Source: Rutstroemia sp. NJR-2017a BVV2 (Eukaryota; Ascomycota; Leotiomycetes; Helotiales; Rutstroemiaceae). Taken from it: 64,000 bases of DNA. The first letter of the stretch is position 1; each line of letters starts with the position of its first letter. The position numbers were made by a program, and so were the translations under genes. Below, piece after piece: positions 1 through 64,000 of the stretch. The notes beneath the pieces were generated by a model. It did not search any database. It was not told where the DNA came from and saw nothing but the letters and a program-made list of their open reading frames with translations. Location of the stretch: NCBI GenBank assembly GCA_002946415.1, contig NJPS01000074.1, positions 124,001-188,000 of the forward strand. The letters are read 5' to 3'.

Positions 1-1187
1 GGACCTTCCACCCGACCAGCAGAATCCAAACTTTCATCAATACCAGATGCCATACTTCCCAAGCTCATAGTCCTAGACAAAGTCATGCTAGCATTCCGTG
101 ATAAGCCTCTAGGTGGTGCCGCCCCTCCGGTCTGTAGAGCGTAATCCGCGCCCAACGTAACATCACTGCGATCATCTGCATGGTCGGGATTGGTGATAAA
201 GGACGATATCGAAGATGTTTGACTAGAATGTCGACTTCTTAAAAATTTGGGTCTCCTACCATTCGAAAGAGTGAATCCAGGAGTAGCTCCAGCGTCAACG
301 GTGAGATGATTTTGAGTCAAACTGCGATTAGATGATTCGCGGTGCAACTTCGACTGATCGTCTGTCGATTCAACGAAAGCTCTTAGGTTCTGGCTAGACC
401 TTTTAGGAGTAGCGTCCTGATCCTCATCTGTATCTGCCCTAGATTGTGATGCAGTCTCATAATCATTCACGCTTGCCATTGACATTGCCCGAGAAATGGT
501 CCTAGCAGCGGCCGCAGCTGTTGGAGACGAAGAAAGAGTCTCGAGAGTAGATGTATTTTCCTCCCTAGAATGTCCAGAGCCTTCATCTTCCACGTTCACG
601 GCATATCGAGCTTGAGGAGGTCCTGGGGTTTTGTATGCGCCATCGGGTGTCGGAGGAGAACCGAATTCCTGCTCTTTTTTAGGTCCTGCGGGCTTCCTCG
701 GTGTCTGCGTCTCCTTCGCAGGCGTGTCCTCATCGTCCGCATCGTCCCTACCACTATCGAAAAGATATGTATCATCCTCCCCAGTTTTGCCCCGTAGGCC
801 GATTGGTGAGACAGTGGGCATGAAACTTGATTCCACATTATCCAAATGTCGTCGCATAGCTTTCTCATCCACGATGCTCATCACACTTTCACTTCTGTTG
901 TCATCATTGTCGCTGTGAGGGTATAGTACACTACTACTATCGCTCGGTGGGGCCAACGACGGTAAGTTCGCAGGGTCGAGAGGGTCGAGATGATTGTTCT
1001 GTTCAAGATGGGAGTTAAAGGATATCGAATCGTCGTTCTGACTTCCATTCGAGGCCAAATCATGGAAGTTGTGAAACGTAAATTGCTCGCTTTCGATGTC
1101 TGAGTCTCTGCGCGCAGTTTGGGGTCGCGAATCAGTTGTTGACATTGTTGACATGGTCGACAGAGTATTATCTTCCCCTTCCGCCAT
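1..1187 (-). CDS. Low-complexity Ser/Thr/Asp-rich protein, N-terminal part (partial)
   Basis: The minus strand is open from an ATG at 1187 to the window edge, at least 395 codons with no stop or evident intron. The protein begins MAEGEDNTLSTMSTMSTTDS and is rich in Ser, Thr, Asp, Asn and Glu throughout. There is no signal peptide, transmembrane segment or recognisable fold in the visible part, so this looks like the disordered N-terminal region of a larger regulatory or scaffold protein whose domains lie outside the window. Ser/Pro-directed and Arg-x-x-Ser contexts (for example RRDS, RSSQ, SRNAS) would suit phosphorylation, which is inference. I do not recognise the family. The call of coding rests on the long open frame and coherent composition. 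Confidence 0.8.
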   Translation of the reverse strand, partial: MAEGEDNTLSTMSTMSTTDSRPQTARRDSDIESEQFTFHNFHDLASNGSQNDDSISFNSHLEQNNHLDPLDPANLPSLAPPSDSSSVLYPHSDNDDNRSESVMSIVDEKAMRRHLDNVESSFMPTVSPIGLRGKTGEDDTYLFDSGRDDADDEDTPAKETQTPRKPAGPKKEQEFGSPPTPDGAYKTPGPPQARYAVNVEDEGSGHSREENTSTLETLSSSPTAAAAARTISRAMSMASVNDYETASQSRADTDEDQDATPKRSSQNLRAFVESTDDQSKLHRESSNRSLTQNHLTVDAGATPGFTLSNGRRPKFLRSRHSSQTSSISSFITNPDHADDRSDVTLGADYALQTGGAAPPRGLSRNASMTLSRTMSLGSMASGIDESLDSAGRVEG

Positions 1188-1559
1188 ATTGTATTATTTC
1201 CACACGTCGCATCCGTTGGGGGGGAAAGTCGTCCGTGGACGTCGGGCTTCGTTTCTGTATCGTGGTGTTTCCTTTTCCCAGATAAACGCGCTCGGTCCTC
1301 GAAGGAGATAGTGAACTGGGCAATATGTATTGAATGGGAGCAAGAACGGCCTTTAGGGGTTGATTGAATCTAACACTACAAGAAATAGATTAAATAGTTC
1401 GTAAGAGCATATTAAAGTCGTCGCAACAAAGGCAATACCCCGTCAATTGGAATTTGAAGCTGTTGATAATTAATTGGTGCAGTAGAAAGTTAAAAAAAAA
1501 CGTTTAGAAGATCTACAAACAAATCAGTGTCAACAATGCATCGAGGTTGCCCAGGCCTG

Positions 1560-1832
1560 CTATGATGAGTGATGTTTCACAGCTGGTGCGGCATTTGGTC
1601 TCACATGTTGGAGCCTGAGTTTGAGCTGGAGTTTGAGCCTTGTATTTTGGGCATCAGACTTCCCCTCCACTTCTAATCCCCATCCCCGTCCCCTCGCAAT
1701 CATCTTCACGAGAGTCTGGCCTTCTTCGTCATCAACCTCAATCCATTGTCCAACACCTTCTGGCCTTGCTTCCCATGGCGGAAAGGCTGTTTGTATGTCA
1801 GAGTTTTCTGCAGCAAAAACCATCTCTACCAT
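1560..1832 (-). CDS. Possible small protein, 90 aa
   Basis: A 90-codon ATG-initiated ORF on the minus strand. Its middle has a protein-like composition with acidic and basic clusters (IEVDDEEGQTLVKMI, GRGWGLEVEG). The tail KLQLKLRLQ is repetitive because the DNA there repeats a short gagttt/gagctg unit. There is no signal peptide or transmembrane segment and I recognise no family. It could be chance; no splice sites or strong promoter elements were found to support it. Confidence 0.2.
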   Translation of the reverse strand: MVEMVFAAENSDIQTAFPPWEARPEGVGQWIEVDDEEGQTLVKMIARGRGWGLEVEGKSDAQNTRLKLQLKLRLQHVRPNAAPAVKHHSS

Positions 1833-1865
1833 ATTGTCAACTCTTGTTCACCACGCACCACGCTA

Positions 1866-1924
1866 TGTCTGAGATCCGAGGTCTAAGGTCTGCGGTCTGA
1901 GGTCTGAGGTCTGAGGTCTGAGGT
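1866..1924. repeat. 7-bp tandem repeat (TCTGAGG)n
   Basis: About eight consecutive copies of a TCTGAGG-type heptamer. The left copies are degenerate (ATCCGAGG, TCTAAGG, TCTGCGG) and the last four are perfect. This is a small minisatellite in an intergenic region. Confidence 0.85.
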
Positions 1925-2569
1925 ACTGTGAGCTGGAGTGGGTGCGACAAAAGTCATGATGGTACCTTTCCGCACACACAAAACCGCGCAACCGCGCCAA
2001 ACCCGTCTTTGCTCAAATACTTCCCGGAAGTACGACTCAGTCACATTATCCCGTGCTCCGATGGAAAGCGATAATCTATCGGGGCAAGGAGAAGGATCTC
2101 ACACCTTTCCTTCTCGCTGATTGGGTATTGCTCTCATAGGACTCCGCGACAGACTCAGTCTTCGTGTAATTTATCACTTAGGGGAAACTGTGGTAAACGA
2201 GCTTCCGTTAAGTGTTAGAGGCATCGCGACAACCTGCGCTTAGGGGATCAAAAGTGTCAAAAAATGGAACCATTACCTTATGATTACTTTCTAAGCGCAG
2301 ATAAATACCCTCAATCTTTTCCTTGTGTCGTTTTTACTTTTCTTTCATTTCGCTTCCATTTTCATTCACCTATCTTGCTTACTTGACTCGAGAGATCCAA
2401 ACTTCTTCGTTCACTAACGAACAAGCCAACTTCACTGACCCTTTTGGTACACAAAACCCCCACTAGCACCCCGCCATCAAGATCCAACCAAACCCGCCAA
2501 CGCCGCACAGCAAAATAGCTTGTGATAGACACCCCAACAACATCATAAGTCCTTACCTCACCAGCAACC

Positions 2570-3665
2570 ATGACTACCACATCAATGATCAAACCAAAGT
2601 TCTTGTCTAAGGGCGATGAACTCGGTGTTGTTGCTGTTGGCTTCTCGGGCGGTCAAGTAAGTTGTCCTCTCTGAAATGCGCCGCTTACCCAACTAACCAA
2701 CAAAAAAGTGCAAACCAGGAGTTGATGCAGCACCATCTGCTCTTATTCAAAGTGGACTTCTTACCCAACTTTCCGAAGAATTGGGCTACAAGCTCCATCA
2801 TGACGATACCGTGCATTCCTACAAAGAACTTATGCCTGCCGACGATCCCCCTTACAGAAACATGAAGAACCCACTTGCTGTATCTGCCGTCACCCAAAAA
2901 CTCTCGGAACAAGTCTACAACCATGCGCGAGAAGGCAGATGTGTTCTGACACTTGGTGGTGACCATTCTATTGCTATTGGGACAGTTTCCGGATCGGCGA
3001 AAGCTATCCGGGAACGTCTGGGACGAGAAATGGCTTTGATCTGGGTAGACGCACACGCGGATATCAATACCCCTGAATCCAGTGACAGTGGGAACATCCA
3101 CGGCATGCCCGTTGCTTTCTTGGCTGGTCTAGCAAAAGAGAAGAGGGAAGATATCTTCGGATGGTTAAAGGAAGATCATCTCATCAGTGTAAACAAGATT
3201 GTTTACATTGGATTGAGGGACGTAGATAGAGGGGAGAAAGTGATCTTAAGGGAGAACGGAATCAAAGCATTCAGTATGCATGACATTGACAGGTTTGTGC
3301 ACCCATCGTACTCCTTTTCGTACAACAAACTAACTCCATCTACCTTCAGACACGGAATCGGAAGAGTCATGGAAATGGCATTGGCACATATTGGAAACGA
3401 TACCCCAATCCATCTTTCTTTCGATGTTGATGGTCTAGATCCTATGTGGGCGCCATCTACCGGTACGCCGGTTCGTGGAGGTTTGACCTTGAGAGAAGGA
3501 GACTATATTTGTGAATGTGTACACGAAACCGGCTCCTTGGTTGCTATTGACTTGGTAGAAGTCAACCCCACTTTGGAGCCGGGTATCAATGATATCGGTG
3601 CTCATGAAACCGTCAGAGCAGGATGCTCTTTGGTTAGATGTGCATTGGGCGAAAGCTTACTTTAA
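2570..3665 (+). CDS. CAR1: Arginase
   Basis: Arginase hydrolyses L-arginine to ornithine and urea. Three exons: 2570-2656, 2709-3292 and 3350-3665, giving 328 residues, the usual size for fungal arginase. The first intron (2657-2708) restores the frame. The second (3293-3349, 57 nt) is a multiple of three, so the frame stays open across it, but it interrupts the conserved DIDR/HGIGRVMEMA junction and ends in CTTCAG, so it is real. The binuclear manganese ligands are visible: GGDHS near residue 115, DAHADIN near 145, and DVDGLDP starting at residue 249. The C-terminal VDLVEVNP segment is also typical. The protein is expected to be cytosolic or peroxisomal; no clear targeting peptide is seen. 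Confidence 0.97.
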
Positions 3666-5147
3666 GACGGGGTTTTGGTCGCAGATTGGGGATGACCGGG
3701 GGCACAAGATGCTAAGATTTCTTTTGCAGAATTGGTACAGATACCCGGACGCTTTTGTCCTTGTCGTCGGGAGAGGGCGCAGGGGAGTGAGTATTTCGTA
3801 CAAAGGAAATAAGAATCCAGATGCCCTGGTTACAGTTACCTAGGTAAGGATGGGCGGTTAGCGATCAATGGCGGTGTTTGACCAGGGTAGGAAATAGAAA
3901 AACATTCACACGTGCGATTCGATGAAGCATCCCGTCCCGCATCAACAAGGTTAGAAACCTCGGAACAATGATCGTCAAGATCATGCAACGCAGAATTCCA
4001 AGAAATGGACAAATCTGCAATTCCCATACCTTAATGGTAATCTGTAGCTCGTCATTGTATTTACTAAAGTATTCCATCGAGACAAAACGGAGTGCTGCGC
4101 TGCTGCTGGACATCCGCGTCGCGCCGTTCCCTGCATTTACCTACCACTCCTGCTTTCCCACACCAGCCTCATGAATTTCTCGGGCGGATTTTCTGCCCTT
4201 CAAGGCTCTTAAAATTTGTGTCGTCACCCCCAGCCATCACAAATATCGCGCAACACATTGATTGTTATTATTATCCTCTTCGCAGGGCGCCTAAACTTTT
4301 AATTCACACCGCAACGGTGTACTTCCTTCTTGTTTCTTGGAAAATACTTCTACACCACACCACGCTGCACCACCCTCTTTACTCGGTGTCTCTTTCTCTA
4401 TTTGTACATCTTCAATCCTAGAAGATCCACGGAGGCACATACAATCGCTCTCGCTCTCGAGTCCTTCACCTATCACCTCATCTATTATTGTACGACTCCC
4501 CGCCGCGATTTATTTTCCGAGCACCCGGACAGTACCTGAACTGAAAAGCACGTACCCGCCTGTACCTTGTGCTCACTATCACTCACCTACTTGTCGCCCA
4601 AGAGCCGATTCGACCCCTTCCGAGTTCCAAACAAAGACAATTGTGGAGTTTCCAGTGAGGCAAGACAAGACAACAAACCAGCGCGCAAAACGTGGACAAG
4701 TCAATTCGGTGAAGCGCAAAAGCTTTGGCTAGGGTTGCATCAGAGACCGAGCAGAGAAGGAAAGACAGAAAAAGAGGGGAGAGATTTTTATTGTTATATT
4801 TATCTTTGAAGACTCGGTCGCAGGTTTGAGAATTTTGGAGGGATTGCGTTTGGACTCGCTGTGATTACTCGACGACGACAACGACAAGCACAACGAAGGA
4901 CGGAATTGCTTTCGAAGGTCGGTGAATTTGAGAAGCGCGACTACTTTTTGAAATAAAAGCAAGCATTGGGTAGTTCTTTTGGCACAAGAGGCAGGACGAA
5001 TAAGTTGATGAATCGCACGATTTGACTCTGTTCAAAATCGAAACCAAACCACCACACGCAATTTGAGTCGAGAACCCTCAAATCCGTAACCCTTAAATTT
5101 CGACACAACAAATCTCTCACCCACAACTCCCAAAACAAACCGCCAAA
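3666..5147. other. Intergenic region and long pyrimidine-rich leader
   Basis: This is the arginase 3' flank followed by the promoter and probable long 5' UTR of the next gene. From about 4190 to 5147 the plus strand is rich in C, T and CA-type repeats, as in promoters of highly expressed fungal genes. Open frames here, such as 4337-4732, are low-complexity translations of this skewed DNA and are not called. Confidence 0.5.
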
Positions 5148-5705
5148 ATGGTCTCCACAATCAGCAGCTCCTCCCCCACCGTCCTCCTCCAGCGCGTGCG
5201 CACCAAATACCGCTGGCCGCCGATGCAGCTCAACTTCTGGCTCTTCATCATGCTCGTCGCCTCCTCCACTGTCCTCGGCATCACGGCCAACTTCCTCAGC
5301 ATCCAGGACCAAATGCACCTGGGCGTGCCGTGGTACTTCCCCTACTGGGTCACGGTCGGCTCGCTCAGCGTCTTCTTCATCATCGTCATGCTGTACCTGA
5401 TCTCGAAACGACAGCTCCTGCCGGGCATCGTGATACTCGGCAGTTTTATCCTGTTCGTGCTGTGGATGGTTGGGCTGATTGTCTTTAGCGTGCAGCTTTG
5501 GGGCACGTCGGGCGTTAACTCTATGTGCAATTTGTATGTCAATAACGATGCGCAGAGCAGTGCGGATCAGGCGACGTTGGCGTGGTTGGAGCAGAGGAGT
5601 ATTTGTCAGAGTTGGCAGGCGGCTTGGTCGTTTGAGTTGATTGGGTGTATATTTTTGTTGTGGATGATTATTATGGCGTATCAGGTTTATAAGGATGATG
5701 AGTAG
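5148..5705 (+). CDS. MARVEL-like four-helix membrane protein, 185 aa
   Basis: A single-exon 185-residue protein starting at an ATG in a good context (AAAATGG). Four hydrophobic helices are visible at about residues 28-50, 62-86, 89-118 and 155-181. A hydrophilic N-terminus precedes them, and the loop between helices 3 and 4 contains two cysteines (SMCNLY, SICQSW). Both termini are predicted cytosolic, and the C-terminus ends in charged KDDE. This four-helix M-shaped layout matches small fungal MARVEL-domain-like membrane proteins. Helical layout, not conserved residues, is the basis of the assignment, and function is unknown. Codon use is strikingly GC-rich at the 5' half and AT-rich at the 3' half. 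Confidence 0.85.
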   Translation: MVSTISSSSPTVLLQRVRTKYRWPPMQLNFWLFIMLVASSTVLGITANFLSIQDQMHLGVPWYFPYWVTVGSLSVFFIIVMLYLISKRQLLPGIVILGSFILFVLWMVGLIVFSVQLWGTSGVNSMCNLYVNNDAQSSADQATLAWLEQRSICQSWQAAWSFELIGCIFLLWMIIMAYQVYKDDE

Positions 5706-7121
5706 AGTATGGTGGTTGGGTTATGCTTGGAGGGGTCTGGAAAGTCTGGAGGCGGCAGCTGTGTTGGAGGAATCAGTTGCGAGCAAGTTTATGAATAGGA
5801 TGAGATGGGTTGTGATAGGTAAAGGGAGGAGGGAAAGCATTTTGCATATATTTATACCTTTGATTTGGAGGGGCGGGTGATCGGATCTAGGCATTGGTGG
5901 GGATATGAGATATGATTTAAACAATGTGTGTGGTATATGATGAAAGGAATACATGACGAACGGGGTATGAGCTATGCCTGCCATGGAAGACGAGCTGGAT
6001 GGACGATTATATCATATTAGCTGGCGTTGGTGGTGATGGGGAACATTCCCGGATACAATTCTAAGTTTGGAGGGAGGGGAAGGAAAGGGGGGAAATGAAA
6101 GGTAAAAGGTGGATAAGACATCATTTTAAATTCTACTCAGTTCAGTTGAATGTAATGTATATATATTTTTGTGTGCATGTTGGATAGTTAGTCACTTGGA
6201 AAGATGGGGAAGTCAAGGAATAGATGGACTGATCATTGTTTGCCTGAACACATCAGTATTTTGGATATGCCCTACTATAGTGCTACTGATAATATGTAAG
6301 TTTCGAGTACTTGAACTTTCTGATTGGGCGAATTGCGAAGCACATGTCGCGAATTCAGAAATTTTGAACTTCCCGATTGGGCAATTGTGAAGACTGCATT
6401 CTCACCGAATATATACAGAGGCAGGTGATATTGACGGTTCTGGAGGAGAAGCTCAGGAATATACGGTGCTTTTGGATCAAATAAAGTCATACCGTTTATC
6501 CAATCCATGCTCACAGATACCCAGAAACTTCATACTGGACAGTATGAAGTTACTTAACATTTGGAAGCAAGGGCAGCGAATGAACGAGCGTTGGAATAGG
6601 TAAGTTGCTGTGGCTTGACTTTTCAACCGTGGCACAAGAATCACACAAAATACGAAAGTAGATGGTTCGGTGCTTGGTTAAGGTAAGTCTAGTCCTATTG
6701 AATCCTGATCCAAACAGTTGTAGATGGAAAGGGTGGTAAGGAGAAGTTCGTAGAAAGGTCGTATACTATTCCTGTCAGTGAATTTAGTAGGAAGCTTCCT
6801 GGTTCTTCGCCAGTGTTGCACGCGAACGATCGTACTTTACTCAAGGTTGACCAGCCAGTTGTTCTTGTGTGTAATCAGCTTCTTTCATAACTAGCTAAGT
6901 TGCATTACTTCTGATTAACATTATGAGACCACTGCCAGTTGTCGCGGCTCGGACAACGTTGACCCGCTAACCTGACCTCCTACTCTCCAGACATGAACAT
7001 GAGATAAACATTAATTTCAACAATCGTTCTTCCTTCCAACTATCATAAATTCGTATCGTTAGGCATCGCCATGGGTATACGCATCATCAAGAGATGTATG
7101 CTGTTTGCAGAACGCAACCGT
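5706..7121. other. Intergenic region
   Basis: A G-rich plus strand immediately downstream of the membrane protein gene (3' UTR) is followed by ordinary intergenic DNA. It contains an imperfect internal direct repeat (6311-6392) and a short motif at 6254-6282 that recurs on the other side of the secreted-protein gene. No further gene is supported. Confidence 0.5.
6311..6392. repeat. Imperfect direct repeat, two 29-30 bp units
   Basis: Units at 6311-6340 and 6364-6392 share TTGAACTT, GATTGGGC and AATTG(C/T)GAAG, separated by 23 bp. This is probably a local duplication. Confidence 0.7.
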
Positions 7122-7913
7122 TCAGTTAGGTTGTCCATAAAAGTCGTTGGCTTGGAAGTACACTTTGTTTCCATTGAAAGGCTTGGCTTTGTCACAAGCT
7201 TGTGAAAGAACCTTTTGCACGTTGTCGAAGTTATCCGTGGTCGTCTTGCACTTAATGTTGAGCCCGCCATATCCGCTGTTGCCCTCATCATCGTTGTAAG
7301 TGGTAGTGCAGCCCTTAGTCGCGTCGGCAGCCTGTTGGGCGAGGGACTTAGCATTCGCATAGTCGGAACCGCGACAAACCATCTGCTTGTAGCCGTCTAC
7401 AGAAGGATCGTAGATAGCAGCGACGAAATTATCGCCGGGGCCGAGACGCAATGGTAACGCCTTTCGCGAGTTGGCAGTTTTGCCTTTGGGAATGCAGAGG
7501 TTCTGATCTCCGTCGAAGGTAACTTGTACATGCATATTCTTGGTTGTGCAGATGGATTTGATCATAGAGATGGGACCATCGCACCATTCCATGGCATTGG
7601 CGCATATCCCAGCGCTTTTGGGATCCAAGTTGCACTGCTGCTCATCGGATGCGCATTTTTTGGCAGTGCAATCCGTGCGCTCCTGCGTATTGCACTTTCT
7701 CTCGCAGTAACTTCCGTCAGCATATCCCTTGGCTGTTGCGTGAGTTCGCGTGTATCCGCTGGAACATTGAGCAGAGCCGGTGAGGTACCAGTTGACACAC
7801 CTTTGAGGTGTATCGCATCTAATGCCTTCGTCGTCTCTGCTTTGGAGGAGGTGTGGGCTAGCAAGAGCTGCCTGCGTAGTGGCGAGGACGGTGAGGATGA
7901 TTGAGGATTTCAT
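7122..7913 (-). CDS. Secreted cysteine-rich protein, 263 aa
   Basis: A single-exon 263-residue protein. Residues 1 to about 18 form a classic signal peptide (MKSSIILTVLATTQAALAS) with an Ala-x-Ala-type cleavage site. The mature protein has 16 cysteines, an even number consistent with eight disulfides in the oxidising secretory pathway. Most of them (12) lie in the N-terminal half, and the C-terminal half carries four. There is no transmembrane segment or GPI signal. Composition (small, secreted, Cys-rich, no known domain) fits fungal extracellular or effector-like proteins, but I recognise no named family. A TATA-like GTATAAG lies about 175 bp upstream, and the leader contains a 27-bp direct repeat. 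Confidence 0.85.
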   Translation of the reverse strand: MKSSIILTVLATTQAALASPHLLQSRDDEGIRCDTPQRCVNWYLTGSAQCSSGYTRTHATAKGYADGSYCERKCNTQERTDCTAKKCASDEQQCNLDPKSAGICANAMEWCDGPISMIKSICTTKNMHVQVTFDGDQNLCIPKGKTANSRKALPLRLGPGDNFVAAIYDPSVDGYKQMVCRGSDYANAKSLAQQAADATKGCTTTYNDDEGNSGYGGLNIKCKTTTDNFDNVQKVLSQACDKAKPFNGNKVYFQANDFYGQPN

Positions 7914-8921
7914 TTTGTTGAGTTAGATGATTTAGACTGTCGTGAATGCTGAGGAGGATTTGGAGAAGTTAGGAGAAGAATAGGTGTGCAAGAGCAGACT
8001 GAATGCTCGAGAGGATTTGGAGATGTTCGAAGAGTGATGAGTGGATAGGGAAGAGAGGATTGCAGCAACGAGGGAAGAACGTGAAGCTCTTATACTTGAA
8101 ATTCTGGAGACAAGCATGATCGCAACCTCTCATTGTTAGAAGGACGGGGTGATCGCGCCTGCGGCCACTTGGCCTAGTATTCTCAGTATTCTGTATATGC
8201 CCCACGGTAGTGAGACAGATGAGATTCATGAGGATATATTCCAACAACCATTAGGCAATGGGGAAGTTCCTAATCAGGAAAATGGCAGTCGATCCATCAA
8301 GAAACCTAGAGGTTGAGGGATTTGATCCAAGTCCTAGGGCTCTTGGTTCGATGCTTCCGAAACATATACATACTTTAGTATACACCAAGTTTGCTTGCCA
8401 GAACAGCTCGCTTCTTGGCGGAGGATCTACAGGAGATCTTGCAGACCATTCTTTTCAAACAAGTAGTTTGTCTCAGCTTGCTCAGGGCGTGGAATCGAGG
8501 ACTTTAGAGTGCTACCCCTATGATGCAAACATGAGACATTCAGAGTGAAAGCGAATTCTATATAATTATTTTGATTTTTATCTTACCAGGTCTTTGATTC
8601 TACCTTGTATGAAAGACTAGATAGGATCAATCTGCTCTCATGGAGCAGCGTCACAGTTGGTTGAAAGCATTTATTTATCACCACGAACCGATCTGAGAAT
8701 ATCATTAATGTCATGATGAAAAATGGTCTTGTCATTCATTAAGCGTCATCCAGTTATCCAGTCCCATAAAAAGGTGCGTACCCACAAGTTACCCCGCCCG
8801 GGCCCGCCGTGCCATTATAAAAGATGATATCATATCTCATACACAAAGTGAATTCCCTCAACCCTTATCCTAACCTATCATATGTGTTCTCGCGCAATGG
8901 ATAGGTAGGTAGGTGAGCGGC
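7914..8921. other. Intergenic region (promoter of the secreted-protein gene)
   Basis: Contains the 27-bp direct repeat at 7944-8027 and the motif at 8184-8212 discussed in the findings. The small ORF at 8258-8548 shows no coding character. Otherwise nothing is recognised. Confidence 0.5.
7944..8027. repeat. 27-bp imperfect direct repeat in the leader of the secreted-protein gene
   Basis: The two units, 7944-7970 and 8001-8027, match at about 23 of 27 positions (GAATGCT... GAGGATTTGGAGA... GTT). They lie just upstream of the ATG at 7913, probably within the 5' UTR or proximal promoter. Confidence 0.7.
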
Positions 8922-9492
8922 TTAGTTGGACCATTTGGGATCGACTTGGGATCTATTAAAGAGGCAAGTTAGTGTGGGTGTTCTGTTAAAGCAGGATTGA
9001 ATTGAAAGGGAAGGGAAGGATAGGTGCATAGAGGATAGGTAGTATGAAGCAAAGAGAATGAGGTAAGGCGAGGGGAAGATAACATACCCAGTCTGCTTTT
9101 CATATGCACCTCTGAGACCATCAGTGATCTTCTCGTTGGTACCAGAACCCATTTGGTGACCGGTCTTCTTCTCGAGCATGTCGAGGGCTAATTTCATTTT
9201 CGTTAGCTTTCGTGTTTCATTCATCGCTCTTTTCCCGTCGTCGACCCGCATCCGTATCTTCTGCCTTTGTCCTCCTCCATCCAAGACCGGAAGGGATTGC
9301 TGCAAGATAACAACGAGCGGTAGAAGGGAGAGCAAGAAATAGAAGAAAAGAAGAAAACATACCCTTATCACCGTAGTCCTGTCCAGGAGCATTGGTGCCG
9401 GTGTTGGCGTTCCCTTGGTTTGTGCTTGGTCCGGTGGCAGTACCGCTTGAGCCGCTCATGGCACCCTTAGCTTTGTTGATGATGGAGTCCAT
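8922..9492 (-). CDS. Small hydrophilic protein, 86 aa (three exons)
   Basis: Three minus-strand exons, 9492-9363, 9187-9088 and 8952-8922, with GTATGT donors and TAG acceptors. They join into 86 residues starting MDSIINKAKGAMSG and ending VDPKWSN. The middle contains YGDKALDMLEKKTGH and KITDGLRGAYEKQTG, both predicted amphipathic helices. The protein is hydrophilic, with no cysteine, signal peptide or membrane segment, resembling small abundant stress or conidiation-associated proteins of ascomycetes. The family resemblance is an impression and function is unknown. A TATAAA box lies at 9623-9628, about 130 bp upstream. Reading without splicing gives misleading longer frames across the introns. 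Confidence 0.8.
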
Positions 9493-9982
9493 TTTTGCGT
9501 TGTGTTTGTTTGGTGGTTGATTGGATGGGAGTGTATGAAGTTGTTGATAGTTTGTTTGTTGTTTGTTTGTTTGTTATGAAGTATGAGAGGGGAAGAGAGA
9601 GAGGAGCAGACTTTAAGGGTCCTTTATACCCCTCCTGTAGAAGCTGACGTTTACGACATGGAAGTACAAAGTAAGTATTCTTGGTTGTGAAACTATCACA
9701 TTCCAAGCTTTTTAGCTTTGCCGAGTCGTAATGCTCAGCTCGGGAGCAGAAGAGAGAGGAAAGTGGGGCCGGAAAACGTGGGGTAGAAATGATGTACGCC
9801 AAGAGATCGGTGGCTCGGGGCTTGGCATGAAAGCAGGATACTCTCCTGTCTTTTCTTACTTACCGGAGGCTGGTACAGGAATAGAAGCTTTTGGAAAACG
9901 AAGCGGTGATGGACTCTGAATAGGTAAAATCTGCTGCTGAACCAAGAAACAAGAAATCTGCCTTGGTATTCGTGGCACTGGG
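9493..9982. other. Intergenic region
   Basis: Promoter of the 86-residue protein (TATAAA on the minus strand at 9623-9628, a GTTT-repeat leader at 9541-9575) and the 3' flank of the next minus-strand gene. No gene is seen. Confidence 0.5.
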
Positions 9983-11132
9983 TCAGTTGCGGAAGGGACG
10001 AGATAACTCAACCACGGCTTTTTCGATTATTTCATCCCCAATCTATACAACAAAACGAGACAGATATTATAACAGCAAACAATCTAAGGTTATCAAACAC
10101 AACCAAAATTTCAATTTCCAGACCCAAATGAACGCCCTAAAGAAACGCCAATAACTCACCCACTTGATATGCAATGCAATCTTCACACGGAGCCGCACGT
10201 CCATGGATGCCGCAACAAGTAATGGCCTTCCCATCCTCCAGAACCATCGCTTCATCAAAGACTCATGTTGGACATGCCATCAGAGATATTTGAACGTCCA
10301 CTCCTGCGTTCTTCTCCGCCAGTGCTCTGGTCGCGACGTCTTGTGGTTCCTTCTCGCGAACGTCTTCTTGCTCTATCCCCTCCATCTCCAGCAGTGGCAG
10401 CAGTGGAAGATTTCTTTCTCGGCCTTTTCTCCGCGGCCTTAGCAGACGACGACTTCTTGATGTCAATTGCTTTATGTGCATTATATGCAGGTGGGGCACC
10501 TCTCGAGTCGCTGTCAGTGGATGATATGCTCTCTTGAGCTTTATGACTTCGACGTGTTTTGCTGGTCGATAGAATTCTACGGGAACCCCCTTCTTCTGGG
10601 TCTTCTCCAGTTACGGCTCTGCCATTTCCCTTCCGTGCCTTGGCTCTCGTCTCTTCGTCTGTTGAATATGGGAAAATTCCCTGCTCACCACCACTGGAGA
10701 TGGATGGGTAGCTTCCAGAATTAGATCCATTGCAGTCCTATTATCTTGATTGGTTTGCGCTGGTATATCATCTGCTGTCAAGGTACGACTTCGTCGTGGT
10801 GCATTACTCGAACCATCAGACTGCCTTAAGCCCTCTGTGATTTGTGAACGATGTACTCCATTCTCATCGCGATTGCCATGAGGTCTGCGCTTTATTTTTT
10901 CACCGTTTGCGCCTTGAGTGTAGTGTTTGCTTGTAACGTACGTTTTAACTACCTTGTTATTTTCGTCGAGTCGTCCTTCAGGGTCAAGCATTAGTACAGA
11001 TTCGCCTCCAACATTTTGTAATGAATATGTCCGAATTTCATCACCATCCGCGTCATATTTTCCCTTGGGATGGGGCTCCAGCACGTCCCGTCCGTCAACT
11101 TGCTTCTTTCGGTACCGTGTGCCAACAGCCAT
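9983..11132 (-). CDS. Basic low-complexity protein with C-terminal Cys motif; frame interrupted twice
   Basis: The frame starts at 11132 (MAVGTRYRKKQVDGRDVLEP) and is coherent to about 10745. Coding character then shifts to another frame from about 10740 to 10265, through GSYPSISSGGEQG, KARKGNGRAVTGEDPEEGG and a Lys/Arg/Ser-rich stretch. It then returns to the first frame at about 10256 with DEAMVLEDGKAITCCGIHG and APCEDCIAYQ. A probable last intron (GTGGGT donor after AYQ, TATAG acceptor) leads to a final exon ending in RPFRN and a TGA at 9983. No canonical introns explain the two frame changes, which cancel each other. They may be small indels, assembly errors or unusually short introns. 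The cysteine cluster CCx9Cx2C could bind metal (inference). No family is recognised. Confidence 0.5.
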
Positions 11133-13337
11133 CTTGACAGTAATTAATGCGAGTGGAGATAGGTAGAAGAGGGAGGCTGGGAAATTGAAGACACTGAATC
11201 GATTACTTCAGTAAATTAAGCCAAGGAAATGCTGAGCGAGATTGAGAGTTAACTGGTTCAATCAGTCTCAGATGGATGGATTGAATGCTGTGATGTTTTG
11301 ATGCCCCTTTGAAACTGTCGGCAATCTTATATTTGTACTCAATCCCAGGTATGCCATGTGACATTCAAACTAAACACTCGTTATATTTGGAGTGCTACAT
11401 GGTCGTTTGTGGGTGTCAAACTGTCAATACTGTGACAGGCGGTAGAATATCAGGCAGAAGTATACAAAAAGGTCCTATCCTCATAGGTGATGCGGCCCCC
11501 CTTCTAAAACCGGGAGGCATCCGTTATCACAACTCTTGATGCGACTAAATGAAGGAATGGCTCTCCATATTTGATAGATGGCGCGGCCAGAGACCGCTGA
11601 CCGAATCTTGCTGTGAGCTTCAACGAAAGCTTGTACTTTGGGCATAGTGAAGGTTTTCTTGCACAAACCAAGTGCCTAGAGATGTCGAGGCATATGATTT
11701 TCCGACAAGCACATTCAGTTGAGTAAGACAAACGTTCAACGATCTATACATTCGACAGCCATACAGTGATCACACAACCATCCTCCCGAATCAAGCTGTA
11801 GCGAGGGTGGATCCTCTCCTTTCTATTTTGCAGTTTCTATAATATGGTTTCCTGTTTATTCCCCGCTCAACCAGAAATCTAACCCGTTTGGTGGATACTG
11901 CCAACGATACGGAAATAAGTCACATATTCTGGTACGACCTACTCCATAACCACTCTGAACTAAGCAGCTCAGGGCATTGACTTGATAGCCGTTACTTTCT
12001 TCATGTGGAAAATGGTTTGTAGACGAATTCCTTACCAGGCTAACTGAAAGTCGGGGCCGTCAGGCTTGACGCTCTTGGAAACAATATTACATCGATGAGT
12101 AGCACTAGGTCTCGTTACCATCTATTCCCATTACTAACGAACGAACTGTGAGACTTAACATTGCGGTCCATAAGTACGGTCAAGCCCAAGATAAAAGTCG
12201 TATGTTTGCGTCATCCGGGGTGGATCTCGGAGAGCATGGCTACGCCCGAGCCGTAGGAGCCAGGCACCTGGGGCCTTGGATAATGAATAGGCCTAGGAAG
12301 GCTACCGACCGCGTGTATTGCTACAGCGAATAGTGCTACCTACTCCGGTAGTCTCCGCGATGACATTGGATACATAGATAGCCAGCCTCTTCGGCTAAGA
12401 AGAAACCGGCCGATTTGGGACAATACGTCGCAGCTGATTACTGTTGTCCAACCAATCTAAGATATTATAATCTTTTCATTGCGCACATACCTTTTTGGGT
12501 ATAATTGCCGGCTTGTTATTTCTGCATCGGAGAGCCAGCATGAGGCCACACATCAGCTTTATAAATCTGACACCGACTTCAAATCCATTCATGCCTATAT
12601 TGACCTCTTCAAGCAATACCTAGCATAGAAAAATAATGACTAATCGTACTGCAATGAACGATTCGTGTGGAATAACAAAAACCTAAATCAGGTGTAAGCG
12701 TAATCTAGTCCAAGTAGCGATGAGGAAGCCAACATGAGGAAAGGCCCCCCGCAGTCCGCCTGAATTCACCACTGGATGCACCAAACGGGATGGCCTGGCA
12801 TGTGGAAAGCACCGATTGATACTGTACGAAGATTGATCCCGATGAGGATCTCTGTGAATAGGCTTCAACGAATCGAGTGGGTCACGCAGATACAGTACCA
12901 ACACAAGTGAGTGGTCGGCAAATTGGCCTCTCCCGAACTTGTTGTGTTGCTAAGATCTGTGAATCAAGCTCGCGCTCTTCGCGTTCGACTTGTCTGTTCT
13001 GTGGCGCAAAAAGTGGCGCAGAAAGTGGCTCAAAATTGCCTTGAACTTCAACTTTGGGTGGTGTTTCTTCTGCAACACCGACCGAGAAAAGCATAGTTGT
13101 GCTCTTCTCAGTGTGACCCAACTTGCGGAGATGGCACTCCCATCGGTGTTCCCCGGCAATGACATTCGTTTTGTCACTATCACGACTGTTGCTGATAAGA
13201 ATGCGATAAACCCCATTCTTCAACACCCGATAACTACCCCGAGCTTCCCCTCGACGCCCTCCATACAGTAGCCAGCGAGCAGATACCATCTCAGTCTCTC
13301 AGATACTCACAATCTCACAATCCTCATAGCCGGAGTC
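11133..13337. other. Intergenic region, 2.2 kb
   Basis: No supported gene. Candidate frames (11309-11539, 12148-12333, 12882-13289) lack coding composition. Around 13000-13035 there are three imperfect copies of an AGTGGCGCA(A/G)A unit. The promoter of the oxygenase gene lies in the last few hundred bases. Confidence 0.5.
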
Positions 13338-14507
13338 ATGGCGGCAGTATCCACCACCAAGTCGGCAGATCCTAGCGCCTACTCTTCATTGACCGCAGCC
13401 CACGAAGTCCAAGAGTATCTACGCTCCCGCCTCGAAACCACATCTGGACCTCCATCTATTCGAACCATCCCCATAATCGATCTCACGCCATCATTCTCCG
13501 CCAACCGGTCCGACCGCCAGGCTGTCGCCGACAAAATCAATGAAGCCTGTACCACGATTGGATTCTTCTATATCACCGGCCATGGGATTCCTCAAAGCGT
13601 TTGCGACAATGTATTCAAGCTAGCAGAGCGCTTCTTCAATCATCTACCGCAGGCCGAGAAAGATGCTATTCATATGAAACATTCAGATCACTTCCGTGGG
13701 TATGAGCCACCTTCGTACTCTTCGGTGAACAACTTCACGAGCAAGGAGACGAAGGAAGCGTTCAATTGGGGGTATGAAGCTGGCCTAGATCCTACCGGTG
13801 GAGATGGAAAGTATGTGGAGCTGGATGGGACGTCTGTGGGTGGTAAAAATCAGTGGCCCAAGGAGGAGAATATACCAGGCTTCTACGAGGGTATTGCGGA
13901 TTACTATGGAAGGGTGAGCCAAACTACAATTCCTCTTAATATTTCAGTTTTCTAACTTCCCTCCCAGGTCTTGCATCTATGCCGACATTTGTTCCGACTA
14001 TTCGCTCTTTCGCTGGCCCTTCCAGAAGACTACTTCGAACCTCTTGTCACTCATCCGGGAGGAATTGGACGACTTATCAAATACCGACCCAGCTCAAACC
14101 CGAAACCATTGTCAGAAATAGACGAGAATGAAGAGATTGGTCTAGGCGCACACACAGATTATGAATGTTTCACCCTACTTCTACAAGATTCTACACCTGG
14201 TCTAGAAGTGCTAAGTCCAGACGGGCGATGGATCAATGCTCAACCTGTGGATGGTGGGATTGTGGTTAATGTTGCTGACTTCCTGATGAGATGGACCAAC
14301 TCCAAGTACAAGAGTACGATTCATAGAGTGGTGAATAGGACTAACAAAGAGAGGTACAGTGTACCGCTTTTCTTCTCGATCAATTATGATGAGAAGGTTG
14401 AGACATTGCCTTCTTGTGTCGATGAGCAGCACCCGTCAAAATATCCTCCGATTACTGCGGGCAGATATGTACTAGATCGTCTAGCTATGACAGTTGGGAA
14501 ATATTGA
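13338..14507 (+). CDS. 2-oxoglutarate/Fe(II)-dependent dioxygenase (isopenicillin N synthase-like)
   Basis: Two exons, 13338-13913 and 13968-14507, give 371 residues; the 54-nt intron has GTGAGC and CCCAG ends. An N-terminal DIOX_N-type region contains IPIIDLTPSF and the conserved GFFYITGHGIP. The C-terminal jelly-roll carries the Fe(II) ligands His254 and Asp256 (AHTDYE) and His311 (STIHRVVN), and the 2-oxoglutarate binding pair Arg321-x-Ser323 (RYS). All key residues are present, so the enzyme should be active. The substrate cannot be told from sequence. It is convergent with an FAD-linked oxidase 185 bp away and lies near a methyltransferase relic, which suggests a small specialised-metabolism neighbourhood. 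Confidence 0.93.
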
Positions 14508-14691
14508 ATATAGCAGAGTTGATTGGTGCAATTATACCCAGACATATTCCCTTTGAACCTAAGCAATGAAGTTCTCTCTCAATAGCATTCCTTCTACTAT
14601 ACAGGTTTAAGTACATGCGTATGTCTTGAGTTTTATCTTGGTTGTAGCTTGCTTCTAGATCTATGAACGCCTTCGCACAACTCTTTTGCTA

Positions 14692-16425
14692 TTAGACATT
14701 AACCGTCTGTGGATTCATGAAAACCAAATGCGGATCGACTGCCCGCTTGATTTGCGACAGCCTTTCATAGTTGAAAAGCCAGTACCGCTCATGAGCATCT
14801 GCGGCGCTCAAACTGGGATCCGCGTAATTGTAGTACATTCCCAAGGTGGCATTACTCTCCGCTTCCTCAATAGCTCCAACAATGTTATTGAGAAAATCAA
14901 AACCCTCTGGCGTCGGAAACACGCCTGAGATGACTCCAGCTGCGAGTTGCCATTCGAATATCTGATTACGGTGTGCGTAGGAGGTTTCTTTAACAGGGAC
15001 TTGAGGAACGACAGATGTTGGCCCGCCTTGGGCTGCTACGATTATTTGCCAGGACTGCGGGTGTTAGCCATGTCCATGAAGTTAATCGCGGAATGTCTTA
15101 CCAAGCTGGTGTTAAATGCCGTATTGTAGATTTTGTTTATCCATGCATCGACTCCAGCTGATGTAAGATCATTTGTCATGAGACTCTTTGTAAACTAGCA
15201 AGGTGTTAGTTGTTTCTCATTGATCTCGACGGCCCTTTCTTACGAAATCGCTATGCTGTATTCACAGTTAGCAAAGTTAACTTCACAGGGAAAGGCGTGC
15301 AAGCTTACCATAGTGAAATTGAACGGCACTTCTATTCCCTGCCCAGTACCCCAATTGCTATATAGATCATTGTTGTTCGCGTAAGCTAAGGAGTCCAGCC
15401 AGCCCACCGATTTTGCAACCACATTCGCTTCATCTAGATCCCCTACGCCCACAAGAGAAGCGAGAAAGGGTGCAATCGCAACACCGAAATCCGCTTGGCT
15501 CCCATGATAGGCACCCTCGAACAAGAACAAAAGACGAGTCGCATCATACTTAAAAACCACAACGCGGATGTTCATCTCCCTCGGAATCTGGGGTGTCGTG
15601 TGTCCAGCAGCATAATTCTGGAAAGCCGTCCAGCCAGTCAATGCTTGCGTGCGGTTCCAGAGATATCCGTAGTAGAATAGAATGTTCTCTTCCGGGGCTG
15701 GAATAGTCCGAAAAGTGAAGCTCGTCACGATACCGTATGACATACCAGCCCCTCGCAGTGCCCAGAATAGGTCTGAATTTTTGGTTTCAGAGGTTTGTAC
15801 AACGCTTGAATTGGCCAGGACGATCTCGGCTCCGGCCAGGAAGTCTAACATCATACCATATGTGTGCGAAGAGTATCCCTGGCCGCCGTGGAGGACATGA
15901 CCTCCTACACCCACGCTTGATCTTGTCAGCGCCGTCTTTAAAGCTGTACAGAGTTTCCTACCTCGGACAGATACCATGCGCAATAGCCCGACCTCCATCA
16001 TTGTAGATCGACAATGCCATATTGCCCAACCTCGCACCAGGACCAACAGTAGCTATATTCGTTGTTTTATCAAGTTCAACATCATCAAAATACCTCAAGT
16101 CAATGACTAGATGTCCATCTTCACCTCCAATACTATGGGACGCGTAGCTATGTCCTCCAGATTTCGGATTCACTTTTATTCCGAGTTTTGCTGCGCACGA
16201 TACTGCGGCTTGAACTTGCGGAACTGTCCTGGGAATAGCGAACGCGGATGGAGTGTAGTTGAGACGGGTGTTGTAGGGAATTATATCTTCGATCCATGCT
16301 GAACTTCCTGGAATGTCTTGCGGTACTTTTGATGCTGACAAACAGTGTACAATCCGGCTCGAGGACGTAGACGCGGCTCTCGCCATGGCGCATGTCAGGA
16401 GGATTGGTAGGATTGAAAAGATCAT
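14692..16425 (-). CDS. Secreted FAD-linked oxidase, berberine-bridge-enzyme type
   Basis: Five exons on the minus strand, 16425-15962, 15915-15309, 15255-15244, 15194-15102 and 15054-14692, encode 512 residues. Exon 3 is a 12-nt micro-exon encoding HSDF. A signal peptide (MIFSILPILLTCAMARA) is followed by a PP-loop FAD domain. SGGHSYASHS carries the His for covalent 8-alpha attachment, and HGICPSVGVGGH carries the Cys for a second, 6-S-cysteinyl bond, so flavin linkage may be bicovalent. The C-terminus has the BBE motif YWLFNYERLSQIKRAVDP. Such enzymes oxidise alcohols, sugars or alkaloid-like intermediates with O2; the substrate here is unknown. First-intron acceptor choice (CAAG at 15916 versus 6 nt earlier) changes two residues; I chose the version matching CPSVGVGG. 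Confidence 0.92.
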
Positions 16426-17481
16426 AGCTACAGTGAAACCGATGCAGAGGATTACTGGAGATTTGGTACTACTCCAGCTCCGGTTATATACTCCACACCC
16501 TCTTTACCGTTAATCAGCACGATTCCAATCTTCTCGTCACTCTCATCTAGATTATGCATAACTGGGAAACTATTGCGCCACATTAACCTAGTGAGCCTCG
16601 TGTAAAGACGATAATGCGGGGTCTAGTTGATCAATGACATGGAGTTCAAGCCACTGCACTTAGGGCTTACTTATCGAATTGGGCATTTCGCGACCGCGGG
16701 GCCATTGTAGGTTCGGGGACTTATCTCTTTTGGAACTGTGTATTCTGGAGAAAGGATTTCCCTTACTCCCAAAAAATGGAATTATATATTAACAATCTAC
16801 TTTTTCATGTCCCTGGGTCACGGATTCGCTGTCCCGGTAGCAGTCTCCATCAAAACCGACCCTTTCACATCCTACCATACACTTCGGTTGTGGACACCGA
16901 ATCCGTGGGACGAGCATGCACTCGTACAACCACAACCAACGCCTCTCGCGGAAGCTAACCCGGAAGCGAGGGGTAAGAGGGCTGGCTAAACACGGACCCT
17001 GTCTCTACCCCCGTCAACTGCGCTCGCGATGCTCCTTTGGCACAACCGACGCTCTCAATCAGGGTGCGTCTCCGACCCTGGGAACCGGGACCAGTATCAA
17101 GCAGTCCTCACTAGCTGCCCACGCTCTCATAAGTCATAACACGCTCCAACAATCCAATCCAATATTAGAAGACTTCAAGTAGTCAACTAGTTAATCTTCT
17201 AGTAGACTTTATCCTTAGTACTTTCTAAATAGTATTAGTTTATACTAACTTATTAGAACTAAACCTAGTAGTTTAGCTCTCTTCACAAATAATATTTGAA
17301 AAGATACAATTTGATTTCTTCGAATTTCTTGATTCTGGTCTTGGACGTTAAGAATTCTTGAAGAAATCTATATATATAGAGAAATAATTACTAGAGAAAG
17401 GTTCCTATTTCTTGTAAGTATATAACTTCTTGGTCTTAGTAACCTAATAACTGATCAAAGTTTCTAGTACGAACAATTACT
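16426..17481. other. Intergenic region with GC-rich then AT-rich segments
   Basis: The first part is the promoter of the FAD oxidase. A GC-rich segment (about 16800-17110) is followed by an AT-rich segment (17160-17470) full of CTAGT/TTAGTA-like words, a composition seen in relics of mutated repeats. No gene is supported. Confidence 0.45.
16484..16490 (-). promoter_or_regulatory. TATA box of the FAD oxidase gene
   Basis: TATATAA on the minus strand, about 60 bp upstream of the ATG at 16425. Confidence 0.5.
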
Positions 17482-17751
17482 ATGACGACTCTCGTAGCAA
17501 CATCGACAGCAATTACAATTATTTGTCCTCGGCCTAGTGGATATATCGATCCAGCTATCCTAAAAGCAAGAGGTGTACAACATATTCTCTCCGAATTATT
17601 TATAATTGGAGTACTGGGTTTATGTATAATCATGGCAGCTGTTGTGGTGGGTCTAGTGGTAGCGGAGAAGAGATATCACGCCCTTCTGAAGAAGATACAA
17701 CTTAAGAGAGACTCCGGACAAAGATTGGAAAGCGCTATTAGCTCAGTATAA
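17482..17751 (+). CDS. Possible small single-pass membrane protein, 89 aa
   Basis: An ATG-started 89-codon ORF. It has a strong hydrophobic helix at about residues 38-60 (LFIIGVLGLCIIMAAVVVGL) followed by a basic, Lys-rich tail. The N-terminal part is also moderately hydrophobic. No family is recognised. The clear helix plus positive-inside tail favours a real protein, but the AT-rich context and neighbouring gene relic leave doubt. Confidence 0.35.
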   Translation: MTTLVATSTAITIICPRPSGYIDPAILKARGVQHILSELFIIGVLGLCIIMAAVVVGLVVAEKRYHALLKKIQLKRDSGQRLESAISSV

Positions 17752-17944
17752 ACGGAGAAGAAGTATGATTATAGGAGTGTGCATTGGACGGCGAAGTTTA
17801 GTGGGGATGTAGTAGTGGACAGGTAGGGCGTATAGGGGGATTCCTGGAATTATGAGGGGTTTGTAGGGCTGGGATATATAAATACTAGTGAGGGGGTGGT
17901 GTATTGTTTATAAGTTGCTAGTAGGCTTTCAGGGGCAAGTTTAA

Positions 17945-18939
17945 GGAAAGAGAAATCTAACCCCGTTTCCACCTTCCCATCTCGCGCATGATGTTTTAGA
18001 TCTAGGATGCGGGACCGGAATGTGGGCGATGTGAGTCCTGGATCCCTTGAAATCATGCTATTCCATATCTTACGAATCCATAGCGACTTCGCGGATGCCC
18101 ACGAAGAAGCTTCCGTTAAAGGCATCGACCTTTCTCCCATCCAACCCGTGATGGTCCCGCCAAACTGCACCTTCGAGGTCGACGACTATAACCAAGAATT
18201 CCTCGACGAGGACAAATACGATTTGGTTCACCAGCGAGAACTCCTCGCTACGGTTCCAGATTGGTTGGTCTTCTACAAGAAAATCTTCAAGTCTTTAAAA
18301 CTTGGCGGGTGGCTCAATATTAAGGAGCTGGATGGGAGTGATCCTTCATATTACTCTGCTGCCAATGATGATTTGCCGCTGCCGAGGGGCAATCCAGCGA
18401 GGGATTCGAATGAATATGGGAATAAGGCAGTGAGGATGATGGGTTTGGATCTGGATGGAACACCGAAGATCGAAGGGTGGTTGAAGAAAGCGGGGTATGT
18501 GAATATTAAGGTAGGTGCTGTGACAGCTTTCTTGGAACGAGTTTGGAACTTACAATTCTGCGAAGGTCGAGATTAAAAAGATACCAATTGGACCATGGAT
18601 GGAAGATAAAGAGTGGCAAGAGATTGGGAAGTGGAATTTGGTCAAGCTGCAGAAGGGAATCAGTGATTATATCATGAGGCCTTACACGATGTTGCTTGGG
18701 TACGTTTCATGAGAGTTTTATTATGGCGATGGAAACTAACGACATGTTGCAGTTGGACTACTGAGGAGGTAAACATATTCATTGATAAGCTGAATGTTGT
18801 CATGAAAGACACCTCACTGAAACTGTACTACCATATGTAAGACTTACGCACTATGCTTTATCTCTTTTGAAGTGTTATTGACCTCACTAGGTATCTCATT
18901 GCCGCTCAAAAACCTCCAAATGTGTTAGCCCAACGATGA
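17945..18939 (+). pseudogene. Class I SAM methyltransferase relic (LaeA/UMTA-like), 5' truncated
   Basis: The core and C-terminus of a small-molecule methyltransferase are present. Motif I is VLDLGCGTGMWAI, and VHQRELLATVPDW and ELDGSDPSYYS follow. Introns are still intact: 18031-18083, 18511-18565, 18700-18752 and 18837-18890. The coding end is ...YHMYLIAAQKPPNVLAQR with a TGA at 18937-18939. However, a TAA lies in frame directly before the first recognisable codons (GKRNLTPF, from 17945), and nothing upstream encodes the roughly 80-100 N-terminal residues that family members normally have. It is therefore most likely a 5'-truncated pseudogene; an undetected upstream exon is the alternative. 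The intact splice sites argue that decay is recent. Confidence 0.8.
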
Positions 18940-19078
18940 GCCGCTAGATATTCGTTCATACCATTCTATAGATACTTTCAAATGGATGGAACCTCACATA
19001 GGAGCATGCTGTGAGTGCAGAAGTTTACGCACAATTAGCATGAGATTTACATATATGATCTTGCAGGAGTTTAACAAC

Positions 19079-19249
19079 CACCAGGGGGTGCACTAACTAT
19101 CCGACCAACTTCAAACTTCGATATTCTCAATATCCAAAACTCATTTAAACAATCAGATATAATTATATTTAAATATATATTAGTTTATAATATTCAAATA
19201 TTACTTGAACAATTAGAAGTTGGTCAGGTAGTTAGTACACCCCCTCGTG
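19079..19249 (+). mobile_element. MITE copy 1 (171 bp), CACCAG termini
   Basis: A 171-bp AT-rich element bounded by inverted repeats of about 30 bp. The left end is CACCAGGGGGTGCACTAACT. The right end, reverse-complemented, begins CACGAGGGGGTGTACTAACT, and both continue with GACCAACTTC. The 3-bp sequence AAC directly flanks both ends (19076-19078 and 19250-19252), a probable target-site duplication. It has no coding capacity. A second copy with the same structure lies in the opposite orientation at 58257-58438. Confidence 0.88.
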
Positions 19250-20083
19250 AACGGGCCTTGCTAAGGGGTGCAACAATCAGTGATGGGAGTAGTGTACGGC
19301 CGTATTACGGTGGCTGATATAGGCCTTCTAATATATACATACGTACATATTATCAGATTTGATACCACTGGGGATATACTAGAATACCGGAATTTAGGAT
19401 GGAATGTAGAATAATTGCCTGAGGACTTGCAGATTCGCTTCACAATTGCCTAGTTAGGAAGTTCAAATTCCTGGAAGGTCTGGAATGTATTACATTCTAG
19501 TATATTAGTATACGGCTAGTATTAGTGATATCGAATCTAATACATATCACCAGGAATATATCCTCAATAATCCATACGTATCACTATAGTGGGGCGTATA
19601 CAAAATACTGAAAATACTAGTCCCATCACTGGCAACAATTCTTAGACCTACCCTGAAATATCAAATGCTGACTATATCTTTCTTTTCCAAGTAATAAGCA
19701 TCTCTAGTTATGAAATATGCTGTGAGTTGAATATTGAGCTACCCCCTTCAATTTGTAGCTGTTGAATGACCCTCCTCAACCTTCGTCCTCAACTTCCACC
19801 TCATTATCCTTTCCACTGTCACTATCTAACCATTTATTTCTACTTTCTTCGGTGTAGTTTTTAGTATCGTCATGATGATTAGTGCTGCCGCGCACGACCT
19901 CATTTGGATTTACGTCCACTACTGCCAGCATTACGAGAGAGTAGCGTTAGGTAGACTTTCACCAAGGCGTGACTCAGACCCATGTTAGTCGAGAGTGAAA
20001 AGAGATAAAGTCGGTTATCACTTCGACCGGGATAATGTCAACAACACAAAATATTCATACATCATTACCATTCTATAGTTACA
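19250..20083. other. AT-rich intergenic region
   Basis: AT-rich DNA with many TATA/ATTA words between the MITE and the 3' end of the next minus-strand gene. No gene is supported. Confidence 0.5.
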
Positions 20084-22710
20084 TCACATATCAGCACTCC
20101 CATCAAATTCCTCCTCACTGTCCGGATCCCAAACCGACGAACCGCTCCTCTTCATAAGATCAAACCTCGTAGGTCTGAATGGCCACTTCAACCATGCTTC
20201 GATAATCTCTTGCAACATCTCCATCGTCAAAGCCCTGACCGTCAGGTGTTCGAGACCAAAACAGCACCCTGTCTTCCCGTCGGTTAAGGAGGGACAGTTG
20301 TCTCGTAACTGTTCATACGCGCCCGGCCATAGACCAATGAATGCATCTTTTACGGATTGAGTAGGGGATGCGTACATATTACCAATGATATACTCGAAGA
20401 CGTCGTAGTTTTTAGGAAAGTCTTTGGCCAGACAAGGCCACAGGGCCTTGGGCTGGAGATCCAAGAGAGCGGCGTTGGAAGCGGGGTAGAACTCCTTCGA
20501 ATACACTTTGAGTGGCTCGAAATCTCGCTTCTCAAAGGGGGTGGTGACACGGCGAGAATCAAACCGTACGATGAAGTGGTTCCAAGCAGGAGTAGACATA
20601 GCCTCAAGGGTAGCAACCCATGCTTTTTTTCTATCGTCAAGAGCTTTCTTTGCATTCTGAGTGGCTTCTGCGTCCGGGTCGGCAGCATTGAGCTCGACGT
20701 AGAGATGGTTTATCTCTATATATTCATCAATGAGTTTATCATGCGCTGCTGTTTCTCTGTTTGACTGGCGTATTTTACTCGATAAACGTATAAGCGCTTC
20801 CCATTCAGGATTCATTGGTGGTATAGCGGAAGGATTTTCAGGATCGGGATCAAGACGCATAGAAAGCTCTCCATTGTCGTATCTTCTTTGAAGATCCTCT
20901 ATTTGACCCGAATAACTCCGTTTGAACCTCTGAAGGTCTGAAAATCCTTCATGGGTACCTCCTGCAACGATGTTTCTCGCTGCAACTTCCAAATCTCCTT
21001 GCCGATGCGCTGGTGTAGTGATGCCCTGGCTATCCATTCTCTTTACCACTTCCACGGAGTTTTCTAGTGCGAGTGTTTGATCCCGAAGAAATCGAGAAGT
21101 ATCCTCGGTTGAGCTTGCTATCTCACGGATGCTTTCGCATGTAACTAGAGCCTCGATAGCGGTTTTCCGAATACCGTGGACATGCCTTGGTAGCAATTGC
21201 ATTTTCTCTTCATCCGGCACCCATAGCAACATCCTTACAAGCCCATACTTGTGGAAAAGGGCATGTGATCGCGCAGCGGACAAAAGCTGATAAGTGACCA
21301 ACATGGAGAGTGATGGGAAGCCGCGGAATATCTTTCTAGGATGATGGGCTAGGTTTGCAACAAGCAGTAAAGTGTCATTGGGTTGGTTGAGCTTAGGATC
21401 GTCCCGTTCTAACTTTTTCTGGTGAGGAAGATACTCGGGAGACATTGCAGTCTCAAGATGGCTCCAGACTGTCCCGAGTTTCGGTATGAGTCTGTATGTA
21501 GAGTCCTTCTCATCGAGTAGCGGCTGGAGATAAGGAGAATATCTTTTAATATCGTTCTCCATAAGTATATGGGTACGTGGTTTAAGAAGATTGTGTAGCT
21601 TAGATGACCAAATACCAACACCCGGATTGATATCAATGATATCGCAACCAGTATGTTTGATCAGTGAAGGTTTCAATCGGTCCAATACATCATCTATATC
21701 ACGTTAACACCATAATTTCAGTAAAGGAGGCGGTGCCTACCACACAATTTTCCATGCACGATGTTTACCCGTGTGCGATCTCCGAAGCCAGTTCCTTTGT
21801 GCCATGACCTACTCAGATTACGCATCATAACTGGATCAAGTTCTAAGGTTAATTGACCATTACTCAGAGACTCTCCTTGCCAAGCTTTATCATCTTCACC
21901 TTCGGCCTCTGGTGTGGCCATGGAAGAATCGTTCGTTTGGTTGAGGTTGCTCCCCGTTTTTTGTTTCCTATCCAGAGACTCCTCTATATACATTGAGCCA
22001 CCTCGAGCTCCACGAAGCTTCCGCGTGATTCTTTTCACTTTCACTTTCGCACCATCGGTAGGCTCAGAGGACGTTGAATCTAAAGCGCCATCCCCTGTAC
22101 CCGCTACTTGAGCTTCATCTGCGGCTTTTGTACGCTTACGCTTCGGCTTAGGATCCTCTACTATAGCCTCATTTTCCTCTTCTGCTTGTAGGTCTGCTTT
22201 TTTTTGACGCCTGCGCTTCGGCTTGGAATCCTCTGCTGCAGCCTCCGTTTCCTCTTCTGCTAAGACAGGATACTCCGTAGGCTTGGCTCTTCTGGGCTTT
22301 GGTTTTGTTTCGCTGGGTGGAGGCAGGACACCTTGTGATTGCCCAGATGGTCTCGTGAGAACGGAAGGCTTTCGAGGACGGCCTATAGTAGGTTTGGGCT
22401 TCGGTTCGCTAGGTGGAGGTAGAACATCTTGTGATTGTGTAGATGTCTCCGAGAGAAGTGACGATTTTCGAGGACGTCCAACAGTACGTTTGGGCTTTGG
22501 TTCTTGTGAAGATTTTCGAGGACGTCCAACGGCACGTTTGGGCTTCGGTTCTATAGACGAGTCCTCATCTGTCTTTGAAGGTGGAATTCCGGATATTAAA
22601 CGTGTAGTGCCATGATTTGAATACCAAAGAGGCCGGCATTGCCAATGATGGAAGATGTTTGGACTTTTAGGAAGACCAGATCTTACCACAGCAGATTGGA
22701 TTCGAAACAT
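20084..22710 (-). CDS. Mitochondrial transcription factor / rRNA dimethylase-like protein with AT-hooks
   Basis: Two exons, 22710-21741 and 21693-20084, separated by a 47-nt intron (GTAGGC...ATATAG), encode 859 residues. The ATG at 22710 is used; the frame extends one codon upstream but without an ATG. The N-terminus is basic and presequence-like. It is followed by a low-complexity segment with three AT-hook cores (GRPRK at about residues 62-66, 78-82 and 110-114) and Lys/Arg-rich repeats. From about residue 310 a domain starts with VNIVHGKLCDDVLDRL and the SAM-site-like DIIDINPGVGIWSSKLH, then LKPRTHILMEND. This matches the KsgA/TFB1M/Mtf1-like family of fungal mitochondrial proteins. Catalytic dimethylase residues are not obvious, so a non-enzymatic role in mitochondrial transcription is likely (inference). 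Confidence 0.8.
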
Positions 22711-23187
22711 CAATAAGTAAATCAGAGGCAGGCAGACAGCGCAGCTGTAGTAGTCTATCTAAAAGAAAAGAGTGAAATGAGATTATAGGATCTCTAAGGA
22801 CTGTAAATATAACACGAGTAAAAGTTATTGCGATTCAAGACTTTCTTCAGCCTTGCGGGAAAAAAAAATTGATCAAGAGAAAAAGTTGCACAAGGCTGTA
22901 CTATTTCTGTGGCTAGTACCCGTCAGCCTCACCCCGCTCTTGTGTACACTAAGCCAAGTTAGAGCGGTGGAACGAAATCTAAGAACCTTGACAACTTTAA
23001 ATCTCACAAAGAACAAGCTACTACGACGCTGATACGCGCAAAACATCACGAAAACCAACCCGCAAGGCAGCCGACTTAAATGTGAATCACCATGGCATAA
23101 CTCTTTTCCCCTACTACCTCCTTTCGTAACAGACGAAACTTATGAAGGGCTCTCAACTCTCACAAGGAAACCATAGTGACCACAATT
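22711..23187. other. Divergent promoter region
   Basis: A 477-bp spacer between the Mtf1-like gene (minus) and the AMSH-like gene (plus), presumably carrying both promoters. No element stands out beyond an A-run at 22860-22868. Confidence 0.5.
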
Positions 23188-24887
23188 ATGGCGGGGTCAT
23201 CGTCGTCACAGATCGCAAAGCCGATGAGCGTCAAAGAAATAGCTGCAACGGCCCAGGACTTCGAGTTCAACCCATTCACAGCGCTAAGATACTGGCTGAG
23301 GACAGCTGATACGATTCTGCGAGAGGTTAACACAAATTCCGATTGTTCCTGGAATCATTTCGTGTCACTAACTCTGACAGGCGTACATCTACGAACAAGA
23401 GGAGAATTACCAGCAGGCGTACCTATTATTCATGCGATATGCAGCGCTCGTTGCAGAAAGAATACCTGAACATCCGGCCGCTAGGCATTACGAGAACCGG
23501 AATGCTTTGAGAGCTGCCCAGAAAATCCTACCGGATGTGCTGGATAGATTAGAGCTACTAAAACCCAAGATCGAAGCGCGATATAATAATTGGCAAAAGT
23601 CCTTACAGCGAGGGAGAGAAATAAATGCCCAGATTGACAGCGACCCATCTCGGCCGCTGCCAGTGACCGACTTCGCAGCGGTAGACCCAGCCATTGCTGG
23701 AAACACGACCACGTTAGCTGCTGCAGAGAACGGTGAGCTTGCCGTGAAGCTGGCACATGAGGAGCTTAGAAGACGAGACGCTCGACGACGCGGTACCAGA
23801 CAAGCTGGCGTATCGGAGGAAGAGGAGCAAGAGAGGCGTACTGCTGGGCTTTGGGACGATTGGGAAGCGGCTTTGTCGAAGACGGGGAGAAACACTGAAG
23901 ATGACGAAATAAGACAGAATATGGAGGCCACGAGAAGGAGGGTGGATAGTTCGCACGATATTGTACCGGATGGAGCTAGGAGAAGATCTTCCAAGTCTAT
24001 CTCTCGTCCTCCTCGGCCAATTTCGGGATCTCGAAACGGTGGTAGCGAATATAAGTACCCCTCAATCTCCAAACCTCACGCCCTTGCGACAAATGCCGCA
24101 GAGTCACCACTAGCTCTGAATCGTCTACCACCAAAGCCAGCAAAGGAATATTTTGAACAGTCTAGCTATGATAAGCCTCCTCCTCTACCAGAGAAACCCT
24201 CCATGGATGTTGATGACAATTCGTCTTTGAATATGGTCGCACCGGCACAGCCATTCACCTTCCGACCTTCGGCTTACCTGGAAAATGGGAAACCGTTGCG
24301 GACAGTATTTCTCCCACCTAGGCTACGGCAGGAATTCCTATCCCGCGCCGCGTCTAATACTCGAGCTAATCTTGAGACTTGCGGGATGCTCTGTGGAACT
24401 CTGATCTCTAATGCGTTGTTTATATCTCGCCTTGTCATCCCAGAACAGACCAGTACAAGTGATACGTGTGAAACTACCAACGAAACGGCGATCTTCGATT
24501 ACTGCGCATCGGAAGACCTAATGGTACTGGGTTGGATTCATACTCACCCAACACAAAGCTGTTTCATGAGCAGTCGAGATCTACATACACATTCTGGATA
24601 TCAAATAATGATGCCTGAAAGTATCGCCATAGTGTGTGCTCCGAGCAAAAATCCGTCGTAAGCTTTTCAGTCCACTTCAGTAATGCAGAAACTAACAAGT
24701 TCAAAGCTGGGGAGTATTCCGCTTGACCGACCCACCTGGTATGCCAGCTATTCTCAATTGCAGGCAAACGGGAATCTTCCATCCACATCAAGAACGTAAT
24801 ATCTACACGGACGCATTACGACCAGGACACGTTTTTGAAGCCCCTGGCTTAGAGTTCCAAGTTGTCGATATGAGACCCCGAAGTTGA
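23188..24887 (+). CDS. AMSH/Sst2-like JAMM deubiquitinase
   Basis: Three exons, 23188-23325, 23381-24657 and 24707-24887, encode 531 residues. Residues about 10-110 resemble the USP8-dimer/MIT-like helical domain that recruits ESCRT components. A disordered, proline-rich linker follows. The C-terminal MPN+ domain has the complete JAMM zinc site: Glu in NLETCG, His433 and His435 in HTHP, Ser443 and Asp446 (HxHx7SxxD). This predicts a Lys63-linkage-selective deubiquitinase acting at endosomes (family knowledge). The last intron (24658-24706) contains ACTAAC before the acceptor. The final exon adds PPGMPAILNCRQTGIFHPH, the second ubiquitin-binding insertion typical of AMSH, and ends VVDMRPRS. 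Confidence 0.95.
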
Positions 24888-26837
24888 TGAGCTATAGCTA
24901 AGGACAAGAGTTTGTTATCTGAGATGTTTAGAAGCGTTGGTGTTACGGTGCATAACTAGAATTTAGATGGTGGGTCTCGAAGTTTGGTACCGCCTCCGTC
25001 CTTTGGCTGCATGCTACTATTAGCTTTACTTCCTTGCAGTCATTAGCTCCGGTTTTAATCCATTTGTTGAAACATACATCTACCTAGCCAGTTATAATCG
25101 CTTGGAAGTGCAGGATCTGGTCGGTGAGATCCCTCATATAAAAAATCACGGGCCTCCAAAGTCATCTCGTTCCCGGTCCAGATCTGTCTTTTGTTCTCAT
25201 ACGACTCGGGACCTCCAGCTCAACCAGCTCGCATGCTCTTGAGATATGAAATGGAAAGAGCATGTGTGCAAGCATTGTAGCTCTTAGCTCCGAATTTTCG
25301 CAGATGAGCTCAGCATCTAGTTAAGCAAAGACCACTCCTGTCATTCAATGCAAAGATGTACAAACCTGTCACATTCCGGAATACATCTTTGTCTTCTTTA
25401 TTGGCTACCTTATGGGGTAGGGAGCCGCCGCTAAAGGCTCTTCATACTATCCTCCGTTATCGCCTCTCTAGAGATGTGCCTAGCCTCATACTTGCAGCTT
25501 TCTCTTGCGCCATTTGGGCCACCTTGCCCCAGCAATCCCAGACTGAATCAGAGTCTCCCTTAACACCATCCCTTACCAATCTGGAGCATGGGATCCATTT
25601 TCTGTTCTTCCAAGATTCATTCCCGGGATAATTATGTTCAACTCTGAGTTTCAATTGGTTTTCATGATCAAAAAATACCGCAGTCATTGACCTTTTTTTC
25701 TTCAAAACCAAGTTTTCCAATTAGAGACTTCAAGGACGCGATGGAAACACGCATTAGGCCGTGGATTTTCTTCTAGAATATGTGAAGAAGAAAGCTATTG
25801 GAAGACATCACTGCATCAGATCGACCGAGGTGTGGCTGTGCAATCAATACTCTGCGATGGTGGTGTGCTCACCATGCAGCTAAGTGGCTGCCGAATTCTT
25901 CTTGATGCAACCTAATCTTACCGTTTTCATAAGCAGGGAATTTTCATTGCACCGACACCAGGCTCTGGAGAAATAGGAAGCTAAAACCGAGCATGCGGGT
26001 GTTCCATGCATCGAAACCGAACACTTGGACAACCCTAAAAACGTTACCAGCCAATCAGTGTGTTTTCTTCTTCCCCATGGAAATTGAGCTGACTCCATCT
26101 TTCCGAGGCTTTCATTGTTTTTGGAAGCTAAAGAAGGCCTTTTGTGATTCTATTCATTCAAATACGACTTCTACCCTTCATGGGTACCTGTTTTGGGAGC
26201 CAAGAACCCGCCATCGTGTGGCTGGAGTCCTTGTACTTGCTGGAGGGTCCCACGGCCGTATTATGTGCATAGGACTCAAATGATACGTTTGGATTGTGCA
26301 CCACACCTTGAAAGTCAACGTTGGATGCATCTGCTCTACATGAATGCTAGTAGTATTCATTCACCGACACATTTCCACATCGAATGGGATGTCCAGATTG
26401 CGGAGCTCGGCGATTCTCCTTTCTTGGGTGGGATACCTTTGCCGTCTCCCTACATTTGAGTTTGTATAGTCCTTTCCATAACGAATAGACGGACGAATCA
26501 CTCGATTCTTGGTTTCTTGATGTCCTACCTGCTACGGATATTGCGCTGCCGGTGACACTCTTCCATATCACTAAAGTCCTTGTAGGCTTCTAAAGTGCTC
26601 CGATACAACAAGGATACACATATCGAGGGGGAGTATTGTTTACGATCTGAGCTCTATGAGTCGAGGACCTAACAAATGGGTATCATGGGTATAAACGCAC
26701 TTTTTCAGATGCAGGAAAGTCTTCTTCATTGAGACCTCCAGGCTTGACTTATATAATGGAGCACCTGCATTCTAAAAAGTCCCTCGGCGCACCTTAACTC
26801 CGGTGTTCAATTTCACACATGATTCATACGAGTACTC
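24888..26837. other. Intergenic region, about 1.95 kb
   Basis: No supported gene. Open frames here have no coherent composition. A purine tract GAGGGGGAGTATTG near 26620-26635 resembles the polypurine tract that precedes an LTR in copia elements (see findings). TATATAA at 26750-26756 may serve the next small gene. Confidence 0.4.
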
Positions 26838-27211
26838 ATGTCTCGGACGTCCGCAATTTCGAACGGTACCGTTTGCAGTTCTATGCTTAGGTTAGTTTTT
26901 CACACATCTAGAAGAAGAATGTTAGTGGGGAAATTTTTGTCCAAACACTTACTCATCTATGCTTCTTTCATTGTAGTATCGAATACAACATACCTAACAG
27001 CCGCGAACAACGGGTCCTTAGTGTCGAACGCCAAAGAGCTTATTTGAACAACACCGACCATACTTTCACCCACCATTTCTACGCACCAGGCGATACTCCA
27101 CCTGCTATCTTACTCGTTGAAAACGCCAAGGCCAAGATGCAAGTAAAGATTGATGTTTTTGAAAGCGCTTTCACGACTCGAAACCCGAAGAATCCTGTTC
27201 ATACCGCTTGA
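26838..27211 (+). CDS. Possible small two-exon gene, 95 aa
   Basis: Exon 1 (26838-26890) begins MSRTSAISNG and ends at a GTTAGT donor. Intron 26891-26976 ends in TTGTAG. Exon 2 (26977-27211) reads IEYNIPNSREQ, HHFYAPGDTPPAILLVENA and FESAFTTRNPKN before TGA. The joined frame is 95 residues. Support comes from the protein-like second exon, a frame-preserving intron and TATATAA 82 bp upstream. The first exon is short and uncertain; another start or frame is possible. No family is recognised. Confidence 0.3.
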
Positions 27212-28504
27212 TATAACTAAATACATCCAATACTTTATTGATCGTAGTATCAATCGGTAAGCTAGCTCCCCTTTACTTTGCTCTAACTTCTCTTATATCA
27301 GGGCCAATCATCGTCTAACAGAAAGCAATTATCCAGTACTTTTATCCTCAACGCATCGCAATGATATGCTAGGGACTCAGAAGCCATCACGTCCTCAAAA
27401 TCCATGATACATCAACTAACGACACATCATCCTGTACTGTGACTGGGAGATATTCGGTCACCAAATTGAGGATTGACTTTTCATTCTATGCAACCATACT
27501 ACCTATCACTCGTTTGGTTATCCTCTCAATCATATGCATCTAATTCCACTCGGATATCTTGGAGGACTGGTCGTGACAGTATGCTCGTGTGTTGGGCTCA
27601 ACAATTATAGAACTTGGGTCTTCCTTCTTCTCCATCATTTAGACTCAAATAAAAAGTTCTTGTATGCGTTCAGTTCAGAATCAATGTTGTAATGGATCTT
27701 CTACCATTTCTGTTTTAATGAAGGCAACTAATTTATGTTCCCGCGACTTTTCTAAATGCTTTCATTTCTTCGCTATATTTTGTCCTTTCTTCAATCCAAT
27801 TTCTTACTGAGGACCTTTTCCTATAGTATTTTCGGCATCGAAGGAAACGGGAGAAGGGTGGGCTGTGCGAAGACTGTCCGCGCGAAGCAACAATGGGGTG
27901 TTGGGGCTCTTCCTGTCTAAAACGAAGACTCTCAAGTCAAGCAGGTCATTAGGACTGGCCGAGAGAGAGGCTCAGAACATTTTAGTTGCCATAAATAAAA
28001 TTTTAGGCAGTATGGCCGATTGCGATTTACACCGTCGGCCGCATCCTTGGATTTTCTATTTTCACTGTTCGCGGCCGATTTTAAAGCGCGAATAATTTTC
28101 GTGACATTCTGTGAATTATGACCATGGAGTGAACTATATTCTGCTCTTTTTTCTTGATTTTTTTTTTTTGATCACCAAGCACTTTAATTTAAGCCTAAAT
28201 CATTTTCGTATTGGTTCTGGAAGACGAGGTTGCTGCAGCGGCCGGCTTAGGTCTTAGGAAATGTCGACGCTAGGGTTATGAAGGAGGCCGCAGGAACCCC
28301 CATTGCTGTTCTTCTAGTTGTCGTCATTGCTTGATATATAGCTACCAACGAAGGCTAACATCTTAAAATGACCAATACATGCTGTAATTTCTGTCACTAA
28401 TTTGCTTTTACTGCGCATCCGGCCATTTTTTTCTTTTCTTAGTCTTGAATATTTCCTTCTGGGACGTCCGTGGACCCCCGAAAAGTGTACCTCAAATTCT
28501 CAAT
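27212..28504. other. Intergenic region, about 1.3 kb
   Basis: No supported gene. Includes a T-run near 28155-28170. The frame of the following gene is open upstream of its ATG, to 28445, but has no earlier ATG there. Confidence 0.5.
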
Positions 28505-30460
28505 ATGCCTCTTCTTCCGAAAACCAAGTCCGACTCGAATCATCCCGAGCCCAACTTTTCCTTTCACGTGGAATTCGATACAACTATCTATCCTGAAAGA
28601 ATTTCAGGCAGAACCCATGGCTTTTTGGAATATTATGACCAGTTTCGTCAGAACCTTGCCTATGGACTAGAAGAAGAAGCACGCATAGCAAATCGTTACT
28701 ACTCCAGTGACGAAGCAATTGCCTCCTGCTGTAGGATAGTAGCAGATATATTGTCTTTGGTGCTTCCTGAGACCGTAAAATATCAGGCCGAGGACAAGTC
28801 CGCCAGTGAGTTGTCGAGAAGGAATTGGACCACTGCTAGTTATTACAAACGCAAACTCGTGGAACGTAGATTTTGTAAGTCTTGAATAAGAATGCCATAC
28901 TTTCTTTCCCCGATCTACCTGAAGACTAATGGCAATTATGTTATTTCAGTCCCGGTCACTATCATTTCGAGGACCTACACAGCAGTGGCCGATGAGATTG
29001 ATTCTTTTGAGGACGACATCAACAGGATGTTCTCGCGTATTGGGTCCTTCTGCGAGGTTGGTCGAAGCATGGAAAATGGCATGAAGGTACATATAGACGT
29101 TAAAAGAGATCTCGCCGGAGGGAAAGGCAGTTTTTCATCAGACCGTGACTATTTCGGCCTTGAGGATATTAGAAAAATAGTGAAGGCTAGCTATTGGATG
29201 GAAGACGAATTAGTCGCTACAATCATCGATGCAGAACCTGAAGATTCTAAGAGAACTTCCATCGAAAAGTTATCAGACGACCCCTTCGTAACCCTGACAA
29301 GAGACAGGGTCCCTAACTCCCGGTTCCGCATCTTAAGAAACACGATTGCCACGACGCAAGCATTTCTTGCTGGTAAGCGCCTAAGAACGGAGACTTTTAA
29401 ACCATTTAAAGGTGTCAATGACCTTGTAAAGAGTATCAAGAGCATAGAGGAGTTTTCATCTACCTTTTCCCCATTTCATCACCAAATAATGCATGTCGAA
29501 CCACTAGACCTCACCACGGTATCTAGGGCAAGAGTTGCATACTGTCTCCCTTCACGCTGGGGCGATACAGATTCCATCATGCATTGGCTCCGTACATACC
29601 TTTCATTTACCTACGGTTCATTGTCTACTGCATCATTTTCAAACGACCTTTTTCCAGCAAATTTCAAGGACTATGATGCGTTCATTAAGAACGGCGCGGG
29701 GTATCTTGGCTTCCGCCGAGAACTCCCGAACCCACATGAAATTCAGCGCGGCGAGAAATCCGATAGAAGTAGATCGCGAGACCGTAGCTACTTCCATGAA
29801 ATTCCAGGAAACCGAGACCGATCCCGGTCCCGATCAGAATCCAGGACTCGGCAAAATGCAGGACGTGTCTCAAGTGGGCAGCTTGTTCATGGACAGACTG
29901 AGGATAGAAGGAGCGGGAAAGCTCCTTCACAAAATCAAATCAAGTCCAGTGGGGCGCCAAAGCAGATGAGAGTTCAAATAGAACTTCCGGAGAGATCGAG
30001 AGGAACTCCCGGCGCACCTCCAGCTGAGAGAAGGAGTCGTCAGGCGGAACGTGCTTATCACGAGCCCAGTGTATCCTCGGGGAAGAGAGTTGCGCCGCTC
30101 AGTGAACCTCCAACTCAGAGAAGGAGTGGTCCAGCGGAACCTGCTAATCCCGCACCTAGTGCATCATCAAGGAGGGGCGTTATACCTCCCAGTGCACCTC
30201 CCGCGTCTGGTGAACCCTCAAGGGCGAGAGTTGGGCCTACTGGTGCACCTCCAGCTGAGAGAAGGAGTCACCATGCTCAACATGCTAAGCCCTCGTCTGG
30301 GGACCCGCCAAAGAGAGTTCCGACATCATCCAGCTCCCAGCAGACTCGACCACCAGCAAATATTCCAGCTACGAGTAGCCGCGGGAATAGAGATACTATC
30401 GAGTCTTCGGAGAAGCTGAAGTCCCTACGCCGTAGGTCTGGGATAGATTCGTTAAGGTAA
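28505..30460 (+). CDS. Uncharacterised protein with Ser/Arg/Pro-rich C-terminal repeats, 626 aa
   Basis: Two exons, 28505-28874 and 28950-30460, joined by a 75-nt intron (GTAAGT...TTTCAG), give 626 residues. The ATG at 28505 is the first in the frame. The N-terminal 400 residues look folded, alternating helical segments such as EEEARIANRYYSS, DEIDSFEDDINRMF and DVNKD-like acidic stretches. The C-terminal third is disordered. It has an RS/RD-rich stretch (SRSRDRS, RSRSRSESR) and three or four degenerate copies of a unit built on GAPPAERRS and EPPTQRRS. It has no signal peptide or membrane segment. RS-rich tails are common in RNA-associated nuclear proteins, but that is only a hint; no domain was recognised. 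Confidence 0.85.
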
Positions 30461-32861
30461 TAATTACGATCTTTTGAGAAAGCCTTCGTATGTTTATTGA
30501 AAATGAACGGGAAACTGATAATATCGTTCGTGCTCGTTGTATCTGCTCAATAACGAGATGAATGGCGCATCGTGGGAATCGGTTGTCCGTTTAAATTTTG
30601 GATATTTGGTTTACGATCATCTTGACTTCCCCAAGTGAGGATGGAGTAATGGATGCAGTTTAGTAGAGGTAGAAATTCAAAAGCAAGTGGATCAAGTCTA
30701 TTTATGCAGTTCTTTCAGTCGTGGGATGTTGCTATATGAACAACCTTCGTGATTTAGTTAACTTCGAATGCGACTGTATGAGCCGTATCCAAATAATGGT
30801 GGAACATGATAAACGTGTTGCGTGGTTGTTGAGTCTAACAATCTAGTATTTGTAGAAATAACCACAACCATTTCAACAACGTAGCTACATAACCCTTTAA
30901 TTACGCAGTCGTTGAAGAGTTTCGAGTACTTGCCGATTCCATCTCATGACATACATTTGCTCACCTACCCGTCGGCAATATGAAATTTGCCACTATTCGC
31001 AGTTTTCCTGTGCTTCATCATGAATAGCTCATTCTCAATGGCAGCAAAAACTACTCCGATTTCTCTAAACCATAAATAATATATAGACGAATTTGGAAGC
31101 CAAACTCCACCATCAACGCCAACACCAACATCCGGCTGTTGTGAAAGTAAGCCTAATTCCCTGGCCAGTCTGACCCAAGTTATTGGTACCTGTTGTGGAT
31201 AGATTGCTTCCAAGTAAAAATAAATCACAGGAAGGTAGGTCGCGTACAGCCCCCCCTAGGCCCCCGCGCCATCAGGTGGTGACCGTCCGTTGATATTGCT
31301 CCATCTACGGTCAACTTTTGGGTCGTTGGTGACCAGGCCAGCATTTCTTGAGTACTTCAATGAAAATTCAATGCAAAACTTCATATCAAGAACCGACGAA
31401 AACGTAAGAGCTGGGTAGTACTCGTAAATTGGATGGAAATTCTTATGTACTGGTCTGATGTTTTTGTCCATCGTCCGTTGTGCTCCAAATTTTCCAGTGG
31501 AAGACCCGTTGTTTCGGCCAACCCTTCATTATTCTCCTCTAGTATGTTTAGTTCTTAAGTTCCCCTATTGATGCCTTTCAGTTGCCTGCGAGTTGGAAGG
31601 ATTCGCAACTTTGGGCGCTGCCATGTACAGAGTCGTATACAACAACACATCTGGTGATATATTCCTGATGCTGACACTGATGAACGGGAGCTCGATGAAT
31701 AGAGTCAGCTCTACCAGAAATAAAGTGCTTGTAATTTGCCATGAACGACTGAATATTTGCTGAACAATCTAGCTTGAGCGATGGAAGCTAGAGGCATAAG
31801 ACCGGTAACACGAACAGCAGGTTGCACGGCATGGACCGCGTCGGTGTATGATCTTGAACACTGCTTCGGACCAAAACATCGACGGATGAGATTCGGATCA
31901 CCGCCGATCGGCTAGATGGGGCCAATCCGAACTTCACTGTACAACAAAAGCAGATGACCGCATGAAGGCCCGTGGGTTTCTAAGGATATCAGATAGGTAA
32001 CACATAGATAGTAACATCAGACTGGGTGTGTGCACCACCGAGACACATCTGACTCTGGTAAAAGCTTGAAGTCACCTCAACAAGAACACAACTTTGCTGT
32101 CCATGCCAAACGATATTGGTGCACATCACTTCCACATAAAATCGAGCCACGTATCAAGACTGGCAGTGGCAGTGGCAGTGTATCGGTATCGGCACTTCGA
32201 CGTCCCATCTACCGCATGCCAGAGCCACAATCGCAAACATGTAATGCCCAACTTTGAATGTGAAAATGCCGATGTTGTAGAGCAGAGTGAGGCTGCATGG
32301 ATTCAGGAGAAGGTTGGGGGATGATTACACGGTAACCGAATAATAGCCGATAAGCGATCCGCATACGCCAGCTTAAAGCACGTGATATAATATTCCACTT
32401 CTTCCCAATTGTCTCACTAGCCACCTGCACAATGGCATCTTGGCGCAGCTCTGAAAATTCGTGTTGTCATCTTGATCTCCATACAACTAACCCAAACCTT
32501 GCCGTGATGACAAGCTTTGATTGACCGCCACTTTTAGCTCCGTTCTCATTGGATCCTTCGACTTGCAGATATTCATTGATACTCGACAGCTCATTTGTTA
32601 GTCGAGCATGGACTGTAGCTTCAGAAACATATCCTTGTTCAGATGGACCGATTGAAGTCCAAGCCTTGCGGCTCTCCGGGGCAACAATCAGCGACCGGAT
32701 AGGAGCCGTGGGGGCTTTTAGGAGAGGCTGTGCCTCTGTACAGCGATTCACTACAGAATAATGGGGCCGGCCCAGGGTATCTACCGCCTCTCGTCTTATC
32801 GATTGTAAATTTCCTTTTCACCCGTCGTCTCCAAGAACCTTTTCCTTCTCAAACATAAAGA
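30461..32861. other. Intergenic region, 2.4 kb
   Basis: Several short open frames (30965-31228, 31256-31471, 32467-32751) lack coding character. A short GGCAGT repeat (32161-32180) is present. No gene, tRNA or repeat element is supported. Confidence 0.5.
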
Positions 32862-35527
32862 ATGGCAGGTCCAAGTCCAACTCCCGAAGAATTGTTGAAA
32901 AGACTCGACGACCAACACCGGGCGTATTTGGAGACGTTTAGGCTGGTTCACGATGCATTATCCAATGGCCTCCAAAGCAGTTCCAGGATTTCTACGCCCC
33001 AAAGCCCACCGTCTGTCCGGGGATTTCCCCGTCGACGGAGATCTACCAAGGAACGTGATGGAGAAAAGCCGCACTTCAAACCTTCCACGCTGCATACCTC
33101 CATCATGACAGGCGACAGTGAAGAGAGCGAGGACGATGATGATCTATATGTTCAAGCGACTTTAACGCCCTTTCAATATACCGAGGAGGATTTACGACAG
33201 CATTTAAGGACGTTTAAATTCACCGAGTCGGGTCGAAAAATATTGGAAACGATGGTAACAAAGACGGGAAGACTACTGGATCCCAATTTGTTTCCCCAGT
33301 ACGACAACATGGATCGATCCCACAACTCCCATTATTCTGTTTTTGATGTTGGTAAGGATGGAGCACCTCTGTCTAGAAGGGACATTGTACTGCCAGGCAC
33401 CACAAAAATCGACTCGGCTATCTGGCAAGCTATCAAGGTAAGCAGCATCGACCTGACGACCTCTGCGAGCCGTGAGCCAGGACTAACTATGATGCGTGAA
33501 GGATTTGAATTGCGACCCGGAAGCTCTTCACACAGCCGTGGGACGAATAACGTAAGTCGTCTACCATATTATATCATAGACTGAAATGCTGACACTACCT
33601 CACTAGAATTGTTCGAGAGCCGTCACCGGTGATCTTCGGAGCTATTCATCTTACAATGAATAAGTACTTCGATGTGGATGAATTATTCGAGAACCTTGTA
33701 TCAGATGAATCCACTTCGGTAGGGGCGCGTATGAATCCAAGCACATCCTTCTCGGTCTAACCAAAACTCCAGGCCAACAACGGTAGTCGTCCTTTTTCGG
33801 AAGATAATCGCCATCAACGATCTTTTGTATTTAATTTTGAGTATTACACGCTTGTGGGCGAAGAATGCCAACCTATGCCGTGGCAGCTTGCCGACCGAGA
33901 CAACACGTCAAAGGATAACATTCCTATTTCGAGATGTAGTTCTGTCGTCGCCTTATCGCTTGCTGGAGATCCCATTAGAAGACTCAGAAATCCTGCTCGA
34001 CATGCTCGTACTGATAATGGATTTGTCTACGACCCTTGGGCTGCTTGGCATGTCCTCAACATCCAATGTTATCCTGATCATCGTCATTCAATGGATGTTC
34101 ACGATTCGACAAAGCATTATGTAAACGGGCCGGAAGCATTCTTACACACTCTTTTATCAGAATTCAAGGATGCTGAAAAGAGATTTGATGCTATCCTCCA
34201 GAAAATCAGTAAACTCGTAACCCCACCGGTAAGATCGTCCATTAATTCATATATAGGGCAAGACTGATGAGAAGCAGCCACAAATTATGTTTGATGCAGA
34301 TATCCGAGACAAACTTCTGTTCGAAGATGAAGAATTTACTTATTCTCGGCGATACTTTTGGGCTTACCAAACCCTCAGCATCATTAAAAATGGAATCAAA
34401 GCCATTCTCGATAGTTTTGAAGACACTTTTACGGATGATGTTTGGGAGGGGCGACATAAGACTATCTGGCCGATGTTAGATTACGATTCGCATCGTAACA
34501 GATACTGGCGCAGACGCATGGGAAAGCTTCGAAGGGATTTTGACAAACAAATTCAACATCTCAATAAGTTGCACCACGAGATTGATCAAAAGATGAAAGA
34601 GGTCAGAACCTTGAGAGATCAACTCTTCTCGGGTACGTCAGTGTTGGAGAGCCGAAAGAGCGTCGAGATGGCAGCTGTGACAATTCTCCAAGGACACAAC
34701 GTCAAGCTTCTTACCATGGTAAGCAATAAACCAGCCTGATTCGCGATGAAGCGGTGCTCACACAATCACAGGTCTCCATATTCTTCCTACCTTTGACATT
34801 CGTCACTTCGGTTTATGGCATGACAAATATGTCAACCGAACACGACTTCGGCTCATTTGGTATTACTATGGCTACTGTTTGTGTTCCATTCTTTGTCTTG
34901 ATCGGTTTCCTGAATACGACGACTGGAATGCAGTTTTGGCGCAGCAGATGGTACAGACTAGCAGAGTGGGTTGAGAGTAAATTCATGCCATCTTCAAATG
35001 ACGAACATGGCTCAAAGAGTAAGGCTGCATTATACTCTTTTGGGCCACCTAGCCCTGAAGCTCCATCTAATCTAACCTCAAAACTAGGCAGCAGTGCAGC
35101 CAGCAGCTCGGAGAACGTACTCCAACCCCCACAACAAACCTATTCCTTCGCGACCAAAGAAGCCATAGCCGCCCGTCAAGAACTCACATACAATCCCGGG
35201 CCGAAGAAGCCCATTCCCGCCACACATACACGTGTGGCGTCGTTACCTCCCGCGGTCACTCCCAAGCGCGTCGCATCGCCACCTCCATCAACCATGACGC
35301 TCCCATTCTCACCTCGATCATATGACCGAGAACGAAGCGTAACCATACCCGACACCTCCATCCGGCCATACGAACGCGAGCGAAGCGTAACCATACCCAT
35401 CACCAACGTTTCCTCCTTCGAGACGGTTTCCAAAAAACCAACGCTCACGCGATCGCCCAGTTGGTGGGACGGAATCGTGCAGAAGAATAAGAGGGAGAGA
35501 GTCAATACTTTTGGCGGGGTGGTGTAA
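32862..35527 (+). CDS. CorA-like Mg2+ transporter, 796 aa
   Basis: Six exons, 32862-33437, 33502-33551, 33607-33718, 33773-34228, 34278-34718 and 34772-35527, encode 796 residues. A long N-terminal cytosolic region leads to a helical stalk (KLRRDFDKQIQHLNKLHHEIDQ and SVEMAAVTILQGHNVKLLTM). Two C-terminal transmembrane helices follow, at about residues 546-562 and 575-597. At the end of the first helix the family signature reads YGMTNM, so the invariant GMN selectivity motif is replaced by GMTN, as in a divergent fungal CorA-like group. The cytosolic tail of about 190 residues is Ser/Pro-rich, with two copies of RERSVTIP. Ion specificity is uncertain because of the altered motif. Location is the plasma membrane or an organelle membrane (inference). 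Confidence 0.92.
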
Positions 35528-36639
35528 TTATTTTCTGAAACTGGGCTGGAACTAATAGAATCGAATCAAATCGAAACCCGTGCGTGCTGGAATCTCGTCC
35601 TGGTGATTGATGGATGAGCGGGAATCACGCATTGGAATTTGGGGTGTGTTTGTTTGTTATGCTGGGCAGATAAGAAAGAAAGAAAGAAAGAAGAAAAGGG
35701 GTCGCAGGCCGCAAGACCTTGGGGTGGGATGAAATTTTACGAAAAAAAGTATGATCTTGATGATTAGGGCAGCTGGAACCTGTATGCATGCATAATGAGG
35801 TGGATAATGAGTTATGATGAGAATGGTTGATGAGGGGACGCTTAATGTTATGTTAGCTGGCTAGTTGTGGGGGGTGAAGAGTATGGAGATGTTGAATCTA
35901 GGATACCTTCTTCTCTGAAGTGTCTTGCTATACATGGAAAATGTGTTTGGATGTATAATTTGTGATATATCCGATGAAGCGCTTCATTCGTTTATCTCCT
36001 CTATTTACAGTAACTCTCACAGCGATGATTCGGCCATGGAGCTGCGATCTATGAAATAATGAAACACCAGGATCTTATATCTCCCTCCTGCCCAAGTTTC
36101 CGCCAAGGTTGTAGCTGCCCCGCGTGAAACCATCTTCAAACCAAACAGGAACGCTCCATCTGTACGTAGCTTCAGACACTATCAATTGGAACAGAAGTCA
36201 GGATTTGTTCATGCGCCGATGTATGAGTATCCGGTTTCGTCTATGTCCTTCACTTCTTACTATTTCAACCCGTCTCTCACTCGCTTCCGCCTTTCTACGT
36301 GCGGAATGTGCTATATTTCTGAGGAGGTCTTGCAGTCGAAGGGGGTTTCCAGCATGTAAATGGGCGAAGGTGGTATAACCGGTACAAGGGACCAAACCAC
36401 GGGATTAATTGCACGAAGTGACACCAACTTTGATTCACGGGCAGCGGATAGCTACCCAATATTATATTGAAGTCTAATGGAATGTGTATGTAGCCTAGTT
36501 GGAACTTTGAATCCAGCACCATAACATTCACCATCTATGCCAAGTAATGTAGCTGTCTCATACAAGGACAGTGACATGTGGAAAATGATTCGCCTATGGT
36601 TCTGCAATCGGATAGCTAGTGAAGTGCGAGAGGAAGCGC
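35528..36639. other. Intergenic region
   Basis: 3' flank of the CorA-like gene with a GAAA microsatellite (about 35670-35695) and an A-run. The rest, up to the convergent PP28 gene, shows no gene. Confidence 0.5.
35669..35697. repeat. (GAAA)n microsatellite
   Basis: About five GAAA units in the 3' flank of the CorA-like gene. Confidence 0.7.
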
Positions 36640-37485
36640 TCATTTCTTGCCCTTCTTCTTCGCTGCAGGCCCCATAGCAGCTTGTCTTCTCCTCTCTTCA
36701 CGTTCCATTTGCTCTTTTCTGGCTGCTTGCTGTTCCGAGGCTTGTTCTTTCTCGAACTGTCAAAGTTAGTATATCGAATACCGACAACAAAACAAGTGTG
36801 CTTACAGCTTTCAGCGCCGCGGCCTCCTCTCTCTTCTTTCTGATTTCCGCCAGTCTTTCCAGATCTGCCTTCGCTTGATCGGTCTCCCCAGCCAAATGTC
36901 TCTTCATATAAGCCTCGTGTTTTTGCTGTGCTTCCAATGCCTCTCGCTCCTTGCGGCTTAATTGGGCTGGCTTCTTGCTCACACTCAGCTTCTCCATGTC
37001 TTCTGCGGTTTCATCGACAGCGACGGGGGCAGCTGCGGCCTGTTTTCTGGCAGCTTTGCTGTGGTTGGGGTTGACGGGCATGTCATCATCCTCGCTCTCC
37101 TCTTCGCTGTCGGTAGGTAAATCACCAGGCTGTGCGACCTTCTTGTTCTTTTTAGCGATAGCGGCTTCTTTTCTGGCTTTGGCGGCGGCGCGGCGCTCTT
37201 CACGAGTCATGGCGGGTTTGTCCTCTTCCTCCTCCTCAGAAGATTCCTCCTCGGATTCTTCCTCTTCTTCTTCTGAAGACTCATCGGCGTTTCGTTCGCG
37301 GATTTCGTTTCCCTCGGCATCGAGTGGTCGGAGATCACGAGAGAAGTGTTTGCCGCCTGTGGGATGTGTATTAGTATTGTTGGAGCCAGAGTGACTTCAA
37401 AGTAGAGTAATCGCATACCACCACGAGTGAATTTCTTGAACTTGCCGCCCCGGCCACGTCCTGCTGCTGATGATCCTCCTCTCAT
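36640..37485 (-). CDS. PP28 (casein kinase substrate / PDAP1-like) phosphoprotein, 244 aa
   Basis: Three exons on the minus strand, 37485-37419, 37356-36806 and 36756-36640, encode 244 residues. The start [29 protein letters not shown] is typical of the PDGFA-associated-protein/HASPP28 family. A run of Glu/Ser (casein kinase II-type sites) follows, then Lys/Ala-rich helices. The diagnostic PP28 core includes [14 protein letters not shown] and [17 protein letters not shown]. The C-terminus ends AAKKKGKK. The protein is expected to be cytosolic or nucleolar and highly charged; its exact role in fungi is poorly defined. The first and last exons are short, so unspliced reading truncates the gene. 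Confidence 0.93.
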
Positions 37486-38497
37486 GTTGAAGAGTTGCTA
37501 GAAGAACGACTTTTGTCTGAAGTATAAGTTGAGGTTGTATGGGCGTCTGTGAATGAATGAAAACGGATTTCTACGGTCGCGTATCGAACGTTTGAAGTGT
37601 AGATTGTAAGAGCTTGAAGAATGGTAATATTCAAAATCGAAAGAAAGTACTCTGAGCCACTCACGATCCGTGTATTTAAGCACTTAGTGAGGGGCAGTCC
37701 AGACACAAATCCTCTAATTAAGTTAACTTGTACCCCACCGAAAAGTGTTAGTCATAATTCCCAGCTCTGAGTTAAGCGCTAGCCTCAAACAGCTAGTGGT
37801 ATGAGTCTTGTCTCGCTTAAATCACATGATCGCAAAATTTCCTCGACCAAAATGAAGAGCACGAATTTCTTTTTCTCCTTCTTTTTTCTCTTTTCTCTTC
37901 ATAAAACTAAAACTGATTCCTTCATATTCACTCTGGCTTTATGTCTTAATCAATGACGGGTCTTGGAGGGGAAATTGAAGGATAGAAGAGAACTTTTTTC
38001 GTTGACTTACCCTCCATCCTGCGGCATGAGAATGCATTGGGTTCTGGAGAAATATAAACAGCGGGACATCCTTCCTATTACACAGCAATGGCACTGCTGC
38101 ACCTTTTTGTTATGCCCGAACCAGGGCCATTGCTGGTATCGTTGTTGTCAACATTATTAGGCATATTCTGGACATGATTTCGCTGCGCTCGTCTACGATT
38201 GCCCGTGAAGACACTTCCTCTGTCGCTGTTGCTATTTCCGTTTTCAGCCACGCCAAGCGAACAAAGGATGTTTGCGGCGACTTCGCTGTCTACTATGACT
38301 TTTCGCATTACTATTTGGGGCACTTTTGTGCCTTTGCTTTGTTCAGGGAGGACTAGGAGTTTGTCTATCACAGAACAAGAATTGGCCTTGAGTATATTTC
38401 TTTGGTGTGATCACTTGCTACATAAATCTGCTTCACTTACTACAGTTCCTTCACTGGATTACAGCTGCGCGATCACTGCATCATAGTTCAAAACACA
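37486..38497. other. Intergenic region
   Basis: Divergent promoter space between PP28 (minus) and the small CxxC protein (plus). A 97-codon minus-strand frame at 38078-38371 (MIDKLLVLPEQSKG...) has a passable composition but no other support and is not called. Confidence 0.45.
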
Positions 38498-38893
38498 ATG
38501 TCTGCATGTCCAGCTTGCGATCGGCCACTTATTCTACCTCCGGCTTTTGCATTTCTTGCGATCCAATTCCCACGCGTCAAAGCTTCACTCGATTGCGATC
38601 GCACCATGCCTCGATGCAAAGAGTGTGAGCGAGCAGCCGCAGAGAAACGAGCGGCAGACGTCATACTTCCACCACCATACTATACGAATCCGGTTGCACA
38701 GATCAGGAAGCAGATTGACCTGGCTCAAGAATTGATCAAGGAAGGGGTAAGGAAGGAAGAGTTAGAGAAGGAACTCCCAGTTTTGAAAAGGAAATGGGCG
38801 AAAAGAATGCATCGCCGTGAGGCAAATGTGCGCAATGCCTGGCATGAGTATTGGGAGATATGGGGATGGGAAGAGGGCCAGCCTCGAGCTTGA
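38498..38893 (+). CDS. Small CxxC protein, 131 aa
   Basis: An ATG-initiated 131-residue single-exon ORF. The N-terminus has MSACPACDRP, and RCKECERAAAEK lies at about residues 39-50. The two CxxC pairs could form a small zinc site (inference). The second half is strongly helical and charged (AQIRKQIDLAQELIKEG, KELPVLKRKWAKRMHRRE), then Trp-rich (WHEYWEIWGWEEGQ). It has no signal peptide or membrane segment. The composition is convincingly protein-like, but the family is unknown. Confidence 0.6.
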   Translation: MSACPACDRPLILPPAFAFLAIQFPRVKASLDCDRTMPRCKECERAAAEKRAADVILPPPYYTNPVAQIRKQIDLAQELIKEGVRKEELEKELPVLKRKWAKRMHRREANVRNAWHEYWEIWGWEEGQPRA

Positions 38894-39460
38894 GGGCTAT
38901 GGAAACATTTGAACACAGATCTTGTTGTGGCTATATTTCAGAGCAGCCATGTCTGGAGGCGCACAGCTAGCTGTTGTATTATACAAGACGTGCTCTGTGC
39001 GACTGCGACTTCGGCTTCACGTCCCGATGGCTTGCGTCTACCTTCCCGCAATGGGTAACAGGGAATGTGCGGGTAGGCGGTAGGGGCATACCGGGTCGCC
39101 TTCTAGTGCGTCACGCATGTAGCCATGTAGGCTCGAGAGTCATCCACTAGTGCAAATGTATCTAGAGCAAGACTGAATGTAACGACTCTGTAGGGTTTGT
39201 TTTAGCAAATATCGGACGATTTGAATATTTTGTATGTGAATCTTGCTTTGTAAATTTAATGCACTCGTGAGTCGTGATGCTGCACCACTTTTCCCCTGAT
39301 TGATACTCGAGGTCAGCAACGGGCCCCGCCAAGATGACGCAGATCCGCCTTCTACCAATTTCAGCCTTCAGGGTACACCAGGTACAAAGCATCCCGCCAA
39401 AAACAACCAACAACCACAAAACCAACACAACTGCACTCTCTTTCGTTTTATCACGTTAGG
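38894..39460. other. Intergenic region
   Basis: A 567-bp spacer before SRO7, with a CA-rich stretch just upstream of its ATG. No gene is seen. Confidence 0.5.
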
Positions 39461-42400
39461 ATGGCCGCTTTTCTACGCAGTAAACAAGCTGGCATACAGA
39501 ATGATCTATCCGCTGGTATTCTCCCCGGATTGTTCGCTCCTGATGATCTTGATCGCTTTGGCATCAATTCCCAAATAGGGTACGTCCGCCTCCGCGTCCG
39601 CGGCCCATGCCATGCCATCCATGCCATGCGCAACATTCATTACTGACAGTTGACCATTTCAGATCTCTTGCATACGATCCGGTGCAATCCTTACTTGCTG
39701 TCGGCACAAACGAGACCACATTTGGTAGTGGGCAGATATATATCTTCGGTCAGAAAAGAGTCCAAGCGAAGCTTACACTGCCCCGTCGAGCTTCAGTGAA
39801 GACCCTACAGTTTTGCGCCGAGAAACTCGTCAGTCTCGATTCGAAGAACGAAGTGATAGTATGGGACATTGCGACTGCAAAGAAGCTGACGGCTTACTCT
39901 CCGCCGGGGATAGTAACCGTAATTGTTACGGATCCCATGCTTGATTGGTGTTTTATAGGCTTGCAGAATGGAGACATCATATGCTATGATTTGGACCGAG
40001 AAAAGCTTGCGCCTTTACGACTTCCCAATCTCTGGCGAGAGAAAAATCCGCGATCAAGACTGCTGTCATGCGTGTCGCTGCAATTACATCCTAGAGATAT
40101 TGGAAAGCTCTTAATTGGTTATACTGAGGGTGCAGTGATATACTCCTTCAAGCAAAACGCGCCGACGAAATACTTCCAATATGAAATTCCCCCCGGAGCG
40201 CCAGGTGGGGATGGAGACCCTATGCAGAAGAATGCGCCTAGACAACCACGTCTCACTCATGCGCTCTGGCACCCGACCGGCACATTCATCGCTACAGCTT
40301 ATGATGATGCCAGTCTTGTCTTCTGGGATCCCAAAGATGGGCGAATCGTCATGGCTCGCACTTTGACCGACACACATGTGAATGAACCTGGCCACTCAAA
40401 GCTCGCACCTGGTACTTTAGAACTGAAGGAGGACTTCAAGAAGATAGCTTGGTGTTGCAAGGAGAACCCGGATGATACTGGCCTACTAGTAGCAGGGGGT
40501 ACGGCAACTACTATCCCAACCAAAGGCATGACATTCCTGGAATTGGGAGTCACGCCTGTTTATCAGACTTCCAGCTGGCAGGTCTTAACTGATCACTTCG
40601 AGGCAAAACGGCAACATATCCTACCGATTCCTCTTGGCGCTGAAATCGCTGATTTCTGTCTGATTCCACGTTCATCCCCACATTTTGCAGGAGCACAAGA
40701 TCCTATCGCCGTTATCGCGCTACTTACATCAGGAGAGCTTGTCACACTAAGCTTCCCTTCTGGTCACCCAATCTCACCTACAAATCAACTTCCTCCGTCT
40801 CTTTCATTCGTCCACCCTTTCGTTATTTCGATGTCAGTCTCTGCTGTGGACCGTGGGAGATGGTTAGGAATGACGGAAACACGTGCTCAAGGACCTCAAC
40901 TGATTAAGGGTGGTGCTGAAGGACTAAAGCCATTAAGAAGATATGAGGCTCGAAACATTATCCAGACAGCTCACGGTGATGGAACTGTTCGAATCTGGGA
41001 TGCAGGTCATGGCGATGAACTGGAAAATCCTAACTCACTCCAGGTCGACATCGCTAGAGCTGTGGCACGCTATGAGGATGTCAATATCTCTTGCATTAAC
41101 ATGGCCTCGGCAACGGGAGAACTCTGCGTTGGCACGACTGCAGGCGAAACTGTAATTTACAGATGGGGCGGCAATAGAGCCTATGGTAGCGAGCAGCCTC
41201 CGAACGAGACCGTACGAGGGGGCATCACAGATATTTCTATACGCGCAGAGCCGTCGTTGAAAGAAGGGCTTCAACCTTTCGTCCTGTACGACATGGCACA
41301 AGGTCCTATCAGTGCCATCAGAATGTCTGATGTTGGTTTCGTTGGGGTAGGTTCCGAAGGTGGAGTCTTCTCAATTATTGACCTTCGTGGTCCTTCCGTC
41401 ATCTTCAATGCCTCTATGACGGATTTCATCAAACCAGACAAGAGAAGCAGCTTCCTCAAGAAGGGGAGCAGCCAGACTTCTGCCAGAACCGAGTGGCCAG
41501 TCTGCATAGAGTTCGGTGTCATGACTCTGGAGGACGATAAATATTCTAGTATTGCTTGCTTTGTGGGAACTAACATGGGAAAAGTTGCCACATTTAAAAT
41601 TCTTCCTCAACAGAATGGTGGATATACAGCCCAGTTTGTAGGCCTTACTGCTTGTGCCGATAAAGTTATTTCAATCACTCCTATCGTTGCCGATACTGGG
41701 AAACTTGCATCAGCTACAGGCCCTGCTGTGGCTGCTCTTCGAACTGGACAGCAAACACATGGTGTCCTCGTCGTTGGTAAGTTTTGGCAGTCCCATTATA
41801 TCAATCCATGCTAACATTCATCCAGTAACACAAAGTGAGGCTCGCATTTTCAAACCGGCTAGCGCAAAAGGAGCTCACAAGACCTGGGACGACGTATTCT
41901 GCGACTCAGCCGCCGTCAGCGAATACGAACTGCACGGTGTCGCTCTCGTCGGACTTTTCGGCGACGGCACCGCCCGCGCGTTCTCCATTCCCGCTCTGAA
42001 AGAAATAGGCATGGCCAAGCTGGAAATGCTCGACAAGACCCGCTCCACCAACAGCATCGTCACTCCCGCAGGCGATATTCTCGGCTGGACAGGACCCTCC
42101 GAAATCGCTATGCTCAACGTCTGGGGCACTGGCCAACCACTCCCCCGCTCCCAAGACAAACTCTTCAACCCACAAGCTCTCATCCCCCCGCGTCCCACCA
42201 TCTCGAATATGCAGTGGATCTCCGGTACACAGTATGTCTCACCTCTGGATCTGGATCTCCTCATCGGCGGCCCCGATCGCCCGCCTAGTAAACGCATGCT
42301 TGCCGCGTCGGCCGAAGAAGACCGATTGGCTAGATCCGGGGCGGGTGCTGGTTCTAGTAGTGCGCAAAATGCGGAGGGCTGGGGCGAGTACATGACTAGG

Positions 42401-42556
42401 CAGTTGAATGAACGCACCGAGAAATTAAATATCATGGGCGATAATATGGACAAGGTGCAGGAGAATAGTGCGGGCTGGGCGGAGGATGTGAATAAGTTTG
42501 TTAATAAGCAGAAGAGGAATATGTTGTTGGGTGGGATCACAGGGAAGTGGTTTTAG
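39461..42556 (+). CDS. SRO7: SRO7/lethal giant larvae/tomosyn family exocytosis regulator, 987 aa
   Basis: Three exons, 39461-39579, 39663-41776 and 41826-42556, encode 987 residues. The N-terminal and central parts form the double WD40-type beta-propeller of the Lgl/Sro7/tomosyn family: SLAYDPVQSLLAVGTNE, EVIVWDIATAKKLTAYSPP, ALWHPTGTFIATAYDDASLVFWD and GDGTVRIWDAGHGDELEN. The C-terminus ends in an R-SNARE-like coiled segment (ENSAGWAEDVNKFVNKQK, then LLGGITGKWF). The family binds the Qa/Qbc SNARE Sec9 and Sec4/Rab to control polarised exocytosis (family knowledge). The last codons and 3' UTR of this gene recur as a diverged copy 12.6 kb downstream. Confidence 0.95.
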
Positions 42557-42733
42557 GGGGATGGGAGGATATTCAGAGGGATAGGATATGGAATTGGGCG
42601 TTAAGGATTGGGATGTGATGGGTTGTTTATCTGGCTTGTAGTTGTAGGGACATGGGAGATCGTATCTACTATAGAGAGAAGATCTTTTCGGTTGATAGAT
42701 ATTGATATAAAATTGATTTACTCTATAATTCTT
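42535..42733 (+). repeat. SRO7 3'-end direct repeat, copy A
   Basis: This segment covers the last SRO7 codons (GITGKWF stop) and about 180 bp of 3' UTR. It aligns to 55133-55346 in the same orientation, with shared blocks such as GATCAC, GGGAAGTGGTTTTAG, GGGAGGATATT, TGGGAGATCGTATCT and GGTATAAAATTG-like ends. I judge identity at roughly 75-80 percent, with one 15-17 bp indel. Confidence 0.85.
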
Positions 42734-42982
42734 TATATTTCCACTTTTACTTATATTTTGAAATTCTACAAAAAATATATATTTGTCAGAATTATGATGA
42801 TTTAAAGAGTAACGTTATGGGTAGAAGTCTGGATGCATTAAAGGTCTAGAAATCTGTGAATCTAAGCTACAGAGTTTTATGGTATGTGGATGACTAAGCA
42901 CTTCTGACAATATTAAATATAAAAAAAGTTAAAATTAGAATTTATTTATTATATCTATATTTAAAATCGATCAATATAGATT
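42557..42982. other. AT-rich spacer at the left edge of the large cassette
   Basis: The first part is the SRO7 3' UTR repeat. From about 42735 to 42980 the DNA is very AT-rich. This is the left boundary zone of the three-gene cassette; no inverted repeat with the right boundary was convincing. Confidence 0.5.
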
Positions 42983-44782
42983 TTAATCTTTTTTTATTTG
43001 CAAATATCCTTCTAGAGCCGTATATGGCCCTTTCTCAATCCTCGCCTTGAGATCCACTTGCGCCACCGCAAATATATTATAATCAATCGCCTTCTCCAGC
43101 TCCGTCTTCTCGTCCGCCTCTGGCTTCGCATACGGCTGCAACCAATCCCACTTTGCCACCGTCAGCGATGGAATCTTGACTGCAAACGTCGGCGGATCGT
43201 CCGGTTCAGGCGTCGGTGGCGGAACGAGCGACGTCGTTTTGCTACTCAGTGCCGCCGGGACGTCCTGGGTGACGAGCAGCGGGCCCATGTGAAAAAAGGC
43301 GTCCATCTTCTCAAACGCCTTTTGCCATGTGTAAGGCGGCAGCGAGAGCTCGCGGACGGGTAGGATGCAGTTGTAGCCGTGGACGGGGGTGAAGGGATCG
43401 ACGATGGCGCCGAAGCCGGTGAGCTTTCGGCAGTGGGCGGCGTCGAGAGCGGCAGCGTCGGGTTGTTCGTCGGGAGGGAGCCAGTAGGCTTGAAACTCGG
43501 GGAAGGTGGTTTGATCGATGGCCTTGAAGGACGGTGAGCTGTCGGCGGTTATGTAATACGTGTATATTGTGGACAAGTTTAGAGTATTGCCTGGCTTCAG
43601 GTCTTTGGGGTCGCTTGCCGCTTGCTTCCAGTAGCCGACGAGGCCGTCGTAGCTCTTAAATTTATCGCCGAGTTTGAGTGGAAAATTGTAAAGTGCGCTT
43701 GGCGCTGATTCATCTTTGCCGGGAGGAGAAGAGGCGGAAGAGGGAGTTGTTCCCGGCGGATTGGAAGCCACGTTCTTTTTCTTCTCTGGTGGTGGAACAA
43801 GTCGCCTTTCCATTGTCGAGTTCGACAGCATGGAATGGCTTTCATAAGGCTCGGAAGCCAGCTCGACAGACCATGCCATGTTAACAAGAGCGAGCGGATG
43901 GCCGATGGATGAGCTGAGAAACTCGGAATACGCTCCTGGGGCTGGCTGCATGGTGTCCATGGAAAGATTCAACATGTCGATGAAGGACATGAGGTACTTG
44001 TCATCCTGTCCGAGCTGGTCGATGAGGCTAAACACATTGCTGTTGTGTGGCTGGTAGTCTGCAAATAGTTGGTTGGAGCTATTGAACAGATTGAGCGATA
44101 CCCTTGGGTTCTGCGCTGTCTTCTTGTCGTCCCAGTCTTCTGCCTTGAAACGCTCGCCGATGAACACTTCGGTCTGCTCCGCAATGTCGTTTAGAGACCA
44201 GTTGGCATCGGTCTTTGAGTTGCTCTCCACCGCGACGTACGGCGACACATCAGTCTGGAGGTCGATTTCGGGTTCCAGCTCGTCAATTGTCCACTTGCGG
44301 TCGCTTTCAACAATCCAGGCTTGGTACTCTGAGACTTTTGCCTCTTTGGGTTCTATGCTCGTCAGATCTAATTTTCGAATCACGAGCCAGCGGCACGGGA
44401 CATTGTAAAATGAAGTTGCGGCCAGGCCATCGCTTTTGTTGTTTGCATCATCGTTATTCTCCTTTTTCTTCTTCTCCGTCGTGCCGTAGGCCGTTCGAAA
44501 GGGCCGCGGGATCATCCAGTGCACGTAGACTCCTTGTCGTTTCTTGTGAGGCGTCTGCGTTCCCAAATTTGTGAATCGCGAGTTGGAGCTCGCTGGAGTG
44601 GCAGAGTGCAGATCGACATGCCGCAAAATGTCGCTGGTGACGAGCTGCCGTTCGTACCGGAGCAGGGTGTAGTTTGGTTGCGTGATGGGCGCGATTTTGG
44701 CATCGTGGGAGGTTCCATTGCAGGCAGCTTCGTTGAAGACGAAGCAGTCTAGTTTCATAGGGATCAGGACTTTATTGGCCAT
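42983..44782 (-). CDS. Cassette protein 1: large uncharacterised bacterial-like protein, 599 aa
   Basis: A single uninterrupted exon. I place the start at the ATG at 44782 (MANKVLIPMKLDCFVFN). The frame is open upstream to 44926 but has no ATG there, and a minus-strand TATAAA lies 116 bp upstream. The 599-residue protein has no signal peptide or membrane helix. Recognisable conserved-looking blocks are APITQPNYTLLRY, ILRHVDLHSATP, RQGVYVHWMIPRPFR and PVHGYNCILPVREL. A Pro/Ser-rich insertion lies at roughly two thirds. The lack of introns and these blocks recall hypothetical proteins that sit beside DUF6603 genes in bacteria; this resemblance is from memory. It is the downstream member of a tandem pair with the 920-aa gene. 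Function is unknown. Confidence 0.85.
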   Translation of the reverse strand: MANKVLIPMKLDCFVFNEAACNGTSHDAKIAPITQPNYTLLRYERQLVTSDILRHVDLHSATPASSNSRFTNLGTQTPHKKRQGVYVHWMIPRPFRTAYGTTEKKKKENNDDANNKSDGLAATSFYNVPCRWLVIRKLDLTSIEPKEAKVSEYQAWIVESDRKWTIDELEPEIDLQTDVSPYVAVESNSKTDANWSLNDIAEQTEVFIGERFKAEDWDDKKTAQNPRVSLNLFNSSNQLFADYQPHNSNVFSLIDQLGQDDKYLMSFIDMLNLSMDTMQPAPGAYSEFLSSSIGHPLALVNMAWSVELASEPYESHSMLSNSTMERRLVPPPEKKKNVASNPPGTTPSSASSPPGKDESAPSALYNFPLKLGDKFKSYDGLVGYWKQAASDPKDLKPGNTLNLSTIYTYYITADSSPSFKAIDQTTFPEFQAYWLPPDEQPDAAALDAAHCRKLTGFGAIVDPFTPVHGYNCILPVRELSLPPYTWQKAFEKMDAFFHMGPLLVTQDVPAALSSKTTSLVPPPTPEPDDPPTFAVKIPSLTVAKWDWLQPYAKPEADEKTELEKAIDYNIFAVAQVDLKARIEKGPYTALEGYLQIKKD

Positions 44783-45360
44783 GATTGCGCTTCGGGGGGT
44801 TTTGATGGAAGATTGGGTGGTGGTGAAGCGCAGGGCAATGGGAGAGGAGGAAAAAGTAGGAGGAAGGAAAAGGCCTACATCTGGCGAGGACGGCTGCTTT
44901 ATATCTTTCTCACAGCGGCTGGCCACTCTGTTTGTATTTGTCCATATAGAGTCCTGATGGAACTGTCTTGCTTACAATTCCTTTTTGATGTTTTCAAAGT
45001 CGTTTAATGCCCGCACCGCGAATCTAGTGGCTCGATCAATCCACAAACTTCTTGCTGGATAATCATATTCGGCACGATCACGGCTGTGGACAATATTGAG
45101 AAACTTGGATGTTTTTTTCTTCTTCTTTTATTCAGGGATTTCTTTGGCACCTTTTCTACTTAGTTTCTTAGATTTAAATCTAGCTTCTCAAGGTGCTTCA
45201 AGCCTCAACCCAAGGGTCAGCAAGATACTGGACGTCAGTGTTGTCCTTCAGCATATACGTCAACATATTTTGTTTGAGCCCCGGCGAAACAGCTACAGAC
45301 AGCTGACACGCCGGATCCGGAAGCACGGCTTGGGATACAGTTGCCTTGGCCCAGACCTCG
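44783..45360. other. Promoter spacer between the two minus-strand cassette genes
   Basis: 578 bp between the end of the 920-aa gene and the ATG of the 599-aa gene. The spacing and the TATA box indicate separate transcription rather than a bacterial-type operon, so the cassette is arranged in eukaryotic fashion. Confidence 0.55.
44898..44903 (-). promoter_or_regulatory. TATA box of the 599-aa cassette gene
   Basis: TATAAA on the minus strand in GATATAAAG, 116 bp upstream of the ATG at 44782. It supports the internal ATG as the true start. Confidence 0.55.
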
Positions 45361-48123
45361 TCACCCTTGACCCACAAAGCCCGTTGCTGCGGCTTGCTGC
45401 GAGACGGTCGGGGTGTCTACTTTTGGTTGTTCACCAGCAGCGATGCTGGCGTCGAGCAGGTTGAGCTGAAAGGTCGGTCTCTCGCCCACAAGCTTTTGCA
45501 GGTCGGTGTTTTGCGTGATCGTGATCCTGCATACGGGAGAGCTCAGCTGGAAGCCGACAAGGGCCGAAGTACTTTTGATTTCGTCATAGTCGGCTTTGTC
45601 CATGGTGTCCAGCTTGTTTTCCAGATTCTTGACCCACGAATTCAACAAAAGCAATCGAAAATTGTTGTGCTCGCCTCGAAGAAAGTACTTGGAACCATTG
45701 AAAGATTCCAGTGTGCTATAATTGTACTCGTCTTCGTTCTTGACTTTGGAGTATGTTCGTCGATACTCCATTTCTATATCATTTGTCTTGATGCTTTTGG
45801 CAATGACGAAGGTTTGCTGGTGCGGAGGCTGCGTGAATGACAGCTCGCTGAGCTCAATGTCCGCCGGCGAGCGATCAAAAAGAACAAACAAAAGACCTTC
45901 ACCGATGACTTCTTGCCGTAATATTGGTGCTCTCATCTGCTCTTTTCCTTTGGTTAGAGGAGCCTTGACTCTGATGTCGGGGAATTGAGTGATCAGATCT
46001 GACCGTATCAAACAGCCAAACGAAGGGATCTGTGGGCGATATTTGATGTTGTTGTCTTGTCGCTTAAAGTACTCGTTAAGCGCCGTTTTGATAGCCCTCC
46101 GAATGAAATCATCCGTCCTCGATATGTAATTTGCCACGCTGAGAGCTCCATCAATCAAGGCATCCATCCAGTTTGGATCAATGTTGAAGAAGCGGACACT
46201 TTCGTTGGGAAGGAACGACGGGTCGGCAACGAGATACTGAATGGGAATGCCAATGAAATAGAGTCGGTCCAAAATCCATGTGAGCATAACCATCCAGTCT
46301 GATGACGTGGAAGCATTGAGTTCGCTATACAAGCGCTCGACGCTGTCCGAATCTCTAGTGATGTCTTTATCCGCTGCAGCTAGCAACTTGGCTCGCTCCA
46401 CAGCTAGCTCGGCCGCCTTGAAACGAATCTCATTGTTTGAAAGCGTCAAATCCAACGCCGGGCCTCGTGCTCCACCTCGCCAGCGATTTCCGGGCCTCAG
46501 ATCGCTACTTGGTTGGTTCATGTTCTCCAGCGTCGTCAACGCGGGGGACATACGCTTCAAAGCATGAACAAGCGTCAACGTCGCATTTTCTTCCTCTGAT
46601 TTTGTTGCTTTAGACTCGTTGAATGCCCAAATCCCGATCTGCGTTCTTAGCGCTGTGATAGCTTTGGTGAAAGGTTGATCAGCTAGGGCCAACGCTTTCC
46701 CCAGACTCCATGCAGTCGAGTAGGTAATGTCTAGCATACCTGTCTCCCGATCTAGAAATCGCATATCCGTGCCGCAATTCGACATGGATGTGAAATTTCC
46801 ATTCAGTTTGGGAGGTGAAATGATTGGCACTAAGGCTCCACGATAGAAAGATGCTGTGTCCTCTCCGGTTGGAGTTCGATATCGAACCATGGTGTATCCA
46901 TCGTGAAGACGTTTGGAGAGCACAGGAGCAGCAAAGACCGTGCTATTCTTGAGGCTTTCGAAAACTGTATCTGGAGCCCGCAGTAGCGCGATGTTCTTTT
47001 GGAGCTTTTCGAAGCGATCAAACATCGAAAGTGTCCCAGTGGGCATTGCTGTGTACGTCCAGCTGTAAAGGGATACCATGGCCACGTACTTGACCTTCTT
47101 CGGATCAATAAGATTTATCTTATCCCATCCCTCCAGCGACATTAAGTGAGCAATGACTGGAGCCTCGGAATCCTCACTGAGAGGCCCGGATCGATGAGAG
47201 ACTGCAACGCTGAAGAGACCTGGACCGTAGGTCGCTGATGTCGCCATGCCCGCCGTCTTGACTTGGCGGACGTGAGCCAAATATCGATAGTGGCCAATGT
47301 CTGCTTTTGTTTGGCCTGTTCTTACATTTGAATCTTTGTCGAATGTGGTGATAAACTGGTTGAATAATGCTGGTTTGTTCAAGAATGCAACTTCCACGAC
47401 TGGGTTTTGTTCTCGGCCCGAAGGCTTCTGGATTGTTGAAACCAAGCTGTCTTTGCAGTTGGTTTCTACTTGTAAAAAGTCATTGTAGGTCATTTTCATC
47501 GTAAATACGCCGGTTTGCCGCAGTGGTTTTCCGGCTGTCTTCGCATCTTTAGCAATTTGTGTGCCTCGAAAGAATGCTGCATCGTCGGCGAGATCCTCCG
47601 GCGCAAGTTGAAGTTCTTCAGGTTCAAAAGGAAAAACAGCAACCCAAGGGACTTTCTCACGCGTCTCAACGAGTGGGTTGCCATCGACATCGAGCCCGTG
47701 AGCTTCTCTCTCCCAGGGCAGATGCGGGTCTGAGAATACGATAGACGGGAGAGCTTCAGTCGGAGCTTTTTCCCCTTCTGCCGGATACGTCGAATGAACG
47801 CAGCCGTCCGGCAACGAAAACTGCGCTGCCTCGACGATGAATTCTTTTTGCGTTTGTCGCTGTGGATCGAGCGTCTGCTTGGGCTTGTTTCTGGTGGTGC
47901 TCACGGATTGGGTGATAGTCACCTCGTGCGAACCGGCTTCCAGGCTTGGGTAAAAATACGAAGATAATTGTTGCGTTCCATCTTTGATAACTGCTGTCCG
48001 GGGATCTTTCGGATCTGGAGGAGGTTTGTCTTTCAAGAAGGTCGGGTTCAGATCTCTAACGTGGCGCAATGTCAGAAACCGAAGGGCGCTGGCGATGGAC
48101 TTATCATCGAGGAGGGTCGCCAT
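45361..48123 (-). CDS. Cassette protein 2: very large uncharacterised bacterial-like protein, 920 aa
   Basis: A single uninterrupted 920-codon exon beginning MATLLDDKSIASALRFL. There is no signal peptide and no membrane helix. The N-terminal half is beta-rich (EVTITQSVSTTRN, QFSLPDGCVHSTYPAEGEK, VPWVAVFPFEPEEL). The centre has a helical part, and the C-terminal third has LDRLYFIGIPIQYLV, DPSFLPNESVRFFNID, WMDALIDGALSVANY and a beta-rich tail. These blocks recall bacterial proteins of about 900 residues encoded next to MBL/DUF6603 genes (recollection, not a search). The frame is intact over 2.76 kb, so selection appears to have kept it. It is divergent from the broken MBL-DUF6603 gene; the 5' ends are separated by about 400 bp. 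Confidence 0.87.
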   Translation of the reverse strand: MATLLDDKSIASALRFLTLRHVRDLNPTFLKDKPPPDPKDPRTAVIKDGTQQLSSYFYPSLEAGSHEVTITQSVSTTRNKPKQTLDPQRQTQKEFIVEAAQFSLPDGCVHSTYPAEGEKAPTEALPSIVFSDPHLPWEREAHGLDVDGNPLVETREKVPWVAVFPFEPEELQLAPEDLADDAAFFRGTQIAKDAKTAGKPLRQTGVFTMKMTYNDFLQVETNCKDSLVSTIQKPSGREQNPVVEVAFLNKPALFNQFITTFDKDSNVRTGQTKADIGHYRYLAHVRQVKTAGMATSATYGPGLFSVAVSHRSGPLSEDSEAPVIAHLMSLEGWDKINLIDPKKVKYVAMVSLYSWTYTAMPTGTLSMFDRFEKLQKNIALLRAPDTVFESLKNSTVFAAPVLSKRLHDGYTMVRYRTPTGEDTASFYRGALVPIISPPKLNGNFTSMSNCGTDMRFLDRETGMLDITYSTAWSLGKALALADQPFTKAITALRTQIGIWAFNESKATKSEEENATLTLVHALKRMSPALTTLENMNQPSSDLRPGNRWRGGARGPALDLTLSNNEIRFKAAELAVERAKLLAAADKDITRDSDSVERLYSELNASTSSDWMVMLTWILDRLYFIGIPIQYLVADPSFLPNESVRFFNIDPNWMDALIDGALSVANYISRTDDFIRRAIKTALNEYFKRQDNNIKYRPQIPSFGCLIRSDLITQFPDIRVKAPLTKGKEQMRAPILRQEVIGEGLLFVLFDRSPADIELSELSFTQPPHQQTFVIAKSIKTNDIEMEYRRTYSKVKNEDEYNYSTLESFNGSKYFLRGEHNNFRLLLLNSWVKNLENKLDTMDKADYDEIKSTSALVGFQLSSPVCRITITQNTDLQKLVGERPTFQLNLLDASIAAGEQPKVDTPTVSQQAAATGFVGQG

Positions 48124-48513
48124 TCTACGTTGGATTCGGATCAGACTGTCATCTTATTCTTCATATGTATTAATATTTCATGTTCGAACAAGTCTCAAAA
48201 GTGACTGCGCACGAAACTAAGTGATTCATGGTAGAATCCTAGAGAAACTGCTACAGGAGGCTAATGCAAGCCGCTGAGCTGTAAACCATGAGCTTGGGCG
48301 TCTAGAGGTCTGGATCTAGCCTCTAGGCTCTAGGTAAGGTAAGGTTAGTCCCGCATTTGGAATTTTGTTTTTCCGGTTCATTTCTCCTGCCGTTCGCTAC
48401 AGCGCTGCAAGTGGCCTTAGCTGACCGGGGGTCTGTGCGCATTTACTTCCTGTTATGTAACTTTGGGTCGGCCATATTCTGCTTTGTACGTTCGTTCGTG
48501 TTCTGAAGCGGCG
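48124..48513. other. Divergent promoter region inside the cassette
   Basis: Lies between the 920-aa gene (minus) and the MBL-DUF6603 gene (plus). It contains repeated CTAG/CTCTAGG words at 48297-48335. The N-terminal exon of the plus-strand gene could not be found here, suggesting 5' loss or rearrangement. Confidence 0.4.
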
Positions 48514-51500
48514 TCGCTTTTGCATAACAGTTCGCACTAATCTTGACGGCGACTTCACCAGCATTGTTACTTGACGATCGAACTGGTGATCTGTACATTC
48601 AATAACCTCAAGCTCGACAGCCAGAACCCACGATGGGATCACTTTCTCTACGACCCAAACAACAACCAGGAAGTGAGCATGTTTTGCGTTGCGTCCAATA
48701 CTAACGTTGTCGGGCACGCTAACGGTGCGCCTGACCTCGATTTGAGGACCCATACGACCTGTTTCTATCCAAGATTAACTCTTCGGACACGAACAAGAGC
48801 TCGATTGCAGCGATCGTGGTGTGGGCCGGTGGTAAGGTGTCGCACCACTTTGCCGGCGATCTCGGTGCGCTCGAGGAAGTTGCCATCGCCGAATGGCTAG
48901 CCCGTAATAATGTGAACAAGATTCACGTGATGAAGGCCAGCCACCACGGTTCTAGAGGCTCCAATCCACCTGTCCTACTCACCCGGTACAATCCTGACTT
49001 CTTTGTGATTTCAGCAGGAGGAAGGCACGGACATCCCTGTGAGTGAACATGACTTTGTCCTCGTAACCAGCCATCAAAACAAACTCACTAACCATGGTCT
49101 GCTAATGATGGTTATGGCATGGCAAATGATGCTCGTCTTGGATCAATGGATCAGGCGACGTCAGGCTGCTGGGCAAACAATACCTCCGCTTCTTGTCACC
49201 CGCTACCCGTACTGGATGGAGCTGGGCAATGAAGACGGAATCGACGTAGATCCCTTCGTGATTGACCGCAATCTAGCCGCTCACAGTTGGGGCGAAAATG
49301 TGCAGTCCCGGTTAATCAATGCTACCCACTACACTGCCCTGATGCAAGAGCTCTACGACGTAGGCTACCAGCAGAGCATCTACGCCAGACTTTTGCAAAC
49401 ACACACCGACCGCTACGACGCCAATCCACCGGATATTCCTACGACACTCCAGCGTATCGAATCGGTGGCGGAAGCACTGCGCGGCCGGCATGCCGAGCTG
49501 TTTGGCCACGTCTGGGACAACAAGAAACTCAACGTGGGAAAAAAAACTTGAGTACATCACGATTTCGCAGACAAGTGGAAAGGACGTTGTACAGTCAAAC
49601 ATCGAGCTCACGATCATGGGCAGCACGAAGAAACTGAGTAAACTGGCAAAAGAGTGCATAGTCAAGGACGAAGTAACCAGAAAAGACGTTGTGTTGAAAA
49701 AGTGTGGGGTTTTCATTAGGAAGAAGTCTAGGAAGAAATATACCGAAGAGTCCAACTTGTACCGAAAGGCACAGACTTTTTTGGTTCGGAACCAGGACTC
49801 ATACAAACTACTTCGTGAAGGCGACGGCATTATTGCGAAATGTTTGAAATATAGTCAACAAGGCGGTGGCGGCGGCAATAGCTCGGGAGGAGGAGGAGGA
49901 GGTGGTGGTGGTGGTGGTGGTGGTGGAGGTCTGCACAGTTTCAAGGTGATGAAGTCAGAAAATATAGCTGCCATGCCCAACTTTTTCGAAGCGAAAAGAG
50001 ATCTGACTCCTCAGCCTTCAGCCTCTGCCCAGCAACAGCAAGGGTCACCAATGACTATAACAACGACGACCAAAAAGACAGTGACAAACGAACACTTCCC
50101 CTACAGCGCCTTATGCAGCCAGCTAGAAGTTCAGCCCGACATTTTGAGCCTGTCTTCCCAACACAGGTTCCTAACCAAAGACACCCTCATCGATCTATTC
50201 GTTTCCACAATGGACGACCCTGCCTTTCACCTGAGCCAACTTCCTCAGACTGCTGCCGAGGACTGGATTCCACTTCACACTAACGATAACACAGCCCTGT
50301 GGCTAGAACTCACTTTGCAAGTCAAGGTGGATCTCAAAGTGTCCGCCACCAGCATGAGTAACCTAAGAATCACTGTTGGCAGAAAGCTCGAGGTTTGCAC
50401 GGGCAAGGCAGGCCAAGGACTATCAGGTATGGAAAAGGTTTTCGTCGGCCTAGGTCTCTCACCATGGACTGCGTACAGCGAAATGGTCTTTGGAGCCACG
50501 GTCGAGTCGATTGCCACTTTCCCAACCTACTCGACCAAGGAAATTCTCTCGCTCATTCCTGCTTCGGGAGCCGAGGCGTCGAGCTCCTCAGTACCAGTTC
50601 GCCGATGCTGGCACCGCTTTACGATCTACAGTGGAAGCTGAGCAGAGACGCCAAGAATGCAATATGGCTGAATCCAGGAGACCAGCACTCGGCCATAATT
50701 CGTCTCGAGTTCGAGCTGGTTTCAGCCGTCGACGGCATAGGCAGTTTATTCAAATCGCTGTTCCCAACTGGTTTCGACGCCTCCATCACCGTTCCACGAC
50801 TCATACTCAGGAAGCAAACTTCGTTGCTCGGCATCTTAGATGATCCCAAAAGACTAGATTCACAGCGATCCGTCATCTTGACTTCTGTGCTGGATCTTTC
50901 CTACACAGAATCCAGCAGAACAAAAACATCCGCCAAGCTACGTCTCAACCTCGAATTGCTGCAAACCGGCTCGATACAACTTGAAATGATGACCTTCGAC
51001 AGCAAGACCGACTTCACCGCCCTCGCTAAAAACCTCGTCATGGGCGGCCTCGGCCTGAGCAAAGATGCCATTTCCTTCGACGGCGACTCGACCAAGGACA
51101 TCTTCGAGAATACCCGCTTCCGGCGACTAAACCTCACGATCAACCAAAACCACAAAGTCGAGAGCGCTTCTTTGACCATTGAAGTCAGTTCCAAGATTGG
51201 CAAAGACAAAACCAAGGCAGACAACGTTCCGCTACTTCTTCAAGTCAGCTACCAAAACAGCAACGCTTCGGCATGGACCCTTCCCGGTGAATTGTGGTTC
51301 GTTCCCGCCGACGGTCTTCCGTTCGATCTTCTCAGTAATCTCGAGTACTGCAGGCTGTTTTTTCCTCTCACCCCAAATCCGGCTTCTTCACTCAAATTGT
51401 CCAATCTTCTCCCGGGCGATTCCATAACGATACCCAAAGGAGTGCCAGATTCCATCACAGACGCAAGGTTCAGCATATCTTCAGAGGTGGTCAGCGTCAA

Positions 51501-54500
51501 TGGCACGATCAAGGACTGCACCATGCAGTCGACGGCAAGCGACAATACTGACGACGTGCCACCCTTCAGGCTGGCAGAGGTCTCGCTCAGTGCATCGTAC
51601 AGCTTTACGACTAAGTTCCCGCAGGTGCAGCTCAACTTTCGCTGCGCTCTGCGGTTGCCAAACGGCCAACTAGCTCCGGAGGAATGCTCCCTCTGGGGCA
51701 GCTTTGAGTATTCTAAACCCAAGTAGCAGGTCTCCGCCCGGATCAGCAATCTGAACCTGGGCATGGTGTACGACCTCTTCGAGAAACAGCATCAAGATGT
51801 GTTGTACGAGCTTCTTAAAGGTATCTGTATCCAAGATCTTGCCCTCAGCTACGGCTCGGAGGGCGAAACGCCCAAGCTCACCTGTGATGGAGACATGATG
51901 TTAGGCAGTAATCAGCGTCTTCGGATCCATTACGAATATCCCAAAGGTGGTAACTGGTCCTTTAAGTCATCACTTACCACGGAAGATATAAAAAACAACG
52001 TCACCTTGGGTGATATCTTAGGGGGAATGCTCGGTTCTGACAGCCGCATTATTAGTGACTTACCAGACTTCCTAAAGGAAGTGACTATCATGGGACCGGG
52101 CATAGTTAACCCAAGCTTCAATCTTGATGTTTATAAGAACGCAGATGGCAACGTAAGATTTCAAGTTGCGGCAGAACTGCAGGGGTTCAAATTTTCCTTC
52201 ATTCAGACTGGACATAAAGACACAACTGATCCAGCCAACCCAAAGACGGTGACCAACAGAATATTCCACGCTTCTGTAGACACGATAACAATGCCTGATG
52301 GTATACCGCTGATGGACAAACTGGACAAGCCTTTTGACGAGCTTGGATTCCTATGGGTGAACAGAGATCTCACAAAAACAGAAGTACTGGTGCTGGACCC
52401 CAGTCTTAACTTCGACAAAGGAGCGACTGGTGCGGATGGCAAGGCTGCCGCAGGTGGAGAGGACAAAGGCATCGCAATGAGTGCAGGATTTCACTTCGTT
52501 ATCATTGCCAGCAGCAAAGTCGTTTTAGACTACCCTCTCTCCAAGAAAAAGGCATCGACGCCTGTCAATTCCAAAAGCGAAAGTCAAGATACTGGTGCCA
52601 ATACTGGCGCTGTTGTCAAAGCGGGAAGCAGTGGCTCAACAATCACGAACAATGATGCCGGGGCTCAGAAACAATCGCCAAAGGCAAAGTACAAAAAGAT
52701 CATTGGTCCGCTGAGCATCAGTAATGTCGGTTTCAAGTTTGAAGGGAACACGCTGTCTATCCTTTTGGATGCGACTTTCGAGTTCGGCCCGGTCATATTT
52801 TCGCTCTACAACTTCACGCTTGGTCTTCACTTCGAATCAACATCGGTATCGACCGGTGACGCTGCAAGCGACTTCTCCAAAAGATTCAGCGTCCAGGTTT
52901 CCATCAGTGGCTTTGGAGTTGAGTACGACAAGCCACCGCTTACAATCGGCGGGGACTTTTTGGTCCAGAAAGAAGATGGGAGCGTCATCTATGCCGGCGG
53001 AGTGGCCATTGGCTTTACGCCATGGTTGTTCCAAGCGGCAGGATTTTATGGCGAAATCAAAATTGAGGGCAAGGATAATCCTTTGAAATGCTTCCTTATC
53101 TACGCCACTCTGCGTGGACCCATCATGAATTTCGCCTACGCCGATATATCAGGACTGACTTTGGCGTTCGCTTACAATGTCGACATCACTATCCCAACGG
53201 TGGAAGCAGTGACGCAGTTCCCCCTTTTAACACCTTCGACCCAGAATGTGACGCCTCGACAAACAATCAAACAGATGATTCCAAGTGCCAAGGAACGAAA
53301 TCCATACTTCAACCCGCAGGAGGGAGCAAGCTGGTTTGCAGCCGGTCTCACTATGACCGCCTTCCAAATGCTTCAGGTAACAGCACTTGTGGTCATCCAA
53401 TGGAGTCCAAGTCTCAAGTTCGCCATCTTGGGGGTCGCCATCTGCGATGTCCCGTCCAAGAAACTGACCGGCGACACAACTGTGTTCCAGTTTGCTCATT
53501 TTGAGCTCGGCATCCTTGCTACAGTCGATCCACAAGTGGGTCTGTTCAAGGTAGAAGCGCAGCTGTCTCCGAATTCATACATCTTGCACCCAGACTGCCA
53601 TCTGACTGGCGGAGTCGTCTTTATGTTTGGTCCAAAGACGGCGACAATGGTGCCACCAAGGGAGACTGGGTCTGCACGACTGGTGATATCATAGCGCATT
53701 TGTTGTGCCCAAGAGCTATCCCAAATCTGACCGACTCAAGATCAGCTGGTCTGTCAATGACTCACTTTCAATCTCTGGTGAGGCATACTTCGCTATTACT
53801 CCCAAAGTATGCATGGGAGGTGTACAAATCCATGCAGCTTTATGCCTTGGGGCCCTTCGCGCATGGTTTGATGCTTATGCCGACTTTCTAATAAACTTTG
53901 CGCCATTCCACTTCTAGGCAACAGGTCATGTCTCCGTCGGCATTTCATTCTCCATGAGCGTATGGTTCGTCACAGTCAGCATCTCAGCAGAGATTGGAGC
54001 CACGTTGACCCTGCGCGGACCGCCACTGGGCGGCACTGTTCATGTAGACTTCTGGGTGTTTAGCTTTGACATTGATTTTGGCAAGTCAGGTACGCCTGAA
54101 GACCCACTGGCTATTCGAGGCTTCTGGAAGTTAGTGCTGCAATAAAAAGCCCCTCCGAAGGACGCAAAGGCTGGGATCGACGGGGACCCCAAGGATGCTC
54201 ACCTCTTCCTCTGCAATCAGGATTTGTTGGCCGGCTCCATCACAGACGTAAAGCCTGAAGATCCATGGTATGTGCGAGGAGCGGTGTTCGAGTTTAGCAT
54301 CACGGCATATTTTGCCGTCAACTCCATCTCACTGAACGATGTGCCGGTTGATGTGCCTGCCTATCTCAATGGCATATATGCGAGGCCAATGCAGCTTACC
54401 GATACACTGGACTCAAAATTAACAGTAATGATAACTGAGGGCGAGGCAAAGACGAAAAAGAGTGGATGGAAGTTGAGTCCAGTAATCAAGGCCGTGCCGC

Positions 54501-55017
54501 AAGGGGTATGGGGATTATGTGAGTAGCATCATTCATCTCCTTAGGCTCTTATTCGGGATTTGCACTAACGTCCCTTGTTTCGAACGCAGACAATAGCGAC
54601 AACGATCCAAACCACTCCAACAACAACAATATTGGAGAGCTCTTGGATCCGAAGGGAGGGACAAGCAACCTTTGGATGGGTCTAAGCCTACAAGCCCCGA
54701 TCCCAAAGATGTCGGATACTATCCCGGCATACAATCTTGATAAGGATATGACTACGGATGTAGACGGCCCAGGAGCAGTGAAGACTTTCCGGATTCTGGA
54801 GGAAGAAGAAAAGGCCTGGGGACCAGAGAAAGACGAGGGACCAACTCAATGGAAAACCGTGACTGCGGCATGGAAAAGCGCACCCACACCAAACAATATT
54901 GTGAACCTATTCGGGGACGTGACTGGACTAAATAGCCTATCCACCAAGAAGCCTACTATTTATCTCAACAACCTGGATAAACTATGTCTGAAGGCACCTC
55001 TACTGAAGGTGTTTTGA
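48514..55017 (+). pseudogene. Broken giant gene: metallo-beta-lactamase fold plus DUF6603-like region
   Basis: Coding character runs almost continuously for 6.4 kb in changing frames, about 2,100 codons. The first part (to about 49040) is a ComEC-like metallo-beta-lactamase fold: AAIVVWAGGKVSHHFAGDLG, then KASHHGSRGSNPP and SAGGRHGHP, which include the metal-binding histidines. A helical linker (49070-49860) and a polyglycine tract follow. The rest is beta-rich and ends in a DUF6603-like domain (VEYDKPPLTIGGDFL, GGVAIGFTPWLFQAAGFYGE, GEAYFAITPKVCMGG, TLTLRGPPLGGTVHVDFW). Single-base frame changes occur near 48745, 49037, 49540-49547 (A8 run), 50580, 53645 and 53690. In-frame stops are TAG 51724-51726, TAG 53915-53917 and TAA 54143-54145. 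Extra shifts are likely at 48535-48600. A canonical intron, 54519-54589, remains spliceable. It therefore looks like a recently inactivated gene. Confidence 0.85.
49862..49930 (+). repeat. Polyglycine-encoding GGN microsatellite
   Basis: A run of GGC/GGA/GGT codons (about five GGA, then about nine GGT) interrupted once by NSS. It encodes a Gly-rich linker between the helical part and the beta-rich part of the MBL-DUF6603 gene. Confidence 0.85.
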
Positions 55018-56151
55018 TCACCTCTCGCTAACGGATGGAATGAAAGGGCAAAAAAATCGATTATTTATAATCTTGGATTTGTAATTTTGCTAGTTATCTA
55101 ATACTTTTTGCTATCTATAGTTGTTTGGAGGGGATCACGGGGAAGTGGTTTTAGGAGGGTGGGAGGATATTTAGAGGCTCTTGTGGGAAGGGAGGAAGGG
55201 ATACGGAATGGGGCGTTAGGGGTTGATGTGTTGTTTGTCTGTCTTGCAGTTGCAGGGACGTGGGAGATCGTATCTGCTGGGGGAATTAGACCTTCTCGGT
55301 AGGTACTGTAGGTATTGGTATAAAATTGGTTCACTTTACTGTTCTTCGCAGATTGTTGTATTTATACATCCATGATAAGCTGCGCGTAGTGCGGGGAAGG
55401 TAGGGCCCTGGTCCTCCCTTACTTACTTGGCAAAACATTCAACTGCTCTCGCATGTCAGCTGATATGGACCACATCCGTAATGCCAATAGTCAGTAGCAG
55501 TAGTAGTTCTTCTGCTCGCTCTCAATTCCGGTGTCAGTCTCATTCTAGGTTTCTTTCCGTAATCGAGGAACCTAGTAAAGCTATATACTGCATATATACC
55601 CTTATGGTATGCTCAAAGTCGGGGTTCTTATCTCGTTATTATTCGTCCGTTGGGCAGGCATCTGCACTACAGCGCAAGCAGTAACGTGGCTTGTTAATAC
55701 CGTGACTACTCATTCATTTGTTTGGCACGTCGTATGGTCGTGCGAATGTATTTCTGGGGCGAGACAAGCTGATATAGGATCTTAATTTAGTCGCCTAGTT
55801 GGGGAAGTGGGAGTAGGAGTGCTGTTATATGTCATACGAAACGTGACCATACCATGTTGGAAGTGAGTGAACACACCCACAGAAGAACGATGCGAGGTTT
55901 CTACTACTGTAACGGGAACATGGATAAACTATAAAGATTGCATCTGTGCATAGCACTGCATACTGAGAAATCTGTAGCGGACATGTATGTATGAATTGCT
56001 ACTAACTATATTGACCCAAAACGCAAATGACTTGTTATAGTTGTCCACCATTCAGGAGTCAGGACGCAAAACTACTGGAAACCTTGAGCTTCAAATACCA
56101 GACGCAGCATTTCTCCCCTTAATTTTACCACATCCAATGTTCATTCCCATC
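55018..56151. other. Right boundary zone of the cassette and intergenic DNA
   Basis: Contains the diverged SRO7 3'-end copy (55133-55346), then ordinary intergenic sequence. No gene is supported. Confidence 0.5.
55133..55346 (+). repeat. SRO7 3'-end direct repeat, copy B (diverged)
   Basis: A direct-orientation copy of the SRO7 terminal codons (GITGKWF-encoding, ending in TAG) plus 3' UTR. It is diverged from copy A mainly by transitions and carries one insertion of about 15 bp. There is no SRO7 coding sequence upstream of it, only the end of the cassette gene. Confidence 0.85.
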
Positions 56152-56349
56152 TCAACGACTGCCGCTATTCGCTTTCTTCTCCTCCTCAGAGTGAGGTGGT
56201 CCCAGAAGAATTGCCTGCTTCTTAGGTTTCCTGTTGAAATTTACCCCGTCTGCCCATTTAATGCTTTGGGGGCGATGCGAGGAGGTAGAAGATGAGCAAC
56301 CGGAATTTTTGTGGTCTTTATCATTCGATCCATGGTGTGTGGATGGCAT
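56152..56349 (-). CDS. Small basic Ser-rich protein, 65 aa (related trio, member 1)
   Basis: The ATG at 56349 gives 65 residues: His/Ser/Lys-rich N-terminus (MPSTHHGSNDKDHKNSG), a core SIKWADGVNFNRKPKKQ, and a charged tail. The frame is open further upstream to 56472, but the internal ATG fits a TATAAAAA box at 56460-56467, about 110 bp upstream. It has no signal peptide. It shares the [IV][KR][WF][AS][DT] core with the two small genes downstream (57177-57407 and 60262-60474). Confidence 0.55.
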   Translation of the reverse strand: MPSTHHGSNDKDHKNSGCSSSTSSHRPQSIKWADGVNFNRKPKKQAILLGPPHSEEEKKANSGSR

Positions 56350-57176
56350 GTTGGAATGGGTGGTGTGGGAAATTGTTTTTAGAAATAAAACGTTGCCACG
56401 GGAGTGTAATGGAGAAATCTGGGGTTGTGACGATTGTTCGAGGAGTTGACGAGGAGGGGTTTTTATACGCATCTAACCAACATTTTTCAAGCATACTTCT
56501 GGAGACTGGAGGGCACTATCCAGTGTCTTCGTGCCTCACTCTCAGGCAACGCGCAGGGTCATAGAATGCGGCTGAAATCCTGGGGTCGGGTAGATAGAGG
56601 GGTTACGTTACTGCTCTGCCTAATATTCTGCAAGACCTTCTAGGCAGCATATATTTGCTTGATTGTTTGTTGGTAGCTGGATGTGGTTAGTGGAGCATTT
56701 GGAATGGTATATATACTCCTTCGGAGAACTGCATAGTTGACGTCTGGACAGGAGATGTGGGATATCTGCTTCATTGGTGGTCATTGAGTGGGTAATCTTA
56801 TATGAAGATGAGATATATACTAGGGAATGGTGACTGCTTGCTGAAACTGATGAGATGGTTTATTTCGATTATGGATTAGGTACCATGGACATGATGGCAG
56901 AGATAATGGAAAAGCTGAAACTCGAAATAACAAGGTGTAGAGAAGTGCTTTTGGTGTGATTGAAGTTGGACATGATATATTTTCAAAAATAAATCTGATC
57001 AATTCGATATAAACTCAAATACCAACAAACCCAAGCGAAGAACTAACATCAGCAGAGCAGCTCTAAATGACAAAAAGACAATCTATCAAACGCCTAGACT
57101 CCCAAGCTTCCTCACGTTCTCTCCGAACCACCCCTGTCACCCTGTGAATCTCCCAAATAGATCGTGTATCTTATGC
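56350..57176. other. Intergenic region
   Basis: Promoter of the 65-residue gene followed by AT-rich spacer. Nothing else is recognised. Confidence 0.5.
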
Positions 57177-57407
57177 TTACTTGCTGCCCGATTTACGATT
57201 TCCAGATTTAAGTTTTGCTTTGGATGCCAAAGGTTCGATGTAGCTATAGCTGGGCCCATTCGGATCCTTCTTCTGCGACTCTGTAGAGAAACGGACCTTA
57301 CCTTCACTTCGAGGCTTTGGGTCGACGTAACGGGGTGTATAGCCGCCAGTGTTTTGACTGCTGGATTTCGTGTGTCCGGAACTGCTGCCTGTGCTAGAAC
57401 CCGGCAT
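57177..57407 (-). CDS. Small basic Ser-rich protein, 76 aa (related trio, member 2)
   Basis: A single-exon 76-residue ORF: Ser/Gly/Thr-rich start (MPGSSTGSSSGHTKSSSQNT), core EGKVRFSTESQKKDPNG, and a Lys-rich end (AKLKSGNRKSGSK). TATATAA lies at 57549-57555 on the minus strand, about 140 bp upstream. It has no cysteines or membrane segment. The layout matches its two neighbours: disordered Ser-rich N-terminus, short hydrophobic-basic core, basic tail. Confidence 0.6.
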   Translation of the reverse strand: MPGSSTGSSSGHTKSSSQNTGGYTPRYVDPKPRSEGKVRFSTESQKKDPNGPSYSYIEPLASKAKLKSGNRKSGSK

Positions 57408-58256
57408 TTTGTAGGGCGGATTTGGTGAAGGGGAATCTTTGGATGCTAGTGGGATGAACGGGTGGCTATACTGATGAGCTGACGAGACTCGGATTGTGAT
57501 GTGAATGGAGATTGTTGTGGATGATAGTTACGAGGGTTAATCATGAAGTTATATACTCTGCAAGAATCAATGACGTGCTTTGTGACGAAAAAAATAGAAA
57601 CCTCCATGCTTAACAAGGAAATCTTGTAGAAGATTCGACGGGCAGGTCAACCTTGCCTATAGGATGGACGGTAGACCTAAGTTTAACTCAGTTTCTTTAA
57701 CAGTGTCCGTTTTTGTGGCCAGAAACAGAAGTTTAAACATAGTAAGTATACGGGGCAGCGAATAAGAATAAATTTTAGATAATCTTAACGCCGAAAATTA
57801 GGTGAGGATGAATTGGATGTGGAAGGCCTCGACTATGCCATCAAATCATAATTCATCTAATGGGCGTTGAAACGGTCACACCAGCACCCAGACCCAGATC
57901 GAGGGCAGATGGATCGTGGAAGCCACATTCCATCACCAATTCTTGCCCGATCCTTGCTGAAAAGTTTTTTCTTGGCCGTGCTTAAAGGTCGGCTTTTCTG
58001 GCCGTTATTTCCTTTACTGGTCATTTTGGGATATCTGACGTAGCATTATTGGGGTTTGGTAGCAGGAAGGAAGAAAGGAAGGATGGTTGGGTTCTGCTGC
58101 GAGATGTAATTAAGTTTTAGTAAATTAGCGGCGCGTCACGAGTAACTGGTGCTCAAAGCTAGCGGATAATATGTAAATAATAAGGATTACCGAACTCGGA
58201 ATGGTTGCGAAGCTGCTGCTGTGAGGTTTTACAAGCGCTCAAGGGCACTTATATAT
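57408..58256. other. Intergenic region
   Basis: Promoter of the 76-residue gene and spacer up to the second MITE. No gene is seen. Confidence 0.5.
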
Positions 58257-58438
58257 CACCATGGGGTGTACTAACTACCGGACCAACTTCTGATTGTTTA
58301 AGTAATATCTGAACATTATGAACTAATATACACTTAAGTACAATTATATATCTGGTTGTTTAAATGAAATTTAGACATCGAGAATATCGAAGGTTTGAAG
58401 TTGGTCGGATAGTTAGTACACGGTACACCCCCTGGTGT
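58257..58438 (-). mobile_element. MITE copy 2 (182 bp), opposite orientation
   Basis: The reverse complement aligns end to end with the element at 19079-19249. Termini are CACCA(G/T)GGGGTGTAC..., with CTAACTA and GACCAACTTC inside. One terminal repeat carries a 7-bp internal duplication (GTGTACC). The 3-bp sequence TAT flanks both ends (58254-58256 and 58439-58441), a probable target-site duplication of the same length as in copy 1. It is non-coding. Confidence 0.88.
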
Positions 58439-60261
58439 ATGTAGGACCTACTGCAAGCATAAGAGGTTTGCAAGATCATACTATGAACGACTTTCAACAG
58501 CGTTGGCATTCAGCTGCTGCACTGCCGGCGAAACGATAGTGGTAAACGCCAAAATGTCGATGCAATCATGCAGACAAGCTGCATAAAGTCCTCCCGCCAA
58601 ATTTCGACCTGATGCCGTTCTCAATAAAACACTGCTGAGTATCGAGGTCAAGAGTATCAGTTTTGATGGGCTCAACTCGATAAGCATCTATATATGCAAC
58701 GGAAAAGGAGGTGCGAAAACTTGAACTGGACCGTTGAAGGCCATGAAGTCGTCGGCACGTAGGTATTAACTGCACGATGAGTATGCTCTTTAGTCGGAAT
58801 AGCTATGGTTGCGTCACGATGGCACAACTGCTTCCGGTGGAAGGACCTCAAATGCTAACAGACATGTCCGCTTTCTTCACGCACATAACCCGCGCAAGCA
58901 ATTAGGCGAACATAACGCAGACACAGTATTACCACATAACTCAAGTTGAAGCAGAAACCCAAAAAAAAATTTGAGTTAATCCTCCATCCTGTAAGTCCGA
59001 TCTTCAATACCGATGCGCATCTTCTCATGCCCATTCTCATCCGCCGAGAAACGAATTGACCAGGCCGGCAGTGAACTGAAGAGGATATGCATAGCCCAGC
59101 TCAGAATGTCCCAGGACAAGATCCAACTGCATATCCTCGGTGCCTATTCTAGCTGCTGCCTGTCTCTAGGTACATGACCAGCAATGTTGTTTGCGGATGA
59201 AGGCCAACAAGCTGGCCGACAATAGCGACTAACTAGGCAACCAAGTGCAGAACCAACGAGACGCCAAATATTGCCAACTTGGGAACCGGTGAATCATTTC
59301 CACATATCTATCATGAACCCCTGAGATATCTGGTCATCGTAAAATACGGTTCTTTGTCTCTCGAGCTTCCAGTCCCTACAATGTACTGAATTGTGTACCA
59401 GATATTAGGCAAAACCAACCAACCCCGCCTAGCGTCGCAAACTGGCAGACGAAGGTCATCACTTGCTATGCCGTTTTACTTGTCTATGATCGAGAGTATA
59501 TCTCCGGAAATTCAAAACAGACGCTTGTCTATCCTTCACATCCTGAGTGTAAGTTACCAACATCCCCAACAACTTTCTGCAACTTTGCCAGAGCCTCAAA
59601 ATCCAAAATCCAACAACTCCACATCAGAGACCCGTGCCTCGACCCTCAACTACAGAAATAGTTTTTGTTGTCAGATTTACCTACGAACTGGCCACAACAG
59701 GTAGCCGATGACATCGGCCCCCTACCTAAGACGGCTTCTCGGCCCCAAAATAACAGGTCGACCTTCCCGTCCCACAACTAATTATAGTGGATGTAGACCG
59801 CAAGTGCCGACACTCGGCAGTCACAAGGACGTTTAATTGACCGCATATGTAACTTGCGACTCATTCTTGTGGCTTACCACATGCACTGCTTAGCGGAAGA
59901 CCGGTTTTCTGTATCCTCATTCGCAGTGCATACTAGGGAGACCGAGAGCTGTTCGACTTTCATAACTTCCAGCCCGTCTGGCAGGCTTATTGCAACCGCT
60001 GATTTTGAAGTGCTGATATTGTATGGAAAATGAGCTATGTGTTTTAGTAATACCAACAGTGACGGTAAGGGTGGCTGCGATGAGTGATCTGGGCTGTGGA
60101 AAAGATATATAACATGTACAGTGGATGCTTCATCTTGTTTGAAGCACACCATCACAATAGAACACCACGACAATAACACACTACAACAATAATCGACTAA
60201 CCTCAAACTCAAGAAGAACACTACAACTGCCTAAAAAGAAAAACAGTTACTTACCACCAAG
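58439..60261. other. Intergenic region, 1.8 kb
   Basis: No supported gene. Frames such as 58481-58687 and 59393-59704 lack convincing coding character. The last 160 bp is the promoter and CA-rich leader of the next small gene, with TATATAA at 60106-60112. Confidence 0.5.
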
Positions 60262-60474
60262 ATGTCAAGATCGGGGGCAGACGGTCAAAAGCGCAAGAGG
60301 AGTCCGAGTAGAGAGAGAGAACCCGTGAAATCATCAGTAGCCGGCACTACTGACGCCACCAAATCCAACCCCAAACCCAACCCCAAATCTGTAAAATTTG
60401 CCGACGAAGACGTTATCATCCCCAACACAAAACCAGAGACTCAACGTAAACAAAGGAAGGACAGGAAGGTTTAG
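60262..60474 (+). CDS. Small basic Ser-rich protein, 70 aa (related trio, member 3)
   Basis: A 70-residue ORF preceded by a CA-rich leader and TATATAA about 150 bp upstream. It begins MSRSGADGQKRKRSPSRERE, with a basic nuclear-localisation-like cluster. The core is PKSVKFADEDVIIPN and the end is KQRKDRKV. The core resembles SIKWADGV and GKVRFSTE of the two neighbouring small genes. Function is unknown. Confidence 0.6.
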   Translation: MSRSGADGQKRKRSPSREREPVKSSVAGTTDATKSNPKPNPKSVKFADEDVIIPNTKPETQRKQRKDRKV

Positions 60475-61169
60475 CGACCAACGACTATTTCATAACAGGA
60501 TTTGTGTGGGGTTGGGGAGTTGGAGTTTACAGATGGGTTATACGGGAACATGCGCATTACAGGCAGTGCACTTGCAGGCGTTATATAGGAGTACTGGAGT
60601 TATAAGAATATCTCAAGAGCAATAGCGATCTATAGCTAAAAGAGAATCAAGACAATTTCACACAACGAGAATGAGGGTACTCAAACATCGATCCAGTGTA
60701 AAATTGTTCACGTGATCGCATTACACTTTGTACCTCCAACTTATATTCAAGTATCAAAAAGATATAATGGGAAATTGGGCAGTGGTAGTGGTGAGTAGGG
60801 GGGAAAACGAGGGACTTAGATAACCCAGAGAAAGACAGAAGAAACCAAGTGGATCTGGTAAGTCCAGCCGCGGAAAGGCGCTCGCTAAAGTTAAGGGTAG
60901 GAAGGACGTTGCTGTGTAGGTGGGTATGGTGAATAATTTATAATATTCAAGGCGCAGATCCTTGTGCTGCACCTCGACCGTCACAAGATATGATTGCTCT
61001 ACTAGGAGCTGCTGTGTAAATATATTGACAAGACTGCATATGACATCATTATCTACTTTGATACCCTCGTATAATCATCATGTAACCATCTTAACGTTGC
61101 GCTCTTCTGTAACCATATCAAAACTCACCCGCCGAAAATCTAAATAAATATGCTGCCCCCAGTATACAA
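60475..61169. other. Intergenic region between convergent genes
   Basis: 3' flanks of the 70-residue gene (plus) and ASF1 (minus). No gene is seen. Confidence 0.5.
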
Positions 61170-62209
61170 TTAGTGAGCCATAACCTCGTCAACTTGATGT
61201 GCGACACCGGACTTGTCCACTGCCTTGTCATTGTCAACACCATCCATCTCCATAGCATCATCTCCGTCGGCTTCTTCTTCCTCAGCTTCCTCGTCTTCAC
61301 TACCACTGCTCTCGGCCTCAAGATCTTCGCTTCCATCATCTGATTCTTCAGCAGCAGCGCCTTCACCTTCAGCACCAGCCATTTCTGAGTCCTGTTGCAT
61401 AGCATCAGGATCAACAGCGGCAGCTTCTTCTCCCTCGAGCTCTTCTTCATCCTCTTCCTCGGCTTCTTCAGCGCCGTATTCTTCTCCATCTGCTACCAAA
61501 TCAGCTTCTGGTTGATCGGGTGGGTATTCGGCAGGTGCTGAGGCATCAGAGTCCCTAGACCAGAACTGTTAGTGCGCTGGCGCATTTTCAACTTTGTTTT
61601 TTTGGTGACTTACCATTTGATGGCAAATCTTGTGACACGGGGCTTTTCCGCGAGAACGTTTCTTCTAACTCGGTCGAGAAGTGGCTTGGCAGGCGGGTCG
61701 GCATTTAATTCTTCAGAGTCGTATTCATTGTTCACATAGTATCCTACTCGAACGAATTCCCGGCCATCGTACGCACATGTAAGGAGGATGACAGTAACAC
61801 CGAGGATTTCTGCATCGGGAATTCGTTTGGTGTCTGGGGCATCTGCCTCGAACAGGAACTTGTTTACGCCGACAGGAATAGGGCCGACAAGCAGGGAATC
61901 GAGTTCTTGATCATGCTCATCGCTAAAACTATTAGTCTTGTAGCCAGAATATCTTTCAACGGGGTGAGGACTTACGACGTGGCAGATCCAACATAGGTCA
62001 ACTTCCATTCGAGATCTACAGCGAAGAAAAGAGATTAGCAGCTGAGGGTAATTGTAGGAAAGGTAGCTTTTTTTCTGTAGCAAGAATAATAACGACGCAC
62101 CTTTCTGCAGAGCTTCGAGACATTCGAAAGTAATTTCAAATTTGTATGGATCACCAAATTTGGCTGGGTTGTTAAGGACATTAACACCTAGAAGAGAGAC
62201 AACAGACAT
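61170..62209 (-). CDS. ASF1: Histone H3-H4 chaperone Asf1, 280 aa
   Basis: Four exons on the minus strand, 62209-62101, 62015-61976, 61922-61614 and 61554-61170, encode 280 residues. The first roughly 155 residues form the conserved Asf1 immunoglobulin-like core: [91 protein letters not shown] and [10 protein letters not shown]. The C-terminal tail of about 125 residues is extremely acidic (Glu/Asp/Ser), as in other fungal Asf1 proteins. The protein binds H3-H4 dimers and hands them to CAF-1, HIR or the Rtt109 acetylation pathway in the nucleus (family knowledge). It shares a 670-bp divergent promoter with RNA14. Confidence 0.97.
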
Positions 62210-62879
62210 TCTGAAGTTTGTATGTAGTATTCGGTTGAGGTATGGACGGAAGCAAGATCCAAAAGTGACTTTGTAGACGTTATAACCAAAAGCGTAGCTT
62301 CGTTATAGTCGTCGGCGTCGTTGTGATTGTTTGAAGTGGAGAGGTTTGGAGATAAATGGTACAGAGATCGTGGAGGGACAAAAGTTGAGAGTCCACAGTT
62401 GACAAGTTAAATGAAATTCGTTTCTAGAGGGACGGATGGGGAGCGTGGGAAGGCAGAAACGCGTTGATCGCGTTAGACCGCGATTTCCACTTTAGCAAAA
62501 CACGCTAAACTCATAACGGCATAACGCCAAAAGTCAATTTCTCTGGCAAGCTTTCGAGGCGTGAAAGTTTGGAAGTTTGAAAGAGCTTCCAATTCCTTTG
62601 TAAGAGCTTTCCCTTGATGAATTCTTCTTGAAGCGCCAACAACAATTGCCATCACGACAATTTCTTCTTTTAGTTCTCTTTGTCCCGTCGTAGCGGTTAC
62701 TTCTTAATATTTTCCAACTCCGTACTGTTGTGATTCCCAAGGCAAGCTACTTGTTCAAGCGTTTTAGCAGACCCGGCGTCATTAACAAACTTCAGCCTTT
62801 CTTCCGCTACTTCCATTGATCGAAAGAATCTCTTTTCTGCAGACGCGCATCACCAGCAACGAGAGGAAACATCATCAAC
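62210..62879. other. Divergent promoter of ASF1 and RNA14
   Basis: 670 bp between the two start codons. No TATA box is evident, as expected for housekeeping genes. Confidence 0.6.
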
Positions 62880-64000
62880 ATGGCGGAGGAAGATGCAGAG
62901 ATAGCTCTTTTACATCAATTACAAGCCGGACAAGAGGCGACGGCATGGGGTGTTGGAGAAGATGGACAGACGGAGGGCGAGCTACCTTCAAATACAGAAG
63001 ATAACAACGAACATGTCAAGAAAGATTCAGTTACAGATGATCCATCCATTCGTGCTTTGTCTCATTCCGACGCGGCTGGTGCTTCTGAGAACGGCGTATA
63101 TTCCCCAGTTCCTGTCGCAGCCGTACCCGCAGTTACCATGATCGCAGAACAAGACCAGTCGAGGTCTAGCTCTCAAACCTCCATGCGCAAGCCTAAAACT
63201 GTCGGCGGGTTTTTAGCAGATGATTCCGATGAGGAGAATGATGACTCTGCGTCTACAGCAGCTGCGACTGGTTCTTTACCGTTACCGGCTTCTGATAACC
63301 CCAAACGATCAATTTCCCCTTCCCATTTGCAAACTTCTGTTACTCAGCAGGACTTGCCTCTCATGATGGAGAATCAAGCTGATCTCAAGACGAATGGTCC
63401 AGCTTCAACTCCTGTTTCCGTGACTGCAAGCAATGTTGGGACCCCGATTGAACAAGCACCGGTGCAAGTGCCCGCTTCGACAACTGCAACGCAAAATGTG
63501 TCTGGCCCAAAAGCTCGTCTCCCTCATGACAAGACTGGCATACTTGAGGACAGAATAAAGGAAGACCCGCGAGGCGACATTGAGGCTTGGCTTTCTCTTA
63601 TTAGTGAACATCGGAAGCGCAATAAGCTGGACGATGCCAGAGCAGTGTACGAAAGATTTCTAAAAGTCTTCCCGCACGCTGTAAGTCTTCCGCAATTGAT
63701 ACAAGGGACTTTTACTAATAATAAACAGGCAGAGATTTGGGTCGCCTATACCGAGATGGAGCTAGAATTCGAGAATTTTACTGCTGCGGAGCAGATTTTT
63801 GGCAAATCATTGTTGACCGTTCCGAATATTCAGCTGTGGTCCGTCTACCTCAACTATATTCGAAGAATGAACGATCTAACCAGTGACATTACTGGAAATG
63901 CGCGCGCGACAGTATCTCAGGCATACGATTTTGTTCTTGCGAACATTGGCATTGATAGAGACTCGGGCAGGATATGGCAGGAATACATACAGTTCATACG
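62880..64000 (+). CDS. RNA14: mRNA 3'-end-processing protein Rna14/CstF-77 (partial)
   Basis: Exon 1, 62880-63680, encodes 267 residues; a 48-nt intron (63681-63728) follows, and exon 2 continues past the window edge. The N-terminal 200 residues are a disordered acidic and Ser/Thr-rich extension. The HAT-repeat region then begins: DRIKEDPRGDIEAWLSLISE, DDARAVYERFLKVFPHA, AEIWVAYTEMELEFENFTAAEQIF, LWSVYLNYIRRMND. These are diagnostic of Rna14/CstF-77, a scaffold of cleavage factor IA in polyadenylation. The long N-terminal extension is typical of filamentous fungi. Confidence 0.93.
   Translation, partial: MAEEDAEIALLHQLQAGQEATAWGVGEDGQTEGELPSNTEDNNEHVKKDSVTDDPSIRALSHSDAAGASENGVYSPVPVAAVPAVTMIAEQDQSRSSSQTSMRKPKTVGGFLADDSDEENDDSASTAAATGSLPLPASDNPKRSISPSHLQTSVTQQDLPLMMENQADLKTNGPASTPVSVTASNVGTPIEQAPVQVPASTTATQNVSGPKARLPHDKTGILEDRIKEDPRGDIEAWLSLISEHRKRNKLDDARAVYERFLKVFPHAVSLPQLIQGTFTNNKQAEIWVAYTEMELEFENFTAAEQIFGKSLLTVPNIQLWSVYLNYIRRMNDLTSDITGNARATVSQAYDFVLANIGIDRDSGRIWQEYIQFI

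What the first reader, a model, noticed from the sequence alone, without database searches (positions are those of the whole stretch)
42983..55017. Three-gene, bacterial-looking cassette (599 aa, 920 aa, MBL+DUF6603) inside a fungal chromosome
Two very long intronless ORFs of unknown function stand next to a divergent giant gene that fuses a ComEC-like metallo-beta-lactamase fold to a DUF6603-like beta-rich region. The neighbouring host genes have several introns each. From memory, similar proteins of these three sizes occur side by side in bacteria. If so, a whole functional set was transferred and its gene order kept, which points to an undescribed system whose parts work together. Function cannot be inferred from sequence.
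Basis: partly seen in the sequence, partly recalled or inferred. Interest (0 to 1): 0.88.

Follow-up and report, generated by a model that had tools for sequence, protein, structure and literature searches.

The report
Decayed copy of a three-gene machine
A set of three giant, uncharacterised genes that sits side by side in bacteria, archaea and fungi is present in this fungus as a broken remnant; its near-fixed order across such distant life suggests an undescribed molecular machine.

Summary
The 599-aa and 920-aa ORFs and a DUF6603 gene are where stated. In bacteria and archaea the same families follow one another on one strand, DUF6603 > 920-family > 599-family. Of 15 places picked by DUF6603, 11 have clear 920- and 599-family genes, 2 a weak 920 match, 2 none. 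Plasmids of Streptomyces, Embleya and Paenibacillus carry it too. Fungi form one clade in all three trees; fungal DUF6603 and 920 subtrees share 9 of 9 splits. Three bacterial loci have a ComEC-type metallo-beta-lactamase upstream; some fungal proteins have it fused to DUF6603. In the window the set is a relic: the giant gene has three in-frame stops, frameshifts and no lactamase metal motif; against relatives the 920-aa ORF lacks about 230 C-terminal and the 599-aa ORF about 460 internal residues. Function is inferred: an intracellular scaffold assembly that can carry a phosphoesterase or nuclease. Direction of transfer is not shown.

The parts
42983..44782 (-). 599-aa ORF, internally shortened member of the 599 family (about 1000-1360 aa in fungi, about 1250 aa in many bacteria); residues 1-270 match the start, 252-598 the end of P0121 (1005 aa)
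   Evidence: bacterial relatives
45361..48123 (-). 920-aa ORF, C-terminally shortened member of the 920 family (1100-1230 aa in most listed fungal relatives, about 780-800 aa or two ORFs of about 500+290 aa in prokaryotes)
48658..49515 (+). C-terminal part of a ComEC-type metallo-beta-lactamase domain (SHHGSRGSN kept, HxDxDH metal motif absent), with frame changes; an intron-like stretch at about 49038-49116
50087..53652 (+). Middle of the broken giant gene, beta-rich region plus first part of DUF6603 (52693-53625); frame change at 50560-50617; in-frame TAG 51724-51726
53687..54518 (+). Second part of DUF6603 and following region, in another frame; in-frame TAG 53915-53917 and TAA 54143-54145
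54519..54589 (+). Intron (GTGAGT...CGCAG), read from the sequence; relatives' alignment is interrupted here
   Evidence: inference
54590..55017 (+). Last exon of the giant gene, to the stop codon

Best explanation
The window holds a decaying copy of a conserved three-gene unit (DUF6603 giant, 920 family, 599 family), in some carriers with a fourth part, a hydrolase. Shown: the unit and its order in bacteria, archaea and plasmids, linkage and common inheritance of DUF6603 and 920 in fungi, a ComEC-type metallo-beta-lactamase (MBL) domain fused to DUF6603 in some fungi and as a separate upstream gene in three bacteria, and the decay of this copy. Inferred: the three big proteins form one obligate intracellular assembly. 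DUF6603 would supply a very large antiparallel beta-sheet shell or belt, the 920 family small beta-sandwich arms around a helical hub, and the 599 family a third large part that may hold a coiled coil. An exchangeable phosphoesterase or nuclease is mounted on it where present (MBL in several loci, PhoD-like in one, possibly an EEP-type nuclease in another). Likely role: a mobile, accessory system that sequesters and cleaves a nucleic acid or other phosphodiester substrate.
For: Order and strand: six loci found by the 920 family, 6 of 6 with the 599 family following, DUF6603 in 5 of the 6 genomes; 15 places found by DUF6603 (one in a seed genome, on another contig), 11 with clear 920 and 599 genes; 6 plasmid regions opened, 6 of 6 with 920+599 and 5 of 6 with DUF6603. 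Co-occurrence in one bacterial family: 599 family in 8 of 295 genomes, all 8 among the 9 with DUF6603 over cut-off. Trees. MBL: L046 422 aa (PF00753 1.5e-9, over cut-off; TIGR00361 3.8e-22, below its cut-off), S. clavuligerus L059 and Embleya L060 (phmmer 8.4e-6 and 9.3e-13), Embleya MBL to solved ComEC 9vc6 at E 0.0017; fungal fusions P0157, P0159, P0162. PhoD-like PF09423 4.4e-9, over cut-off, upstream in L052. Structures: DUF6603 model pLDDT 77, domain mostly above 90, about 22 long strands; 920 model pLDDT 81. Coiled-coil hint for the 599 family: only weak matches of profile positions 425-521 to coiled-coil chains, E 0.76 or worse. A simple hydropathy scan of 15 proteins shows no membrane helix as strong as the positive control. 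Decay.
Against: The hydrolase is not universal: of 14 upstream regions looked at, 3 have a MBL, 1 PhoD, 1 a weak EEP-like gene, 1 NlpC/P60, and 8 nothing recognisable as such, several of these judged by eye only; of 72 fungal and other DUF6603 hits only one carries a precomputed MBL domain, and in P0157 and P0159 the MBL scores below Pfam's cut-off and matches the bacterial MBL only at E 0.002. The hydropathy scan is no signal-peptide predictor, and the gammaproteobacterial DUF6603 has a stretch near residue 27 (2.51) close to the control (2.68). No complex, activity or substrate was tested. Exceptions to linkage: G026 has DUF6603 without the other two, P. sonchi has 920+599 without DUF6603, G564 has a third gene that does not match the 599 profile. 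In the two archaeal loci with DUF6603 held one gene lies between DUF6603 and 920, and in L040 two ORFs lie between 920 and 599.
Confidence: 0.55

Rival explanations
1. Lipid or hydrophobic-cargo carrier: DUF6603 is an open amphipathic beta-belt that holds lipid, and the associated enzymes are lipases and phospholipases.
Against: TM-scores in the listed rows are 0.04-0.32 and such matches are common for any long beta-meander; the MBL is of ComEC type, not a known lipase family.
Confidence: 0.2
2. Exported weapon or delivery particle (in the way of extracellular injection systems) whose cargo is the hydrolase.
For: Giant proteins without obvious signal peptides, patchy spread, presence on plasmids and a baseplate-V gene about 9 kb upstream on the P. 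polymyxa plasmid; the protein after the 599 gene in L012 matches a PHROG named virion structural protein (2.6e-7).
Against: No PHROGs family for the L010 920 and 599 proteins up to E 1, no phage record with the 599 family, no viral contig with the 920 family.
Confidence: 0.15
3. The three genes are ordinary linked fungal genes without a common function, and the bacterial resemblance is convergence or annotation noise.
For: None found; the fungal clade is widespread in the Pezizomycotina looked at.
Against: Same order in bacteria and archaea, strong profile matches, all 9 fungal splits shared.
Confidence: 0.02
4. The locus is a contaminant or an assembly error, and the frameshifts are sequencing mistakes.
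For: Frame changes alone could come from indel errors; one lies close to a run of eight A.
Against: The window lies inside a 767,815-base contig of a 43.4 Mb genome with a host gene beside it; the sequences fall inside the fungal clade; three stops and two large deletions are not indel errors, and the two neighbouring ORFs run for 599 and 920 codons without a break.
Confidence: 0.06

Closest known systems
DUF6603 (PF20248)
   Same: The giant gene's core matches this family far over its cut-off.
   Different: Only a domain of unknown function; the 920 and 599 ORFs match no Pfam or NCBIfam family over cut-off. No paper in the held library contains 'DUF6603'.
ComEC/Rec2 metallo-beta-lactamase domain
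   Same: The bacterial upstream genes and the fungal N-terminal domain share HxDxDH-like and HHG motifs (motif names recalled, letters); TIGR00361 3.8e-22 (below its cut-off), PDB 9vc6 E 0.0017.
   Different: No membrane channel part; fused or linked to DUF6603; in the window the metal motif is gone.
Anti-phage MBL effectors (LmuA, DRT-associated MBL, Avs1a, 6A-MBL)
   Same: The L046 MBL matches these models (PADLOC 1.4e-21 to 7.8e-10; NCBIfam Avs1a 5.7e-13 and 6A-MBL 1.9e-12, both below cut-off).
   Different: The matches are to the MBL fold only; of the five other proteins given, the three large ones included, none matches PADLOC.
Operon or cluster transfer into or between fungi (bacterial siderophore operon in yeasts, recalled; nitrate cluster among fungi, PMC2040219, and bacterial genes in Wickerhamiella/Starmerella, PMC13376923, listing and start of abstract seen)
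   Same: Several linked genes shared by distant lineages.
   Different: Here the genes are three giants of unknown function shared by Bacteria, Archaea and Ascomycota, and the direction is not shown.

Membership tests
DUF6603 family | PF20248 over curated cut-off | tested here: met
   239 bits against 27; second part 188 bits
DUF6603-920-599 three-gene unit | three families adjacent in the order DUF6603, 920, 599 | tested here: met
   window layout 599<-920<- ->DUF6603 keeps neighbours, but the giant gene is turned round; in the prokaryotic loci all are on one strand
DUF6603-920-599 three-gene unit | three complete open genes | tested here: not met
   giant gene broken, other two shortened
ComEC-type metallo-beta-lactamase (active enzyme) | HxDxDH metal-binding motif | tested here: not met
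   that part finds no match in the window; present in P0159 and in L046, L059, L060
Anti-phage defence system | large components match known defence models | tested here: not met
   PADLOC at E 0.1: 0 families for the three large P. tuaregi proteins
Anti-phage defence system | protects a host from phage or virus | not testable with these tools
   needs an experiment
Extracellular contractile injection system | sheath, tube and baseplate genes in the locus | tested here: inconclusive
   selected neighbours only were scanned; one virion-structural PHROG match downstream in L012; one baseplate-V gene about 9 kb away in L056
Outer-membrane beta-barrel or apolipoprotein-like belt | fold of the DUF6603 domain | tested here: inconclusive

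The most novel reading that the evidence does not exclude
A mobile conflict system shared by Bacteria, Archaea and Ascomycota: a giant DUF6603-920-599 cage that mounts an exchangeable nuclease, acquired whole by fungi, where in some the nuclease was fused to the cage, and used against invading nucleic acid; the window shows one lineage losing it.
Probability: 0.2. Interest if true: 0.92.

Novelty: categorically new. Interest (0 to 1): 0.74.

Why it matters
A gene order of three giants kept among Bacillota, Proteobacteria, Actinomycetota and archaea, with at least two of the three still linked in ascomycetes, is strong evidence for one machine that nobody has described, as far as these searches show. 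Separate genes in bacteria against a fusion in fungi name a testable partner enzyme. Named carriers with the trio (for example Streptomyces clavuligerus, Paenibacillus polymyxa, Embleya) make it accessible at once, and the fungal copies offer a case of a multi-gene unit inherited together across a subphylum.

Tried and rejected

Rows dropped or limits: one search lists 120 of 151 hits and scored 7999 candidates, one search lists 72 and scored 7987; the trees used 10 fungal pairs that share contig length and source in those tables, and 9 of the prokaryotic loci. The trees are quick ones with SH-aLRT only; the tool warned of long branches (Paen_L038 with Paen_L039 and one more in the 920 tree, archaea with fungi in the DUF6603 tree), and two of the nine fungal splits have low support in the 920 tree (64 and 62). 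G062 (below cut-off) is not counted among the 15 places; G773 (28.8 bits, 4,086-base contig) and G026 count as misses; G493 and G564 have only weak 920 matches (1e-5 to 1e-7) and no 599 match. L057 counts as a miss for DUF6603. Of the 8 plasmid records two (H1, H3, same species as H2) were not opened.

Full report
What is in the window. The two ORFs are real and match no Pfam or NCBIfam family over cut-off. The plus-strand neighbour holds DUF6603. Search of the window's own genome places the window at contig C72, 124001-188000, of a 43.4 Mb assembly; with the family model PF20248 and the protein P0121 as queries it showed no DUF6603 and no 599-family match outside the window, but with the 920 protein a decayed second piece on contig C10 with several stops.

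This copy is a relic. Most of the 120 listed relatives of the 920 protein are 1100-1230 aa long; the nearest, P0001, is 1128 aa, 76% identical, and aligns over residues 1-900, so the window's protein stops about 230 residues early. The 599 protein joins parts that match residues 12-239 and 698-999 of a 1005-aa relative; about 460 residues between are absent. One other protein, P0122 (490 aa), is also short in the middle but with other borders, so a short form may not be decay alone. The giant gene, held against intact fungal relatives of 2237-2253 aa, lacks the first 190-220 residues with the metal motif of the lactamase domain, changes frame at four places without an evident intron and has three in-frame stops. 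One 71-base interruption (54519-54589) looks like a normal intron.

The same three genes in prokaryotes. A scan with the 920-family alignment found six prokaryotic loci: Paenibacillus tuaregi, Azospirillum agricola, a gammaproteobacterial MAG, Pseudoalteromonas, a Poseidonia MAG and another euryarchaeal MAG. In 6 of 6 the 599 family follows the 920 family; DUF6603 is present in five of the six genomes, and the contig of the sixth begins about 0.9 kb before its 920 gene. To avoid circularity I then searched by DUF6603: 10 of 295 genomes of the P. tuaregi family at E <= 0.001, 9 over cut-off; 6 of 369 of the Pseudoalteromonas class; 3 of 243 of the Poseidonia phylum (seeds are included in these counts). 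Leaving out the seed loci, 15 places over cut-off remain, among them a second one in the Azospirillum genome. Eleven have clear 920- and 599-family genes (eight, G309, G192 and G206); G564 and G493 have weak 920 matches; G026 has neither and G773 lies on a 4-kb contig. In the first of these groups the 599 family occurs in 8 of 295 genomes, all 8 among the 9 with DUF6603 over cut-off. Plasmids of Streptomyces clavuligerus, Embleya (two), another Streptomyces and Paenibacillus polymyxa carry the trio; P. sonchi has 920 and 599 only. In some prokaryotes the 920 is split into two ORFs, and in archaea the 599 is split too; in the two archaeal loci with DUF6603 held one gene lies between DUF6603 and 920, and in L040 two ORFs lie between 920 and 599.

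Fungi. Ten pairs of a 920-family and a DUF6603 protein share contig length and source in the tables; locus tags put them one to three numbers apart where they can be read (Trco_001505/001506, MAM_03328/03330, CHGG_00065/00068, ACHAPO_009644/009647, IL306_013800/013797). P0005 looks like a 920-family protein that ends in the tail of a 599-family protein, as expected if the two genes are neighbours on one strand. In the trees the fungi are one side of a branch against bacteria and archaea for all three proteins, and the 11-row fungal subtrees of DUF6603 and 920 share 9 of 9 splits, against a mean of 0.33 and a maximum of 5 in 10,000 relabellings; two of these splits are weakly supported in the 920 tree. 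The subtree does not follow taxonomy: Metarhizium (Hypocreales) groups with Nemania (Xylariales), and Fusarium lateritium (Hypocreales) with Hypoxylon (Xylariales), so the unit was duplicated or moved as a whole. The seven named species that I looked up are all Pezizomycotina, among them Orbilia and Rhizina.

A fourth part. Upstream of DUF6603 in one genome of the P. tuaregi family (L046) and in S. clavuligerus (L059), next to it, and in Embleya (L060), with a 343-aa ORF between, lies a ComEC-type metallo-beta-lactamase gene; in Fusarium piperis, Trichoderma cornu-damae and Colletotrichum costaricense such a domain is the N-terminal part of the DUF6603 protein, by weak scores except in the last. 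A PhoD-like phosphatase takes the place in G564 and an EEP-like protein possibly in P. tuaregi. Of 14 upstream regions looked at, 8 show none of these and one an NlpC/P60 protein, so the enzyme is an optional part.

How it may work. The DUF6603 model shows about 22 long antiparallel strands; matches are to porin-like barrels at 12-16 A rmsd and to ApoB100 and SprA at 5.5 A, which fits a broad, gently curved sheet more than a small barrel; such scores can mean only a common arrangement. The 920 model has beta-sandwich-like parts and a helical core and no good match. The 599 family was not folded; its only structural hint is weak matches to coiled-coil chains (E 0.76 or worse). A simple hydropathy scan of 15 proteins shows no stretch as strong as the positive control, though the gammaproteobacterial DUF6603 comes close. 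I therefore take it as an intracellular assembly that can mount a phosphoesterase or nuclease; this step is inference and I give it no more than even odds.

Novelty. No paper in the held library contains the name DUF6603; two further searches on gene-cluster transfer, of which I saw 8 of 327 and 10 of 22 hits as listings, showed no title or abstract start that describes this unit. Other names could exist. As a system it fits no described kind that I tested.

Noticed in passing
G000:C10:130778-131997 (loci L002-L004): A second, badly decayed piece of the 920 family (37-39% identical, several stops) elsewhere in the same genome.
   Followed up: partly
window 39607-42556: Host gene of the Lgl type (WD40 plus Lgl_C) directly beside the cassette; used as a composition control.
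   Followed up: partly
window 49880-49930: Run of GGN triplets inside the broken giant gene, read as poly-glycine in one frame.
   Followed up: no
L012:16199-22087, L013:16075-22038: Downstream of the trio in gammaproteobacteria: a beta-rich-looking protein with a match to a virion-structural PHROG (2.6e-7), glycine-rich proteins and a Lipase_3 gene; Azospirillum L042 has a relative of the first, and Paenibacillus and Azospirillum L011 a gene of another family at that place. A possible larger operon.
   Followed up: partly
L048:1-4999: Archaeal neighbours upstream: an NlpC/P60 plus peptidoglycan-binding protein and an alpha/beta-hydrolase-like protein of 998 aa, odd for an archaeon.
   Followed up: partly
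L057 (Paenibacillus sonchi plasmid): 920 and 599 genes without DUF6603, near an IS630 transposase and a group II intron, perhaps another decaying copy.
   Followed up: no
L040:2362-5911: Two ORFs of unknown type (541 and 645 aa) sit between the 920 and 599 genes in one genome of the P. tuaregi family.
   Followed up: no
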